Shown here piece by piece: positions 1-64,000 of a stretch of 64,000 nt of DNA. Every line of letters begins with the position of its first letter. Positions within the stretch are counted from its first letter, which is position 1. Both the position numbers and the translations under genes were made by a program. This DNA is from Streptomyces sp. HUAS ZL42 (lineage in GTDB: Bacteria; Actinomycetota; Actinomycetes; Streptomycetales; Streptomycetaceae): the NCBI RefSeq assembly GCF_040782645.1, contig NZ_CP160403.1, positions 496,001 to 560,000 of the forward strand, written 5' to 3'. The notes under the pieces were generated by a model. That model searched no databases, was not told the origin of the DNA, and was given only the letters and a program-made list of their open reading frames with translations.

Positions 1-151
1 GGGACAGACCATCGGCCGCATCATCGACCCGGTCGACGGCGCCGAACACAAGGTCTCCGCCGTCTCCACCGGAACGATCATCTACAACATGAACGGGCTG
101 ACCGTGCGCCCCGGCACGCACCTCGCCGCCGTCGCCGCCCCCCACGACTGA
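1..151 (+). CDS. C-terminal end of an AstE/aspartoacylase-family deacylase (cut by window edge)
   Basis: The first 49 complete codons are the C-terminus of a zinc deacylase of the succinylglutamate desuccinylase/aspartoacylase (M14-like) family. The residues GRIIDPVDG, IIYNMNGLTVRPGTHLAAVA match the end of the complete paralogue on the minus strand at 19717-20784 (GRIVDPTDG, IFYGMHGLTVAPGTELAALA). The catalytic part lies outside the window. It is followed by remnants of the same transport genes that follow the paralogue, so it belongs to a second, inverted copy of that operon. Whether the rest of the gene is intact cannot be seen. Confidence 0.75.
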   Translation, partial: GQTIGRIIDPVDGAEHKVSAVSTGTIIYNMNGLTVRPGTHLAAVAAPHD

Positions 152-216
152 CGGGCCTCATGCCCGCCCAATGAACCGTCCCCATCCCAGTGAGCTGGCC
201 TTCCCGTTGAACCCGT

Positions 217-530
217 GCTTCCCTGTGGCCTACCCCCGCTCACGGAGGACGAGCGCAACGCACTCGCCGGTGCGCCCAAACACTACGACAAGGGCTTCGA
301 CACGGACATCGACTGGTGGCTGAAGAACGAAGCGGCCGTCACCAACGCTGGTTGGAGTGGACTCACGGCTCAACTCGGTGTCGCCACACAGTCCGTCAAG
401 GTGACCGGCGTCAAGCCGGCCACCGCGACAGGCACAGCGCAAGAAGTTCCGCGACCAGCCTGGTCCGCCTCGACCGGAGCGGCGGCCTGCTGAAGGCCCG
501 CCGCCACGGCCTCGCCTCCGGCACCCGGTC
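217..530 (+). pseudogene. Fossil of ABC substrate-binding protein end plus deleted ATPase
   Basis: This stretch aligns at nucleotide level with the intact operon at 17.4-18.7 kb on the other strand. Positions about 217-360 match the last codons of the substrate-binding protein (LTEDERNALAGAP, DWWLKNEAAVT), with one G lost just after the AAVT codons. The ATPase start then follows, with its GTG changed to ACG (AQLGVATQSVKVTG versus AEFGVATPSVEVAG). At about 450 the match jumps to a C-terminal part of the ATPase (VRLDRSGGLLKARRH), so roughly 700 bp holding the Walker and signature motifs are gone. No product is expected. Confidence 0.8.
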
Positions 531-594
531 GCGCCGGAGACTCTTGCCGCGGGGGCTTGCGACCTTGACCTATTCGCGAAGGAGACGGTCCACT

Positions 595-1056
595 GTGGAC
601 ACCATCGACGAGAAGATCATCGCCGAGCTGACCCGCAACGCCCGCATCTCGCACTCGGACCTGGCCGGCAAGGTGCTGCTGTCCCGTAACGCGGTGCGCC
701 AGCGCATCGAACGGCTGGAGCGCCAGGGCCACATCGCCGGCTACACCATCGTCCGCGCAGGCGGCGACAGCGGCGATGTGGTCTCGGCGCTCGTACTCGT
801 CTACCGCCAGGACCGCATGCGTGGCGGCGACGTCCTGGCCGCGCTCAAACGCATCCCCGAGGTCGTCATCTGCGAGATTCTCAGCGGCGACTTCGACATC
901 ATGGTGCGCCTGGAGGCGGCCTCGCTGGAACGCGTACGGAGCATCTGGGAGGACATCGCCAAGATGCCCGGCGTACGGGACACCGTCACGGCGCTCACCC
1001 TGTCCCGGGTGGTCAACCGCCCGCGAGGAGAGCAGGGGCCAGCGGCAGCGGCGTGA
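595..1056 (+). CDS. Lrp/AsnC-family transcriptional regulator
   Basis: A 153-residue protein of usual Lrp/AsnC length. An N-terminal winged helix-turn-helix (about residues 1-60, with IDEKIIAELTRNARISHSDLA and the recognition-helix region LLSRNAVRQRIERL) is followed by an alpha-beta RAM/AsnC effector domain (about 70-145). The GTG start at 595 is chosen because a GAAGGAG ribosome site lies 12 bases upstream and the Lrp homology begins there; longer readings run into the fossil transporter sequence. It converges on the aldehyde dehydrogenase-homoserine dehydrogenase pair, and regulators of this family often sense amino acids of the pathway next door. Control of that pair, or of the lost inverted operon copy, is an inference. 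Confidence 0.88.
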   Translation: MDTIDEKIIAELTRNARISHSDLAGKVLLSRNAVRQRIERLERQGHIAGYTIVRAGGDSGDVVSALVLVYRQDRMRGGDVLAALKRIPEVVICEILSGDFDIMVRLEAASLERVRSIWEDIAKMPGVRDTVTALTLSRVVNRPRGEQGPAAAA

Positions 1057-1212
1057 ACTGCGCGGTGGCGTGTTCCCGGCCGAGCGATCCGCCCTGGGCC
1101 ACCGGGTCCACCACGTTCGTCCTGTCGCGAGGGCCCCTTCCGCAATCCAGGCGGCGGCCGCTCCGGCAGGTCGCGGCACTGCCCAGGGGGTCGTGCTCGG
1201 TGCGGAAGGTGG

Positions 1213-2643
1213 TCATGGCACCACTTCGCTGATGTGGTTGACGCAGACGACCTTGGGCTGGGTCATCTCCTCGAAGGCGAAGCGCACGCCTTCGCGGCCC
1301 ATGCTGCCGTACTTGAACCCGCCGAACGGCATGGCGTCGAAGCGGTAGTCGGACGAGTCGTTGATCATCACTCCGCCGGCTTCCAGCAGCCGGGCCGCGT
1401 TCAGGGCGCGGTCCAGGCGGGAGGTGAAGATGCCCGCGTGGAGGCTGTAGTCGATGGCGTTGGCCTGCTCGATGGCGTCCTCGAAGGACGTGAAGGGCTG
1501 CAGCACGACGACCGGGGCGAACACCTCCTCCTGCCAGATCGAGCAGGTCGCAGGGACGTCTTCCAGGACGGTCGGCACGTACAGGGAGCCGGTGGCGTCG
1601 TTGCCGCACAGCAGTGCCGCGCCCTGGGCCACCGCCGTGTCGACCTTGGCGCGGGTGGCGGCCGCGGCCTCCTGGGTGATCATGGGGCCGACGTCGGTGC
1701 GCTCGTCGAGCGGGTCGCCGACGCGCAGCAGCTTGGTGCGGGCGACGAAGGCGTCGCGGAAGCGCTCGTAGACCTTGGCCGCGATGAGGATCCGCTGAGT
1801 GCCGATGCAGTTCTGGCCGGCGGCCCAGAACGCGCCGGAGACGCAGGAGGCCACGGCCTCGTCGAGGTCGGCGTCGTCCATGACGATGACCGGGGCGTTG
1901 CCGCCCAGGTCCATGGCGAGCTTCTTCAGGCCGGCGGTGCGGGAGATGGCCTCGCCGGTGGCGAATCCGCCGGTGAAGGACACCATGCGCACGTCGGGGG
2001 CGGTCACGATCGCGGCGCCGATGTCGGCATTGCCGTTGACGACGGTGACGATCTCCTCGGGCAGGCCGGCCTCGATGAGGGTGTCGACCAGCCGCAGCGC
2101 GGACAGCGGTGTCAGCGCCGACGGTTTGAGGATGACGGCGTTGCCCCCGGCGATGGCCGGGCCGAGCTTGTGGGCGACCAGGTTGAGGGGGTCGTTGAAC
2201 GGGGTGATGGCGGCGATGATGCCCAGCGGCTCGCGGGTGAACCAGCCCTGCCGTTTCTCCGAGCCCTCGTAGGAGTCGAAGGGGATGACCTCGCCGGCGT
2301 TGCGCCGTGCCTCGGCTCCGGACAGGGTCAGCGTGTTGACCGCGCGGGCGACTTCCTTGCGGGCCTGGACGATGGTCTTGCCGGCCTCGCTGACGATCAG
2401 CTGGGCGAAAGACTCGGCGCGCCGCTCGATCAGGCGGGCGGCGCGTTCCAGGACCGCGGCCCGGGAGGCGCGGGAGAGCGCGGCCGCGGTGCGGCGCCCG
2501 CACCTGGCCTGCTGCAGGATCGCGCCGGCGGCGCCCGCGTCGACGGTGGGCACCGAGGCGATGACCTCGCCGGTGTAGGGGTTGTGCACGGGCGCCATGT
2601 CGGTGCCGAGTTCGATGCCGGGGGGCACGGCGGTGTCAGACAC
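1213..2643 (-). CDS. NAD(P)-dependent aldehyde dehydrogenase
   Basis: A 476-residue aldehyde dehydrogenase. It has the catalytic cysteine (C279 in GQNC), the NAD-site segments [17 protein letters not shown] and [19 protein letters not shown] carrying the catalytic-base region, and the C-terminal [15 protein letters not shown]. The start is GTG at 2643, with an AGGAGA site upstream and homology from [10 protein letters not shown]. The start overlaps the end of the homoserine dehydrogenase gene by 8 bases, so the two are translationally coupled. The family oxidises aldehydes to acids. Beside a homoserine dehydrogenase, aspartate semialdehyde is a reasonable candidate substrate, but the sequence does not prove it. 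Succinate-semialdehyde or phosphonoacetaldehyde-type activity is equally possible. Confidence 0.85.
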
Positions 2644-3724
2644 GGTGGGTCTCCTGGAGAACGGCGCGGATGGGGGCTGTGTCGTCGTCCGCGTGGCGCT
2701 GGTGGATGGCGATGATGTCCGACAGCAGGGCGCAGGCGGTTTCGGTGCGGCCGGCGCCCGGCCCGGACACTGTGACGGTGCCGAGGAGGTCGGTGTGGAA
2801 GGCGACCGCGTTGAGGGGGCCGGAGATTCCGGCGAGCGGGTGCTGGGCGGGCAGGGCGAGCGGGGCGACGCGGGCATCGACGCTGCCGTCCTCGTGGCGG
2901 GTGGCGGAGCCGACCAGCTTCCAGCGCAGCCCCTTCGAGGCGGCGTCCCGCACCTCGCGGGGGGTGATCGCCGAGATGCCCTCTCGGACGACGTCCTCGC
3001 GGCGCAGGTCGGCGCCGAGAACCTCGTTGGCCAGGATCATGACCTTGAGCTGGACGTCGTGGCCCTCGATGTCGGCGGTGGGGTCGGCTTCGGCGTAGCC
3101 GAGGGCCTGGGCTTCGGTGATGGCCGCCGAAAGCTCGATGCCTTCTTCGAGGCGGCCCAGGATGTAGTTCGAGGTGCCGTTCATGATGCCCTGGACGCCG
3201 GTGATCTCCAGGCCGCCGAACATGCGCCGGGCGGTGCGCAGGATGGGGGTGCCGCTGAGGACCGCGCCCTCGAACTCGAAGCTGACACCGCGCTCGGCGG
3301 CCAGCCGCTTCAGTGCGCGGCCGGCGAGTGCGACCGGGCCCTTGTTGGTGGTGCACACGTGCTTGCCCGATTTCAGGGCCCAGCGCACATGGGAGAGGGC
3401 GGGCTCGCCGTCGGTGGGGTTGGTGAACGTCGCCTCCACGACGATGTCGGCCGGCACCTCGCGGATCACCCACTCGTTGCGCGGATCAGCGCTGCCTCCG
3501 GCAAGGCCCGCGAAGCTCAACTCCCCGGGCTCGGCGGCCAGCAGCGGCGCCAGATCAATGCCGTCGGTGTCCACCAGGGAACCGGCCCGCAGATCGGTGA
3601 TCGCCACCACCCGCAGGGCAAAGCCCAGCTCCTTGGCCAGGCGCTCCCCGCTCTGGGATATGAGTTCGGCGAGGGCGCGGTTGACGCCGCCGAATCCGAT
3701 GAGGGCGAGATCGTATCGGCCCAT
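2636..3724 (-). CDS. hom: Homoserine dehydrogenase without ACT domain
   Basis: A 362-residue homoserine dehydrogenase, interconverting L-aspartate 4-semialdehyde and L-homoserine with NAD(P). The N-terminal Rossmann motif is [11 protein letters not shown], then [10 protein letters not shown], the catalytic-domain NGTSNYIL, and the family signature around [15 protein letters not shown]. Canonical biosynthetic enzymes in actinobacteria carry a C-terminal ACT feedback domain. This one stops before it, which suggests it is not threonine-inhibited and may serve catabolism. ATG at 3724 has an AAGGAG site 6 bases upstream. It is the first gene of a two-gene operon with an aldehyde dehydrogenase, and an Lrp regulator converges on them. 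A housekeeping hom elsewhere would be expected. Confidence 0.85.
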
Positions 3725-4470
3725 GAGTTCGCTCCTTCGCAGTCCGCCGCCTTCACGGTGCGGCTGCTGAAGAGCCTCGCTTCTCCGCCTGTCACCTGGT
3801 CCATGTCACAACGGCCACGGCCCATGCCGATCTGCTGTGTCCCAGGGCGATTCGCCCACCCCACCTCCGGCAACACCGTGCTGGAGGGGCCGGACGGCAG
3901 CACATACATCCAATGTCTGCGCTGTCGTGCCGAAGGGGAGAGATTCGCGTCAACTACCCGTCACTGGCGGTGATGCTGCGTCTGCGTCCAGCCCTGCTCC
4001 CGTGGTGGACTCGCCCTTGCAGTACAGGGCCAGGGTGGCCCAATGCTCCGGCGCGGCGGTGAACGCCACGTTCTTGGTCCGCCAGGACACCGTCCAGATG
4101 GACAGCTGCCGCCGGTCGGTCTGCCTGGACAGCATCCGGTCGTTGGAAGTTGCCGCCCGGAACGTCGAGGCAGTCCTGCACGGTCTCCCCGCGCCCACGC
4201 CACTCCCGAACACCCCGAGCCTGCCCGGCCGACACGCCACACTTCCGAACCAGATCGCGCACCTCACAGCCGCTCAGCCGGATTCACTCACACGTACTCG
4301 CCAACCCTTCGAAGGCTGCAGGCAGAGAGTTCAGCCACGCCCTCGGCCGGCCCTCCTGCGATCAGGCCGGTCTCGGCGTCACAAATCCCGCACGCGCGGC
4401 CCGCGGGGCGCCTCCGGCCTCGCCCCTGGCACACTGTCGCCCTCGACACATCGACGCGGAAACGGGACAG
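3725..4470. other. Intergenic region with an unrecognised coding-like fragment
   Basis: About 750 bases between divergent hom and the sigma-factor gene. On the minus strand, about 4130 down to 3950, a reading with strong GC at third positions gives QLSIWTVSWRTKNVAFTAAP and EHWATLALYCKG before a stop. Its upstream part falls into another frame (TVQDCLDVPGGNF). This looks like the remnant of a gene I do not recognise. The promoters of hom and of the sigma-factor gene must lie here. I see no clear terminator, riboswitch or RNA gene. Confidence 0.4.
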
Positions 4471-6051
4471 GTGGAGCGAGTGCGCTCGCAGGACGTGCAG
4501 GAACGGCCGGACGCCGACGTCGTCCTGGCGGCGAGGGACGGGGACCGGCATGCCTCGGAACAGCTGATACGGGACTGTCTGCCGCTCGTCTACAACATCG
4601 TCGGACGGGCGCTGGACGGCCACAACGACGTCGACGACGTGGTCCAGGAGACCATGATGCGGGTTCTGGACGGGTTGCCCGGGCTGGAGCAACCGGACCG
4701 GTTCCGCTCCTGGCTGGTCGCCATCGCCGTACGTCAGGTCCGCGACCGGTGGCGCAGCCAACAGAACCGGCCGACCGCGACACCACTGGAGGAAACCGCC
4801 CATGAGGCGGATCCGCAGGCCGACTTCGCCGATCTGGCGATTCTGCGGCTGGCGCTGTCGGGCCAGCGGCGCGAAGCGGTGGAGGCGACCCGCTGGCTGG
4901 AGGACGAGGAACGCGAGGTGCTCGCACTGTGGTGGATGGAGGCCGCCGGTGAACTGAACCGCAGCGACCTGGCGGCGGCGTGCGGTCTCACACCCCAGCA
5001 TGCCGCGGTGCGCGTCCAACGGGTCAAGGAACGGCTGGAGACCGCGCGCGCCGTGGTAAGAGCCGTAACCAGCTCGCCGCGCTGCACGGACCTGGCCGCC
5101 GTACTCACCTCATGGGACGGGCGGCCTGCGGCGCTGTGGCGCAAGCGGCTGGCACGCCATGTCCGGGAGTGCCCACAGTGCCTGTCCAGCGCGTCCGACC
5201 TGATACCGGCGGAGGGTCTGCTGGGCGGACTCGCGCTGGTGCCCGTGCCGATCGGTCTGGCCGGCCTGGTGCTGGACCGGGCACTGGCGGCGAACTCGGC
5301 CGGGGCGACCGTGGGCACGGACGGGCATGCGGCGAAGGGTGCAGGTCGGATGGCCCGTACGCTCGGCGGGCCGGCCATCAAGCCCCTGGCGGCGGCAACC
5401 GCATGCGCGGTGACCCTCACAGCTGCCGGAGTGGCATGGTACGCCGCCACGCGGTCCCACGAGCCAGCCCCGCGGCCCGTCGCCGCGGCCCCGCTGACGC
5501 CCGCCGCCTCGTCCGTCTCACCGCCCCCGGGAGCGTCCGCCTCACCGACCCCAACACGGACGCCGACAACGACGGCGACCCCGACAACGACGGCCACGGC
5601 GCGGCTTTCCGGGCAGCACGCCCTACGGTCGGTAGACGACCCCGGCCACTACGTGAGCCAGTCCGGCCGACTCGGCATCCTGAAGACGGTCGGCGCCACC
5701 AGCTCCACGGCCACCCGGAAGGCCGCCACCTTCACGTTCGTGCCCGGCCTCGCCGACGCCCGCTGCTACTCGCTCCGGGACACGTCGGGCAGGTATCTGC
5801 GGCACTACACCTTCCGCCTCCGCCTGGACACCAACGACGGATCCGCCCTCTTCCAGAAGGACGCCACCTTCTGCGCGCGCTCCGGCTCCGCCGACGGGTC
5901 GGTCTCCCTGGAGTCGTTCAACTACCCCGGCCGCTACCTCCGCCACCGGGACAACCTCCAGCTGTGGCTCGACCCTTCCGAGAACACCGCCTCGTACCGA
6001 GCCAGCTGCTCCTTCGTCATCGCCGCACCCTGGAGCACCGATGGGTCATGA
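4471..6051 (+). CDS. ECF sigma factor fused to zinc-finger, membrane helix and extracellular AbfB domain
   Basis: A 526-residue single chain. Sigma-2 region about residues 15-97 (DVDDVVQETMMRVLDGLPG, FRSWLVAIAVRQVRDRW); sigma-4 region about 124-197 (EEREVLALWW, LTPQHAAVRVQRVKERL). Next is an anti-sigma-like zinc motif H230-x3-C234-x2-C237, a hydrophobic helix about 304-325 (LAAATACAVTLTAAGVAWYA), a Pro/Thr/Ser-rich linker, then an AbfB-type beta-trefoil domain about 376-522 with its repeated GHYV, GRYLRHYTF, GRYLRHRDNLQLWLD motifs. AbfB (CBM42-like) binds arabinose side chains. The layout implies a membrane-tethered sigma factor with an outside sugar sensor, released by an unknown step. GTG at 4471 or 4480 is possible; neither has a strong ribosome site. 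A GH95 remnant follows. Domain calls are secure, mechanism is inference. Confidence 0.85.
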   Translation: MERVRSQDVQERPDADVVLAARDGDRHASEQLIRDCLPLVYNIVGRALDGHNDVDDVVQETMMRVLDGLPGLEQPDRFRSWLVAIAVRQVRDRWRSQQNRPTATPLEETAHEADPQADFADLAILRLALSGQRREAVEATRWLEDEEREVLALWWMEAAGELNRSDLAAACGLTPQHAAVRVQRVKERLETARAVVRAVTSSPRCTDLAAVLTSWDGRPAALWRKRLARHVRECPQCLSSASDLIPAEGLLGGLALVPVPIGLAGLVLDRALAANSAGATVGTDGHAAKGAGRMARTLGGPAIKPLAAATACAVTLTAAGVAWYAATRSHEPAPRPVAAAPLTPAASSVSPPPGASASPTPTRTPTTTATPTTTATARLSGQHALRSVDDPGHYVSQSGRLGILKTVGATSSTATRKAATFTFVPGLADARCYSLRDTSGRYLRHYTFRLRLDTNDGSALFQKDATFCARSGSADGSVSLESFNYPGRYLRHRDNLQLWLDPSENTASYRASCSFVIAAPWSTDGS

Positions 6052-6075
6052 ACCCCGAGCCACTCCACGCCGGCT

Positions 6076-6880
6076 CACCTGATCGTCACTGCCGGGCGAG
6101 ACCACTGGTACTCCGAACCGCTGCACGCCCAACTCGCCACGCTCGGCACCGATTACGTCGCACTGCGCTCGCGGCACACCGCCCTGCACACCGACTTCTA
6201 CGACCGCTCACACCTCGCCCCTGAACGTCCCGGCCGCCGACCGGCAGCTCTCGGTCAGCGAATTGATCACCCGTCAGAGCGCCGACCGCAGTGTCATCGA
6301 CACCATGCTGCTGGAACGGCTCTACGACGCCGGCCGATACTTCCTCATCAGCTCCAGCGGCGTCCTGCCGCCCCGGCTCACCGGCATCTGGACGGGCGCC
6401 TGGAACGGTGCCTGGGCCGACGACTTCACCACCGACGCCAACGTCAACCTCCAGGTCGCGGGCGGCAACATCCTCGACACCACCGACGTCATGGAGGGCT
6501 ACTTCAACCTGATCCTGGACCAGCTCGACGACTGGCGCACCAACGCCACCAACCTCAACGGCGCCCGCGGCATCCTCGTCCCGCACCGACGGACGAGGTC
6601 ACCGGCGACCAGGCCTTCCTGCGCGACAGGCTCGGTCCCGCCCTGATGGAACAGGCCCTGTTCTACGAGGACTTCCTCACCCGCACGGACACGAGCGGCA
6701 AGGCGGTCTTCCTGCCGTCCTTCTCCATGGAGAACTCACCCGGCAACACCGGCGTCTACTTCTCGATCAACGCCACCGGCGACATCATGGCCGGCAAGCA
6801 CGCCCTGCAGGCCGCGATCGACGCAGCCAACGTCCTCGGTGTCGAACAGGGCAGCGGCCAGGGCGTCGCATCGGCGTCAC
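6076..6880 (+). pseudogene. Remnant of GH95-like alpha-L-fucosidase-type glycosidase
   Basis: Pieces of one glycosidase lie in order but in different frames: DHWYSEPLHAQLATLGTDYV, then LNVPAADRQLSVSELITRQS, LLERLYDAGRYFLISSSG, PPRLTGIWTGAWNGAWADD and NVNLQVAGGNILDTTDVMEG. After RGILVPHR the sequence jumps over a missing segment into VTGDQAFLRDRLGPALMEQA, LFYEDFLTRTD and SMENSPGNTGVYFSINATGD. Both ends are missing, with at least one frameshift and one internal deletion. GH95 enzymes remove fucose or related sugars from plant glycans. At about 6880 the fragment abuts the truncated 3' end of an opposing SDR gene. Confidence 0.75.
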
Positions 6881-7345
6881 GGCCAGGCCCGGCGCCACCA
6901 CGTTGACGCGGAGGTTGCGGGACGCCCACTCGACGGCAGCGCCGCGCGCGAGCGCGATGAGGCCGCCCTTGGCGGCTGAGTACAGGGTCTGGTTCGGCAT
7001 GCCGACCATGCCGAGGCGCGAGCTCACGCACACCATCGACGCTCCCTGCTCGGGAGCCAGCGGCATCAGGTGCTTCATGACCAGGAACGAGCTCAGCAGG
7101 TTGCTGTGCAGCACGTCGCGTGCGTCGTCGTCGGTCATGTCCGTGAGCGGGCCGGACGCTGGAGCCCATGGCAGAGGACGACCACTCCGACGTCGCTCAG
7201 GTGGTGCCGCCCGGGCGCCGAGCTCGGCGACGAAGTTCTCGTCGTTCAGGTCCCCCGCGAGGTAGAGATCGTCCGGATGGTATTCGGGCAGCTCAGGCCG
7301 CCGTCCGGTGAGCAGGAGGTTGGCGCCCTCCGTACCCTCGGGGCC
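6880..7345 (-). pseudogene. Remnant of short-chain dehydrogenase/reductase
   Basis: Minus-strand pieces of an SDR oxidoreductase: LLLTGRRPELPEYH and LAGDLNDENFVAELGA in one frame, then after a frameshift VVLCHGL, DVLHSNLLSSFLVMKHLMPL, VCVSSRLGMVGM and the catalytic motif NQTLYSAAKGGLIALARGAA with VNVVAPGLAVTPM. The nucleotide-binding N-terminus is missing at the aspartase side, and the C-terminus is cut where it meets the GH95 remnant. The catalytic Tyr and Lys codons survive, but no complete product can be made. Confidence 0.7.
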
Positions 7346-7348
7346 CCG

Positions 7349-8758
7349 TCACGCCAGTACCTGGCCGCTGCCCGCGACGACCTCGGGCCGCAGCAGGTCA
7401 GCGAGGGTATCGGCGGGCAACAGGCCCTTCTCCAGGACGAGTTCGGCCACCCCCCGGCCGGTGACGAGGGCCTCCTTGGCGATGTCGGTGGCGGCCGTGT
7501 AGCCGATGTGCGGGTTGAGGGCGGTGACCAGGCCGATGGAGTTCTCCACGGTCCTGCGCAGCGCCCCGGTGTTGGCGGTGATGCCGCTCACGCAGCGCTC
7601 GGCGAGGGTCAGGCACGCCGCCCGGAGATGCGTGATGCTCTCCGACAGGGAGTGCAGGATGATCGGCTCGAAGGCGTTGAGCTGGAGCTGCCCGGCCTCG
7701 GCGGCCATGGTGATGGTGACGTCGTTGCCGATCACCTCGAAGGCGACCTGGTTGACGACCTCGGGGATCACCGGGTTGACCTTGCCCGGCATGATGCTCG
7801 AACCGGCCTGCACCGGCGGCAGGTTGATCTCACCAAGACCCGCACGCGGCCCCGACGACAGCAGGCGCAGATCGTTGCAGCTCTTGGACAGCTTCACGGC
7901 AATCCGCTTGAGCACACCCGACACTTGCACGAACGCGCCGCAGTCCTGGGTCGCCTCGACCAGGTTGGCGGCGGTCACCAGCGGAAGTCCGGTGATCCCG
8001 GCGAGGTGGCGGCGGGCCGACTCGGCGTATCCGGCGGGGGCGTTGAGGCCGGTGCCGATCGCCGTGGCACCCAGGTTGATCTCATGGATCAGCTCGACGG
8101 CCTCGGCAAGACGGGACCGGTCCTCGTCGATCATGACGGCGTACGAGGAGAACTCCTGACCCAGCGTCATCGGCACGGCGTCCTGCAACTGCGTGCGGCC
8201 CATCTTGAGCACACTGCGGAACTCGACGGCCTTGCGGGCGAAGGAGTCCTGCAGGACGGACATCGCCTTGAGCAGTCCCCGTACCGCGAACACCGTCGCG
8301 ATCTTGACGGCGGTCGGGTACACGTCGTTGGTGGACTGGGAGAGGTTGACGTCCTCGTTGGGGTGCAGGAACCGGTACTCGCCCCTGTCGTGGCCCAGCA
8401 ACTCCAACGCCCGGTTGGCGACGACCTCGTTGGCGTTCATGTTGGTCGAGGTGCCGGCACCTCCCTGGATCACGTCGACGACGAACTGCTCGTGCAGCTT
8501 GCCGGAGCGGATCTCCCGGCACGCGGCGACGATCGCGGCCGCCTTCTCCGGCTCCAGCAGACCGAGTTCCTCGTTCGCGAGGGCGGCGGCCTCCTTCACG
8601 GCCGCAAGGGCGTCGACCAGATGCGGGTAGGCGGAGATCGGGGTGCCCGTGATCGGGAAGTTCTCCGTGGCACGCAGGGTGTGAACACCCCAGTACGCCT
8701 CGGCGGGAACATCCCGGGCGCCGAGAAGATCGTGCTCACTGCGGGTGACGGCGGTCAT
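7349..8758 (-). CDS. aspA: Aspartate ammonia-lyase (aspartase)
   Basis: A 469-residue member of the aspartase/fumarase superfamily converting L-aspartate to fumarate and ammonia. The superfamily signature [11 protein letters not shown] lies near residues 318-328. Other marks are [38 protein letters not shown] and [17 protein letters not shown], where the QDAVP wording favours aspartase over class II fumarase. ATG at 8758 has an AGAAGG site about 9 bases upstream. A strong hairpin separates it from the flavin oxidase gene above, so it may have its own promoter. Downstream lies a broken SDR. If the neighbouring operon yields aspartate, this enzyme would feed it into the TCA cycle (inference). 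Confidence 0.92.
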
Positions 8759-8787
8759 GGGTGTACTGCCTTCTCTCAGGGGGCATC

Positions 8788-8825
8788 GCGGGGGCCTCCC
8801 GCACCACTGTGCGAAAGGCCCCCGC
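8788..8825. terminator. Hairpin terminator between flavin oxidase gene and aspA
   Basis: A perfect 10-bp stem (GCGGGGGCCT at 8788-8797 pairing with 8816-8825) with an 18-base loop, immediately downstream of the minus-strand flavin oxidase gene. There is no long T tract, which is usual in high-GC actinobacteria. It probably ends or attenuates the long operon before aspA. Confidence 0.65.
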
Positions 8826-8849
8826 TGTGTCACTGGTGTCGGCGCCTGC

Positions 8850-10133
8850 TCAGAGCAGGCGGTCCTTCGCCTTGTAGTAGGCGCCGCCGAACGGCAGGAA
8901 CCAAGCGGTGCCGTTGTAGAAGGGGACGGGCACCTTCGGGAAGCCGAAGCCGCGCATCGGGTTGGCCTCGGGCTTGCCGTCCATCATCTCGGCGACCGCG
9001 CGGCCCATGTACGTGGCCATCTGGACGCCGTGTCCGCAGTAACCCATGGAGTAGTACAGGCCGTTGACCTCTCCCGCGTGCGGAATGCGGTCCCAGGACA
9101 TGCCGACCATGCCGCCCCAGACGTAGTCGATCCGCGTCCCGGCCAGCTGCGGGAAGATCTCGGTCATCTCCCGCTTGAGGATGTCGCCGCTCTTGACGTC
9201 GGAGGCCGGGTTGGAGGGGGCGAAGCGGGCCCGGCCGCCGAAGGCGAGGCGGTTGTCCGGGGTGAGGCGGACGTAGTGGCCGACATTCTTGTGGGCGACC
9301 ATCAGGCGGCCGTTCGGGATGAGCTCCTTGGCGCGCGCCTCCCCCAGCGGCTCGGTGACGATGATGAAGCTGCCGACGTTGATCAGCCGCTTCCGGAACC
9401 ACGGCATCGACTTGTCGGTGTAGGCGTCGGTCGCCGCCATGACCTGCTTGGCACGGATGGTGCCGTGCAGGGTCTCCACCAGGAAGCCGCCGTCAGAGAG
9501 GCGGGTGAGGCCGGTGGCGGCGTTGCGCTCGTGGATCTCGGCGCCGGTACGCTCGGCGGCGTCTGCCAGGCCGCCGACGAACTTGCCCACGTGCAGGCCC
9601 GCGCTGAGCGGGTCGAGCAGGGCGCCGTAGTAGTAGTCCGAGCCGAGCTCGGCCCGCAGTTCGCTCTTGCTCAGGACGACCGTCTCGTGGCCGAAGTTCT
9701 CGGCCAGGTCCCGCTGCTTGGCCTCCAGGCCCTTGAAGTGGTGGGGCTTGCAGACCAAGCCGAGGCGCCCGGACCGGTTGAAGTCGCAGTCGATCTGCTC
9801 CTTCCGCGTGAGGTTCTCGACGACGTCGACCGCCTCGCGGAAGGCGTTGTACAGCTCGAGTGCGCGCTCCTGGCCGTAGCGCTTGCGCGCCTCGGCGGGG
9901 CTGATGGTGATGCCCTGGGTGCACATGCTGCCGTTGCGCCCGGAGGCGCCCGAGCCGACCTTGTCCTTCTCGACGAGAACGACCCGGGCACCCTTGCGGG
10001 CGGTGTGGTAGGCGGTGGACAGGCCGGTGAGACCGCCGCCGATCACCACCACGTCCGCCTCGTCGGGCAGGTCCTTTCCGGAACGGTCGGGCAGGGCGGG
10101 AGCTGTGTCCAGCCAGTAGGGGATCTGCTTCAT
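8850..10133 (-). CDS. FAD-dependent amine/amino-acid oxidase, PuuB/DadA-like
   Basis: A 427-residue flavin oxidoreductase of the DAO family. The N-terminal dinucleotide motif is [17 protein letters not shown] followed by [20 protein letters not shown], and the substrate/FAD domain ends with the C-terminal FAD contact [14 protein letters not shown] and [20 protein letters not shown]. The opening (about 25 residues before the FAD motif) and spacing resemble gamma-glutamylputrescine oxidase (PuuB/OrdL), which oxidises an amine to an aldehyde with H2O2. ATG at 10133. It follows the HAD gene by 50 bases as last gene of the long operon. Substrate is unknown; a secondary or primary amine is likely. 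Confidence 0.82.
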
Positions 10134-10183
10134 GGCGTGCGTCCTCTGTGTTTCTCAGTCCTGTGTCGCCGTTGCGCCGTTGG

Positions 10184-10855
10184 TCAGCAGCCGAGGAGCT
10201 TCGGCAGGCCCGACAGGTCGGGCAGCTCGTCGTAGGGCTGGTAGTCGGCGCTGCCCGGGTGGCCGTAGCGGTTGATCCACACCCGGCGCTTCAGGCCGAG
10301 GTCGCGGGTCGGGATGTGGTCGTACTCCCAGCCCTGGGCGACGTGGATGACCTGCGAGGGCTCGACGCCCATGGTCCTGAAGGCGTGCTTGAAGGTCTGG
10401 CGGTCCGGCTTGTAGGCGCCGGCCTGCTGGGCGGTGATGACGTAGTCGAACTCGACGCCGATGTTCTCGACGTTCCGCGCGATCAGGTTGTCGTCGGTGT
10501 TGGAGATGATGGCGATCTCGTACCTGCTCTTCAGCGCGCGCAGCGCGTCCGGGACCTCGGGGAAGGGACCGAAGGTGGGGACGGCGTCCACGAGGGCGTC
10601 GCCGTCGGACTCGCGGTACTCCAGACCGTGCAGGCGCATGGCGTTCTTCAGGCTGGAGGGCAGGACCTCGTGGTAGGGACGGTATGCCTCCAGGACGGCC
10701 TGGAAGCGCATCACACGGAAGTCATCGAGGAACTCATCGACGTCCAGGTTGTCCAGGTCCAGCCGGCCGGAGTCGGAAAGGATCTTCAGGGTGGTGGGGC
10801 CGAGCTGGAAGTCGACCAGGGTTCCATAGGCGTCGAAGGTGACGATCTCTCGCAT
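10184..10855 (-). CDS. HAD-superfamily hydrolase, L-2-haloacid dehalogenase type
   Basis: A 223-residue HAD hydrolase. Motif I FDAYGTLVD carries the nucleophilic aspartate (residue 8), motif II is IAIISNTDD, and motif III/IV lie around AGAYKPDRQTFKHAF and VAQGWEYDHIPTRDLGLKRR. The FDAYGTL wording and the alpha-helical cap (about residues 15-95) place it with type II haloacid dehalogenase-like proteins. Many of these act on phosphate esters or are uncharacterised. It lies between the aldo/keto reductase (51 bases) and the PuuB-like oxidase (50 bases) in the operon. Its role in the pathway is not evident. Confidence 0.82.
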   Translation of the reverse strand: MREIVTFDAYGTLVDFQLGPTTLKILSDSGRLDLDNLDVDEFLDDFRVMRFQAVLEAYRPYHEVLPSSLKNAMRLHGLEYRESDGDALVDAVPTFGPFPEVPDALRALKSRYEIAIISNTDDNLIARNVENIGVEFDYVITAQQAGAYKPDRQTFKHAFRTMGVEPSQVIHVAQGWEYDHIPTRDLGLKRRVWINRYGHPGSADYQPYDELPDLSGLPKLLGC

Positions 10856-10906
10856 GGTGTTCAGCCTCGATCTCGCGGGTTTACGGATTTTCCAGGGGGT
10901 GGGGTT

Positions 10907-11845
10907 TCAGACGACGCGCTCGCCGGGGGCGACGATCGCGTCAAGCACGGCCAGGTCGGCCGGGCTCGGTATCCAGTCGGCCGCCGCCGCGTTGGCGGTG
11001 ACCTGCTCGGGGGTCATGGCGCCGCAGATGACGGAGCCGACGGCGGGCAGGGCCGCCAGTGCGCCCACCGCGACCTGGAGGAGGGTCAGGCCGCGTTCGG
11101 CGCCGTACGCGGTGAGCGCCTCGACCCTGTCGAGGGCCGCGTCGGTGAGCCAGCCCTGCCGCCAGGACAGGCGGCTGCCGGGCGGGGGCTCCTCGCCTCG
11201 GCGGTACTTGCCGCTGAGCAGGCCGTTGGCCAGCGGGTAGTACGGCAGCAGGCCGAGGCCGTGGTGCAGGCAGGCCGGGATCAGGTCCGTTTCCGCACCG
11301 CGGTCGAGCAGGTGGTAGCGCGCCTGGGTGGACACGAAGGCGTCCGTGACCTGCTCGGCCGGGAGGTTGGAGCAACCGATGTATCGGATCTTGCCCTCGT
11401 CGACCAGCTCCTGGAGCGCGGCTACCGTCTCCTCCAACGGCGTGACGCCGTCCGGCTCGTGGTACTGGTACAGGTCGATCCGGTCGGTGCCGAGCCGGCT
11501 GAGCGATGCCTCGACCGCGTACCGGAGGTAGGCGCGGGCCCCGCGCGGACCGTACAGGTCGGCGTTCCGGTCCATCTCCATGCCGAACTTGGTGGCCACC
11601 ACCACGTCGTCGCGGCGGCCTTTGAGCGCGGCCCCGAGAAGCCGTTCGCCGTCGCCGCGGGAGCCGCCCCGTTCGCCGGACCCGCCGTACATGTCGGCGG
11701 TGTCGAACAGGGTGATCCCGGCGTCGAGGGCGGCGTGGACCACGGCCTTCGTGCCGTCCTCGTCGAGGCGGCTGCCGAAGTTGTTGCCGCCCACGCCGAC
11801 CACCGAGACGGTCGGGCCGCGCTCTCCGAGCGAGCGGTATCTCAT
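10907..11845 (-). CDS. Aldo/keto reductase
   Basis: A 312-residue NADPH-dependent aldo/keto reductase with a TIM-barrel pattern. The catalytic tetrad is visible: Asp and Tyr in LFDTADMYGGSGERGG, Lys in VVVATKFGMEMD and His in DLYQYHEPDG. The C-terminal NADPH site is near ALPAVGSVICGAMTPEQV. The start ATG at 11845 overlaps the stop of the upstream aldehyde dehydrogenase by four bases (ATGA), so it is co-translated. It would reduce an aldehyde or ketone intermediate, or act in reverse on an alcohol. The substrate is unknown. Confidence 0.85.
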   Translation of the reverse strand: MRYRSLGERGPTVSVVGVGGNNFGSRLDEDGTKAVVHAALDAGITLFDTADMYGGSGERGGSRGDGERLLGAALKGRRDDVVVATKFGMEMDRNADLYGPRGARAYLRYAVEASLSRLGTDRIDLYQYHEPDGVTPLEETVAALQELVDEGKIRYIGCSNLPAEQVTDAFVSTQARYHLLDRGAETDLIPACLHHGLGLLPYYPLANGLLSGKYRRGEEPPPGSRLSWRQGWLTDAALDRVEALTAYGAERGLTLLQVAVGALAALPAVGSVICGAMTPEQVTANAAAADWIPSPADLAVLDAIVAPGERVV

Positions 11846-13302
11846 GACCGGTTTCCGAATCCGATGCAGACGTTCTTGGTCTGCAGGTAGCTGGCGAGGC
11901 CCTCGAGGCCCTTCTCCCGGCCCCAGCCGCTGTGCTTGTAGCCACCGAAGGGGAGCTCCACGCCGGTGCCGATGCCGGTGGCGTTGACATAGACCTGGCC
12001 GGCGCGGATGCCCTCGGCCATACGCATCGCCTTGTCGATGTCGCGGGTCCACACGTACGAGGCGAGGCCGTACGGACTGTCGTTGGCGATCTCCAGCGCC
12101 TCGGCCGCGTCGTCGAACTCGATGACCGTGACGACGGGACCGAAGATCTCCTCGCGGGCGCAACGGGCCTGGTTGTCCAGTCCGGTCAGGACGGTCGGCT
12201 CGACGTAGTAGCCGTCGGCCAGCTCGGGGTCCGAGGGAGCGCGTCCGCCGGCCCGTGCCACGGCGCCTTCCTGCCGCGCCAGCTCCAGGTAGCCGAGGAC
12301 CCGGTCGCGCTGTCGTGCGGCAACCAGCGGGCCGACGTCCGGGTCGGTGAGACCCGGGCCGATGCGCAGGGACGCGACGTGCGCGACGAGCTTGTCCAGG
12401 AACTCCTCGGCGCCGCGCTGGAGCAGCAGCCGGGTGCCTGCGGAGCAGGTCTGCCCGGCGTTGCCGAACGCGGAGGCGGTGACCGCGCCGAGCGCCAGGT
12501 CGAAGTCGGCGTCCGCGAAGACGACGACCGGCGACTTGCCGCCCAGTTCGGTGACGGAGGGCACCACGTTGGCGGCGGCGGCCTGGGCGACCTTGATGCC
12601 GGTGGGCACGGACCCGGTGAAGGTGACCTGGTCGATGTCCGGGTGGCCGGCGAGGGCGGCGCCGGTCTCACCGTCACCGGGGACGACGTTCAGCACGCCC
12701 GGCGGAAGTCCGCACTCCAGGGCGATCCTGCCGATCTCCAGCGGGGTGAGCGGCGCCTCGGGTGAGGGCTTGACCACCACCGTGCAGCCTGCGGCCAGCG
12801 CCGGGGCGGAGCCCCTCGCGGTGTTCTGGAGCGGGTAGTTGAACGGGATGATCTGGCCGGAGACGCCTATCGGCTCCCGGACGGTGTAGTCGATCAGGCC
12901 GGGGCCGAGTGGGATCGTCGAGCCGCCGAGCTTGTCGGCGACGCCTGCGTAGAACTCGAAGTAGCGGGCGGCCGCCTCGACATCGGCCTTCGCCTGGCGC
13001 AGCGGCTTGCCGACGTCCTGGCTCTCCAGGCGGGCCAGCCTTTCTCCCTGGTAGCGGATGGCCTCCGCGATCCGGAACAGGATGCGCCCCCGATCGGCGG
13101 CACGCATCCCGGCCCACTCGGGAGCGGTGAAGGCAGCGCGCGCTGCGGCCACCGCCTTGTCCACGTCCGCCTTTCCGGCCAGCGCCACCTGGGCGATGGC
13201 CGTGCCGTTCGACGGGTCGAGGACGGTGAAGGAGCAACCGTCGGCGGCCGGGATCTGCTTGCCGTCGATCAGCAGCTCGGTCAGCTGCAGTTCTCCACTC
13301 AT
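11842..13302 (-). CDS. NAD-dependent aldehyde dehydrogenase
   Basis: A 486-residue class I/II-type aldehyde dehydrogenase. Catalytic Cys286 sits in GNAGQTCSAGTRLLL; the base-containing VTELGGKSPVVVF, the NAD-binding VTFTGSVPTGIKVAQ and the C-terminal PFGGYKHSGWGREKG are all present. It resembles betaine-aldehyde and gamma-aminobutyraldehyde-type dehydrogenases more than the two other aldehyde dehydrogenases in the window. ATG at 13302 overlaps the deacylase stop by four bases, and its own stop overlaps the aldo/keto reductase start. It is expected to oxidise the aldehyde made by the class III aminotransferase or the amine oxidases of this operon. Confidence 0.88.
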   Translation of the reverse strand: MSGELQLTELLIDGKQIPAADGCSFTVLDPSNGTAIAQVALAGKADVDKAVAAARAAFTAPEWAGMRAADRGRILFRIAEAIRYQGERLARLESQDVGKPLRQAKADVEAAARYFEFYAGVADKLGGSTIPLGPGLIDYTVREPIGVSGQIIPFNYPLQNTARGSAPALAAGCTVVVKPSPEAPLTPLEIGRIALECGLPPGVLNVVPGDGETGAALAGHPDIDQVTFTGSVPTGIKVAQAAAANVVPSVTELGGKSPVVVFADADFDLALGAVTASAFGNAGQTCSAGTRLLLQRGAEEFLDKLVAHVASLRIGPGLTDPDVGPLVAARQRDRVLGYLELARQEGAVARAGGRAPSDPELADGYYVEPTVLTGLDNQARCAREEIFGPVVTVIEFDDAAEALEIANDSPYGLASYVWTRDIDKAMRMAEGIRAGQVYVNATGIGTGVELPFGGYKHSGWGREKGLEGLASYLQTKNVCIGFGNRS

Positions 13303-14252
13303 GGCCGGATCTCCCCCAGCACCTCGCCGAAGATGACGACCTCGTCGCCCGGGCGGACCGTGCGGATCCGGCGGACCCAGAGCACGATGCCGTCCTGCGG
13401 CGCGCTGACCTCTTCCAGCGTGTTGCCGTAGTGGTCGGTGATGGTGGCGATCAGGTCGCCTTCCTTGCAGGTCTCCCCCGGCTCGGCGCGGGCGACGAAG
13501 AAGCCACCGGCGGCGGAGCGGGCGAACGTGCCGGAGACGGTCGTGTAGGTGTCCCGCAGCTCCGCCTCGCCGTCGATCATGCCGAGGCAGCGCAGGATGT
13601 TGCGGATCGACTTCATGTGGTGCTCGACGTTGGTCTCGCGGTATGTGGCGCCGCCGCACTCGATGGTGATGGCGGGCTTGCCGGCTTCGAGGACGGGGTG
13701 GCGGACCGTGCCGCCCCACTTGCCGCCCTTCCACACCAGCTCGTGCCCGGCGGCCAGGGCCAGGTCGGTGGCCAGGTTCTCGTAACCACCCTGGAGGATG
13801 ACCAGCGGGGCGATCTCACCGTAGGCGCCACCGGTGTGCAGGTCGACCACGGCGTCGACGGCCGGCACGACCTGCTCGACGAAGGTGGCGGCCAGACGCT
13901 GCGAGTACGAGCCCTCGGCGTCACCCGGGAAGATGCGGTTGAGGTTGAGGTGGTCGATGCCGCTCGCGCGGGCGGCCGCCTCGAAGGCCGGAGTGTTCAG
14001 GCAGGGGATGCCGACGACGGTGCCCCGCAGGGTGGCAGGGTCGATCTCGGCGAGGACGCGCCGGATGGCCTCCTGGCCGTCGTACTCGTCGCCGTGCACG
14101 CCCGCGTCCACACACAGGACCGGGCCGTCCTGTGCGCCGTTGACGACGATCAGCGGAATTCCGAGCTCCACGCCGTAGCTGCTGGTACCGACTGGTATGA
14201 GGCCCTGGGCGCGCTCGCCCGGGGCAACGGTCAGCGGACCGATGGAGTACAT
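13299..14252 (-). CDS. Zinc deacylase, succinylglutamate desuccinylase/aspartoacylase family (second of two)
   Basis: A 317-residue AstE/AspA-type amidohydrolase. The metal ligands are visible in AGVHGDEYDG (His and Glu near residues 53-56) and DLHTGGAYGE (His near 137); N-terminal SYGVELGIPLIVVNGAQDGP and HLNLNRIFPGD also fit the family. Relatives include DoeB/EutE, which deacetylates N-acetyl-diaminobutyrate in ectoine breakdown. The start ATG at 14252 has a GGAAGGAA site upstream. It sits between an aminotransferase and an aldehyde dehydrogenase, the same neighbours as in DoeB-DoeD-DoeC pathways, which makes an N-acyl amine or amino acid a good candidate substrate (inference). Confidence 0.83.
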   Translation of the reverse strand: MYSIGPLTVAPGERAQGLIPVGTSSYGVELGIPLIVVNGAQDGPVLCVDAGVHGDEYDGQEAIRRVLAEIDPATLRGTVVGIPCLNTPAFEAAARASGIDHLNLNRIFPGDAEGSYSQRLAATFVEQVVPAVDAVVDLHTGGAYGEIAPLVILQGGYENLATDLALAAGHELVWKGGKWGGTVRHPVLEAGKPAITIECGGATYRETNVEHHMKSIRNILRCLGMIDGEAELRDTYTTVSGTFARSAAGGFFVARAEPGETCKEGDLIATITDHYGNTLEEVSAPQDGIVLWVRRIRTVRPGDEVVIFGEVLGEIRP

Positions 14253-14275
14253 GTGGTTCCTTCCCAAAACGTGGA

Positions 14276-15637
14276 TCAGATGCGGGTGGATGCCTCGGCG
14301 AGGATGCCCGCGATGATCGCGGCGATACGGTCGAGGACGGCGCGGTCGCTGATCAGCGGGGGCGCGATCTGGACCAGGGGCGCGGAGCGGTCGTAGACGC
14401 GGGCCAGCAGGCCGGCCTCGCGCAGTCGGCGCGGGATCAGGTCGCCGATCAGATCGGCTCGGGCCGTGGCGCTGAAACCGCCGTCGTCGAGGTCGCCGAC
14501 GAGTTCGCAGGAGTAGAAGAACCCGGTGCCGCGGACATCGCCGACGATAGGCAGGTCCTTGAGCGCCGCCATGCGCTTCGCCAGGTCGGCCTGGAGACCG
14601 CGGACGTTGTCCAGGATCCGGTCCCGCTCCATGATCTCGAGGTTGCGCAGGGCGATGGCCGTGCTCAGCGGGTGCCCGGCGAAGGTGTAGCCGTGGTTGA
14701 GGACCGCGCCGGGCCGGTTGATGACCTCGGTGACCTTGGTACTGACCAGGGTCGCGCCCAGGGGGGCGTATCCGGCGGTGATTCCCTTGGCGACGGTGAC
14801 CATGTCCGGGCGGGCCCCGTAGCGGTCCCCGCCGAACCACTCTCCGACCCGTCCGAAGGCCGTGATGACCTCGTCGGCGACGAGCAGGAAGCCGTACCGG
14901 TCGGCAAGCGCCCGCAACCCCTGCCAGTAACCCTTGGGCGGGGTGATGCAGCCGCCCCGGTTCTGCACCGGCTCGGCGATGAGCATCGCGACGGTCTCCG
15001 GGCCCTCGGTCAGGATCGTGGCCTCCAGCTCGGCGAGCAGCCACGCCGTGAACACCTCGTCGTCCGCGAACTCCGGTGCGAGGCCGAGGCGGTTGGTGTT
15101 CGACACGAACCGGGTGTCGATCGCCGGCGGACCGTACGGCTCCGTCAGGCCGGGGTCGTCGGTGAGCGAGAGCGCGCCGACGGTCAGCCCGTGGTAGGCC
15201 CCGCGCCGGGCGATCGCCTTGGTGCGGCCCGGCTCACCGCGCAGGGCATGGTAGCGGCGGGCCAACTTCCAGGCGGTCTCGACGGCTTCGGCACCGCCAC
15301 TCGAGAAGAAGGTGTGCTCGATGTCGACGGGGGCGATCCGGGACAACCGCTCGGCGAGTTCGATGGCCGAGGGGTGCGCGGAGCCGGTCCACAGTGGGCT
15401 GTAGCACAGCTCGCGCAGTTGCCGTTCGGCTGCCTCGGCGAACTCGGGGCCGTAGGAGTAGCCGAGCTGGCAGCAGTACAGCCCTGACAGACCGTCGATG
15501 TAACGTCTGCCTTCCGCGTCATCGACGTACGGGCCCTCGCCGCGGCGGACGACGAACAGTTCCTGACCCGGTATCGCGAGCGAGCCGTTGTCGGTCATGT
15601 TCAGCAGCAGGTGCCGCTGAGCGGTGGCGGCGATCAT
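14276..15637 (-). CDS. Class III PLP aminotransferase (omega-amino acid/diamine type)
   Basis: A 453-residue class III aminotransferase. PLP lysine K284 lies in VTVAKGITAGYAPLGA, the cofactor aspartate in LLVADEVITAFGR, and the phosphate-binding FFSSGGAEAVETAWKLARRY upstream. The family moves the terminal amino group of omega-amino acids, diamines or 2,4-diaminobutyrate to a keto acid, giving an aldehyde. ATG at 15637 overlaps the permease stop by four bases. Position between the transporter and the deacylase/aldehyde dehydrogenase suggests it deaminates the deacylated import product. Confidence 0.86.
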   Translation of the reverse strand: MIAATAQRHLLLNMTDNGSLAIPGQELFVVRRGEGPYVDDAEGRRYIDGLSGLYCCQLGYSYGPEFAEAAERQLRELCYSPLWTGSAHPSAIELAERLSRIAPVDIEHTFFSSGGAEAVETAWKLARRYHALRGEPGRTKAIARRGAYHGLTVGALSLTDDPGLTEPYGPPAIDTRFVSNTNRLGLAPEFADDEVFTAWLLAELEATILTEGPETVAMLIAEPVQNRGGCITPPKGYWQGLRALADRYGFLLVADEVITAFGRVGEWFGGDRYGARPDMVTVAKGITAGYAPLGATLVSTKVTEVINRPGAVLNHGYTFAGHPLSTAIALRNLEIMERDRILDNVRGLQADLAKRMAALKDLPIVGDVRGTGFFYSCELVGDLDDGGFSATARADLIGDLIPRRLREAGLLARVYDRSAPLVQIAPPLISDRAVLDRIAAIIAGILAEASTRI

Positions 15638-16500
15638 ACGGCGTCGCCTCCGGGGGCGGCGACGCCGACCGTGTTCTCGACCGAGAGCAGGGAGTCCTGG
15701 CGTCCGGAGCCGAGCCAGCGCACCAGGGCGACCAGGCCGAGGGCGAGGATCGCGAAGGCGATGAGGATCGCGCTGACCGCGGTCACGCTGGGGTCGATCT
15801 CGAAGGTGAGGGAGTTGTAGACCTGCACGGGCAGGGTGACGGTGTCGACGGAGGAGAGGAACTGGGAGATGTAGAACTCGTCGAAGCTGGTGATGAAGGA
15901 GAAGATCGCGGCTGCGATCATTCCCGGCGCGGCGAGGGGGAAGGTGATCCGCCGGGCGATGGTCAGGCGGCCGGCGCCCATGCTGGCCGCGGCGTCCTCG
16001 AGGCGTTCGTCGATCCCGCGCAGGGTCGCGATCAGGATCAGCACCGCGATCGGCGAGGCCAGCACGGTGTGCCCCAGGGCGATGGCGATCGGGCTGCCCA
16101 GCATCGCGGCCGGCTCGAAGAGCAGGAACAGACCGAGTGCGGTGACGATCTGCGGGATGACCAGCGGTCCGAGGACCAGGGCGAAGACCGCCGAGCGCAG
16201 CGGGAGTTGACTTCGCGTCAGGGCGGTCGCCGCGGTCACGCCGATGATCAGCGAGAAGAGGGTGCTCAGGGCGGCGACCAGGGCGCTCAGTGACAGCGCG
16301 GCCGGCCACTTGCTGCCGTCGGCGAACAGCGCCTTGTACCAGTTCAGCGTCCACACCTGGGGCGGGAACTGTGCGAAGGCGTTGCTGCTGAAGGAGGTGA
16401 CGACGATGACGACGATCGGCAGGGCCAGGAACAGCAGGATCACGGTGGCGACTACGGTCAGGGCGATCCGCCCGGCGAGGGTCTTGTGCAGCTCCATCAT
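15634..16500 (-). CDS. ABC transporter permease, PotC-like
   Basis: A 288-residue binding-protein-dependent permease with about six membrane segments, starting with VVATVILLFLALPIVVIVVT. The EAA loop that contacts the ATPase is DAAASMGAGRLTIARRITFP near the C-terminal third. Length and motif match PotC/YdcV-type spermidine/putrescine permeases. The start overlaps the first permease by four bases and the stop overlaps the aminotransferase, so import and catabolism are coupled in one transcript. Confidence 0.87.
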   Translation of the reverse strand: MMELHKTLAGRIALTVVATVILLFLALPIVVIVVTSFSSNAFAQFPPQVWTLNWYKALFADGSKWPAALSLSALVAALSTLFSLIIGVTAATALTRSQLPLRSAVFALVLGPLVIPQIVTALGLFLLFEPAAMLGSPIAIALGHTVLASPIAVLILIATLRGIDERLEDAAASMGAGRLTIARRITFPLAAPGMIAAAIFSFITSFDEFYISQFLSSVDTVTLPVQVYNSLTFEIDPSVTAVSAILIAFAILALGLVALVRWLGSGRQDSLLSVENTVGVAAPGGDAV

Positions 16501-17396
16501 GACGCGCTCCTCTTCTTACGGCTGGCGCCGAGCGAGGTCACGGCCTTGACCAGGAGCAGTCCGGCGAGGGTGAGCAGCAGCAGGATGACGCCCTGAGCGG
16601 CGGCCCCGTTCCACTGGTTGTCCTTGGTCACCTGCTGGTTGATGAGGGTGGCGATCATCGTCTGCTTGGGTCCGCCCATCAGGGCCGGGGTGATGTAGTA
16701 GCCCAGCGACAGGATGAAGCTGAGCAGTCCGGCGCTGGCCAGCCCTGGGGCGACCAGCGGCAGATACACCCGGCGGAAGATGGTCACCCGGCCGGCGCCC
16801 AGGCTGGCCGCGGCCGCGAGCAGGCGTCGGTCCACCCCGCGCATCACCCCGTACAGCAGCAGCACGGTGTAGGGCAGCATCATGGAGGTGGTGCCGATGA
16901 CCACGCCCAGCTCGTTGTAGAGCAGCTGGTACGGCGCTCCGGGCATCTTGAGGTCGGCCAGGGTCTGGTTCACCAGGCCCTTGTCGCCGAGCATGATGAT
17001 CCAGCCGTAGGTGCGCACCAGGGCGCTGATGAAGTGCGGCACGACCACGACCAGCATCGCCAGGCCGGCCCACAGGGGCTTGAGCCGGGAGATCGCCTGG
17101 GCCAGCAGAAACCCGAAGACCAGGCTCAACAGCGCGGTTTCCGCGGAGATGCGCAGCGTGGTGAACAGCACCGACAGGTTCACGCCGGTCAGTGCGTCGG
17201 CGTACCAGTGCAGGGTGAACGATCCGTCGGCGTTCTTCAGGCTGAGCAGCAGCGTGGAGAAGATCGGGTAGACGAACAGCATCAGCAGGTAGACGACGAC
17301 CGGCAGTGCGTAGAGGATCCCGACCCGCGTCCTGCGCGAGGCCAGAAGCTTGCGGGGGCGGGCGGGGGCAGGAGCCCCCGTGAGGGTGGCGGCCAT
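16497..17396 (-). CDS. ABC transporter permease, PotB-like
   Basis: A 299-residue permease with six predicted membrane helices (first at about residues 28-48, ILYALPVVVYLLMLFVYPIF). The EAA motif is AAAASLGAGRVTIFRRVYLP. It forms the membrane channel with the following PotC-like protein. Its ATG lies three bases after the ATPase stop. Such permeases import polyamines and related cations or amino acids; the substrate is not readable from the sequence. Confidence 0.87.
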   Translation of the reverse strand: MAATLTGAPAPARPRKLLASRRTRVGILYALPVVVYLLMLFVYPIFSTLLLSLKNADGSFTLHWYADALTGVNLSVLFTTLRISAETALLSLVFGFLLAQAISRLKPLWAGLAMLVVVVPHFISALVRTYGWIIMLGDKGLVNQTLADLKMPGAPYQLLYNELGVVIGTTSMMLPYTVLLLYGVMRGVDRRLLAAAASLGAGRVTIFRRVYLPLVAPGLASAGLLSFILSLGYYITPALMGGPKQTMIATLINQQVTKDNQWNGAAAQGVILLLLTLAGLLLVKAVTSLGASRKKRSAS

Positions 17397-17399
17397 GGC

Positions 17400-18538
17400 T
17401 CACCCCGCCTGTTCGGTGGGGAAAAGGTTGATGTCGTCGGGGTCGGCGGTGATCCCGACCCGCTCGCCGGCGACGGGGCCCCGGCCGGCCGGAACCTCCA
17501 GGCGCAGCAGCGGCGCCTCCTTACCGTCCATGCGTACGCCCGCGCGGACCAGGGTGCCCACGTACGTGGCGGTCTCCACCGTGCCGGTACAGAAGCCGTC
17601 GTCGGTGGCACAGGCCCGCAGTCGGCCCGGCTGGACGGCGACCTTGACCTGGGTGCCGGAGGCGAGGTCGTGGCGGCGTGCCTTCAGCAGGCCACCACTC
17701 CTGTCGAGGCGGACCAGGGTGTGTTCGCCGTCGTGCTGCTCGATGCGGCCGGGCAGGAAGTTGGCCGCGCCCAGGAAGTCCGCGACGAAGGGCGTCCTCG
17801 GACGCTCGAACAACTCCCTCGGCGTGTCGAACTGCTCGATCAGACCGTTGCGCATCACCGCGATACGGTCCGACATGACCAGCGCTTCCTCCTGATCGTG
17901 CGTCACATAGATGACGGTCAGACCGAGTTCCTGCTGGATGGTCTTGATCTCGACCTGGAGCTGGTCGCGCAGCTTCTTGTCCAATGCGCCCAGCGGCTCG
18001 TCCATCAGGATGACCGGCGGGCGGTAGACCAGCGCCCGGCACAGGGCGACACGCTGCTGCTGACCACCGGACAGCTCACGCGGCTTGCGCCCGCCGAACC
18101 CGGACAGGCCCGCGATCTCCAGCGTCTCCCCCACCCGGCGGCGGATCTCGTCCTTGCCCACCCCGCGCAGGGTGAGCGGGAAGGCGACGTTCTCACTGAC
18201 CGTCATGTGCGGGAACAGCAGGTACTGCTGGAAGACGAAACCCAGGCCCCGCTTCTGCGGCGCCAGCCGGGTGACGTCCCGGCCGCCGACCGTGATGGTG
18301 CCGGAGTCGGGTTCGCAGAACCCGGCGATCATCATCAGGGTCGTGGTCTTGCCCGACCCCGAGGAGCCGAGGAAGGTGACGAACTCCCCGCCGCGATCTC
18401 CATGGACGCCTCGTCGACGGCGACGACGTCGCCGTAGGTCTTGCGCAGAGCCACCACCGACAGCGCCTTGCCGGTCGCGGTGGCCGGCTTGCCGCCGGCC
18501 ACCTCGACGGACGGTGTGGCGACACCGAATTCAGCCAC
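17400..18538 (-). CDS. ABC transporter ATPase, PotA-like, with apparent frameshift
   Basis: All parts of a polyamine-type ATPase are present: N-terminal VVALRKTYGDVVAVDEAS, Walker A GSSGSGKTT, Q-loop FVFQQYLLFPHMT, signature LSGGQQQRVAL, Walker B VILMDEPLGALD, H-loop VIYVTHDQEEA and a C-terminal TOBE-like domain. The reading is broken at 18386-18389 (plus strand CCCC). One more base there would join the N-terminal frame (EIAAG) to EFVTFLGSSGSGKTT. Either the gene is inactivated or the base was lost in sequencing. GTG at 18538 overlaps the binding-protein stop by 8 bases. Without the first part, a start at 18335 would lack Walker A. Confidence 0.85.
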
Positions 18539-19637
18539 GAGCCCACTCCAGCCAGCGCTTGGTGACGGCCGCTTCGTTCTTCAGCCACCAGTCGACATCC
18601 GCATCGAAACCCTTGTCGTAGTACTGCGGCGCACCGGCGAGCGCGTTGCGCTGGTCCTCGGTGAGCTTGGCGTAGGCCACCGGCGACGACGGGTTCGAGG
18701 GGAAGGCCTTCGCCAGATTCGCCTGGCTCTCCGCCCGCAGGGAGAAGTCCATCAGCTGGTAGGCGTTGTCCACGTTGGCCGCGCCCTTGGCGATGGCATA
18801 ACCCGAGAACTGACGGCGCATACCGTTCAGCTGCCGCTCCACCGGCACACCCTGCTTCTGCAGATCGGCGAGCCGGCCGTCCCAGACGGTGGACATGGTC
18901 ACCTCCTGGCGGCTCAGCAGCACGCCCGGCAGCGGGCCGCTGTCCCAGAACTTCTTGATGTCGGGCCGCAGCCGGGTCAGCACCTTGAAAGCCCGGTCCA
19001 CATCCAGCGGGTACAGCTTGTCCATGGCAACGCCGTCGGCCAGCAGCGCAAACTCCAGCTCCGGCAGGTCACCGTCCGGGTGGACCATCGCCCGGTCACC
19101 CTTGAACGCCTTGGTGTCCCAGAAGTCCGCCCACGACTGCGGCTTCTTGCCGCCGAACGCATCCGTACGGTAGGCGATGCACTGACCGTAGAAGCTGTGG
19201 CCGATGGCATGCCGGGTGATCTGGTTCTCGGGGATCTGCGCGCTCTTCAGGCTCTTGAACCGGTCGGGATCCAGCGTCTCCAGGGCGTTCTGCGCCACGT
19301 ACTTCAGGTGGGACATCATCGAGTTGTTGATGAGGTCGCACTGCGGACGGCCCTGCTTGATCTGCGCCAGCAGCGGAGCATCGTCCAGGTTGAGCACCTT
19401 GACGGAGATCCCGGTCTCCTGCGTGAACGGCGTGTAGATCGCCTTCTGGAGGGCCGCGCCGTAGGAACCGCCACTGTCGCGGACGACCACCGTCTTGGAG
19501 CCCTTGCCACCGCTGCCCGCGACGGACCGGCTGGTGCCGGTACCGCAGGCGCTGAGGGCGGTCGCGGCGGCGACACCCGCCGTGACCCCGCCTATTCCTC
19601 GCAGGAACAGTCTGCGGTCTATTCGGGCATCTTTCAT
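18531..19637 (-). CDS. ABC transporter substrate-binding lipoprotein, spermidine/putrescine type
   Basis: A 368-residue periplasmic-type binding protein. It begins with a twin-arginine signal (DRRLFLRGIGGVTAGVAA) ending in a lipobox with lipidated C31 (LSAC), so it is exported folded and anchored. The mature part has the two-lobe pattern VVVRDSGGSYGAALQKAIYT, LINNSMMSHLKYV and GRLADLQKQGVPV of PotD/AfuA-like proteins. A remnant of its C-terminus is found inverted at 217-360. It lies between deacylase and ATPase genes. It determines the imported substrate, which I cannot identify. Confidence 0.87.
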   Translation of the reverse strand: MKDARIDRRLFLRGIGGVTAGVAAATALSACGTGTSRSVAGSGGKGSKTVVVRDSGGSYGAALQKAIYTPFTQETGISVKVLNLDDAPLLAQIKQGRPQCDLINNSMMSHLKYVAQNALETLDPDRFKSLKSAQIPENQITRHAIGHSFYGQCIAYRTDAFGGKKPQSWADFWDTKAFKGDRAMVHPDGDLPELEFALLADGVAMDKLYPLDVDRAFKVLTRLRPDIKKFWDSGPLPGVLLSRQEVTMSTVWDGRLADLQKQGVPVERQLNGMRRQFSGYAIAKGAANVDNAYQLMDFSLRAESQANLAKAFPSNPSSPVAYAKLTEDQRNALAGAPQYYDKGFDADVDWWLKNEAAVTKRWLEWARG

Positions 19638-19716
19638 GGTGTGCCTCCTGGGTGGTGCCGGCCGTGAGAACGGGAGCGGCTGGGGATGTGGAAGGGGGGC
19701 GGCTGGATAGGGGGGT

Positions 19717-20784
19717 CTAGGGGCGGGGATCCGCCTCGTCGGATCCGGCGCCCAGACCGGGGGTCCGGAGGGTGTCGGCTCGCGCGGCCGTGTCGGGGTC
19801 CCACGGGACGGCGAGGGCGGCGAGTTCGGTGCCGGGGGCGACGGTGAGGCCGTGCATGCCGTAGAAGATCCGTCCGTCGGCCGGGGCGTGGACGGTGTAC
19901 TCCGTGCCGTCGGTCGGGTCGACGATGCGGCCGAGGAGGTCGCCCTCGGCGACTTCGCCGATGACGTCGGCGTCGAAGGAGAACTCCGGGTACCACAGGC
20001 CGGTGGCCTCGGCGGTGACGCCGGCGGACCAGACCCATGCGCGGATCGGCGCCGGGGCGGAACCGTCCTGGTCGAGGACGCCCAGATGGCGAAGTGCCTT
20101 CAGCAGGCCGTCGACGCGGCGGAGGGCAGTGGCCTCGTCCCGCTGGCCGAGCTGGCCCACCTCGACGAGGACCGCCGAGACGCCCCGGCGGGCGGCGGCC
20201 GCGTGGCTGTTGCCGCCGTCTGCGTTCAGTCCGAGGATGACGTCCTCGATGCCGAAGGAGCCTGCCAGTTCGGCCGTCGCCTTGTCCAGGTCCGGGTCAC
20301 CGGTGAGGCGGTAGCCGACGAAGTCACGCAGGACCTGGTCGATGCCGCCGCAGTGCAGGTCGACGTAGACGTCGGCGGCGTCGACCAGGTGGGCGAAGAG
20401 CCAGGCCGCCAGCCGCTCGGTGGGGCCGCCGTCCGGGTCGCCGGGGAAGACGCGGTTGAGGTTCACGCCGTCGACCGGGGAGATGTTGAGCCGACCCTGG
20501 TACACGGCGGGAGGGTTGGCGACCGGACAGATGATCACCTGTCCGTGCACCTCGGCGGGTTCCAGCCCGTCCGCCAGTCGCACTACGGCGTCGATGGGCG
20601 GGAACTCGCCGCCGTGCACACCCGCGGTGATGACGACCCGGGGGCCGGGGCGGGTCCCGTTGACGAGGGTCAGCGGGATGTCCACGGTGAGGGTGCCGAG
20701 GTCCGCCTGGACCGTGCCGCGGACCTTGGTGCCGGGCCGGGCCTCCAGGGAGCCGACGGAGAGGGTGGCGTCGTTCATGGTCAT
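19717..20784 (-). CDS. Zinc deacylase, succinylglutamate desuccinylase/aspartoacylase family (first of two)
   Basis: A 355-residue AstE-like deacylase. Ligand motifs are TAGVHGGEFPPIDA (His/Glu near residues 53-56) and VDLHCGGIDQ (His near 140), with VNLNRVFPGDPDGG between them. The C-terminal beta domain ends with FYGMHGLTVAPGTELAALA, the part duplicated at the left edge of the window. It is only distantly similar to the second deacylase (13299-14252), so the operon carries two non-redundant deacylases, perhaps for different acyl groups. Its ATG overlaps the flavin oxidase stop by four bases (ATGA). Confidence 0.85.
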   Translation of the reverse strand: MTMNDATLSVGSLEARPGTKVRGTVQADLGTLTVDIPLTLVNGTRPGPRVVITAGVHGGEFPPIDAVVRLADGLEPAEVHGQVIICPVANPPAVYQGRLNISPVDGVNLNRVFPGDPDGGPTERLAAWLFAHLVDAADVYVDLHCGGIDQVLRDFVGYRLTGDPDLDKATAELAGSFGIEDVILGLNADGGNSHAAAARRGVSAVLVEVGQLGQRDEATALRRVDGLLKALRHLGVLDQDGSAPAPIRAWVWSAGVTAEATGLWYPEFSFDADVIGEVAEGDLLGRIVDPTDGTEYTVHAPADGRIFYGMHGLTVAPGTELAALAVPWDPDTAARADTLRTPGLGAGSDEADPRP

Positions 20785-21920
20785 GCCTCCGTACGGCCGA
20801 CGGTGGAGAGGAAGTCGATGGGCTGGGGCGAGGCGCCGTCCAGCGCAAGGTCGGCGGCGATGTCACCGAAGGCGGGCGCGAGCTTGAAGCCGTGGCCGGA
20901 GAAGCCGGCGAGGAGGATGACGTTCTCGGCGCCGGGCAGCGGGCCGACCAGGGGGCGGCTGCTCTCGGTGTAGCCCTCCATGTAGACGGAGAGGCGGGTC
21001 GGGTCCGGGTGCAGGTCGGGCAGGTAACGCCCGATCAGCTCGGAGAAGACCTCCAGTTCGTCCGGCCGCACGGTGCGGTCCAGCTGGTTGGGGTCGCCGG
21101 CGAGCCGGTGCAGCGCGCGGGACAGTCCGAGCTTGACCGAGATGCCGTCCGGGGAGGGCAGGCCGTAGCAGTGGGTGGGTGCCGTACGGATGAACGCCGG
21201 GCGCTCCTCGCCGAACCAGGCGTCGGGGTCGGTGGGCACGTACCAGGCGCTGACGAGGCGGCGGACCTCCACCTCCCACGGCAGGTCGGGCAGCAGGTCG
21301 TTGACCCAGGGGCCCGGCGTGACGACGGCGGTGTCGAAGCGTTCGCTGCCGGAGTCGGTGCGGATCTCCACGCCGTCGCCGACGGGGACGATCTCGCGGA
21401 CCGTGCTGTAGCGGTGGATCACGGCGCCCAGCTGCTCGGCGCGGCGGGCGGCGGTCTGGATCGTCAGCTCCGGGCGGATGAACCCGGCTCGGCGGTCGAG
21501 AACGGCCGCGTCGCCGTCCTCGATGCGGTACTGCGGGAAGCGCTTGGCGAGCGTCTCGGCGTCCAGCACCTCGTGGTCGAGGTCGTGGTCGGCGATGGAC
21601 TGAAGGACGGTGGCCATCTGGTGGTGGTCGGTCGGCCCCATGAGCAGGCACCCGGTCAGGCGGCGCAGCTCGCGGCCGGTCTCCTGCTGGAGCTCCTCCC
21701 AGAGGGAGTCGGCGTGCTTGAGCAGCGGGACGTACCGGGAGTCCTCGAAGTGTGCGCTGCGGAAGATCCGGGTCTCACCGCCGGCGGCACTGCGGTCGTG
21801 GCCGGGGGCGAACCGGTCGTATCCGACGACCTCGGCGCCGCGGGCCGCCAGCCGCCAGGCGGCCTGGCTGCCCATCGTTCCGACGCCGACCACCGCGACG
21901 CGCTTCCTGGCAGCTGACAC
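20781..21920 (-). CDS. FAD-dependent oxidase, sarcosine/N-methyltryptophan oxidase (SolA) type
   Basis: A 379-residue flavoprotein. The FAD motif VAVVGVGTMGSQAAWRLAAR is at the N-terminus, followed by the family pattern GETRIFRSAHFEDSRYVPLL and, near the C-terminus, GAENVILLAGFSGHGFKLAP. Monomeric sarcosine oxidase relatives oxidise N-methyl amino acids or secondary amines. GTG at 21920 has GGAAAG seven bases upstream. It is the first gene of the long operon. The intergenic region above it holds the IclR-type operator at 22084-22122, so the operon is probably under IclR control. Confidence 0.85.
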   Translation of the reverse strand: MSAARKRVAVVGVGTMGSQAAWRLAARGAEVVGYDRFAPGHDRSAAGGETRIFRSAHFEDSRYVPLLKHADSLWEELQQETGRELRRLTGCLLMGPTDHHQMATVLQSIADHDLDHEVLDAETLAKRFPQYRIEDGDAAVLDRRAGFIRPELTIQTAARRAEQLGAVIHRYSTVREIVPVGDGVEIRTDSGSERFDTAVVTPGPWVNDLLPDLPWEVEVRRLVSAWYVPTDPDAWFGEERPAFIRTAPTHCYGLPSPDGISVKLGLSRALHRLAGDPNQLDRTVRPDELEVFSELIGRYLPDLHPDPTRLSVYMEGYTESSRPLVGPLPGAENVILLAGFSGHGFKLAPAFGDIAADLALDGASPQPIDFLSTVGRTEA

Positions 21921-22083
21921 AGGGCTTTCCTTTCGTATCGCCGAGGCGCATGCTGGGCCCTCGGCGCGAGGCTGTTCGATTCGAGATGATTTGGGCGGGA
22001 GCCAGGCCCTTCTTGTGGACCTGCGGCTCTCTGACCGCCGCGTCTCGCAGTCCGGCTCACTTCGGGGGATCTCTCGGAGGGCC

Positions 22084-22122
22084 GTGCCACTATGTGGAAT
22101 GCTGTGCTAGAATCTGGCACAG
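22084..22122. promoter_or_regulatory. IclR-type operator, copy 1
   Basis: A stretch beginning GTGCCACTATGTGGAATGCT and ending GGCAC. It contains the imperfect palindrome TGCCACTATGTGG and is conserved base for base over most of its 39 positions at 23200-23238. It lies between the divergent SolA-like gene and the first iclR gene. A TAGAAT at 22108-22113 could be the -10 box of iclR1, so binding there would block its promoter. Confidence 0.65.
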
Positions 22123-22196
22123 AGAATGTCAGCGGCCCAGAGGGGAGTCAAGAGGGTGTCCAGCAGAAATTTTCGGGATTAACAGGGGGAAACCGG

Positions 22197-22949
22197 ATGG
22201 AAATGAAGAGCGTCACCAGGTCGCTGCGGATCCTGGAGGCGGTCGCCCAGCATCAACCCGTGACCGTGGGTGAGTTGACGAAGCTCTTCGGGCTGCCGAA
22301 GTCCACCGTGCAGCGCACTCTGGTCACACTGGCGCAGGCCGGCTGGCTGCGCGCCAACCGCAAGGACACCACCCGCTGGGAGATCGGCGCCCGCGTCCTG
22401 GCCGTACGACCGGCCGCCCTGCAGGGCTCCAGCCTGTTCGCCGCCGCACGTGAACCCATGATCCGCCTGCGGGACGCGGTGAACGAGACCATCCATCTGT
22501 CGGTACCGGACGCCCTGCAGTGCATGGTCGTGGTGGACCGCGTCGACTGCGACCAGGCGGTACGCACCTTCCACACCATCGGCGACACCTCGCCTCTGCA
22601 CGCCACCGCCGTCGGACGCGCCATCCTCACCCACCTTCCGAGGCGCGACGTCGAAGAACTCATCACGGCGGGACTGGAGCGGTTCAGCGACACGACACCC
22701 GTCGAGCCCGACGAGCTGCGCGCCGAGCTGGACCGGATTCGCACCTGCGGCTATGCGGTCAACCGCAACCAGTACCGGCCGGGGGTCTGCGCCGTCGCCG
22801 CGGCCGTGCTCGACGAGGACGGCACCCCCCTGGCAGCCGTGGCCGTCTCCATGCCAGAGGCACGGTACGACGATGAAAGTGCACCCAAGTGGGGCCGCCT
22901 CGTCGCCGACACAGCCGCGGAGATCTCACAGCGCCGCCTGGGCGCCTGA
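22197..22949 (+). CDS. IclR-family transcriptional regulator (copy 1)
   Basis: A 250-residue IclR regulator. The N-terminal winged helix includes TRSLRILEAVAQHQPVTVGE and the recognition helix LPKSTVQRTLVTL. The C-terminal effector domain has HATAVGRAILTHLP and GYAVNRNQYRPGVCAVAAAV. ATG at 22197 follows AGGGGGA by six bases. It is divergent from the long catabolic operon and nearly identical in layout to the next regulator (23310-24089). Repression of the operon, relieved by an intermediate, is the usual mode and is inferred here. Confidence 0.9.
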   Translation: MEMKSVTRSLRILEAVAQHQPVTVGELTKLFGLPKSTVQRTLVTLAQAGWLRANRKDTTRWEIGARVLAVRPAALQGSSLFAAAREPMIRLRDAVNETIHLSVPDALQCMVVVDRVDCDQAVRTFHTIGDTSPLHATAVGRAILTHLPRRDVEELITAGLERFSDTTPVEPDELRAELDRIRTCGYAVNRNQYRPGVCAVAAAVLDEDGTPLAAVAVSMPEARYDDESAPKWGRLVADTAAEISQRRLGA

Positions 22950-22982
22950 ACGGCAGACGACGGCCCGCAAGCCGTCGACCGA

Positions 22983-23024
22983 GGGCCGGCTCGCACGCGT
23001 CAGCGCGCGAGCCGGCCCTTCTGC
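22983..23024. terminator. Terminator after iclR copy 1
   Basis: A perfect 12-bp GC-rich stem (GGGCCGGCTCGC at 22983-22994 with 23007-23018), a 12-base loop and a following TTCTGCTT. It lies 34 bases downstream of the regulator stop. Confidence 0.75.
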
Positions 23025-23199
23025 TTCGCGTCGCCGCCGCCACCGCCCTGCGCCCGGCCGGGGGGAGGGCCGGACACAGGGCGGCAGCACCACGCGGCAC
23101 GGCAGGCCTGGTCAAGGCCCTACCGCCGTCCATCGCCGCGGGGAATCGGGACTCCCGGGCACTTCAAGGCCGGTCCGCTTGGCGGCCGAATGCGAGCAC

Positions 23200-23238
23200 G
23201 TGCCACATTGTGGCATAGTATGCTGGAATTCGGCACGG
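23200..23238. promoter_or_regulatory. IclR-type operator, copy 2
   Basis: Contains the perfect palindrome TGCCACATTGTGGCA (23201-23215). The flanking TATGCTGGAAT and GGCAC elements are at the same spacing as in the copy at 22084-22122. It lies about 70 bases before iclR copy 2. Conservation across two promoters, while the surrounding intergenic DNA differs, argues for a true binding site. Confidence 0.7.
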
Positions 23239-23309
23239 TCGCTGACCGTGACTTCGCGCTGAAGTCAAGAAGTGAGAACCAGGAATCCACAGGTCTGAGG
23301 GGGCATCGA

Positions 23310-24089
23310 ATGGAATTGAAGAGCGTCACCAGATCGCTACGGGTGCTGGAGGCGGTCGCCCGACATCAACCAGTAACTCTCGGGGAGTTGACGAAGATTT
23401 TCGGGCTGCCGAAGTCCACCGTGCAGCGCACCCTGGTCACACTCAACGAGGCGGGCTGGCTGCGGGCGAACCGCAAGGACACCACCCGCTGGGAGATCGG
23501 CGCCCGCGTGCTGGCCGTACGGCCGGCCGCCCTGCAGGGCTCCAGCCTGTTCGCCGCCGCACGTGAACCCATGATCCGGCTCCGCGACGCACTGAACGAG
23601 ACCATCCACCTGTCCGTGCCGGACGCCCTGCACGGCATGGTCGTCGTCGACCGCGTCGACTGCGACCACGCGGTACGCACCTTCCACGCCATCGGCGACA
23701 CCTCACCCCTGCATGCCACCGCCGCCGGGAACGCCGTCCTCGCCCATCTGGGGAAGTCCGAGATAGACGAGGTCACCGCGGGGACGCTGGAGGGTTACGG
23801 CGAAGAGACCATCACCGACCCCGGGCAACTGCGCGCGGAGCTCCACCGAGTGAGAGAGCGTGGCTACGCCGTCAACCACAACCAGTACCTTCAGGGTGTC
23901 TGCGCCATCGCGGCACCCGTGCTCGACGGTGAGGGCACACCGCTCGCTGCCGTGGCCGTCTCCCTGCCCGACTCCCGCTTCGAGCCCGGCCGGCTGCCCG
24001 AGCTGGGTCGGCTGGTCGCCGAGACGGCGGCGGAGATCACCGCCCGGCACCTGCCTGACGCCGGTCCCGGCGGCTCTGTGCGCGGTTGA
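23310..24089 (+). CDS. IclR-family transcriptional regulator (copy 2)
   Basis: A 259-residue IclR protein, a close tandem paralogue of the preceding one. Both share KSVTRSLR-LEAVA, the helix LPKSTVQRTLVTL, and the long identical run around RANRKDTTRWEIGARVLAVR. They diverge in the second half (AGNAVLAHLGKSEIDEVTAG here). ATG at 23310 follows a G-rich ribosome site (GAGGGGG). The duplication with retained operator suggests cross-regulation or division between two effectors. The gene converges on the cupin gene with only 8 bases between stops. Confidence 0.9.
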   Translation: MELKSVTRSLRVLEAVARHQPVTLGELTKIFGLPKSTVQRTLVTLNEAGWLRANRKDTTRWEIGARVLAVRPAALQGSSLFAAAREPMIRLRDALNETIHLSVPDALHGMVVVDRVDCDHAVRTFHAIGDTSPLHATAAGNAVLAHLGKSEIDEVTAGTLEGYGEETITDPGQLRAELHRVRERGYAVNHNQYLQGVCAIAAPVLDGEGTPLAAVAVSLPDSRFEPGRLPELGRLVAETAAEITARHLPDAGPGGSVRG

Positions 24090-24097
24090 GCAACGAG

Positions 24098-24451
24098 TCA
24101 CTTCACGATCACGTAGATCTTGCGCACGGTTTCGACGGTCTTCCAGACACCGACGAAGCCCGGCTTCATCACAAAGCTGTCACCCGCCTTGTAGACCACC
24201 GGCTCGCCACCCTCCGGCGTGAGTTCGACGATGCCGGCGAGGATATGGCAGAACTCGAAGGTCTCCCCCTTGATCGAGCGCGTCTCGCCGGGCGTCGCCT
24301 CCCAGACTCCCGTATGGATCATCTCCCCGCGGGCGACGTCCTGGGGCCAGGTCAGGAACGCGGGGTCGCCGGAAACCAGACGTTCCGGGAGCGGGCCGGA
24401 CGTGTGCGGCGCGAAGGAGGGGTTGGTGTCGATGGTCTTCAGGAGCGACAT
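24098..24451 (-). CDS. Small cupin (DUF861/EutQ-like)
   Basis: A 117-residue single-domain cupin. Motif regions are GVWEATPGETRSIKGETFE with FCHILAGIVELTPEGGEPV, and YKAGDSFVMKPGFVGVWKTV with the terminal ETVRKIYVIVK, typical of the Cupin_3 family. These proteins often accompany amine-oxidase and GABA genes; their function is poorly known and could be enzymatic or ligand-binding. ATG at 24451 follows AAAGGA by seven bases. It converges with iclR copy 2. Confidence 0.8.
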   Translation of the reverse strand: MSLLKTIDTNPSFAPHTSGPLPERLVSGDPAFLTWPQDVARGEMIHTGVWEATPGETRSIKGETFEFCHILAGIVELTPEGGEPVVYKAGDSFVMKPGFVGVWKTVETVRKIYVIVK

Positions 24452-24662
24452 GTTTTTCCTTTCCTGGGCTCGAGAAGTTGGCAGGCGCGGCCCCGGTCGA
24501 ACCATGGGCCTGGGCAGGAGACTCTGATGGAGGCGCCGGTTGCCGAGGCCGTCGCAGAGGAGAGGTCACGGGCCGTCCCGCCGTGCCCGGCGGCGTGGAA
24601 ACCGGGCACGGGGGCGACCCGTCACGGTGCGCGATGCGGGGCAGTCAGGGCATGACCACCCT

Positions 24663-26102
24663 TCATCGCACGGGCACCGCGAGGTACTGGTACTCCAGGA
24701 ACTCGTCGATTCCGACCCGGCCGCCCTCGCGGCCGAGCCCGGACTGCTTGACGCCGCCGAAGGGTGCGGCCGGGTTGGACACGAGACCCGTGTTCAGCCC
24801 CACCATGCCCACCTCCAGCCGCTCGCTGACGCGCAGGGCGCGGTCGAGGCCCTCGGTGAAGACGTAGCCGACCAGGCCCCAGGGGGTGTCGTTGGCCCGG
24901 CGGATCACCTCGTCCTCGTCGTCGAAGGTGAGGATCGCCGCGACCGGGCCGAAGATCTCCGTGTCCATCAGCCGGCTTGCGGGATCGACGCCGGCCAGCA
25001 CGGTCGGCGGGTAGAAGCAGCCGGGGCCTTCGGGGGTCCTGCCGCCGACGAGCACCCGGGCCCCGCGCTCCACCGCGTCGGCCACCAGTTCCTCCACCTT
25101 GGCGCGTCCCGTCCTGTCGATCAGAGGGCCGACGTCGACGCCTTCCCGGGTGCCGGGGCCCACGACGAGCGCACCCATCCGCTCGGCCAGGCGACGCCCG
25201 AACTCCTCCGCCACCGAACGGTGTACGAAGAACCGGTTTGCGGCCGTACACGCCTCGCCCATGTTGCGCATCTTGGCGACCATCGCACCGTCCACCGCCT
25301 TGTCCAGGTCGGCGTCCTCGAAGACGACGAACGGTGCGTTGCCGCCCAGCTCCATCGACGTCCGGACCACGGCCTGAGCGCTCTGGGCCAGCAGCAGCTG
25401 CCCGACGGCCGTGGAACCGGTGAAGGACAGCTTGCGAATCCGCCCGCCGCGCAGGAGCGGTTCGCACACCTCCCCCGCACGGGAGGTAGTGACGACGTTC
25501 AGCACGCCGTCCGGCAGCCCGGCCTCCTTGAGGATCGCGGCGAGAGCCAGGCTGGACAGAGGAGTCTGCGGGGCGGGCTTGAGCACCATCGTGCAGCCGG
25601 CGGCGACAGCCGGGCCGATCTTGCGGGTGCCCATGGCCAGCGGGAAGTTCCACGGGGTGATCAGCAGGCAGGGGCCGACCGGGCGGCGCGAGAGCAGCAT
25701 GCGGTTGCGGCCGTCGGGCAGAGTGCCGAGGCCGCCGTCGATGCGGACGGCCTCCTCGGAGAACCAGCGGAAGAACTCGGCCGCGTACGCCACCTCTCCC
25801 CTGGCCTCGGCCAGCGGCTTGCCCATCTCGGCCGTCATCAGATGGGCGAGCTCGTCGGTGCGCTCGATGATGATCTCGTAGGCACGGCGCAGGATCTCGC
25901 TGCGCACCCGGGGCGCCGTACGCGCCCACTCCTCCTGCGCCCGCACGGCCGCTTCCTCTGCGAGCCCCGCGTCCTTCGGGCCCGCGTCGGCCACGTGGCA
26001 GAGGACCTCGCCGGTGGCAGGGTCGTCGACGGGCAGGGTGGCACCGTCCGAGGCGTCCACCCAGGCGCCACCGATGAACAACTGCGTGGGTGTGTCGGTC
26101 AT
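24663..26102 (-). CDS. gabD: Succinate-semialdehyde dehydrogenase
   Basis: A 479-residue aldehyde dehydrogenase of the GabD group. Catalytic Cys285 lies in MGEACTAANRFFVH; SMELGGNAPFVVFEDADLD, LSFTGSTAVGQLLL and the opening around WNFPLAMGTRKIGPAVAAG match succinate-semialdehyde dehydrogenases. It converts succinate semialdehyde to succinate, the last step of GABA breakdown. ATG at 26102 overlaps the stop of the FAD/Fe-S gene by four bases, and gabT is the first gene of the same run. The adjacent PucR regulator is the likely controller. Confidence 0.9.
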   Translation of the reverse strand: MTDTPTQLFIGGAWVDASDGATLPVDDPATGEVLCHVADAGPKDAGLAEEAAVRAQEEWARTAPRVRSEILRRAYEIIIERTDELAHLMTAEMGKPLAEARGEVAYAAEFFRWFSEEAVRIDGGLGTLPDGRNRMLLSRRPVGPCLLITPWNFPLAMGTRKIGPAVAAGCTMVLKPAPQTPLSSLALAAILKEAGLPDGVLNVVTTSRAGEVCEPLLRGGRIRKLSFTGSTAVGQLLLAQSAQAVVRTSMELGGNAPFVVFEDADLDKAVDGAMVAKMRNMGEACTAANRFFVHRSVAEEFGRRLAERMGALVVGPGTREGVDVGPLIDRTGRAKVEELVADAVERGARVLVGGRTPEGPGCFYPPTVLAGVDPASRLMDTEIFGPVAAILTFDDEDEVIRRANDTPWGLVGYVFTEGLDRALRVSERLEVGMVGLNTGLVSNPAAPFGGVKQSGLGREGGRVGIDEFLEYQYLAVPVR

Positions 26103-28993
26103 GAGTTCTCTCCTGGTTGTCCGGGTCGGTCGGCGGCGGGGTCGAGCAGTTCGGCGAGGTGCAGGGCGCGGACGCCCCGGTCCCCGGCCAGGTGGTCGAT
26201 CTGGGTGGCGCAGCTGAAGCCGTCGGCCACGACGACAACCGATGTCCGTGGGTCGATGCCGTCGAGGCGTGGCCTCAGGGCGAGGTCGGCGACGGCGATC
26301 GAGGTGTCGTAGTGCTGTTCCTCGAAGCCGAAGTTGCCGGCGAGTCCGCAGCAGCCCTCGGCCTCGTCGACCTTCCGTACGCCGAGGCGGCCGAGCAGGT
26401 CGCGCGGGTGGCGGCCCTTGAAGGTGGCGTACTCGTGGCAGTGCGTCTGCAGCACGACGTTGTCCGGCAGCTCCGGTGGCGCCCAGCCGGGTGCGGCGAG
26501 GTCGGTCAGGGCTCCGGTGAGGGTGTGGACGCGGGCCGCGACGCGCCGGGCGGCGTCGGTGCCGAGGAGTTCGGGCACGTCACGCTTGAGCGCTGCGGCG
26601 CAGCTCGGTTCGGCCACGACGATGGGCCGGTCGTCGCCGTTGTCCAGGCGGTCGACCGTGCGGGCCATGATGCGGCGCGCGCGGGACAGCTGTCCGGTGC
26701 TCACCCAGGTCAGGCCACAGCACAGGTCGTCCTCCACCATGCAGGGCAGGCCGGCGTCGGCGAGTACGCGGCTCACCGCCCCGGCCACCTCGGGGCGGAA
26801 GGCGCGGGTGAAGCTGTCCACGAACAGCACCGCCTTCGCCGGTTCGCCGGTCCTCGCCGTGCGCAGGGCCCGGCGCAGCGCCTGCCGGGAGGCGAAGGCG
26901 GGGATCCGGCGTTTGGTGGTCACGCCGCCGAGGCGCGCGAGCAGCTTCCCGAGGGGTCCGCGCAGCAGCGCGTTCACGGGGCGGGCCGCGTACCCGACGA
27001 GCTTGGACGTCAGGGGCAGCCAGCCCAGGGAGTAGTGGGAGCGGGGTCTGACTCTGCCCTTGTAGTGCTGGTGCAGGAACTCCGCCTTGTACGTGGCCAT
27101 GTCGACGCCGACCGGACAGTCGCTGGAGCAGGCCCTGCAGGACAGGCACAGGTCGAGGGCGTCACGCACCTCCGTGGAGCGCCAGCCGTCCTGGACGGTT
27201 CCGCCCCGCACCATCTCCTGGAGCAGACGGGCCCGGCCCCGCGTCGAGTCGTTCTCCTCCCCCGTGGCCCGGTAACTGGGACACATCACGCCGCCGGCGT
27301 CACTGCGGCAGCGGCCGACACCGACGCAGCGGCGTACCGCTCCCACGAAGCCGTCCTCGTCGTGGGGAAAGGTGAACGTCGTGTCCACGAGCGGGAGTTC
27401 ACGCAGGGCGAGGTCGGCGTCGAGCGGCGCCGGGTCGACGATGACGCCGGGGTTGAGCAGCCCCTCCGGGTCGAAGATCTCCTTGAACTCGGCGAAGGCC
27501 CGGATCAGCCGCCGGCTGTACATGACCTCGAGCAGTTCGCCCCGGGCCCGCCCGTCGCCGTGCTCGCCCGACAGGCTTCCGCCATGCTCGACGACCAGGG
27601 CGGCGGCCTCCGTCAGGAACCGGCGGGTGGCGTCCCGCCCGATATCCGTGGCGAGGTCGAAGTCGATGCGCACGTGGACGCATCCGGCGCCGAAGTGCCC
27701 GTACAGCACGCCGGTCAGGCCGTGCGCGGCCAGCAGCTTGCGGAAGTCGCGCAGGTAGGCGGCCAGGTTCTCGGGCGCGACGGCCGCGTCCTCCCAACCG
27801 GGCCAGGACTCCGAGCCGTCGACGAGCCGGGCGGCGAGCCCGGCCCCGTCCTCGCGGACCCGCCACAGCGAGCGCCGTTCGGCCGGACTGTGCACGACCC
27901 GCCCACCGGTCATCCGGCCCTGCGCTTTGAGCGCGTCCAGCAGTTCGCCGGCGCGGGCGTCGACGTCCGCCTGGTCGTCGCCGTCGAGCTCGACGTACAG
28001 CCAGGCACGCCCCTCGGGGAGTCCGGTGACGGAGTCCGGGCCCCGCCGGGCACGCATGGTGGCGACGATCGCCTCGTCCATGCCCTCCACGGCGGCGGGG
28101 TGCCGGCGCAGGATCTCGGGGACGTCCTCGGCGGCGTCGACGACGTCGTCGTAGCCGAGGGTGAGGAGGGTGGAAGCCTGTGCGGTCGCCACCAGGCGGA
28201 CCGTCGCTGCGGTGACGACCGCACAGGAGCCCTCGGTGCCCACCAGCGCGCGAGCCATGTCGAAGCCGTGCTCGGGCAGCAGGTGGTGCAGCTGGTAGCC
28301 GGAGACCTGGCGCGGTACCCGGCCCAGCTCGGTACGGATCGTGGCCAGATTGCCGTCGATCAGGCGGCGCACGTCCGCTTCCAGACCGGCGATCCGCTGG
28401 ACGGCGTCCGTGTCGTCCGGGTCGGCGGCCCGCAGTCCGGTGCGGTCGGCGACGGCCCGCACGCCGTCGGCGGTCACGATCTCCAGCACCTCGATGTGCG
28501 CGCTGGTGCGCCCGTGCCGCACGGACCGGTTGCCGCACGCGTCGTTGCCGATCATGCCGCCGAGGGTGCAGCGGCTGTGCGAGGACGGGTCGGGACCGAA
28601 GGTCAGCCCGTGCAGGGCGGCAGCGGACCGCAGCGCGTCCAGGATCACTCCGGCCTCGACGCGCGCGGTGCGGGCCACCGGGTCGATGTCCAGGATCCGG
28701 TTCATGTACCGGGAGAAGTCCAGCACGACGCCGGGCCCGACGGCATTGCCCGCCATGCTGGTGCCGCCGCCGCGTGCGGTGACCGGGATACCTGTCTCCC
28801 GGCATGCCCACAGCACCGCGACGACGTCGTCGGCGCTGCGAGGGAAGACCACGGCCCGCGGCGGGACCCGGTAGTTGGAGGCGTCGTAGGCGTAGAGGCC
28901 GGTGGATCCGGGGCCGGTCTCCACTCGGAGGCCGGGAGCGGTCTCGGCGAGCCGTACGACCAGCGGCTCCAGGGCCGTGGTGGTGTCCGTCAT
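26099..28993 (-). CDS. Fused FAD-linked oxidase and Fe-S 2-hydroxyacid dehydrogenase
   Basis: A 964-residue fusion. Residues about 20-240 are a PCMH-type FAD domain (GTSMAGNAVGPGVVLDF, GGMIGNDACGNRSVRHG), about 270-540 an FAD-oxidase C domain (GHFGAGCVHVRIDFD, GGSLSGEHGDGRARGE). Two 4Fe-4S cysteine motifs follow (CVGVGRC with MCP, and CLSCRACSSDCPVG near residue 615), then two CCG domains (MVEDDLCCGLTW, DEAEGCCGLAGNFGF). The architecture is that of YdiJ/D-2-hydroxyglutarate dehydrogenase and the GlcD/GlpC pair joined. In a GABA operon it may oxidise a hydroxyacid side product such as 2- or 4-hydroxy acids. Start ATG overlaps the gabT stop. Confidence 0.87.
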   Translation of the reverse strand: MTDTTTALEPLVVRLAETAPGLRVETGPGSTGLYAYDASNYRVPPRAVVFPRSADDVVAVLWACRETGIPVTARGGGTSMAGNAVGPGVVLDFSRYMNRILDIDPVARTARVEAGVILDALRSAAALHGLTFGPDPSSHSRCTLGGMIGNDACGNRSVRHGRTSAHIEVLEIVTADGVRAVADRTGLRAADPDDTDAVQRIAGLEADVRRLIDGNLATIRTELGRVPRQVSGYQLHHLLPEHGFDMARALVGTEGSCAVVTAATVRLVATAQASTLLTLGYDDVVDAAEDVPEILRRHPAAVEGMDEAIVATMRARRGPDSVTGLPEGRAWLYVELDGDDQADVDARAGELLDALKAQGRMTGGRVVHSPAERRSLWRVREDGAGLAARLVDGSESWPGWEDAAVAPENLAAYLRDFRKLLAAHGLTGVLYGHFGAGCVHVRIDFDLATDIGRDATRRFLTEAAALVVEHGGSLSGEHGDGRARGELLEVMYSRRLIRAFAEFKEIFDPEGLLNPGVIVDPAPLDADLALRELPLVDTTFTFPHDEDGFVGAVRRCVGVGRCRSDAGGVMCPSYRATGEENDSTRGRARLLQEMVRGGTVQDGWRSTEVRDALDLCLSCRACSSDCPVGVDMATYKAEFLHQHYKGRVRPRSHYSLGWLPLTSKLVGYAARPVNALLRGPLGKLLARLGGVTTKRRIPAFASRQALRRALRTARTGEPAKAVLFVDSFTRAFRPEVAGAVSRVLADAGLPCMVEDDLCCGLTWVSTGQLSRARRIMARTVDRLDNGDDRPIVVAEPSCAAALKRDVPELLGTDAARRVAARVHTLTGALTDLAAPGWAPPELPDNVVLQTHCHEYATFKGRHPRDLLGRLGVRKVDEAEGCCGLAGNFGFEEQHYDTSIAVADLALRPRLDGIDPRTSVVVVADGFSCATQIDHLAGDRGVRALHLAELLDPAADRPGQPGENS

Positions 28994-30258
28994 CGCCGTG
29001 CCGCTCCGGATGTGCCGACCTCCACCGAGGTCGCCCACGCCTGGAGGCCTTCGTCCACCGCAGCCTCGTCGATGACGAGCGCGGGAATCATGCGGACGAC
29101 CTGGTTCCATGCGCCGCACAGCAGCAGGAGCAGACCCTCGTCGACAGCGGCGCGCTGGACGCGGGCTGCGGTCTCGGGGTCGGGGCTGCCGTCCTCGGTG
29201 ACGAACTCGGTGGCCAGCATCAGGCCCAGTCCCCGTACGTCGCCGATGGCCGGCGTACGGTCGGCCACCGCCTCCAGGCCCTGGCGCAGACGCTTGCCCA
29301 TCGCCTCGGCGTTGTCGACGAGTTTCTCGTCTCGTACGACGTCGAGGGTGGCGCAGGCCGCGGCGCAGGCGACGGCGTTGGCCCCGTACGTGCCGCCCTG
29401 CGAGCCCGGCCACGCCTTGGTCATCAGCTCCTCGGAGGCGGCGATGCCCGACAGCGGGAATCCGCTGGCGAGGCCCTTCGCGGTGACCAGGATGTCCGGG
29501 GTGACGCCGAAGTGCTCGAGCCCCCAGAACCGTCCGGTGCGGCCGACGCCGGTCTGCACCTCGTCGAGGATCAGCAGGAAGCCGTGGCGGTCCGCCCGCT
29601 CCCGCAGACCCTCCAGGAAGCCGCGGGTGGCCGGCACGTAGCCGCCCTCGCCGAGCACCGGTTCGACGATGATCGCGGCCGTGTCGGCGGGCGAGGAGAT
29701 CGTCTGGAGCGTGTAGTCGAGCTCCTTCAGGGCGAATCGGGTCGCGCTCTCCTCGTCCCAGCCGTAGCGGTAGGCCGACGGGAACGGGGTGACGACCACA
29801 CCACTCATCAGCGGGGAGAACCCTGACCGGAAACGGGTGCCGGAAGTCGTCATGGAGGCGGCGGCCACGGTACGGCCATGGAAACCGCCGTGACAGACGA
29901 GGACGTTGGGACGGCCGGTGGCCTGACGGGCCAGCCGGAGCGCGGCCTCCACCGCCTCGCTGCCGGAGTTGGTGAAGAACAGGCTGTCCAGGCCGGCCGG
30001 CAGTACCTCGCCGAGCTTGTCGACCAGCCGCTGCAGCGGCTGGTGCATGACCGTCGTGTACTGACCGTGGACCAGCGTGCCCACCTGCTCCTGCGCCGCC
30101 GCCACCACCTTCGGGTGGCAGTGCCCGGTGCTGGTGACGCCGATGCCGGCGGTGAAGTCCAGATAGCGGCGGCCGTCCTCGCCGTAGAGGTGGACGCCCT
30201 CACCCCGGGCCGCCACCACGGGCGTGGCCTGGCGAAGATGCGGCGACAGTGCGGTCAT
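28990..30258 (-). CDS. gabT: 4-aminobutyrate aminotransferase
   Basis: A 422-residue class III aminotransferase. PLP lysine K261 is in ILVTAKGLASGFPLSGIA, the cofactor aspartate in LILDEVQTGVGRTG, the phosphate site in TNSGSEAVEAALRLARQATG. The order gabT, FAD/Fe-S oxidase, gabD supports GABA to succinate semialdehyde. ATG at 30258 has CGGGAG upstream and heads the operon, transcribed divergently from the PucR gene. Confidence 0.88.
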   Translation of the reverse strand: MTALSPHLRQATPVVAARGEGVHLYGEDGRRYLDFTAGIGVTSTGHCHPKVVAAAQEQVGTLVHGQYTTVMHQPLQRLVDKLGEVLPAGLDSLFFTNSGSEAVEAALRLARQATGRPNVLVCHGGFHGRTVAAASMTTSGTRFRSGFSPLMSGVVVTPFPSAYRYGWDEESATRFALKELDYTLQTISSPADTAAIIVEPVLGEGGYVPATRGFLEGLRERADRHGFLLILDEVQTGVGRTGRFWGLEHFGVTPDILVTAKGLASGFPLSGIAASEELMTKAWPGSQGGTYGANAVACAAACATLDVVRDEKLVDNAEAMGKRLRQGLEAVADRTPAIGDVRGLGLMLATEFVTEDGSPDPETAARVQRAAVDEGLLLLLCGAWNQVVRMIPALVIDEAAVDEGLQAWATSVEVGTSGAARR

Positions 30259-30504
30259 GTTCGTCTCCCGGCGTGGGTCGTCGGTCTGCTGCGGTCTCCC
30301 GAGCATCTCCGCACGGCAGGGCGGCGCCAACGCGCGATCTGTCCGGCCGGGACGCGACATCCGGACGTTGTGTCAACCGCCCGGGACCGTCCGGGTGCCG
30401 ATCCCCGCCGGACCGCTCTTGCACCGGTCAGCGACGCTTGTCACAGTGGCCGGGCACTCCCCCGGGCTTGCACCGCTCGAGCAGGGGACCTCCATGGAGA
30501 CTCC
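30259..30504. promoter_or_regulatory. Divergent gabT/pucR control region
   Basis: 246 bases between two divergent starts must hold both promoters and probably the PucR site. I could not pick out a convincing palindrome or -35/-10 pair. Several CCGG-rich stretches near 30340-30410 could form secondary structure. Confidence 0.5.
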
Positions 30505-32130
30505 GTGAACGACAACCACCCCGCAGGCCAGGGGCCCGCCCGGCCCCTCACCGTTGCCGACGTCCTGGACCTTCCGGTCCTGGCCGCCGGACAGCCCCAG
30601 ATCGTCACCGGCGTGCCCCACCTGGACCGGCCGGTCAGGTGGGTCCACATCACCGAACTGACCGACCCCGCGTCCTTCCTCAAGGGCGGCGAACTCGTCC
30701 TCACCACGGGAATGCCCCTGCCCGAGGACGCGGCCGGCGTGCGCCGATACGTCGACGAACTCGCCGACATCGGAGCCGCGGCCCTGGTCATCGAACTCGT
30801 ACGCCGCTATCACCGCCCGCCGGCCGCGCTCGTCGACGCCTGCCGCCTGCGTGACCTGCCCCTCGTCACCCTGGCCAAGGACGTCAACTTCCTCGAGGTC
30901 ACCCAGGTCGTGCACGCGCTCCTGCTCGGCAACCAGGCGGACGCGATGCGCCGCACCCAGCACATCCACGAGGCGTTCACCGCCCTCACACTGCGCGGTG
31001 CGTCACCGGAGGACGTGGTGCGAGCGGCGGCGGAGATGAGCGGCCGCACGATCGTTCTGGAGAACCTGGTACACCAGGCACTGATCTGCGAACCCTCGGG
31101 AAGCACAGTGGAAGAGGCACTCGCCCGCTGGGAACAGCGCTCCCGAGCGGCCGCGCCCGGCGACCACACGGCGATACGCGGCCCGGAAGGCTGGCTCACC
31201 GCACCCGTCGAGTACCAGGGCGAGCGCTGGGGCCGGGTGGCCATGCTCCCGGCACGCACCGATGGTCCGGCCTTCGGGCCGGAGGACATCACCGTCCTGG
31301 AGAGAACGGCGATGGCCCTGACCGTCGCCCGCCTCATCCACCCCACCCCCTGGGAACGCGCCGCACACCGAAACGCCCTTCGCGACCTGGTCGAACAGCG
31401 CCACCGCTCCCCAGCAGACGCCGGCAGCCGCTGCGCCGCACTGGGCCTGCCGACCGATCGAAGCCGCTTCGTCGTGACCCTCGTCGACCTCCCCGCAGGG
31501 ATTGAGGGAAGCGAGGCCGAGACCCGCATGTTCCATGAGCTGCGGACGGCCGGCATCCCGGCCCTTGTGGGTGAACTGGCCCCCGACCGCCTCGGCATCC
31601 TGCTGGCCCTGCGCCCCTCGCAACCGTGGCGCCCCATTGTCGAACGCGTGTGCAGCGCCGCGCGGGACCTGGCCCCGCAAGCAGTCGTGAGCGTCGGCTC
31701 GGAGGTCACGAACCTCGCCGGCACCGCCCGCTCCTTCCGCGAGGCGGCCCGCGTCGCCGAGGCCACCCCACCCGGCCAGCCCCTCCCCCCGGACCGCTCC
31801 TTCCACGAGCTGTCCGACATCGGCCTCCGCCGCCTGCTCTACGCCCTCCGCGAGGACACCCGGATCCAGGAGTACACCGAACACCGGCTTGGGCGGCTCA
31901 TCGACCACGACACCCAGCACGGCACCGACCTGCTGACGACCCTTCGCCACTACCTCGACGCGGCCGGCAACAAGACGACCGCAGCCCGCCGGGGCGGCCT
32001 CTCCCGCGAAACCATGTACCAACGCCTGCGCACCATCGAGCGTCTCCTCGACTGCGACCTCGAATCCGGCACAGAGCGCACCGAACTCCACGTGGCGCTC
32101 ACGGCAGTTGATGTGCTTCGGGCCCACTGA
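30505..32130 (+). CDS. PucR/CdaR-family transcriptional regulator
   Basis: A 541-residue PucR regulator. The N-terminal PucR domain (about 15-140) starts LTVADVLDLPVLAAGQPQIV with VRWVHITELTDPASFLKGGE. A GGDEF-like middle part follows, and the C-terminal helix-turn-helix (about 475-535) carries TLRHYLDAAGNKTTAARRGG and LSRETMYQRLRTIERLL. GTG at 30505 lies four bases after GGAGA. Divergent from the GABA operon, it most likely activates it in response to GABA or a polyamine, as PucR-like regulators do elsewhere. Confidence 0.9.
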   Translation: MNDNHPAGQGPARPLTVADVLDLPVLAAGQPQIVTGVPHLDRPVRWVHITELTDPASFLKGGELVLTTGMPLPEDAAGVRRYVDELADIGAAALVIELVRRYHRPPAALVDACRLRDLPLVTLAKDVNFLEVTQVVHALLLGNQADAMRRTQHIHEAFTALTLRGASPEDVVRAAAEMSGRTIVLENLVHQALICEPSGSTVEEALARWEQRSRAAAPGDHTAIRGPEGWLTAPVEYQGERWGRVAMLPARTDGPAFGPEDITVLERTAMALTVARLIHPTPWERAAHRNALRDLVEQRHRSPADAGSRCAALGLPTDRSRFVVTLVDLPAGIEGSEAETRMFHELRTAGIPALVGELAPDRLGILLALRPSQPWRPIVERVCSAARDLAPQAVVSVGSEVTNLAGTARSFREAARVAEATPPGQPLPPDRSFHELSDIGLRRLLYALREDTRIQEYTEHRLGRLIDHDTQHGTDLLTTLRHYLDAAGNKTTAARRGGLSRETMYQRLRTIERLLDCDLESGTERTELHVALTAVDVLRAH

Positions 32131-32234
32131 CGAGGAACGACCCTCAGTCGGCCGCCATGACGCCGAAGGGATTGTCTGAAGCGCTGAACCTGACCAAGTC
32201 GGGAAGCACAGTGACCGGCACGGTGTCGTGAGGT

Positions 32235-32280
32235 GAGCGCGGCCCCCGCCCTGGAAGGCTTCCGGGCGGGGGCCGCGCTC
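32235..32280. terminator. Strong terminator after pucR
   Basis: A perfect 17-bp stem (left arm GAGCGCGGCCCCCGCCC at 32235-32251, right arm 32264-32280) with a 12-base loop. Between the pucR stop and this hairpin a short reading ending ALNLTKSGSTVTGTVS (32157-32231) is the only other item; it may be debris. The sensor kinase starts 137 bases further on. Confidence 0.8.
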
Positions 32281-32416
32281 AGCCGTGGGCGAAGTCGCCG
32301 GCGCCCCGTTCACCGGACGCGGCGCGCGATGCCGGTCGCCTGCCGGCGGGCCGCCGGGCCAGGACTTGATCGGCCAACTTGTTCGATCGACTCGGCGGCG
32401 CGGGCAGAATGAGGCC

Positions 32417-33577
32417 GTGTCGCCTTTCGATCAGACCCGCTTCCGGTTGCCCCGTGGGGTCCGCGCCGACGCCGTGCTGGCCGTCGGGGTCTTTGTGTTG
32501 GTGGCGCTCGCCGAAGGGCAGCAGCTGGGCCAGGGCGGGGACTCGAAGTCCTCGTTGGCCGCGTCCTGGCTTCTGATGACGGCGGTGTGCGGGGCGTTGC
32601 TCCTTCGGCGTCGGTATCCGGTGGCGGTGGGCTGGTTCACGGTGGCGGGCACGGGCGCCTACCACGTACTGAGCGCCGTGGACGGTCCGTTGGTCCTGGT
32701 CCCGATCGTGGCGTTGTACGCCATCGCGGCCCAGGGCCGGATGCGGGCGGCCGTCGCCATGGCGGCGGCCATGGTGATCGGCGTGGGCGCCGGCACCCTC
32801 GTGACCCGGAGCGATGTCACCGGTACGGCGGTGTTCATGCTCACCGGCTGGCTGGTCGCCGTCGTGGCCCTGGGCGGCGTGCGGCACGGGCGGGTCGCCT
32901 ATGCCGAGGAGGAGGCCCGGCTGCGGGCCGCCGAGGAGCGGCTGCGCATCGCCCGCGAAGTGCACGATGTGGTCGGGCACAACATCTCGATGATCAATGT
33001 GCAGGCGGGTGCGGCGCTACACCGGCTGAAGAAGGACCCTGCCCAGGCAGAGGAGGCGCTCGGCGCCATCAAGGCGGGCAGCCGGGAGACCCTTCGGGAG
33101 CTTCGGGCCACCCTCGGCGTGCTGCGGCAGGTCGACGAGCAGGCGCCAACGGCACCCGCGCCGGGGCTGGCCCGGGCGGAGGAACTGGCGGTTTCGGCGG
33201 GCCTGTCGGGGCTCCGGGTGCGGATCGAGCGGACTGGCGCCGAACGTTCGCTGTCCGCTCCGGTCGACCTGGCCGCGTACCGGATCGTGCAGGAGTCGCT
33301 GACCAACGCCGCCAGGCACAGTGGTGGCGGCGAAGTCACGGTCCGGCTCGTCTACGGGGACGAGGGGCTGGCATTGGCGATCGAGGACGACGGCCGGGGC
33401 GCGACGGCCCGCCCGGCCGTGGTGGGCGGCGGTAGCGGGATCGTCGGCATGACGGAGCGGGCGCGGGCACTGGGTGGCGAGCTGACCGCGGGCCCGCGGG
33501 CGGAGGGCGGCTTCGTGGTGCGGGCCCGGCTGCCGTACGGAATCACAGCAGAGCCGATGGAGCGGAGAGACGGATGA
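32417..33577 (+). CDS. Two-component sensor histidine kinase (DesK/NarL-partner type)
   Basis: A 386-residue kinase. Four to five membrane helices occupy residues about 15-160 (VLAVGVFVLVALAEG, LMTAVCGALLL, FMLTGWLVAVVALGG). A HisKA_3 domain follows, with phospho-acceptor H183 in IAREVHDVVGHNISMINV, and a HATPase domain with NAARHSGGGEVTV and DDGRGATARP...GGSGIVGM. GTG at 32417. Its last codons overlap the response-regulator start by four bases. There is no large extracellular domain, so it probably senses a membrane or intramembrane signal, which suits the downstream MMPL exporter. Confidence 0.9.
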   Translation: MSPFDQTRFRLPRGVRADAVLAVGVFVLVALAEGQQLGQGGDSKSSLAASWLLMTAVCGALLLRRRYPVAVGWFTVAGTGAYHVLSAVDGPLVLVPIVALYAIAAQGRMRAAVAMAAAMVIGVGAGTLVTRSDVTGTAVFMLTGWLVAVVALGGVRHGRVAYAEEEARLRAAEERLRIAREVHDVVGHNISMINVQAGAALHRLKKDPAQAEEALGAIKAGSRETLRELRATLGVLRQVDEQAPTAPAPGLARAEELAVSAGLSGLRVRIERTGAERSLSAPVDLAAYRIVQESLTNAARHSGGGEVTVRLVYGDEGLALAIEDDGRGATARPAVVGGGSGIVGMTERARALGGELTAGPRAEGGFVVRARLPYGITAEPMERRDG

Positions 33578-34245
33578 TCAGGGTTCTGCTGGCGGATGAC
33601 CAGCGGCTGGTGAGGGCCGGGTTCCGGTCGATCCTTGAAGACGAGGACGACATCGAGGTGGTGGGCGAGGCCGCGGACGGGCAGGCCGCGGTCGCGGCCT
33701 GCCGCGAACTGCGGCCCGACGTGGTCCTGATGGATATCCGGATGCCGGGGACGGACGGCCTGGATGCCGCCCGGCTGATCGCGGCGGACGAGCAGTTGGC
33801 GTCGGTGAGGGTGGTCATCCTGACGACCTTCGATCTGGACGAGTATGTGTACGGGGCGCTGCGCGCGGGGGCGGCGGGCTTTCTGGTGAAGGACACGGAG
33901 CCGGAGGAACTGGCGCAGGCGGTGCGGGTGGCCGCCCGGGGCGATGCGCTGATCAGCCCGTCGGTCACCAGACGGCTCATCGCCGAGTTCGCGGGCCGGC
34001 TGCCGGGCCCGACGCCGGATGACGCCCGGCTCGATGCCCTCACCGAACGGGAGCGCGAGGTCATGCGGCTGGTGGCCGCGGGATGCAACAACGACGAGAT
34101 CGCACAACGGCTGGTGCTGGCACCGTCGACAGCGAAGACACATGTCAGCCGGATCATGACGAAGCTGGGGGCGCGGGACAGGTCGCAGGTCGTGGTGTTG
34201 GCGTACGAATCCGGAATGGTCAGCCCGGGCCGGCTGGAGCGGTAG
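33574..34245 (+). CDS. NarL/LuxR-family response regulator
   Basis: A 223-residue response regulator. The receiver domain has [13 protein letters not shown] and the phospho-acceptor D54 in [17 protein letters not shown], with the conserved T in [12 protein letters not shown] and K in [12 protein letters not shown]. The LuxR DNA-binding domain is [20 protein letters not shown] and [20 protein letters not shown]. It is co-translated with the kinase and followed by the MMPL gene. Paired direct repeats just downstream are a candidate target site. Confidence 0.92.
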
Positions 34246-34600
34246 TCCGGGCGACGGGAGGCGCAACAACTCCTGGGGTACGACGCGGCAGCGGCTGCAC
34301 CCCCTGGGGTACGCCCAAGTGTCGGCCGGAGACTGACGCCGCCGACCCCGCCGCGCGGGCACGCTCAAGGGCATGCATACGCCCTCCTTCCCCGCACCGG
34401 ACACCGGCGTACGTCGGCGCGCTCGTCGGGGCTGCCGCCGGAATGCCGCCGGTCACGGCGGCCGGGCGCCGGGCGCCGGCCATGGACATCGGCGGCGTTC
34501 TGATCGCCCTCGGGGTGGGTGTGCCCACGCTGTGCGGCGCCGTGGTGGGCGTGGTTCTCAAGCCGGGCAACTCCCGATCGAATCCGAGGTAGCCACCCAT
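34246..34600. promoter_or_regulatory. Region between response regulator and MMPL gene, with paired direct repeats
   Basis: Two copies of CCTGGGGTACG start at 34272 and 34303, 31 bases apart (about three helical turns), in the same orientation. This is a plausible site for the adjacent LuxR-type regulator. Further on (34443-34592) a short membrane-protein-like reading ([20 protein letters not shown]) ends just before the MMPL start. It lacks a good start codon and ribosome site, so it may be a decayed or very small gene. Confidence 0.45.
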
Positions 34601-36796
34601 ATGTCTCCCACCCGCGGCGCAGGCGCGCCCGTCGCACCGCCAGTCACCCCGCTCGCACCGGACGGGCCGGACAAGCCGCGCGGCGGCCGGTTCGGAGATC
34701 TGGCCGGCTGGGCGCAGCGTCATCGCTGGGCCGCCCTGTTGATCTGGGTGGCCGTCCTGGCGGCCGTCACTTTGGGTTCCGGGGCCGTCGGCTCCGCGTA
34801 CAAGAACGACTTCTCCCTACCGGGCACCGACTCCCAGACCGCCACCGACCTGTTCAGCAAGCACGGTTCCGCCCAGGCCGGCGACAGCGTCGACATCGTG
34901 TTCAAGGACGCTCAGGGCCTCGACGGCCGCCGGGCCGCGGTCGAAAAGATGCTGGCCGAGGTGAAGGGTCTGCCGAGCGTCGCCGAGATCCGCAGCCCGT
35001 ACACCGATGCCTCCGCCGTGTCCGAGGGCGGCACGATCGGCTACGCCACCGTGACGCTCGGCGGCAAGGCCGAGGCCGTACCCAAGGAGGACGTCACCGC
35101 GATCATCGACACCGCCAAGGGTTTGGAGAAGGACGGGCTCCAGGTCGAACTCGGCGGCGATGCCGTACGCGGCGCGGAAGAAAAGGGAAGCCCAACCGCG
35201 GAACTGGCCGGCATCGTGGCCGCCGTAGTCATCCTCGGGCTGCTCTTCGGCTCCCTGGTGGCGGCCGCCGTACCGCTGATCACCGCCCTCTTCGCGGTCG
35301 GCTCGGCCCTCAGCCTCATCGTCCTCGCCTCACACGTCTTCACCATCGCCGACTTCACGCCACCCATCACGATGCTCGTCGGCCTCGGCGTCGGCGTCGA
35401 CTACGCCCTGCTGATCTTCTACCGCTACCGGCACGAGCTCACCGCCGGCGCCGACCCGGCCGACGCCACCCGTAAAGCTCTGGACGCCGCCGGCCGCACC
35501 GTCTTCTTCGCCGGCTGCACCGTGATCATCGCCCTGCTCGGTCTGGTCGCGCTCGGCCTCGGCTCACTGCAGGGCGTGGCCCTTGCCCTGGCACTGACCG
35601 TGCTGACCACGATGGCCGCCTCACTCATCCTGCTGCCCGCACTCCTTGCGTTCCTCGGCAAGCGCATCCAGCGCCATGTGCTGAAGCACGCGGCCAAGAC
35701 CGCGGTCAAGAGCAGGACGGAAGGCAGCCGCTGGCGGGCCCTGGCCCGAGCCGTGCAGCGCCGTCCACTGCCGGCCCTGCTGGTCGCCGTTTTCGCCCTG
35801 CTGGCCCTGTCCGCACCGGCACTGGGCATGCGCCTCGGCTTCGCCGACGCCGGCAACGACCCGAAGACCTCCACCTCGAGGCAGGCGTACGACCTGCTCG
35901 CCGAGGGCTTCGGCCCGGGCTTCAACGGACCGCTGGTCGTCTTGGCACAGGGTGACGAGGCCGCCGGCCGGACTGTGCGGTCCGAGCTGGCCAAGGCCAG
36001 GGGTGTGGCCGCAGCCAGCCCCGCGCTTCCCTCCGAGGACGGCGCTTTGACCACTGTGATCGTCTACCCGAAGACCGCGCCACAGGACGAGGGCACCACT
36101 GATCTCGTGCATCACCTGCGCGACGACGTGGCCCCGAACCTGGAGCGCGCCACCGGCGCCAAGATCCTGGTCGGCGGTGCCACCGCCGCCTCCCAGGACT
36201 TCGCGGACACAGTCTCCAAGAGGCTGCCTCTGTTCGTCGCCGTCGTCGTCGGGCTGTCCTCACTGCTACTGATGCTGGTCTTCCGGTCGCTGCTGATCCC
36301 CATCAAGGCGGCCCTGTTGAACCTTCTCTCGATCACCGCCGCGCTCGGCGCGATGACCCTGGTGTTTCAGCTCGGCTGGTTCGGGGTGCAGCCCGGGCCG
36401 ATCGAAGCCTTCCTCCCCGTGCTGATCTTCGCGATCGTCTTCGGCCTTTCCATGGACTACGAGGTCTTCCTGGTCGGGCGGATCCACGAGGAGTGGGAGC
36501 GCACGAAGGACCACTCCCTGGCGGTCCGGGAAGGACTGGCCACCACCGGCAAGGTGATCACGGCGGCCGGGGCCATCATGATCATGGTGTTCGGCGCCTT
36601 CATGCTGAGCTCGGACCGGATGCTCCAGCAGTTCGGCCTCGGCCTCGGCGTGGCGATCCTGATGGACGCGCTGGTCATCCGCTGCCTGATCGTCCCGGCC
36701 GCCATGCAGCTGCTCGGCAAGTGGGCCTGGTGGCTGCCCGCCCCCCTCGCCCGGTGGCTGCCCAAGGTGGCGCTCGAACGCCAGGCGGACAGCTGA
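34601..36796 (+). CDS. MMPL/RND-family membrane transporter
   Basis: A 731-residue MMPL protein with the family two-fold layout. A first helix (ALLIWVAVLAAVTLGSG, about 45-65) precedes an extracellular domain (SLPGTDSQTATDLFSKHG), a five-helix bundle with ITMLVGLGVGVDYALLIFYR, a second extracellular domain (about 410-530) and a second bundle with IFAIVFGLSMDYEVFLVGRI. MMPL proteins export lipids, siderophores or antibiotics using the proton gradient. ATG at 34601 follows GAGGT by 11 bases. The two-component system just upstream probably controls it. Confidence 0.9.
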   Translation: MSPTRGAGAPVAPPVTPLAPDGPDKPRGGRFGDLAGWAQRHRWAALLIWVAVLAAVTLGSGAVGSAYKNDFSLPGTDSQTATDLFSKHGSAQAGDSVDIVFKDAQGLDGRRAAVEKMLAEVKGLPSVAEIRSPYTDASAVSEGGTIGYATVTLGGKAEAVPKEDVTAIIDTAKGLEKDGLQVELGGDAVRGAEEKGSPTAELAGIVAAVVILGLLFGSLVAAAVPLITALFAVGSALSLIVLASHVFTIADFTPPITMLVGLGVGVDYALLIFYRYRHELTAGADPADATRKALDAAGRTVFFAGCTVIIALLGLVALGLGSLQGVALALALTVLTTMAASLILLPALLAFLGKRIQRHVLKHAAKTAVKSRTEGSRWRALARAVQRRPLPALLVAVFALLALSAPALGMRLGFADAGNDPKTSTSRQAYDLLAEGFGPGFNGPLVVLAQGDEAAGRTVRSELAKARGVAAASPALPSEDGALTTVIVYPKTAPQDEGTTDLVHHLRDDVAPNLERATGAKILVGGATAASQDFADTVSKRLPLFVAVVVGLSSLLLMLVFRSLLIPIKAALLNLLSITAALGAMTLVFQLGWFGVQPGPIEAFLPVLIFAIVFGLSMDYEVFLVGRIHEEWERTKDHSLAVREGLATTGKVITAAGAIMIMVFGAFMLSSDRMLQQFGLGLGVAILMDALVIRCLIVPAAMQLLGKWAWWLPAPLARWLPKVALERQADS

Positions 36797-36829
36797 CGCC
36801 TGACCAGGACCATCCTCTCTCGATTCCGT

Positions 36830-36874
36830 GAAGCGGCCACCGCCCCTGACGTAGAACGGGGCGGTGGCCGCTTC
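36830..36874. terminator. Bidirectional terminator between convergent MMPL and MFS genes
   Basis: A perfect 17-bp stem (GAAGCGGCCACCGCCCC at 36830-36846 with 36858-36874) and an 11-base loop. It sits between the plus-strand MMPL stop and the minus-strand MFS stop, so it can serve both. Confidence 0.85.
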
Positions 36875-36910
36875 ATGGCGTCGAGCCGTCGGACGACCCG
36901 GCTGACGTGC

Positions 36911-38107
36911 CTACCCGGTCGCGGCGGCGGAGGACGGCGCGAGCCCGCGCTCGGCCGATGCCTGCGTACCGGCCACCGTCATCCGGAGCAGGGGCAGCGA
37001 GGCGATGACGGTGCCGAGTGCCAGGACGAGGCCGAGCACGTCGGCCCCGGCGGCGTCGAGGACGGCTCCGACGGCCAGCGGTCCGATGCCGGTGCCCAGG
37101 GCGCCCGCGCCGCTGAGGGAGGCCACCAGGCGTCCGGTCGGGTCGATGAGCGCCGCGGCGGCGAGCATCTGCACCAGGACGGCCAGTTGGCAGGCCTGCC
37201 AGAGGACGGCCGCGACGGTGAAGAGCACGGGGTCGTGGGTGAGGATCAGGGCCGCCATCGCGAGGGCCTGCACCGTGACGAAGACGGCCATCGACCGCAT
37301 GCGCCCGAAGCGTCGCGCCGCCACCGGACCCACGACCGCGCCGACGAGCGCCACGACGCTGGAGATCGCGAGGACGGCCGATACGGCCGAGTGGGACATC
37401 CCGGTGTGCTGGCGGCCCAGCACCGAGGCGTACGACCACGCGCCCTGGGTGACGGCCCACAGGAGCGCGGTCCCGAGGAGCAGAACCACCGACGGCTTGG
37501 CCGCGGTCGTCTCCCCGGTGCCGGCGGACCCGGTGTCCGGTGTGGAGGGACCGTCCGGGAGCCGGCGTATCAGTGGCCAGGCGGCGAGGCAGCACAACGT
37601 CATGAGCAGGAAGCCGGAGCCCTCCCCCAGGTCGTGGTTGGCCGCGGGGACGCCCATGATCAGCAGTGCGGTCACGCCGACGGTGCCGGAGATGGTGACG
37701 GCGGACGCCTTGTCGGCGTCGTCGGTGGCGGCGAGCGCCGCCGTGGCCGCCGCGTAGACCGCGCCGAGCCCTGTGCCGAGGACCAGGTTGGCCAGAACCA
37801 GGGTCACCGGGTCGGTGGCCGCCGCCGCTCCCAGGAAGCCGGCTCCCGAGAGGGCCAGACCGAGGCGGGTCATCCGCACCCGGCCCGGCCGCGCGGCCCG
37901 CTTGGCCAGCAGCAGCGTCACCACCGCCGTCGGCATCAGTTGGCTCGCGGCCACGATTCCGGCGCCGGAGTCCGACAGCCCGAAGCGTGTCGCGAAGTCG
38001 TCGACGAAGACGGGCATCACGTTCGCCCCGCCGTTGCCGAGGGTGACTCCGGCGATCAGCGCCACGGCCACACCGAAGGTGAGAGCGGAGCCACCTCGCG
38101 CGTTCAC
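36911..38107 (-). CDS. Major facilitator superfamily exporter
   Basis: A 398-residue membrane protein with about 12 helices in two halves (for example ALTFGVAVALIAGVTLGNGG, VTLVLANLVLGTGLGAVYAA, VSAVLAISSVVALVGAVVGP). MFS loop residues include RFGRMRSM between helices of the second half. The N-terminal half resembles drug or small-metabolite efflux proteins. GTG at 38107 heads a single-gene unit; the P450 gene ends 123 bases upstream. Substrate unknown. Confidence 0.85.
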   Translation of the reverse strand: MNARGGSALTFGVAVALIAGVTLGNGGANVMPVFVDDFATRFGLSDSGAGIVAASQLMPTAVVTLLLAKRAARPGRVRMTRLGLALSGAGFLGAAAATDPVTLVLANLVLGTGLGAVYAAATAALAATDDADKASAVTISGTVGVTALLIMGVPAANHDLGEGSGFLLMTLCCLAAWPLIRRLPDGPSTPDTGSAGTGETTAAKPSVVLLLGTALLWAVTQGAWSYASVLGRQHTGMSHSAVSAVLAISSVVALVGAVVGPVAARRFGRMRSMAVFVTVQALAMAALILTHDPVLFTVAAVLWQACQLAVLVQMLAAAALIDPTGRLVASLSGAGALGTGIGPLAVGAVLDAAGADVLGLVLALGTVIASLPLLRMTVAGTQASAERGLAPSSAAATG

Positions 38108-38229
38108 CGGCCGCTCCTCTGCGAGGAGTTGGGGACTACCACCGTTCCTCGACGCAGCGCCGAGTGTGCAACAAGCATGAGAGCCTCACGAGTCAGGTTC
38201 GGTTCGATGGACGCCTGCCACCGAAAGGG

Positions 38230-41200
38230 TCAGCCGGCCCAGACGTCTTCCACGTAGTGGCCCGACTCGGTCATGGCGGCCAGCCAGGCGGTGGCCTCGT
38301 CACCACCCGCGCCCGTGCGGTCGCGGTAGATCTCCCTGAACGCCTCCCGCACCGCCGGGGCCATGCGGCGGCCGTCTCCGCAGATGTAGACGCGCCCGCC
38401 GGCCTCCAGTACCGCCCAGACCTCGTCGCTCTCCTTCGCGATGCGGTCCTGGACGAAGCGGGCGCCGTCCTCGGGGGCGCAGGAGAAGGTGGGTCGCATG
38501 CTGACGGCTCCGGCCGCCTCGGCCGCCTCGAGTTCCGCGCGGTGGAGGTAGTCGACGTCGGGGTGGTCGCAGCCGAAGTAGCACAGCAGCGTTCCGGTCG
38601 ACCGGGTGTGGTGGCGGTCGAGGACGGCGCCGCGGAAGGGCGCCAGACCGGTGCCCGCGCTCACCAGGATCACCGGCACCGAATCCTCCTGCGGCAGGCG
38701 GAAGTCCTCGCTGCAGGGCAGCACCCTGGCCTGGACGGTGTCGCCGGCGTGCACGGTCCGGAGGTAGTGCGAGGCGATGCCGTGGAACGTGCCCTGACCG
38801 CCCCGGTGGGGTGCGGCGAGCAGCGACACCATCAGGTCGACCTCGCCGGGTGCCGCTTCGGCGGACGAGGAGATGGAGTAGTGGCGCGGGCGCAGGACGG
38901 GCAGCAGTTCCAGGAAGCGTTCGAAGGGCAGCTCGCAGGCGCGGTAGCGCTCCAGCAGGTCCAGGAGGCTGTGTCCGGCGGCGGTCACCTGCTCGCCGAA
39001 GGCCTCCGGGTCCGCCGCCGCGAGTTCGGCCAGGGGCCGCTTCTCGGGCGGGCAGGCGGTGTGCTCGGCGAGCACGGCGACCTGCTCCTGGGTGGCGGCA
39101 TCCTGCAGTTCCACGAAGTCGGTCAGCAGGCGGCGCAGGGTCAGCGGACGGTCGACGGGCAGGGCGCCCCGGCTGCGGCGACGGGCGCGCAGTCGCACGG
39201 TGCGGTCCAGGTCGAGGCCGAAGCGGTCGGCCACCCGCCGCACGAGGGCGTCCGGGTTGCTCGGGAGCACGGCCAGGTGGTCGCCGGTGCGGTAGGTGAC
39301 TCCCTCGGGCAGCCGCAGCCTCAGGAATCGCTTGGAGCGGCCCAACCCGTGGTCCATGTCGACCAGTTCGTACGCGTCGAGCACCTCCATCGGCTGTACG
39401 CCGTGTCGCGCCGCGAGGCCGCCGATGACCGAGTCGGTCGCGTCCTCCAGCTCGTACAGTCCCGTCTCCTGTTCGGCGGCCGGCTCGGCTGCCTCCTGCG
39501 CCTCTGCGGCGGCGCCGTACCGCTCCAGCAGGGCGGTCCACAGGTCACCGGTCCACAGGTCCACCGTGCCTGCGAAGTCGCCGGCGGCGTCCGCGGCGCC
39601 GCGCTCGAGCAGTGAGGTGGCGCCCGCGGCGGTGAGCCGCTCGTCGATGAGGGTGGGGATGCGCTGGTAAGTGGCGGCCCAGTTGCGGTCGCCGACGCCG
39701 AGTACCGCGTACTGGAGGCCGTCGAGCGCGCCGGGCTCCAGGCCCTCCAGCCAGGCGACGAATTCCGTGGCGTCGTCGGTGGGCCGGCCGTTGTAAGAGG
39801 CGGCCACGATCACCACCGGCCCGTCACTCCCGGAGAGCTCGCCCACGGCGTCGTTGAGGGGAGCTACGGACGGGGCGAAGCCGCGCTCGTCGCCGTCCGC
39901 CGCCAGGTCGCGGGCGATGCCCGCGCAGGTGCCCAGGTTGGAGCCGTGCAGGAGGGTCAGCGCGGTGCCGGTGGCGCGCCGGCCCCCGGGCCGGTCCTGG
40001 CCGGCGGGAGCACTGCTCGCGGCGACGGCCGGGGCGGTGGGCAGGCGGCGCTCCCCGCTGGTGCGCCGGGCCAGGTTCAGCGTGAACGCGTCGGGCTTGA
40101 GGGTGAGCGACTGCTTGATCTTCAGCTGATAGTTGGTGTGGTCGATCAGGCGGTAGCGGTGGATCACCAGCGCGAGGACCAGCGTCGCCTCGTGCAGCGC
40201 GAACTGGCGGCCGATGCAGGCGCGTTCGCCGCTGCCGAACGGCTTGAACAGGTGCACCGGCCGCTCCTCCTCCCGCTCGGGCAGGAACCGGTCGGGGTCG
40301 AACAGCTCGACGTTCTCGCCCCAGGCGGGGTCCCGGTGCAGCTGCGGGATGAGCACCTGGATCGACTCGCCCTTGCGCACGGCGTACTTCCCGCCGATGA
40401 CGGTGTCCTCCAGCGGCTCCACGGCGTACGCGGGGGCCGTCGGCCACAGCCGCAGGCTCTCGTTGAGCACCTGGCGGATGTACGTCAGCTTGCCGATGTC
40501 CCCGTAGTCGGGCTCGGGGGCGTCGGAGTCGCCCCACAGCGCGTCGACCTCGGCCTGGGCGCGGGCGAGGACCTCGGGGTGCTTGGTCAGGTAGTAGAGG
40601 GCGAAGGACAGGGCCCCGCTGGTGGTCTCGTGCCCGGCGATGAGGAACGTGATCGCCTGGTAGCGGATGTTGACGTCGTCCAGGGGCTCCCCCGTCACCG
40701 CGATGGGGGTCCCCCCGCTCGAACGAGGTTGAGAGTGGGGGAGGGTGTGCAGCATGCGCCCGAGCAGGTCGTCGGTGCTCGGGTCTCCGTAGGCCCGACG
40801 CTCTCGGATCACGTCGTCGACCAGGTCCTTCATCAGGGTCACGTCGGCGCGGAACTGCTCGGCCTGCTTCCACTTGAACAGGTCCGCGCCCGGGATGGAC
40901 TCCCCCTTGGCCTGGGCGAAGCCGAGCGCTCGCGACAGGGCGGTGACGAAGGGGTGCGACTCCTCGCGGCCGAAGGACTCGAAGTCGTAGCCGAATCCGC
41001 ACAGGCCGATCGTGTCGAACGTCAGCCGTGTCATGTCGCCGGCCACGTCCACGGGCTCCGTCCCGGCCGCCCGGTCCCACTTACCGATCAGCTCCCGGGC
41101 CACCTTGAGCATCGTCGCGTGGTAGCCGCGCATCGCGCCGAGGGAGAAGGCCGGCATCAGGATGTCGTGCGCCTTGCGCCAGTTGGGCTCGTCGTTGAAC

Positions 41201-41490
41201 GCGGTGAAGAGCCCGTCGCCGCCGATCTCGCGAAGGATCACGAGGTCGGGGTGCACGTTCTTGCGGAACCGCGTCTCGTCCGCCAGCTCGGTGACCAGGT
41301 CGAGACCGGAGGCGAAGTTGATCTCGTTGCCGAAGATGCGGAGCTTGAACAGCGGCCCCAGCTCCTTGGCCTCGTTCATCACATAGAGCAGGCCGTCGGC
41401 GCCACCGGGGATGTCGAACGCGTGGCCGACCAGGGGCAGAGCGGGGCGCTGAGGGATCGGCTCGGTTCCGCCGAGGGTCTGGTTCGTCAT
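38230..41490 (-). CDS. Self-sufficient cytochrome P450-reductase fusion (CYP102/BM3 type)
   Basis: A 1086-residue fusion. P450 domain about 1-480: I-helix AGHETTSGALSFALYYL, ExxR in LNESLRLWP, heme ligand C425 in FGSGERACIGRQFALHE. Flavodoxin domain about 500-640 (LTLLHGSNLGTCAGIARDLA). FAD/NADPH reductase domain to the end (RHYSISSSAEA, VSAGTGLAPFRGA, VYICGDGRRMAP). The family hydroxylates fatty acids and related lipids using NADPH. ATG at 41490 with GAAAGG upstream. Compared with BM3 there is an extra segment HSQPRSSGGTPIAV before TGEPLDD, encoded by a Streptomyces palindromic repeat. TetR and palindromes lie upstream. Confidence 0.93.
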   Translation of the reverse strand: MTNQTLGGTEPIPQRPALPLVGHAFDIPGGADGLLYVMNEAKELGPLFKLRIFGNEINFASGLDLVTELADETRFRKNVHPDLVILREIGGDGLFTAFNDEPNWRKAHDILMPAFSLGAMRGYHATMLKVARELIGKWDRAAGTEPVDVAGDMTRLTFDTIGLCGFGYDFESFGREESHPFVTALSRALGFAQAKGESIPGADLFKWKQAEQFRADVTLMKDLVDDVIRERRAYGDPSTDDLLGRMLHTLPHSQPRSSGGTPIAVTGEPLDDVNIRYQAITFLIAGHETTSGALSFALYYLTKHPEVLARAQAEVDALWGDSDAPEPDYGDIGKLTYIRQVLNESLRLWPTAPAYAVEPLEDTVIGGKYAVRKGESIQVLIPQLHRDPAWGENVELFDPDRFLPEREEERPVHLFKPFGSGERACIGRQFALHEATLVLALVIHRYRLIDHTNYQLKIKQSLTLKPDAFTLNLARRTSGERRLPTAPAVAASSAPAGQDRPGGRRATGTALTLLHGSNLGTCAGIARDLAADGDERGFAPSVAPLNDAVGELSGSDGPVVIVAASYNGRPTDDATEFVAWLEGLEPGALDGLQYAVLGVGDRNWAATYQRIPTLIDERLTAAGATSLLERGAADAAGDFAGTVDLWTGDLWTALLERYGAAAEAQEAAEPAAEQETGLYELEDATDSVIGGLAARHGVQPMEVLDAYELVDMDHGLGRSKRFLRLRLPEGVTYRTGDHLAVLPSNPDALVRRVADRFGLDLDRTVRLRARRRSRGALPVDRPLTLRRLLTDFVELQDAATQEQVAVLAEHTACPPEKRPLAELAAADPEAFGEQVTAAGHSLLDLLERYRACELPFERFLELLPVLRPRHYSISSSAEAAPGEVDLMVSLLAAPHRGGQGTFHGIASHYLRTVHAGDTVQARVLPCSEDFRLPQEDSVPVILVSAGTGLAPFRGAVLDRHHTRSTGTLLCYFGCDHPDVDYLHRAELEAAEAAGAVSMRPTFSCAPEDGARFVQDRIAKESDEVWAVLEAGGRVYICGDGRRMAPAVREAFREIYRDRTGAGGDEATAWLAAMTESGHYVEDVWAG
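40701..40744. repeat. Streptomyces-type palindromic repeat inside the P450 gene
   Basis: GATGGGGGTCCCCCCGCTCG followed by AACGAGGTTGAGAGTGGGGG. I recognise this pattern from memory as a dispersed repeat seen many times in Streptomyces genomes, usually between genes. Here it is in frame and adds about 14 residues (HSQPRSSGGTPIAV) to the loop before the I-helix. The gene otherwise reads through intact. Confidence 0.6.
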
Positions 41491-41541
41491 GAGCTTGCCT
41501 TTCGTTCGGCGCAGGCTGTCGCTGGCCAGAACCATACAGGC

Positions 41542-41563
41542 GACATTGTCGAGTGACAATGTC
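41542..41563. promoter_or_regulatory. Perfect palindrome upstream of CYP102 gene
   Basis: GACATTGTC-GAGT-GACAATGTC, a 9-bp perfect inverted repeat with a 4-base spacer, 52 bases before the P450 start. It has the size and symmetry of a TetR operator, and the divergent gene 180 bases away is a TetR regulator. Confidence 0.7.
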
Positions 41564-41573
41564 GTCTGATCGT

Positions 41574-41592
41574 GTTGACTGACACAGTCGAC
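41574..41592. promoter_or_regulatory. Second inverted repeat in the CYP102/tetR region
   Basis: GTTGACT-GACAC-AGTCGAC, arms of seven with one mismatch. It shares the GTCGA/GACTG wording of the neighbouring palindromes and may be a second TetR site. Confidence 0.45.
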
Positions 41593-41711
41593 TGACGGAA
41601 CCTGCCTACACCTAGAAACGTCCGGCCGGGCCCGGGCCGGGGAGAACCAGAGAGGCAACCCCGCAATGAGCGCGTCTGCGCAGGAGATACCAGACCTTGT
41701 CGAGCGACCTG

Positions 41712-41730
41712 TTCGACGGACTGAGTCGAA
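41712..41730. promoter_or_regulatory. Inverted repeat just before tetR
   Basis: TTCGAC-GGACTGA-GTCGAA, perfect 6-bp arms, 12 bases before the tetR ATG. Binding here would give autoregulation. Confidence 0.5.
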
Positions 41731-41742
41731 TAGGATGCTGTG

Positions 41743-42330
41743 ATGGCTCATGTATCCGCGGCGGAGCGCCGCCCCCAACTGATCAAGGCGGCCATCGACC
41801 TCATGGCCAGGGAGGGCGTGGCCGCCGGAAGTACCCGTGCCATCGCCGCCGAGCTGGGGGTGGCCCAGGCGACCGTGCACTACACCTTCGGCACGAAGGA
41901 AGATCTGTACCGGGCCGTCATGGAGCAGCTCACCGAGGACCTGGTCACGCAGGTGGAGCAGGCGGCGCCCACGGACACGGGCTTCGAGGACACGATCGTC
42001 ACGCTCGCCGAGGCCCTGTGGCGCACCGTGCTCGAACAGCCCGCGTCCTACCAGCTCCTCACGGAACTGTCCATGTTCGCCCTGCGCACGCCCCATCTCC
42101 AGGAGGCTCTGCAAGGCCACCACCGCGGCATCTCGGCCGTGACGGCGAAGCTGATCAGCGAGGCCGCCGAACGCACAGGGCACCAGCTCGCTCAGCCCGC
42201 CGAGACGATCGCGAGGTTCTTCCTCGCGGGCTTCGACGGGCTGACGATGCAGCACCTCTCACTGCCGGACGAGGAGGCCGAAAGGGTCTGCCTGCGAGCC
42301 CTGATCTCCGCCGTCCTGGCCATGGCCTGA
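41743..42330 (+). CDS. TetR-family transcriptional regulator
   Basis: A 195-residue TetR repressor. The N-terminal helix-turn-helix (about residues 10-55) has RRPQLIKAAIDLMAREGVAA and the recognition region AELGVAQATVHYTFGTKEDL. The C-terminal ligand domain is helical. ATG at 41743 follows AGGA. It is divergent from the CYP102-type gene, with at least three inverted repeats between them, so it most likely represses the P450 until a lipid-like inducer binds, as in BM3R1-type control (family knowledge, target inferred). Confidence 0.9.
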   Translation: MAHVSAAERRPQLIKAAIDLMAREGVAAGSTRAIAAELGVAQATVHYTFGTKEDLYRAVMEQLTEDLVTQVEQAAPTDTGFEDTIVTLAEALWRTVLEQPASYQLLTELSMFALRTPHLQEALQGHHRGISAVTAKLISEAAERTGHQLAQPAETIARFFLAGFDGLTMQHLSLPDEEAERVCLRALISAVLAMA

Positions 42331-42430
42331 GGCCGCCCCGGCCCGCACCAAACGCGCCGAAAAAGCTGGGAGTGCCGCCAGAGGTGTTCGGGGCTGATCC
42401 CGACGTTTCCAGGGTGGGAACGTCTCCAGG

Positions 42431-42469
42431 GAAACGGGGTCACATCCTGGCAGGATGTGACCCCGTTTC
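42431..42469. terminator. Long hairpin after tetR
   Basis: A near-continuous palindrome with 19-base arms (GAAACGGGGTCACATCCTG and its complement) around one G. A weaker hairpin (GACGTT.CC/GG.AACGTC) lies at 42400-42422. It can terminate tetR from the left and, on the other strand, lies just past the end of the ricin/discoidin remnant. Confidence 0.75.
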
Positions 42470-42500
42470 GCAGGTCGGACGCAGCCCGGGGGGCCGCTGG

Positions 42501-43140
42501 TCAGAGGCTGACGACCTGCCAGTCCTGGTTGGAGCCGCCGGTGACGGGCCCCTGGATGACGATGGCGCCGTCGGCGGTCGAGGCGTTGGCGACGTCCAGC
42601 GCCTTGCCGCTGTTGCCGTTGATCACCTTGTAGGTGCCCAGGTCCGCGGTGAAGGGCCGGTCGTAGACCTCCAGGTTGCGGTACCTGACTGGTGCTGGTG
42701 GTGGCGGTGCCGTTGACGAGTGTGGTCCACGTGCCGTTGTCGGTGGAACCCTCGATCTTGTACTGGTAGTTGGTCTTGTCCAGTTCCCAGGCAATCCGGG
42801 TTCCGGTCAGCGAGCGGGGCGAGCCGAGGTCGACCTAGAGCCAGTGGCCGGTGTTGCCGTCGTTCGCGCACCAGCGGGTGGCGGTGGCCCCGTCGACCGC
42901 CTTGGCCGCCGTGTGGCCCTTGGACGTCTCCTCGCTGTCGGCGGTCGCGATCCTGCCGGCGGCGATGTCGGTCGGCTGTACGGGGCGGTCCAATGTGACG
43001 CCGACGACGCTGTCCTGGGGGTGGGTGGTGCGGTAGATGCCGCTGATCGTGATCCGGCCGTCGCTTGCGACCGAGAACGACAAGTTGGCGCCGGAGCGCA
43101 CATCGAAGACCCGCGTGACCTGGGCGTCCCCGATCCCCGG
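42501..43140 (-). pseudogene. C-terminal remnant of a secreted glycosidase: F5/8-type C and ricin-type modules
   Basis: The minus strand reads VRSGANLSFSVASDGRITIS, SGIYRTTHPQDSVVGVTL, then a discoidin (F5/8 type C) module (EETSKGHTAAKAVDGATATR, NDGNTGHWL) that hits TAG at 42836-42838 where a CAG (Gln) is expected. It continues [20 protein letters not shown]. After a frame change comes the end of a ricin-type lectin module ([32 protein letters not shown]). The catalytic domain is missing. It is therefore a dead fragment of a carbohydrate-active exoenzyme. Confidence 0.7.
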
Positions 43141-43221
43141 CGTGGATCTCCTCCGGCCGCCCGTAGTCCGGAGGCCGCGCTGGACGCCGGCAGATCGTCG
43201 TTGTGCGAGTCGCCGGGACGC

Positions 43222-45651
43222 TCACTGGGACAGAGGTTGTTCGGCCCAGATCGTCTTGCCGACGGCGGTGTGGCGGCTGCCCCAGCGCTCGGCCACCTGG
43301 GCGACGAGCAGCAGTCCGCGTCCGCCCTCGTCGAAGACACGGGCCCGCCGCAGGTGCGGGGCGGTGCTGCTGCCGTCGGAGACTTCGCAGATCAGCACGT
43401 CCGAGTGGATGAGCCGCAGCTCGATGGGGGCGTTGCCGTACCGGATGGCGTTGGTGACCAGCTCGCTGACGATCAGTTCGGTGGGGAACTCCAGCTCGGC
43501 CAGTCCCCAGGCTGCCAGCTGTTCGCTCGCCATCCGGCGGGCCCTGGCGACGGCCGCGGGATCCACGGGCACCTGCCAGGTGCACACCTGGTCCGCGCCG
43601 AGTCCGCGGGTGCGTGCCAGCAGCAGGACGATGTCGTCGGTGGGGGGGTCGGGCTGTACCTTCCGCATGACCTCGTCGCAGGCTTCCTCCAGGCCGGCGG
43701 CCGGGCGGCGCAGCGCTTCGGTCAGCAGCTCCAGTCCTACGTCGATGTCCCGGCCGGGGGCGATCAGGCCGTCGGTGTAAAGGGCGAGCAGGCTGCCCTC
43801 GCCCACCTCGATCCGAGCTGCCTCGAAGGGCAGTCCGCCCAGGCCGAGCGGCGGCCCGGCGGGTACCTCCAGGACTTGCACGGTGCCGTCGGGGGTGACC
43901 AGGACGGGCGGAGGATGCCCGGCCCGGGCCATGTCGCAGAGGCCGGCGACAGGGTCGTAGACGGCGTAGAGGCAGGTCGCCCCGACCTCTCCCGAGGCCC
44001 CCTCCGTCTGGCCTCGGGTGTCCGGGCCTTCCTCCCGGTCGAGGCGGATGACCAGGTCGTCCAGCCGGGTGAGCAGCTCGTCGGGCGTGAAGTCGGCGTC
44101 GGCGAGGGTCCGTACCGCGGTGCGCAGCCGGCCCATCGTGGCCGAGGCGTGCACGCCGTGGCCCACGACGTCGCCCACCACCAGCGCGACCCGCCCCCCG
44201 GACAGGGCGATGACGTCGAACCAGTCTCCACCGATCTCGTCCCCCGAACCGGCGGGAAGGTACCGGTAGGCAAGGTCCACCGCCTGCGCTCGTGGCAGCC
44301 GCTCCGGCAGCAGACTGCGCTGGAGAGTGAGCGCGGTCCGGCGTTCGCGGGTGTAGCGGCGGGCGTTGTCGATACTCACCGCGGCCCTGGCGGCGATCTC
44401 CTCGGCGAGCACCAGATCGTCCTCGCCAAAGGGGTCCGCCGTACGGTGCCGCAGCAGGTGCATCACACCCAGGGTGACGCCCCGGGCGCGCAGCGGCACC
44501 ATCATCACCGAATGGATCCTGAACCGTCTCACGCTCTCGGCACGCACCGGGGAGGCCGTCGACCATTGGCGCAGCTGCGGGTCGCCCGCACCGTAGTAGG
44601 CACCCTGGCCGCTGATCAGCGCCTGTGCCGGTGGGGAGCCGGGAGGGTAGACGTCGACCTCGCCCGCCCGCACCACGGATTCCGGGCACCCCGAGAGCAC
44701 CGACCGCTGCGCGATACGGCGGCACCGCACCGGCGTGTCGGGCGGTATCGGCTGCGGCTCGTGCCCCTGGACGACCGATTCCAGCAGGTCGACGGTGACG
44801 AAGTCGGCGAAGCCGGTCACCGCCACCTCGGCCAGTTCCTCGGTTGTCCGCGTCACGTCGAGGGTGCGGCCGATGCGCGTGCTGGCCTCGTTGAGCACCG
44901 CCAGGCGGCGGCGGGCCCAGTACTGCTCGGTGATGTCGATCACCACCGCCGACAGCCCCAGCACTGCGCCCGCCCGGTCCTTCAGCGGTGACAGATAGAC
45001 CGACCACGCGTGATCGCGGACCTCCCCGGACGCCCGGAAAGGCTGCTCCTCGCGGAAGATCATCTCACCGGTGCGCACCACCTGCCGCTGGAGGCGGTCG
45101 ATCTCGTCCAGCGGGGGGACGGGATAGATCTCCCACAACGTCAGGCCCCTCATCTCCTCCTGCGCGAGCCCCATGGCACGGCTCATCACCTGGTTGCAGG
45201 CCACGAACCGTGCCTCATGGTCGTATACGGCCACGGGCAACGGGAGCTGCGCGAGCGTGAGGTCCCACAGTTCCGCCGTCCCCGCATCGGTCGGCCCGGC
45301 GGGGTATGTCATCGCCGCCGGGGTGACGACCCAGTGGGTCCCGCCGCCCGCGTCCGCCAGCGGCGTGCCCCGAAGCTGCAACTGGACGCGGTCTCCGTCC
45401 CGTTTCCGCAGCGCCACATCGCTCGTCCACGGATCCCGGGCGGCCAGGTGGCGCCGCAACGCGATGGGCAGCTTCGCGGCGAGCAGGTAGGCGGCCGGCC
45501 GGCCGATCACCTCCTCGGACTCGTACCCGAGCAGCCGCCCCGCTCCGGCGCTCCACGCCATGACGGCTCCGCGGGCATCGATGACGACGACGAAGTCCTC
45601 GGGCGGTCCCTCGCCCCTCGCTGCCGTCGTCGTGTCGGGTTTGTTGTCCAT
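43222..45651 (-). CDS. PAS-PAS-GAF-SpoIIE phosphatase with HATPase kinase domain
   Basis: An 809-residue multidomain regulator. PAS about 20-120 (VVVIDARGAVMAWSAGAGRL), second PAS about 130-245 (LPVAVYDHEARFVACNQVMS), GAF about 255-425 (ARAAVSIDNARRY at its end), SpoIIE/PP2C phosphatase about 450-665 with metal motifs IGGDWFDVI and VVGDVVGHGVHA and ATCLYAVYDP, then a HATPase_c anti-sigma-kinase-like domain about 690-805 (ELIVSELVTNAIRYG, DEGGRGLLLVAQVAERWG). Such proteins dephosphorylate anti-anti-sigma factors and may also act as anti-sigma kinases, combining both activities. ATG at 45651. No partner sigma/anti-sigma gene is adjacent. Confidence 0.9.
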   Translation of the reverse strand: MDNKPDTTTAARGEGPPEDFVVVIDARGAVMAWSAGAGRLLGYESEEVIGRPAAYLLAAKLPIALRRHLAARDPWTSDVALRKRDGDRVQLQLRGTPLADAGGGTHWVVTPAAMTYPAGPTDAGTAELWDLTLAQLPLPVAVYDHEARFVACNQVMSRAMGLAQEEMRGLTLWEIYPVPPLDEIDRLQRQVVRTGEMIFREEQPFRASGEVRDHAWSVYLSPLKDRAGAVLGLSAVVIDITEQYWARRRLAVLNEASTRIGRTLDVTRTTEELAEVAVTGFADFVTVDLLESVVQGHEPQPIPPDTPVRCRRIAQRSVLSGCPESVVRAGEVDVYPPGSPPAQALISGQGAYYGAGDPQLRQWSTASPVRAESVRRFRIHSVMMVPLRARGVTLGVMHLLRHRTADPFGEDDLVLAEEIAARAAVSIDNARRYTRERRTALTLQRSLLPERLPRAQAVDLAYRYLPAGSGDEIGGDWFDVIALSGGRVALVVGDVVGHGVHASATMGRLRTAVRTLADADFTPDELLTRLDDLVIRLDREEGPDTRGQTEGASGEVGATCLYAVYDPVAGLCDMARAGHPPPVLVTPDGTVQVLEVPAGPPLGLGGLPFEAARIEVGEGSLLALYTDGLIAPGRDIDVGLELLTEALRRPAAGLEEACDEVMRKVQPDPPTDDIVLLLARTRGLGADQVCTWQVPVDPAAVARARRMASEQLAAWGLAELEFPTELIVSELVTNAIRYGNAPIELRLIHSDVLICEVSDGSSTAPHLRRARVFDEGGRGLLLVAQVAERWGSRHTAVGKTIWAEQPLSQ

Positions 45652-45776
45652 GGCGGTGCCCCGACCTCGTTCCTGCAGCCACGCAGCACAGCACTGCGTC
45701 GCCCATCACGGGCGCTGCCTCCAGCATCCCGCCACCGCACACCCCCCTCAACCGGCCGCGTTCCGGGCCCGTGCGG

Positions 45777-46829
45777 TCACGGTGTGTCGTTCCTCCGTCG
45801 CACCGCGCGCCGTGTGGACCGTCGCGGAAGCAGCACCGGTTGCACGAGCCGATGCCGGTCCACGCCGCCGCGGGCGTTGATGACAGCGATCAGCAGGTCG
45901 ACGGCTTCGTCACCCACCCGGTCCGCACGGAGGCTGAGCGTCGTGACGGGCGGTGTGGTCGTCGCGTAGTCCGGATCCTCGCTGATGCACGCCACCAGCA
46001 GATCCCGCGGCACCCGGAGCCGGTGGTGGCGAGCGGCGGCGAGGATGTTGTGACCCGAGTCGGAGTAGACGCCGACGACGGCGTCCGGTCTTGGATCGTG
46101 GTCGAGCAGTCGGCCGACCGCCTCCTGTTCGGCCGTGAAGTAGTCGGGCAGCGAGGCGTACTCCTCCACAAGGGCGGGCATCCGGTGTTCGGCGCACCAG
46201 GACCGGTAGGTGTGGGCGATGAGGCGCGGGTAAGCGTCGTCGTGAAGGGGCAGGGAGAGCCCGATCCGCCGGGCGCCGGACTGCGCGAGGTGGTCGAGCA
46301 GCAGGCACAGGCCCGCTTCGTGGTCGGCGTCCACCCACGCGTCGCACCAGTGCGGCTGGGGCGGCCTGCCTTCGCAGACCATCGGTATGCCACGCTCCCG
46401 CAGGATGGAACGCACCGGGTCCTCCGCGCGCGGATCGACGTGGATGACGCCGTCCATCGGCGTGTTGAGCCACATCCACGACGACATCGAACTCGGCATC
46501 ACCTGGAGCAGGTAGCCGCGCTTGTGGGCCGCCGCCATGGCGCCCAGCACCAGCTGTGCGTAGTACGGGATCTCGGTGTACGGGACGGGCAGGTCGCCGT
46601 ACGTCGTCATGGTCAGGCCGAGCACTCCGGTGCCGCCCCGGGCCAGGGCACGGGCCGTGCTGGCCGGAGCGTAACCGAGTTCGCGTGCCGCGGCCAGTAC
46701 ACGCTGCCTGGTCGTCTCGGACAGTCGTCCGGTGCCGTTGAGCGCATTCGACACCGTGGCCGTGGACACCCCGGCACGGGCGGCCACGGCATCCAGCGTG
46801 GGACGCCGCCAGACACGCGAGCTCGTCAT
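45777..46829 (-). CDS. LacI-family transcriptional regulator
   Basis: A 350-residue LacI regulator. The N-terminal helix-turn-helix is PTLDAVAARAGVSTATVSNA with the hinge LGYAPASTARALA. The periplasmic-binding-like sensor domain follows (VLGLTMTTYG, MDGVIHVDPRAEDPV, PDAVVGVYSDSGHNI). ATG at 46829. The intergenic region to the divergent amidohydrolase remnant contains an 18-bp palindrome repeated at 51844-51861, a likely operator. Neighbouring genes suggest a sugar ligand, unproven. Confidence 0.9.
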   Translation of the reverse strand: MTSSRVWRRPTLDAVAARAGVSTATVSNALNGTGRLSETTRQRVLAAARELGYAPASTARALARGGTGVLGLTMTTYGDLPVPYTEIPYYAQLVLGAMAAAHKRGYLLQVMPSSMSSWMWLNTPMDGVIHVDPRAEDPVRSILRERGIPMVCEGRPPQPHWCDAWVDADHEAGLCLLLDHLAQSGARRIGLSLPLHDDAYPRLIAHTYRSWCAEHRMPALVEEYASLPDYFTAEQEAVGRLLDHDPRPDAVVGVYSDSGHNILAAARHHRLRVPRDLLVACISEDPDYATTTPPVTTLSLRADRVGDEAVDLLIAVINARGGVDRHRLVQPVLLPRRSTRRAVRRRNDTP

Positions 46830-46867
46830 GTGTACCCCATCTTCCCCAACAGCCCCGCGACGGCTTG

Positions 46868-46885
46868 TGGTTAAGACATTAATCA
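46868..46885. promoter_or_regulatory. LacI-type operator, copy 1
   Basis: TGGTTAAGACATTAATCA, an imperfect palindrome between lacI and the divergent amidohydrolase gene. The same site with its flank (CTTGTGGTTAAG) recurs at 51844-51861 on the other strand, including part of the adjacent ACAGCCC-GGGAC sequence. Confidence 0.65.
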
Positions 46886-47123
46886 ATCAGCGTGCCCCGC
46901 GACGGCGGCCGAACCAGCCGCCGGGTGAGGAGTTGATCGGATGCCGGATGTCTTCGACGGCGCCTCTGCGGCACCCGCGGGCAGCCCGCTTCACCGGCAG
47001 ACGTTCCTGGCCGCAGCCGGGGCAGGCGCCCTCTCGGTGGCTGCTGCCGGTACAGCCGCACAGGCCGCGACCGGCCGGCACCCGGTGCCGGTGTCCACCG
47101 TGATCCTGAACGGAAGAGTGTTA

Positions 47124-48290
47124 CTGACCTCAGCTCGTTAGGGTCAGTTCGGTCTGTCGAGGGCGAGGCCCGTGCCGGCGAGGAATCCGCCGAGGATGGT
47201 GTGTCGGTACTGCAGCGCCTTGAGACGCTTGCGGAGCAGAGTCTCCAGCTCGCTGAGGGTGCGGGCGGCGAGGTTGGCCAGGCTCCGCTTGATATGTGCC
47301 CACAGGCCCTCGACCGGGTTGAGCTCGGGCGCATACCCGGGTAGCAGGACCACGGTCAGCCATTCCCGCTCGGCCACCAGCACCTTCATCGCCGTGGAGA
47401 TGTGGGTGCTCAGCCGGTCCCACACCACGATCAGCGGGGCCTTCAGTAGCTGGTGGGCGCCATCCAGCAGGCGGATGTAGTCGCTCTCGCCGAGCGAGCG
47501 GCGCTCGCCCTTGCGGCCGGTATGCCGGCGCAGCCGGTAGCACAGGCGGGCGGGCAGGCCGGGCCGGTAGCACAGCAGCCCGGCCACTGACAGGCGCCCA
47601 CGGCCACGGCCTGAAACGCGTACCGTCGGGGTGATGCCGCGTCGGCCCCAGGTGCGGCCCTTGGGCGGACGGCCGGTCACGCCGGCTTCGTCCTCGAAGC
47701 AGACGAACGCGCCGGTCGCCGCCCGGAGGGTTTTACCTCCTGCCAGGTCGCCTCCCGCCATGCGGTGATCGCGGCCTCGTCACGTTCGGCAGCGGGCCGG
47801 GCAGGCACCTGCACGCTGAAGCCCATCCGGTGCAGCAGCCGCGTGACACCGGAGACGCTGTAGGAGAGGTGGAACTTCCGTCCGATCAGCGTGCGCACCC
47901 GTGCGGCAGTCCACATCTGGTCGTCCGTCCAGCCGTGCGCGGCCGGCCCCTCGTCGAGCCATGTCGCGAGCCTGGCCTGCAGGTGGGGGCCGAGGCGGCA
48001 GTCATAGCCCGGGGGCCCTGGGAACGTAACGCTTCCCGCCCGCCCGCCTTCCAGGCGCGGCGCCACTGGTAGACCGACTTCTCACTCACCCGTAACTCCC
48101 GGGCGATGAATGGGACTTTCACGTCCTCCTCGAAGAGGTCAGCGGCCCGCATGCGTACCTCTTCGCGGCACTTGCGCTGCTCGGCGGTCAGCCCGCCCCC
48201 ATCCGGATACCGCATACTTCCGGGCTACCAGCACAGACAGGCCCTGTCACCCGGCCCGACAAGGACCAGACGCTATAACGCCAAGGTCAG
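47124..48290. mobile_element. IS630-family insertion sequence (1167 bp)
   Basis: The element is bounded by imperfect terminal inverted repeats (left CTGACCTCAGCTCGTTAG, right ending CAAGGTCAG) and flanked by the dinucleotide TA at 47122-47123 and 48291-48292, the expected IS630 target duplication. It carries a minus-strand transposase in three overlapping frames. It interrupts the amidohydrolase gene after the codons for ILNGRVL. Confidence 0.85.
47144..48215 (-). CDS. IS630-family transposase, split across frames
   Basis: The N-terminal helix-turn-helix part (from 48215, EDVKVPFIARELRVSEKSVY, QWRRAWKAGGREALRSQGP) shifts frame at a C5 run near 48018 into GYDCRLGPHLQARLATWLDE and HLSYSVSGVTRLLHRMGF. 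It shifts again at GTAAAACCC (47730-47740) into the DDE catalytic part (FVCFEDEAGVTGRPPKGRTW, PLIVVWDRLSTHIS, PGYAPELNPVEGLWAHIKR). The second site is an A4 run where -1 slippage would restore the frame, as known for some IS elements. The first looks like a true or sequencing deletion. Probably inactive as written. Confidence 0.8.
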
Positions 48291-48535
48291 TAACCGCACA
48301 GACGGCAGCGCGCGAGCGCAGGCGGTGGCCGTCGGCAGCGAAGGAAAGATCCTCGAGGTCGGGTGCGACGCGGACTTACGCCGACGCATCGGCCCCGTAC
48401 TGTCGTCGTCGACGCCGGCGGCGGTACCGTCATGCCGGGCCTCCAGGACGGGCACATGCACCCGCTCGGCGCGGCCGCGCAGGCAATGGTCAGCCCTACG
48501 GCGACTTCGTGGACGATATGCCGTGACTCCGGCCG

Positions 48536-48660
48536 CGGCGCGGTGGCGTCCGTTCCCCCTGGACGATTCGGATCATCGCCGCCGCTCTGGTCGTCGGCAG
48601 CATGAGCGTGCCGACCGCCGCCGAAGCCGTGGACAGGAACCGAGTCCGGCTGATTCTCAT
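48536..48660 (-). pseudogene. Signal-peptide start of a truncated secreted protein
   Basis: ATG at 48660 with a GGAGG site upstream reads MRISRTRFLSTASAAVGTLM then LPTTRAAAMIRIVQGERTPP, an export signal of about 30 residues followed by the first mature residues. The reading then runs into the end of the opposing amidohydrolase fragment and loses sense. Family unknown because no domain remains. Confidence 0.5.
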
Positions 48661-48770
48661 GTGCGCCCGCCTCCCCCTTGGCCCCCGGGGCCGGTACCAG
48701 TGTGGGAAGGGGAAGGGTGGGACGGTATCGGCCGATCGTTCATGGCTGGGCGACGAAGGTATGCGGCAGG

Positions 48771-49334
48771 CTAGACGGGCGTCGACGCCGACGGCACGAA
48801 CGGTGCCCCGTGTCCCGGCACGATCAGCGCCGGAGCGAGAGCCAGGACCTTCTCCCTGGCCGCCCGCAGTTGCTCGCGGTCGGGCGCGAAGGGGTCGTCG
48901 GCCGGGCCCTCGGCGCTCCACCACAAATGGGTCAGGACCACCAGGCCCTCGTCGGCAGTGACCAGGGTGCTGACGTCCTCCGCGGTGTGGCCGGGCGTCG
49001 TCATGAGCGTGATCGACGGCGACAGTTGGTACCCGTCGGCATCGCGGTCCTCCCAGATGTCGTTCTGGTAGATCGCCATGTGGTCGTGGAAGCGGGCTTC
49101 GGGGAACAGGGCCGCGTTCAGCGTGTGGTCCGGGTGGTGGTGGCTGAAGATCACGTCGGTGACGTCTTGGGGGTTCAGCCCGTGGTGCGCGAGCGGGTCC
49201 AGGATGAGCCGGCGGTCCGCGACCATGCCGGGATCGACGATCGCGACGGTCTCGCCGTCGACGAGCAGAGTGACGGTGCCGGCCACCCGCTCGTCGGCGT
49301 AGCCGGTGGTGAGGACGTGGAAGGCAGCGGTCAT
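48771..49334 (-). CDS. Metallo-beta-lactamase-fold hydrolase
   Basis: A 187-residue MBL-fold protein. The metal motif is VIFSHHHPDHTLNAALF, with further ligands in TTPGHTAEDVSTLV and the terminal IVPGHGAPFVP. Its short length and lack of extra domains fit MBLAC1-like small hydrolases. ATG at 49334 with GAGGAG 6 bases before. It lies 51 bases after trpC and is probably co-transcribed. Substrate unknown (thioester, lactone or phosphodiester). Confidence 0.85.
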   Translation of the reverse strand: MTAAFHVLTTGYADERVAGTVTLLVDGETVAIVDPGMVADRRLILDPLAHHGLNPQDVTDVIFSHHHPDHTLNAALFPEARFHDHMAIYQNDIWEDRDADGYQLSPSITLMTTPGHTAEDVSTLVTADEGLVVLTHLWWSAEGPADDPFAPDREQLRAAREKVLALAPALIVPGHGAPFVPSASTPV

Positions 49335-49385
49335 GAGGGGCTCCTCGGGGAAGGTGTTGGTTTGGTGCGAGGGCGCCGTCCGCCG

Positions 49386-50171
49386 TTACGCCCCGGCCGC
49401 CTCGATGAACTCGCGCACGGCCGTGCGCGGGTCCCCCGAGCGGACCAGTGCCTCGCCGACCAGCACCACGTCGGCTCCCCAACCGCGGTACTCCGCTACG
49501 TCCTCCGGGCCCGTCACTCCCGATTCGGCGACCTTGACCGTGCCTTCCGGAATGGCCGTCACGAGATCGGCGAACACTTTGCGATCCACCTCCAGCGTCG
49601 TCAGGTCCCGCGCGTTGATGCCGAGGAGCTCGGCTCCCGCGGCGACAGCGCTTCGCACTTCGTCGGCCGTGTGCGCCTCCACGAGCGGTGTGAGACCCAA
49701 TTCCTTGCACAGTCCCATCAGGTCGGTGAGTTGGGCGTCGTCCAGCGACACGACCATGAGAAGCGCAAGGTCGGCGCCGTGCGCACGGGCCTCCCACAGC
49801 TGATAGGGGTCGACGATGAAATCCTTGCGCAGGACGGGCACATCGACCCTGGCACGCACGGCGTCCAGATCGGCGAGAGAGCCGCCGAAACGCCTGCGCT
49901 CGGTGAGCACGCTGATCGCAGCGGCACCGCCGGCCGCGTACCGGGCCGCGAGGGACGCAGGGTCGGGAATGTCTGCCAGCGCCCCCTTGCTGGGGCTCTT
50001 GCGCTTCACCTCGGCGATGATGGACACCCCGGGAGCCCGGAAAGCGGGCAGCGGGTCGAGCGCGGGTGCCGCGTCCGCTGCTCGGGAGCGCAGCTCCGCC
50101 AACGGCGTCGCACGCTTACGCTCTTCCAAGTCCTCGCGAACTCCCTCGAGGATCCCATCAAGAACGCTCAT
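49386..50171 (-). CDS. trpC: Indole-3-glycerol-phosphate synthase
   Basis: A 261-residue TIM-barrel TrpC. Catalytic and substrate motifs are [78 protein letters not shown] and [15 protein letters not shown]. It closes the indole ring from carboxyphenylamino-deoxyribulose phosphate in tryptophan synthesis. ATG at 50171 with AGGGAG upstream. No other trp gene is near, so it is an orphan, possibly a second copy serving a specialised metabolite. I see no Trp-rich leader peptide. Confidence 0.93.
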
Positions 50172-50321
50172 CGTCGTCTCCCTGTCGAATCGTCTGCGCT
50201 GCGGACGTCCCCCGGCTCGAGTGAGGCCGCGCATCACCCACGTCCAAGTCGTACTCGAAGAAGGTTATTCGGATTGATCACGACCTGCGTGCCGGCCAAC
50301 CACGGGACGCGGAAGTTGAGC

Positions 50322-50357
50322 GGCTGCATGCAGGCGCTGAACACTCTGCATGCAGCC
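50322..50357. terminator. Hairpin after the flavocytochrome-like gene
   Basis: A perfect 12-bp stem (GGCTGCATGCAG at 50322-50333 with 50346-50357) and 12-base loop, 53 bases past the oxidoreductase stop and upstream of trpC. Confidence 0.65.
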
Positions 50358-50409
50358 TCGTGACCTTGAGCAGATACGTGGCCAAGCCTCGCACCGACGC
50401 AGGCGGGGC

Positions 50410-51747
50410 TCAGGCCAGACCGAACCGCTCGGCGTGCACTTGCTGGTTGGGGACCTTCAGCCCGCGCAGGGCGCTGAGCACGGCCGAGGTCATCGAGGGC
50501 GGGCCGCAGACGTACACGTCGCGTTCGGTTACATCGGGAACCAGGGCACGGAGACTGTTCGGCTCGAACGGCGGGTTCCCCTCCCCCGTGCGGCCGGTGA
50601 GCAGGTGCAACTGCCCACCGTGCTCCGCGACCAGGGTTCGTACCTCGTCGACCAGCACGGCGTCGTTGTCGCTGCGCACCCGGTAGAGCACGACGATGTC
50701 GCCGGCCGGTTCCTCCTCCAGCAGGGCTCGAACCGGCGTGATTCCCACTCCTCCGGCGATCAGCAGTGCTCCGGGCCGCGTGCGATGCAACGAGGTGAAT
50801 GCCCCGTACGGCCCCTCGACGAACGCGCGGCTCCCGACCGGGACGTCCCGCAGGCCGGCGCTGGCGCTGCCGACAGCCTTGGCGGTCAGGCGCAGGGTTC
50901 GACCGTCGGGTGCCGCCGACAGCGAGAACGGGTTCGCCAGCCACCAGTGGTTGTGCCCGGGGAACCGCCAGATGCAGAACTGGCCGGCCCGGGCCGGCAG
51001 CCTGTCGAGGTGGCGGCCGGTGACGTGTACCGACACCACGTCGTCCGACTCCGGGACCACCGCGGTGACTTCAAATCGGTGGTAGGCGTTGCGCCACAGA
51101 GGCATCACGATCCGGCCCGTGACCAGGGCACCGAACGCGAACAGCCACAGGGCCCACCAGTAGATTTTCGCGGGCGCGGAAGAGGTGAAGGTCGTCGTCT
51201 CCTGCAACTGGTGGACGAACGACAGCCCCAACGCCAGGTACAGCAGCAGGTGCAGGCCGTGCCAGGTCTCGTACCGCAGCCGCCGCCTCACGTAGCGGGC
51301 GGAGACCGCGGCGACCACGACGACGACCGCCGCGGCCCCCATCCCGAGCAGGGAGGCCGGCACTCCGGCCAGCGCGAGGAACGTCTTCGTCATCGACGCG
51401 TTATCGAGCCTGGCGAAGCCCAGCACCACCAGCACGGCGTGGGTGAGGATGGTCCACAACAGGGTGAAGCCGACCCACCGGTGCCACACCGTCAACCGGT
51501 CCATGCCGATACGGCGGTCGAGCCACGGCAGCCGGGCCACCAGCAGCAGCTGGAACAGCATCAGCACGGCGGCGTGCAGGCCGAAGAACTTGGCGACCGT
51601 GAGCACCCCGTTCTGGCCGGTCCCGGCGGCGAGGAACAAGACCTCGACGATCGCCAAGTTGACGATGACAAACGTCCACAGCGCCCACCGCGCCGCAACG
51701 ACCGGAGGTATGGTGCTGTGCCGCACCTGCGAAATCGTCGCCTCCAC
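50410..51747 (-). CDS. Membrane ferric-reductase-like flavin oxidoreductase
   Basis: A 445-residue protein. Six membrane helices (about 20-215) carry heme-ligand-type histidines in FGLHAAVLMLFQLLL, LTVWHRWVGFTLLWTILTHA and YETWHGLHLLLYLA. A cytosolic FAD-binding domain (HNHWWLANPFSLSAAP) and an NAD(P) domain (LLIAGGVGITPVRALLEEE, DVYVCGPPSMTSAVLSAL) follow. The layout is that of ferric reductase/NADPH-oxidase relatives, passing electrons from NAD(P)H across the membrane. GTG at 51747 follows GAGGGGAA. The LacI-type site at 51844-51861 lies about 100 bases upstream. Confidence 0.87.
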   Translation of the reverse strand: MEATISQVRHSTIPPVVAARWALWTFVIVNLAIVEVLFLAAGTGQNGVLTVAKFFGLHAAVLMLFQLLLVARLPWLDRRIGMDRLTVWHRWVGFTLLWTILTHAVLVVLGFARLDNASMTKTFLALAGVPASLLGMGAAAVVVVVAAVSARYVRRRLRYETWHGLHLLLYLALGLSFVHQLQETTTFTSSAPAKIYWWALWLFAFGALVTGRIVMPLWRNAYHRFEVTAVVPESDDVVSVHVTGRHLDRLPARAGQFCIWRFPGHNHWWLANPFSLSAAPDGRTLRLTAKAVGSASAGLRDVPVGSRAFVEGPYGAFTSLHRTRPGALLIAGGVGITPVRALLEEEPAGDIVVLYRVRSDNDAVLVDEVRTLVAEHGGQLHLLTGRTGEGNPPFEPNSLRALVPDVTERDVYVCGPPSMTSAVLSALRGLKVPNQQVHAERFGLA

Positions 51748-51843
51748 CGCTTCCCCTCTTGTTCATGTGACGTACTCGCGTCCCCACCGGCGAGGTCGCG
51801 AGGGATGCCGGCCGTCCCGGCCGCCGTCGCTGGGTAGGTTGAG

Positions 51844-51861
51844 TGATTAAGGCCTTAACCA
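51844..51861. promoter_or_regulatory. LacI-type operator, copy 2
   Basis: TGATTAAGGCCTTAACCA, the reverse of the site at 46868-46885 except for the three central bases. It lies upstream of the minus-strand flavin oxidoreductase and directly next to the GH127 remnant. The shared flank indicates a duplicated promoter segment. Confidence 0.6.
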
Positions 51862-51884
51862 CAAGCGTCCCAGGGCTGTTGAGG

Positions 51885-52300
51885 CGATGCACGCCAACAC
51901 CCAGATCGCGAAAGTCGTCGGCTACCAGCGGCTGGGCGAGGTCGCCCGCGACCCGCGACGACTTCAGCTCCACGCTCCAGTCGCCCGAGGGCCCCGAGAC
52001 CTGCAACACCTACAACATGCTCAAGTTGAGCCGCGCTCTGTTCCTCGAACACCCGGACGCCGAGGTTCTCGATTACTACGAGCGCGCGACGGTCAACCAC
52101 GTCCTCTCTTCTCCCAGAGGCTTGCTGTCGGACGACGCCGCGCTGCCGGAGCCGCTGCACGCACTGAGCAGCGCCAGTGCGGACATGGCGGAGACGGCTG
52201 AACAGAGGGCAGTTCTCAGTCTCATCGATGCCTCCTCGCGCTCGTCCCTGGCGGGAGCTGTTTCGCCTCGACGACATCCGTGTGCCGCCGCACGGTAGAG
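51885..52300 (+). pseudogene. Remnant of GH127 beta-L-arabinofuranosidase
   Basis: MHANTQIAKVVGYQRLGEVA (51886 onward), then in another frame DDFSSTLQSPEGPETCNTYN and MLKLSRALFLEHPDAEVLDY with YERATVNHVLSSP. These are the conserved core of DUF1680/GH127 enzymes that remove beta-linked arabinofuranose. The ends and the segment between the two pieces are missing. From 52120 to 52628 no recognisable gene remains; this space holds the GH29 promoter. Confidence 0.7.
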
Positions 52301-52628
52301 ATGGGATGTTTATAGAGGTGCTCCCGGCTCGCCGTCCAGCCTTTGGGACCCCTGGGTCCATCCCATCGATCCTCGCCGCTCGATGACTCGACCACACCAC
52401 GAGATTGCGTCAGACATGCCACGTTTGACGGAGCGCAATGCGCATCAAACAGCAAGCAAACTGGGCAAATTGGCTAGCGGTACACCGCTTTTCATCCCTG
52501 CACACCGGTTGACATCCCGGGGAGACATGACGGACCTTCATGCGTAACAAACGGCTCCCCCTGCGCAGCAACCACGCTGACGCGTCCCACTGCGTTCCCC
52601 GACCGCCTTCTGAACCTGGGATGTCTTC

Positions 52629-54860
52629 ATGTCGAGTTCGATCAACAGACGCCACTTCCTGGCCGGCGCCACCTGCGTGGCCGCGGCGGCCGTCGCCGGA
52701 GGTGTGTTCAGTGCCGGCATCGCCCAGGCGGCGCCCAGCACGTACACGCCCGACTGGAACTCGGTGGACCAGCACCCGCCGGCCCCGGAGTGGTTCCAGG
52801 ACGCGAAGTTCGGCATCTACTTCCACTGGGGCGTCTTCAGCGTGCCCGCGTACGAGAACGAGTGGTACCCGCGGAGCATGTACCAGGCGGGCGGAAACGC
52901 CAACCAGCACCACATCGCAACCTACGGCCAGCCGTCGGCATGGCCATACCACAACTTCATCAACGGAGCGCAGGACCTGGCGGGCAACTTCGTGAAGTTC
53001 GCGCCGAAGCTGAAGTCGGCCGGCGGGAACTTCGACCCCGACGAGTGGGTGCAGCTGTTCGTCGACTCCGGCGCCAGGTTCGCCGGCCCGGTCGCCGAGC
53101 ACCATGACGGCTTCTCGATGTGGGACAGCCAGGTCAACGAGTGGAACTCGGTGAAGAAGGGCCCCGGGCTGGACCTGCTGCAGCTGTTCTCCACAGCCAT
53201 CCGCGCCAAGGGCCTCAAGCTGCTGGTGGCCATGCACCACGCGTACCACTTCAACGGCTTCTACGAGTTCGTCCCCGCCCAGACGGACCCCAGCCTCAAG
53301 AAGCTCTACGGGCAGTTGGGCTCGGCCGCGGAGAACCAGCTCTGGTTCGACAAGCTCAAGGAGGTCATCGACCGTACCCAACCCGACATCCTGTGGCAGG
53401 ACTTCAGGATGGACGCAGTCGACGAAACACAGCGCCTGAACTTCCTTTCGTACTACTACAACCAGGCCAACAGCTGGGGCCGTGAGGTCGTCGCCACCTA
53501 CAAGGACGGCATGAACGGCAAGGGCGAGGTCTTCGACTACGAGCGCGGCGGCCCGGCCGACCTCACCACGCCGTACTGGCTGACCGACGACAGCATCTCC
53601 AGCAGCAGCTGGTGCTACACCCAGGGCATCGGCTACTACACCGTCCAGCAGATGCTGCACTCGTTCATCGACCGGGTCAGCAAGAACGGCAACATGCTGC
53701 TGAACATCGCGCCGATGGCCGACGGCACCATCCCCCAGGCACAGAAGGACATCCTGCTGGGCATCGGCGACCACCTGAAGCGCTTCGGTGAGTCGGTGTA
53801 CTCGACCCGCGCCTGGACGGCGTACGGCGAGGGCCCGACGAAGATGGGTGGCGGCGCGTTCACCACCCCGCATGCCGGCACCGCGCAGGACATCCGCTTC
53901 ACCCGCAACAAGGCGAACAACGTCCTGTACGCCACCGTCCTCGGCTGGCCCGGAAGCTCGCTGACGATCAAGACGCTCAGCTCGGACCGGATCAACCTCT
54001 CGTCGCTCACCTCGGTGAAGCTCCTCGGCTCCACCGCCGGCACCTCCATCGACCTGCCCACACCGGCCCAGAACTCCTCCGGCCTCACGGTCACCCTGCC
54101 GTCCTCGGCGCCGTACAGCGCCAACGCCTACGTCCTGAAGCTCTCTTTCGCCGGCACGATCCCGGGCCTGCGGCCGCTCGCCGGTACCCTCGCCTCCACG
54201 GACGTCAACTACAGCGGCAACTCGGCCGTACTCAACGTCGGTGACTACACCACGGCCGACCTCACCTCGGCCGGGCTGGGCGCGGGCAGCATCTCCTCCC
54301 TCCGGCCGGCCGCCGGCTACCAGGTGATCGGCTACTCCGGGGACAACTTCAGCGGCACCTCCTGGACGTTCACCGCCGAGAACCCCGACCTGCGGGTCAC
54401 CGGCAACAACGACCAGATCGCCTCGCTGAGGGTCCAGTTCAACCCGACGACCTACTTCCGGATCACCAACGCCACCAACGGACTCGTCCTGGACAGCGGC
54501 GGCAGCGTCCCCTCCGGGTCCAACCTCAAGCAGTGGACCTGGAACGGCAGCAACAACCTGCAGTGGCAGGCGGAGCCGGTCGGAGGCGGCTACTACCGGC
54601 TGGTCAACCGGACGAACGGCATGGTCGCCGACAGCTGGGGCGCCACCGACAACGGCTCTCCGGCCCGACAGGCCCCCTGGAACGGCGGCACCAACCAGCA
54701 GTGGAAGATCGTCCACCGGGGCGGCGATCGCTACTCGATCGCCAACCGCACCACCGGCCTGGTCCTCGACGGCGGCGGAAACGTCGCCTCCGGCTCCGTC
54801 ACCAAGCAGTGGACGTACAACAGCAGCACCAACCTGCTGTGGTCCTTCACGGCCGTCTGA
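52629..54860 (+). CDS. Secreted GH29 alpha-L-fucosidase with crystallin-like and ricin modules
   Basis: A 743-residue exoenzyme. Twin-arginine signal INRRHFLAGATCVAAAAVAG, then a GH29 barrel about 45-400 (WFQDAKFGIYFHWGVFSVPA, PVAEHHDGFSMWDS, the nucleophile region PDILWQDFRMD, NGNMLLNIAPMADG). A C-terminal beta domain follows, then a beta/gamma-crystallin-like piece about 515-595 (VNYSGNSAVLNVG, IGYSGDNFSGTSWTF), and ricin-B-type QxW repeats about 600-740 (LQWQAEPVGGGYYRLVN, NQQWKIVHRGGDRYSIAN, NLLWSF). It cleaves terminal fucose from glycans. ATG at 52629. Substrate-binding lectin repeats suggest polysaccharide targets. Confidence 0.9.
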   Translation: MSSSINRRHFLAGATCVAAAAVAGGVFSAGIAQAAPSTYTPDWNSVDQHPPAPEWFQDAKFGIYFHWGVFSVPAYENEWYPRSMYQAGGNANQHHIATYGQPSAWPYHNFINGAQDLAGNFVKFAPKLKSAGGNFDPDEWVQLFVDSGARFAGPVAEHHDGFSMWDSQVNEWNSVKKGPGLDLLQLFSTAIRAKGLKLLVAMHHAYHFNGFYEFVPAQTDPSLKKLYGQLGSAAENQLWFDKLKEVIDRTQPDILWQDFRMDAVDETQRLNFLSYYYNQANSWGREVVATYKDGMNGKGEVFDYERGGPADLTTPYWLTDDSISSSSWCYTQGIGYYTVQQMLHSFIDRVSKNGNMLLNIAPMADGTIPQAQKDILLGIGDHLKRFGESVYSTRAWTAYGEGPTKMGGGAFTTPHAGTAQDIRFTRNKANNVLYATVLGWPGSSLTIKTLSSDRINLSSLTSVKLLGSTAGTSIDLPTPAQNSSGLTVTLPSSAPYSANAYVLKLSFAGTIPGLRPLAGTLASTDVNYSGNSAVLNVGDYTTADLTSAGLGAGSISSLRPAAGYQVIGYSGDNFSGTSWTFTAENPDLRVTGNNDQIASLRVQFNPTTYFRITNATNGLVLDSGGSVPSGSNLKQWTWNGSNNLQWQAEPVGGGYYRLVNRTNGMVADSWGATDNGSPARQAPWNGGTNQQWKIVHRGGDRYSIANRTTGLVLDGGGNVASGSVTKQWTYNSSTNLLWSFTAV

Positions 54861-54879
54861 CTCCTCGGGCCGCAGGACC

Positions 54880-54916
54880 GGCTGCGGCGGCGTACACCTC
54901 GTGCGCCGCCGCAGCC
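54880..54916. terminator. Terminator after GH29 gene
   Basis: A perfect 13-bp stem (GGCTGCGGCGGCG at 54880-54892 with 54904-54916) and an 11-base loop, 20 bases past the stop. Confidence 0.75.
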
Positions 54917-54945
54917 GCCGTCACGCTCCCGTCCGTGTCGGCTCC

Positions 54946-56119
54946 TCACCACGGGCGAACCAAGGAGGCGCCGCTCTGCGGTCCGCCCGGCACCGTATCG
55001 GCGGTTCTGAGCACCAGGTCGTGATCACGTGTCAGTTGGGGCCGCAGCGACAGCCCTCCGCCGGGACCCACGCATCGGACGGCCGGAAACACGCTGACGT
55101 CCCGGCGATCGACGAGATCGCCGGTCAGCATCGCCAGGCGGATCTCCGGCCCGTCGTACGCGCTCAGGCGCAGATCCCACAGCGCCTCTCCCCCGGGATA
55201 TGATTCCGGCGTCGTCACCTTCGCCGTTGTCGGCGAGAACCTTGCCGATGAGGAGCTTCGCTCCGGGGGCGACACCCTTGTACTTGCCTCCGGACTTGGC
55301 GCCGGTTCCGGAGACGGTGGACGCGACGTGCGTGCCGTGGCTCTGCACGTCATTCGTGGTGGTGGCCGAGCTGAAGTTCTTGGATGCGATCACCTGGCCC
55401 TTGAGGTCCGGGTGAGTGCTGTCGAGGCCGGTGTCCAGGACGGCGACCTTGACACCCTTGCCGTCGTAGCCCTTGGCCCAGGCCGCGGGCGCGCCGATCT
55501 GCGGCACGGACTTGTCGAGGCTGGCCTTGCGGACGCCGTCGAACCAGACATGGGAGATGCCCGAGGCGAGGGCGTCACCGTTGGTGAGGGTGTCCCACAG
55601 CTTCGACGTGTCCTTGGTGGGCGCCTGGAGGAGGTCCATGTCCAGGGACTTGAAGGTCCGGTGGACCATACCCGTGCCCCGGACCGCGGCCTTCAGGGTG
55701 CGTGCGCTGCCCTTGTAGCCGACGAGGACCTTCATGCCATCCCGCTGGTTCCTGCGGTTGGCCGGCTTGTTGAGCTCGGTGAAGTCGAACAGCCGCTGGT
55801 CGAGGCTGCCGCTCGCGATCATCCGGGCCGCGTCCGTCGGTATGACGAGGGTGTGGCCCTTCTTCCGTATCTGCACGGGCACCCGCTCGCGCCCCTTGGC
55901 CCGCTCCATACCGACGACTTGGCCCTTGGCATCGACGATGACACGGTCACCGGTGACGAGGGTGACGCGGTCCGTGCCGGTGGCTTTCCCCGTGTAATTG
56001 ACGGCGGTCGGCACCCGCAGCGGCGCGAGCGTCGCCTGACCGGTCAGTCCTGTGACCAGGGCCGCCGCCACTGTCGTCGCGGCCGTGGCCGCACATGCTG
56101 CTTTCACTCCTCTGCGCAA
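54946..56119 (-). pseudogene. Truncated subtilisin-like (S8) serine protease joined to an unrelated gene end
   Basis: From 56119 (TTG) or 56107 (GTG) the reading gives a signal peptide (AATAATTVAAALVTGLTG), a long propeptide (VTLVTGDRVIVDAKG) and the first half of an S8 catalytic domain with Asp in VKVAVLDTGLDSTHPDL and His in QSHGTHVASTVSG. It breaks at about 55205 before the catalytic Ser. The next 250 bases on the same strand, in another frame, read ALWDLRLSAYDGPEIRLAML and GGGLSLRPQLTRDHDLVLRT to a stop at 54946. This is a well-coded tail of a different protein that I do not recognise. No active protease is expected. Confidence 0.75.
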
Positions 56120-56219
56120 AGTTCCCCCAGGCTGGAGTGCCGGCTGACAGTGATCGCAGCGACGCTAGGGAACGGAAGGCACAACCGCCCGTCGGTCATG
56201 CGGCAGTGTCGTATCGAGG

Positions 56220-56234
56220 TCGATGAGTCATCGA
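56220..56234. promoter_or_regulatory. Palindrome between protease remnant and expansin gene
   Basis: TCGATGA-G-TCATCGA, perfect 7-bp arms. Outer arms GTATC (56211-56215) and GATAC (56244-56248) extend the symmetry. It lies in the 275-base divergent promoter region. Confidence 0.4.
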
Positions 56235-56393
56235 TGGGCGACTGATACAACCAAGATGAGGCGACGGAATGGACGTGCCTCGGGGGTGGGACCGCTCCTC
56301 GTCGACAAGCCGAAAAAAAAATGTCGGCAACCTTTGCGCTTCCTGTGGTCACTCAACAGTGCACCGTCGACTCGATCATCCGAACGGACAGGC

Positions 56394-57341
56394 ATGAAGA
56401 CAGCAAGGCAGGCCGCGCGGCAGCGCAGGCGCAGACACAGACTGATGGTGGGCACTACGGTGGCGATCGCCGCCGCGGGGGTCGTCGCCGCCCTGGTCAT
56501 GGCGCTGCTCCCCGATCACGAGACCGATGGGGCCTCGGTCGCGCTCGCTCCCGCCACCGGCACCCCGACGAGGGCTACACCCCCGACAGGAACCCCGAGT
56601 CCCACGGGCACCCCGACCGCGACGGGCTCGCCGACGCCGACGGCTTCCGCAAGCACTCCGTCGAAACGACCGTCGGCCGCGTCCACCCCGCGGGCCACGC
56701 GAACGAAGTCGACCACGGCATCGTCGGCAGGGCGGATACGGCCCGGGACCACCTACACAGGGGTCGCCACCGCCTACGAGGCCGCCGACGGAGACGGCGC
56801 CTGCCTGTTCGGCCCGAGCGACGACATGATGATCGCGGCGATGAACACCACCGACTACGAGACGTCCAGGGCGTGCGGCGCGTACGTCCGCGTCCGCGCG
56901 GCGAACGGCGCCTCCATCACGGTACGGATCACCAACGAGTGCCCCCTGCCCTGCGCACCCGGGCAAATCGACCTCAGCCAACAGGCCTTCGCCAAACTCG
57001 CCGACCTCAAGGTCGGCCGGATCCCGATCACCTGGAGCCTGGTCAGCCCCAGCACGTCCCAGACGGTGTCCATCAGGTACAAGACCGGGTCCAGCCCCTA
57101 CTGGTGCGGCATCCAGGCGATCGGCCATCGCAATCCGGTGGCGCGGCTGGAGGTCCGCACCGGGAGCGGCTGGCGGCAGTTGCCCCGCACCTCTTACAAC
57201 TACTTCATATCCGCCGACGGGAGTGGGTGCGGCAGCACGATCAGAATCACGGACATCTACGGGGAACAGCTGACCGTCAGCGGGATCGCCCTACGGGCGA
57301 ACGTCGTGCAACCGACCCAGGTCCAGTTCGCCCGGCACTGA
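56394..57341 (+). CDS. Secreted bacterial expansin-like protein (EXLX)
   Basis: A 315-residue protein. A basic N-terminus and one hydrophobic segment (MVGTTVAIAAAGVVAALVMA, about 18-40) form a signal or anchor, then a Pro/Thr/Ser linker of about 75 residues. The double-psi beta-barrel is about 120-215 (GVATAYEAADGDGACLFGPS, ITVRITNECPLPCAPGQIDL) and a CBM63-like domain about 220-315 (IRYKTGSSPYWCGIQAIGHR, NYFISADGSGCGSTIRITDI). Expansins loosen cellulose/hemicellulose contacts without hydrolysis and help plant colonisation or degradation. ATG at 56394. It fits with the neighbouring glycosidases. Confidence 0.88.
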   Translation: MKTARQAARQRRRRHRLMVGTTVAIAAAGVVAALVMALLPDHETDGASVALAPATGTPTRATPPTGTPSPTGTPTATGSPTPTASASTPSKRPSAASTPRATRTKSTTASSAGRIRPGTTYTGVATAYEAADGDGACLFGPSDDMMIAAMNTTDYETSRACGAYVRVRAANGASITVRITNECPLPCAPGQIDLSQQAFAKLADLKVGRIPITWSLVSPSTSQTVSIRYKTGSSPYWCGIQAIGHRNPVARLEVRTGSGWRQLPRTSYNYFISADGSGCGSTIRITDIYGEQLTVSGIALRANVVQPTQVQFARH

Positions 57342-57443
57342 TCGCGCCGCCCAGGCGCGTATCTCCTTTCACCGGACGTCGGGGCGGCGACTGCCGATTC
57401 AGTCGGCTGTTCGTCAGGAGCCGCTCCGAGAAGCGGGGCGCCC

Positions 57444-57625
57444 CTACCCGTGTTCCTTTGGGCGCCCCCTCAAGGAGGTGAAGAAGTTTCGGTAGGCGCT
57501 CTCCGCGTCCCGCAGTGACTGCTGCTGCACCACCACCGACACCTCGCCCAACCAGTGCCGCTCAACGCTCTTCTTCGCCTCGGTGACCAGCGTCTTCGAC
57601 AGTACTGCCGCGGTGGGAAACGCCT
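57444..57625 (-). pseudogene. Remnant of IS200/IS605-type TnpB
   Basis: The minus strand reads FPTAAVLSKTLVTEAKKSVE then RHWLGEVSVVVQQQSLRDAE and SAYRNFFTSLRG before a stop at 57444. This is the N-terminal helical region of IS605-type TnpB proteins. The RuvC and zinc-finger parts are absent. Two hairpins lie beside it (57711-57729 with 8-bp arms GGCGACGC, and 57749-57768 with arms CACCGGCG), which may be relics of the element. Confidence 0.6.
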
Positions 57626-58127
57626 GCCCTGCTGCACGATCCGGACGCTAACACCAGCCAGTGACAGGCTGAGGACGGATCAGGCGGATCCAGCTCCGCC
57701 GGAACGATTCGGCGACGCTCCGCGTCGCCGGCTTCAGATTCGCTTCACCACCGGCGTGAACGCCGGTGCACTGCGAATGAATCCCGGAAGCCAACCTGCG
57801 CTCGCTCGACGATGAAGGCGGGGTGTCGAAGCGCATCGACAGCATCATCGCCCCTGGGAGGCTCTCAACGAGCCAGAGGAGAGAAAGTTCCCTGGCGTAG
57901 GAGCCCTTGTTTCGAACGAAACTTCTCCGTTACCTTCGCCTGCGAGGTGAAGCGCTTCGACAGCTGCCGAGAATGGTCCGCCGCCATGAGTCACGAGTTG
58001 AACCGCAGAAGCCTCGTCAACCCAGCAGCACCCTCATGGTGACCGTCTACGAGGAACTGGGCGTGTTCCAACCAGTCCTGACATCCCGTCAGAGAATCAC
58101 TCGTCTCTCCGTACCCAAGGAAACCTC
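57626..58127. promoter_or_regulatory. Gene-free region with hairpins and two sugar-regulator-like palindromes
   Basis: No gene recognised. It contains the two hairpins noted beside TnpB, and further right GTTTCG-AA-CGAAAC (57909-57922) and GAAGCGCTTC (57949-57958). Both palindromes have the CG-centred symmetry of LacI/CebR-like sugar-repressor sites, and they lie upstream of the GH36 remnant and the GH43 gene. Confidence 0.5.
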
Positions 58128-58652
58128 ATGACGGCACGCAGTATCACCGACCGCCGCCACTCCCGAACAGGGTGCCGTCTGGGCATACCCCCAGCCGGAG
58201 GACACCCTCGACGAGGTGGCCTTCACCATGGCCAACGCGCTCCTCGGCCGGATCCAGCTCTCCGGCCGCATTCCCGAACTCGAGCCGGAGGCCCACGCCC
58301 TGGTCCACGAAGGGGTGGCGGCGTACAGGCCATCCGCGCCTACCTGCCACACGCCGTGCCGTCCTGGCCACTCGGCCTTCCCTCCTGGGACGACACCTGG
58401 ATCGCCCTGGCCCTGCGCACTCCCGCCACCACCTACCTCACCGCCTGGCGCCGCCCCGGAGCCGACACCACGGCAACGCTTCGCCTGCCCCATCTGCGAG
58501 ACACCGCCGCCCGTGTCGACCTGCTCCACCCGTCGACCGGCCGGGCACTTCCCGCCTGGGCACCCGACTCGGCCGAGCTGAGCCTGACCCTGCCCACCGC
58601 ACCGTCCGCCGTCCTGCTGCGCATCACCCCCACGGCCCCCGACGCTCCCTGA
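58128..58652 (+). pseudogene. C-terminal remnant of GH36-type alpha-galactosidase
   Basis: In one frame the sequence reads GAVWAYPQPEDTLDEVAFTM and ALLGRIQLSGRIPELEPEAH. After a frameshift near 58332 it continues RAYLPHAVPSWPLGLPSWDD, TWIALALRTPATTYLTAWRR and a beta-sandwich end closing LPTAPSAVLLRITP. This matches the late barrel and C-terminal domain of GH36 alpha-galactosidases. The catalytic N-terminal two thirds are missing. It probably was the first gene of an operon with GH43 (46 bases downstream). Confidence 0.65.
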
Positions 58653-58697
58653 ACCACGCCACCCCAGCACCACGACTCGACGAGAGGACCCCATCGG

Positions 58698-60212
58698 GTG
58701 CCCCACCAGCTTCGGGCGGACAGCACGTTCGCCAACCCCGTGATCCCCGGCTTCCACCCCGACCCCAGCATCTGCCGGGTCGGCGACGACTACTACCTCG
58801 CCTGCTCCAGCTTCGAGTACTTCCCCGGAGTACCCCTCTTCCACAGCCGTGACCTGGTGCACTGGCGGCAGATCGGCAACGTCCTGGACCGCCCTGAGCA
58901 GTTGCGTCTGCCGGCCTCCATGCCGTCCTCGGGCGGCATCTACGCCCCCACCCTGCGCCATCACGACGGACGCTTCTGGCTGATCGTCACCAACTGCAGC
59001 GAGGGCGGCGGCAACCTGATCGTCACGGCAACCGACCCGGCCGGACCGTGGTCGGATCCGATCCCGGCGCCAGGCGTGCCCGGTATCGATCCCGACCTCG
59101 CCTGGGACGAGGACGGCACGTGCTGGTGCACCGTCGCCGGGGTGTCGCAGGTCCGTATCGACCCGGCCACCGGACAGACGTACGGCACACCCCACAGGCT
59201 CTGGTCCGGGGGCCCCGGCGCGAAGGCTCCGGAGGCACCGCACCTGTACCGGATCGGCGACCACTGGTACCTGCTCATCGCCGAGGGCGGCACCGAGCGC
59301 GGCCACGGCGTGTCGATCGCCCGCGGCCGTACACCGACCGGCCCGTTCGAGCCGCACCCGGCCAACCCGATCCTCACCCACCGCGGCACCGACCACCCCG
59401 TTCAGAACACCGGCCACGCGGACCTGGTCCAGGGCCCCGACGGCTCGTGGTGGATGGTCCTGCTCGGGGTGCGGCCGCGCGGCGGCACGCCCGGCTGGCA
59501 CGTGCTCGGCCGGGAGACCTTCCTGGCTCCCGTGACCTGGGAGGACGGCTGGCCGGTCGTCGGCGAGGTCGCCTTGGACCTGTCCGGGCTCCCCTGGCCG
59601 ATCTCCCCCGCCCCCGCCGAGGAACGGCGCGACGACTTCGAGCTCAACGAACTCGGGCCGGCCTGGATCTCCGTGCGGGACCGCCCCGCCGAGCTCTGCA
59701 CCACCAAGGAGCGCCCCGGATGGCTGACGCTCCGCGCGCGCGGCGGCTCCCTGGACGAGCCCGACGTGGTGTTCACCGGCCGCCGCCAGCAGCACCTCAC
59801 CTGCCGCGCACGCACCCTGGTCGACCCGGAGCAGGGACGCGGCGGCCTCGCCGTCCGGCTGGACGAGCGGCACCACTACGCGATCGAGGCGGACGGCACG
59901 GAGGTGCGGGTGATCGCGCGCGTCGGCTCCCTGCGCACGGTCGTGGCGGCCCGGTCCGTGCCCGCCGGGCCCGTGGTCCTTGCCGTCACCATCACTGACC
60001 CGCCGTCACCGCACGGACCCTCCACCGGACCCGACGTCGTCTTTCTGGGCATCGAAGCCCCGGACGGAACGTTCACCGAGCTCGCGACCCTCGACGGTCG
60101 TTACCTGTCGACGGAGGTAGCGGGCGGCTTCACCGGCCGGGTCATCGGTATGTACGCCACGGCAGGCACCGTCCACTTCGACTGGTTCGACTACGAGCCC
60201 CTCGACGGCTGA
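58698..60212 (+). CDS. GH43 beta-xylosidase/alpha-L-arabinofuranosidase
   Basis: A 504-residue intracellular-type enzyme with no signal peptide. The five-blade propeller (about 10-310) opens with NPVIPGFHPDPSICRVGDDY (catalytic base D22). The pKa-modulating Asp is near 131-133 in GIDPDLAWDEDG and the acid E179 in KAPEAPHLYRIG. The C-terminal beta-sandwich (about 320-504, HYAIEADGTEVRVIARVG, FDWFDYEPLDG) is typical of GH43 xylosidases. It cleaves xylo-oligosaccharides made outside by the GH10 xylanase. GTG at 58698 follows GAGAGGA. A hairpin after the gene ends the unit. Confidence 0.92.
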   Translation: MPHQLRADSTFANPVIPGFHPDPSICRVGDDYYLACSSFEYFPGVPLFHSRDLVHWRQIGNVLDRPEQLRLPASMPSSGGIYAPTLRHHDGRFWLIVTNCSEGGGNLIVTATDPAGPWSDPIPAPGVPGIDPDLAWDEDGTCWCTVAGVSQVRIDPATGQTYGTPHRLWSGGPGAKAPEAPHLYRIGDHWYLLIAEGGTERGHGVSIARGRTPTGPFEPHPANPILTHRGTDHPVQNTGHADLVQGPDGSWWMVLLGVRPRGGTPGWHVLGRETFLAPVTWEDGWPVVGEVALDLSGLPWPISPAPAEERRDDFELNELGPAWISVRDRPAELCTTKERPGWLTLRARGGSLDEPDVVFTGRRQQHLTCRARTLVDPEQGRGGLAVRLDERHHYAIEADGTEVRVIARVGSLRTVVAARSVPAGPVVLAVTITDPPSPHGPSTGPDVVFLGIEAPDGTFTELATLDGRYLSTEVAGGFTGRVIGMYATAGTVHFDWFDYEPLDG

Positions 60213-60261
60213 CGCCGAGGACGTCACGGCACACATCACCCAGTCGAGCCGTGCCGGCCGG

Positions 60262-60298
60262 CGTGGCGGGCAGCGACACCCGATCGCTGCCCGCCACG
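60262..60298. terminator. Terminator after GH43 gene
   Basis: A perfect 14-bp stem (CGTGGCGGGCAGCG at 60262-60275 with 60285-60298) and a 9-base loop, 50 bases after the stop. Confidence 0.75.
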
Positions 60299-60366
60299 GA
60301 TCGGATCAACCGTACGACCGACCGAAAGGCACGACCGAAACGCACGACCGAACGAGAGGAAAGAAC

Positions 60367-60795
60367 ATGAGAGACATACGGCAAACCGCGCGCCACCGCT
60401 GCCGCGGCCCCGGGCGCCTGGCCGGCCTGCTGATGGCGCTGCTCGTCATCCTGGGACTGTCCGCCGGCCCCGCGATCGCCGCGCCGGACGGCAAGGCGGA
60501 ACCGGCACAGTCGACGGTCAGAGTTCCGGCCCGGGCCATGGACGCCGTCGCCGCGATGCAGCCCAGCTGGAACCTGGGCAACACCCTGGACGCGATCCCG
60601 GACGAGACGTCCTGGGGCAACCCGAAGGTCACCAAGGACCTGTTCGACACCATCCGCGCGCAGGGCTACCGCAGCGTCCGCATCCCGGTGACCTGGACGG
60701 ACCACCAGTCCGCCACCGCCCCCTACACCATCGACGCCACGTTCATGAGCGCGTCAAGCAGGTGGTCGACTGGGCGCTGGCCGACGGCCTGTACC
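60367..60795 (+). pseudogene. N-terminal remnant of secreted GH5 endoglucanase
   Basis: ATG at 60367 after GAGAGGAAAGAAC. A signal peptide (LAGLLMALLVILGLSAGPAI) is followed by the start of a GH5 barrel (MQPSWNLGNTLDAIPDETSW, GYRSVRIPVTWTDHQ). A small deletion after ATFM shifts the frame, then VKQVVDWALADGLYLEV is readable. The gene is cut at about 60795, where it meets an opposing GH27 fragment. Both catalytic glutamates are lost. GH5 enzymes of this type cut cellulose or mannans. Confidence 0.8.
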
Positions 60796-60796
60796 T

Positions 60797-61298
60797 TGAG
60801 GTGGTCGACGCCCCACGAGGCGAACACTGCGGCGTCCTGGGCTTCGTGTCCCCTGCTCCCCGTCGACCCGGGATAGGCGCCGCTGGTCTGCGCGCAGGTG
60901 CGGTCGCCCGGCACCTGGTAGATGCCGAACTTCAGGCCCTTGCCGTGGATGTAGTCCCCGAGCGCCTTCATCCCGCCGGGAAACTTGGTCGGGTTGGCCC
61001 GCAGGTTGCCTGCCGCGTCGCTCTGCGGGTCGAACCAGCAGTCGTCGACCACCACGTACCGGTAGCCGGCGTCGCGCATGCCGGAGGACACCATCGCGTC
61101 GGCGGCCTGGCGCACCTGGGCCTCGGTGATCCCGCACCCGAAGCTGTTCCAGCTGTTCCAGCCCAACGGTGGAACGAGTGCCGGACTGCCGGGCGCTGCG
61201 GAAGCGGTGGAGTGGGCAGAGGCCGTGACGGTGGCGGTGACCGTCATCGCGACGGCCGCGAAGAAGTGGAGCAGTCGCCTGCCTGATCGTCTGGGCAC
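60797..61298 (-). pseudogene. N-terminal remnant of secreted GH27 alpha-galactosidase
   Basis: GTG at 61298, preceded by AAGGAG, begins a signal peptide (LLHFFAAVAMTVTATVTASA). The first half of a GH27 barrel follows (VPPLGWNSWNSFGCGITEAQ, YRYVVVDDCWFDPQSDAAGN, GLKFGIYQVPGDRTC, AQDAAVFASWGVDHLKV). The gene ends exactly before the YDNC motif holding the nucleophile. It joins the 3'-truncated GH5 gene head-on. Inactive. Confidence 0.8.
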
Positions 61299-63895
<2,597 letters not shown>

Positions 63896-63899
63896 CCCT

Positions 63900-63928
63900 A
63901 TGGGCCCCGCCGCTCGTGCGGGGCCCAT
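63900..63928. terminator. Terminator after the GH10-GH62 gene
   Basis: A perfect 11-bp stem (ATGGGCCCCGC at 63900-63910 with 63918-63928) and a 7-base loop, directly after the stop. The last 70 bases of the window hold nothing recognisable. Confidence 0.75.
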
Positions 63929-64000
63929 GCCCTGAGAGTCCGGGCACGGCGATGGCCGCAGTCGGTCTGCGCCCGAGACGCTGATGTGCGTGGCGGAGGG

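Follow-up and report, generated by a model that had tools for sequence, protein, structure and literature searches.

A single-chain, predicted transmembrane ECF sigma factor with a putative AbfB outer domain in Streptomyces, and a candidate promoter signature linking its family to arabinofuranose-polymer enzymes

The gene at positions 4471..6051 (+) of a 64,000-nucleotide stretch from Streptomyces sp. HUAS ZL42 (the window; 496–560 kb of a host genome consisting of one 9.87 Mb contig) encodes a fused, predicted transmembrane protein in which an ECF sigma factor and an AbfB sensor domain share one chain. The question is which signal such a protein would perceive, which genes it would switch on, and whether the copy in the window still has genes to control. 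The reading that we consider likely is that of a substrate-sensing, membrane-held sigma switch for enzymes acting on arabinofuranose polymers, with the anti-sigma part placed in the C-terminal extension of the sigma factor itself.

The gene forms a single frame running from GTG 4471 to 6051, with a second in-frame GTG at 4480 as alternative start, and codes for 526 residues with no inner stops. Sigma regions 2 to 4 (4552..5043 (+), residues 28–191) are matched by the NCBIfam model sigma70-ECF, TIGR02937, with 65.6 bits against a cut-off of 42.9 and with region 4 included, and Sigma70_r2 of Pfam covers residues 32–99 with 54.8 bits against a cut-off of 24. Regions 2 and 4 are the only sigma regions present, by which ECF sigma factors are defined. 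The C terminus consists of an AbfB (CBM42-type) domain (5623..6021 (+), residues 385–517) that is recognised by PF05270 with 149.1 bits (cut-off 22.8, E 1.1e-43) and has sequence matches in the PDB to 1wd3/2d43 and to RsgI5, 9fnk; no other Pfam model matched the C-terminal part at E 10. That an ECF sigma factor and AbfB lie on one chain had been proposed in an earlier note made from the sequence alone, and the intact frame with these two profile matches confirms it. A chimera or a frameshift as origin is ruled out because the chain is conserved in many genomes: it occurs at 65–82% identity in named Streptomyces genomes (three of them matching over part of the chain), and among the matches listed Sigma70_r2 and AbfB are both present in 108 of 120 homologues.

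The sigma part is followed by a zinc anti-sigma–like module in cis (5083..5181 (+)) with the ligands C205, H230, C234, and C237, which are invariant across the 11 aligned relatives. Class I zinc anti-sigma (ZAS) domains carry the ligand pattern H/C-x(20-30)-H-x3-C-x2-C; this pattern is found in the window protein, although the zf-HC2 profile itself gave no match. The anti-sigma–like H-x3-C-x2-C noticed earlier thus stands, at residues 230–237, and the set C-x(20-30)-H-x3-C-x2-C recurs in all but two of 133 family proteins (131). A piece of L039 and L176 are the exceptions; both frames lack their N-terminal part and so escaped the fixed search stretch, and L176 shows the H-x3-C-x2-C. Of the profile searches that had been suggested, those with Sigma70_r2 and AbfB succeeded, whereas the Pfam models of region 4 and zf-HC2 found no match on the window protein at E 10.

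Instead of the one membrane helix that had been claimed, hydropathy yields two hydrophobic segments, either or both of which may cross the membrane. The stronger one (5215..5274 (+), residues 249–268, mean 2.24) is a conserved stretch in the PAExLLxGLALVPVP region and may be either a second membrane segment or the last helix of the anti-sigma domain. The weaker one (5377..5442 (+), residues 303–324, mean 1.45–1.48) is the predicted membrane helix. A single pass would place AbfB outside the cell; if both stretches spanned the membrane, the AbfB end would lie inside. The adjoining Pro/Ser/Thr-rich linker (5443..5613 (+)) probably spans the cell wall.

Within the AbfB domain, the His/Asp pairs of the second and third repeats, which from work on the Aspergillus kawachii enzyme we take to be the residues that hold arabinofuranose, are only partly retained. 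The second-repeat pair of the window protein (H445, D464) is kept, as in every one of the 32 sigma AbfB domains (out of 35) that were aligned. The third-repeat Asp is replaced by S512 and is missing in 31 of the 32, which may weaken or alter the binding of sugar; all three LamG-GH43-AbfB domains of the same alignment retain it. The sensor domain may accordingly offer one sugar site versus two in the enzyme. In a tree of AbfB domains, both sigma AbfB types group together, with a weak support of 0.71, and separate from those that the neighbouring GH43-like genes encode; hence, an origin of the sensor from such a neighbour is not supported by the tree.

The window protein belongs to a large family. 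A homologue search with its N-terminal 335 residues returned at least 4203 proteins at E 1e-10 among 7993 scored candidates, and an alignment of the module (n=11) as query found matches in 118 of the 159 genomes searched within the genus (E 1e-60) and in at least 24 of 296 genomes of the class (E 1e-40). For comparison of the loci, 32 (L009–L040) of a first sample of 46 were used, the 14 distant ECF matches L041–L054 being dropped, and 100 further loci were hand-picked from the match lists, in which L003-type matches were numerous and alike and were therefore taken in part. The 135 loci yielded 136 fusion frames, and Pfam was run on representatives; L093, a duplicate of L019, is left out where stated, and L026 (truncated) and one piece of L039 were not classed. 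The 134 classed frames carry a CAP/SCP domain (PF00188; 79 frames), AbfB (35, one a duplicate), a C terminus without assigned family, here called the L003 type (9), a GH catalytic core, PF11790 (4), a β-helix (3), or a Pel9A-like β-helix (1), the remaining 3 being truncated or frameshifted singles. CAP/SCP is the commonest outer domain in this sample (L163:9281-11266 and 78 other loci). For the L003 type (L003/L058:8346-10073 (-), L094, L099, L106), one representative was searched and had no C-terminal Pfam match. In a FastTree of the sigma/zinc module, AbfB1 (0.96), AbfB2 (1.00), CAP (0.66), and β-helix proteins (1.0) each form a single clade, and the L003-type and GH members do not. We read this as outer domains having been exchanged while the sigma/zinc module stayed constant. 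A widespread family with a common module and different outer domains (CAP, AbfB, GH, β-helix, unassigned), as delineated by these alignments and profiles, is new.

In three sensor types the outer domain, as judged from the fetched flanks (tblastn, E 1e-20, up to 8–10 kb, shorter at contig ends), predicts the neighbouring enzyme: AbfB1, AbfB2, and β-helix. A GH43-like AbfB gene lies at 15 of 25 AbfB1 loci versus 0 of 108 other fusion loci (Fisher 1.3e-13), and is absent from the fetched flanks of the other 10. The GH10-GH62 query matches at 10 of 11 AbfB2 loci versus 3 of 122 others (Fisher 9e-12), two of these three matches covering the GH62 half only, and a PL1 (pectate lyase) query matches at all 3 β-helix loci versus 1 of 130 others (Fisher 1e-5). 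Since related loci are not independent, these p values overstate the association. Counted with the AbfB profile, non-sigma AbfB genes occur at 14 of 35 AbfB loci and at none of the 79 CAP, 9 L003-type, 4 GH, 3 β-helix, and 2 other loci; the truncated L012 locus also has one, and the match in the frameshifted L136 is the fusion's own AbfB part. The family of the main target rests on a strong AbfB domain and a weak catalytic match, as the neighbour in L009 combines 158.9 bits for AbfB with 25.0 bits for GH43, and the L213 gene reaches 23.2 bits, both below the GH43 cut-off of 32.2. Other neighbours chosen for Pfam analysis are LamG+GH43+AbfB, ricin+GH62, GH97, ricin+GH43, GH10+GH62, ricin+pectate lyase, and ricin+pectinesterase proteins.

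A promoter signature common to the family, GTTATS-N16/17-GTCTCC, precedes many sigma genes of the non-AbfB types. Upstream alignments show it as TGTTATC-N16/17-GTCTCC before CAP- and L003-type sigma genes and, on the opposite strand, as CGTTATG-N16-GTCTCC between many type-1 (AbfB1) sigma genes and the divergently oriented gene. Its strict form lies 5' of the sigma gene on the same strand in 47 of 79 CAP, 6 of 9 L003-type, 1 of 4 GH, and 1 of 1 Pel9A-like loci, and in 0 of 3 β-helix, 0 of 25 AbfB1, and 0 of 10 AbfB2 loci. On the opposite strand it is found in 14 of 25 AbfB1 loci (L093 being the duplicate) versus 0 of 79 CAP loci; at two of these sites, in L025 and L032, the gene there is not GH43-like. 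Reversed-sequence controls gave 0 matches. A matrix trained on strict matches from the same loci, the GH10 and pectin sites not being part of the training set, found 116 matches at threshold 17 in 2.47 Mb and 0 in the reversed sequence used as control. Apart from sigma genes, these matches precede GH43-like AbfB genes, alginate-lyase–like genes (as in L024 and L025), one GH10-GH62 gene, function-unassigned neighbours at CAP and GH loci, and one far-off gene of L138; the sites of L015 and L032 have no fitting gene behind them. Two of the 3 β-helix loci have a near-threshold site 5' of pectinesterase/pectate-lyase genes. At AbfB2 loci, the variant GTTAYG-N17-GCCTCC is conserved 5' of GH10 in 10 of 10 aligned loci.

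Several side observations were made along with these alignments. The site before GH10-GH62 at L057:10516 reads GTTATG-N17-GCCTCC, a form between both AbfB types, and nine other type-2 loci have GTTACG. In the CAP loci L114, L120, L126, L153, L177, and L179, a matrix match lies 5' of a neighbour that by eye resembles a single-pass membrane protein. Alginate-lyase–like proteins (PF05426) recur behind the family promoter (L203:7550-9019 (-), L024:9646-11301 (-), L025:6345-7808 (-)), one of them having an LAxTG-like tail as well as a Tat-signal match, and 2 of 9 L003-type loci follow such a gene bearing the promoter. The conserved block CTGGCACAC 5' of the type-1 sigma gene was rejected as a regulon motif, with one site only in this genome.

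The type-1 form was then followed through whole genomes. In 21 type-1 genomes (those of L012, L023, L026, and L039 being left out), GTTATG-N15/18-GTCTCC occurs 22 times, in 14 genomes, versus 3 times in the control. Eighteen of the 22 sites have a common spacer form, which none of the 40 sites in 157 other genomes of the genus has. The bare motif is near chance in the 159-genome background, with 42 sites versus 28 in the control; two type-1 genomes and that of the window are part of this set. Sixteen of the 18 spacer-form sites precede GH43-like genes (Pfam-checked for L213, L222, and L229): 12 directly a GH43-like AbfB-type gene, 2 such a gene behind a short remnant frame, and 2 another GH43 gene (L222, L229). 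The remaining two stand before an amidotransferase-like gene (L217) and at a contig end (L230). In the draft assemblies of L213, L221, L222, and L229, the target sites are on contigs other than that of the sigma gene. The AbfB2 variant occurs at 28 sites across 10 genomes, and 10 of the sites are the ones linked to the sigma gene; the other 18 equal the control count of 18 and are therefore at chance level, and a wide AbfB2 regulon was rejected.

How the window copy fits this pattern depends on its surroundings. The earlier note had placed the fusion next to glycosidase genes, and this does not hold for intact ones: the positions of GH29 (52629), GH43 (58698), and GH10-GH62 (61874), all assigned by Pfam, put them 46–58 kb away and rule out adjacency. 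What adjoins is a broken GH95 catalytic-domain piece outside the switch (6263..6643 (+); PF22124, 50.6 bits, model positions 46–148 of 408), followed on the other strand by a short SDR-like piece; together, window positions 6263-7138 suggest that the DNA next to the sigma gene has been rearranged. Upstream, on the opposite strand, lie homoserine-dehydrogenase–like and aldehyde-dehydrogenase–like genes, these and the SDR-like piece being named from their translations. In a blastn comparison of window positions 2500-8000 with related loci (E 1e-8), no flank matched except that of the same-genome locus, and the stretch at about 3980-4270, 5' of the sigma gene, received no assignment from it. The GH10-GH62 gene of the window (61874..63895 (+); Pfam, tblastn) is 73% identical (tblastn) to the one adjoining the second AbfB-type sigma gene of this genome (L057); scanning upstream of it found no family promoter, and it was discarded as a target.

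The same genome contains further fusions: a second AbfB protein (L002/L057, 43%), one with another C terminus (L003/L058), and a distant one (L055) that is 30% identical to the window protein and SCO4117-like by layout alone. Near 1886.5 kb lies a decayed second copy of the window gene (L059:6444-6756), in which a 56-base piece of the sigma part stands beside the AbfB tail with ~845 bases missing between them. Near 438 kb, L061:8204-9186 is a broken LamG-GH43-AbfB-like gene whose two pieces are 94% and 89% identical to the enzyme adjoining the type-1 sigma gene in L009. The strict family motif has three sites in this genome versus 0 in the control, 5' of the L003-type sigma gene, of a GH43 gene's divergent neighbour whose product looks secreted, and of a Tat-signal alginate-lyase–like gene. 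The type-1 form was not found in it. Within the 64-kb window, the signature does not exceed chance by pattern count or matrix scan, and a GTTACG site at 52521-52548 was rejected as a target (pattern 5 versus control 5; in the window 4 versus 5.1 expected). The window copy hence looks separated from its usual target, having neither a linked GH43 gene nor a recognisable type-1 promoter. Of the arabinan/arabinoxylan-sensing switch that had been proposed for this locus, the part that stands is carried by the relatives, with their GH43-like or GH10/GH62 neighbours and common promoter; the distance of the window's glycosidases, the chance-level signature in the window, and the lack of the family signature upstream of its GH10-GH62 gene speak against the local version.

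The proposed mechanism would operate as follows. Starting from the domain order and the zinc ligands, which are read directly from the gene, we infer that the sigma part would be cytoplasmic and blocked in cis by the zinc module, and that the membrane helix and the linker would carry the AbfB lectin outside. By its fold, AbfB would bind arabinofuranose side chains of arabinan or arabinoxylan. In analogy to the published IutY, SCO4117, and RsgI models, binding would set off proteolysis, or a change of shape, by which the sigma factor is freed. The sensor–enzyme linkage in relatives and the promoter signature with the genes behind it are likewise plain in the compared loci, and suggest that the freed sigma factor, presumably including that of the window, would start transcription at GTTATG-N16/17-GTCTCC before GH43-type arabinofuranosidase-like genes. 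The type-2 paralogue would play the same role for GH10/GH62 through GTTAYG-N17-GCCTCC.

Three other explanations bear on parts of this mechanism. AbfB might only anchor the cell to plant polymer or wall, with a different inducer, for example an envelope stress or a sugar that some other protein senses, and the link to enzymes would then reflect co-inheritance. The loss of the third-repeat Asp in nearly all sigma AbfB domains would fit such an anchor, as would SCO4117, a related fusion bearing a carbohydrate-binding domain, which is reported, in the part of PMC5826349 consulted, to control development and secondary-metabolism genes. However, the second-repeat pair is kept throughout, sensor type predicts enzyme type with AbfB1, AbfB2, and β-helix proteins as separate sigma-module clades, and the promoter signature also stands 5' of GH43-like genes on other contigs; we therefore regard mere anchoring as decidedly improbable. 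Release could also proceed without proteolysis, the ligand loosening the zinc module so that the whole protein acts as a sigma factor while still bound to the membrane. The accessible text of PMC5826349 proposes proteolysis as well as conformational change, and the present data do not distinguish the two; IutY, which the accessible part of PMC8999054 names as the sole fused ECF case to have been tested by that time, is freed through RIP, and a purely conformational release appears unlikely to us.

The last alternative concerns the window copy alone, which could be a relic, intact yet with no target left in this genome. This would be in keeping with the missing type-1 promoter, with flanks not common to related loci and adjoined by the broken GH95 and dehydrogenase-like pieces, and with the decayed second copy near 1886.5 kb. 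Against it stand the intact frame at 65–82% identity to relatives and the option that diverged sites may serve, for example GTTATG-N17-GCCTCC 5' of GH10-GH62 at 4490515 of the host genome, a pattern that overall occurs 5 times versus 5 in the control. A relic is doubtful on this balance, and the substrate-sensing switch remains the preferred reading.

On a broader scale, a general actinobacterial one-protein design, to which we give slightly better than even chances, would combine a constant membrane-held sigma/anti-sigma module with exchanged outer domains taken from, or folded like, the enzymes under control, the choice of targets lying in small promoter changes. Herein, AbfB members would sense arabinofuranose polymers and turn on GH43-like or GH10/GH62 genes, β-helix members would do so for pectin enzymes, and CAP and the others would respond to further cues. 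If this were true, one polypeptide could serve as an exchangeable polymer sensor in gene control, and substrates could be assigned to Streptomyces sigma paralogues from their outer domain. For testing, the analysis supplies the sensor types with the enzyme genes expected to be under their control, a precisely defined promoter signature, targets remote from the sigma gene, and negative controls to match.

Compared with known systems, the outline of the AbfB fusion is already published, and the regulon proposal is new and testable. Fused proteins with sigma, zinc, membrane, and carbohydrate-related parts are described as ECF52 (SCO4117) and ECF53 in the accessible parts of PMC5826349, PMC8999054, and PMC10766802, which agrees with the earlier note, according to which fused ECF types are reported in actinobacterial surveys; hence, the window fusion alone defines no new kind. 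For the AbfB fusion, its targets, and the signature GTTATS-N16/17-GTCTCC, no report was found in the portions of the open-licence literature searched. The ECF52 protein SCO4117 of Streptomyces coelicolor likewise combines an ECF sigma factor, a zinc finger, a membrane region, a Pro-rich linker, and a carbohydrate-binding domain on one chain, but its sensor is smart00776 and its reported motif CSGYN-17-SRHA (PMC5826349, as far as its text was available). The window protein shares the zinc finger, the Pro-rich region, and, by hydropathy only, the membrane helix; its C-terminal domain is AbfB, with no other Pfam match at E 10, instead of smart00776. Judged by the published descriptions, the family probably falls in ECF53, whose members have a C-terminal zinc finger and one to two membrane helices (PMC8999054) and in some cases GH or carbohydrate-binding domains (PMC10766802); the accessible parts of these two papers mention neither AbfB nor a promoter or target gene, and the organism of the cited ECF53 example was not found among the named entries of two sets of 120 listed homologues. 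IutY (ECF243) of Pseudomonas putida is also a sigma–anti-sigma fusion in a membrane protein, freed by RIP according to the accessible part of PMC8999054, but is Gram-negative and responds to an iron-siderophore signal through another sensor path. A likeness in the sensor is found in SigI5/RsgI5 of Clostridium thermocellum, in which an AbfB/CBM42 outer domain sits on a membrane anti-sigma factor (PDB 9fnk; PMC12203970 and PMC4711584, both in part), and the sensor domain varies among RsgI paralogues as it does in the window family. Therein, sigma and anti-sigma factor are two proteins, SigI is described as not being of the ECF type, and RsgI has an autocleaving periplasmic domain, whereas the window protein is a single chain that matches ECF models and carries a zinc module.
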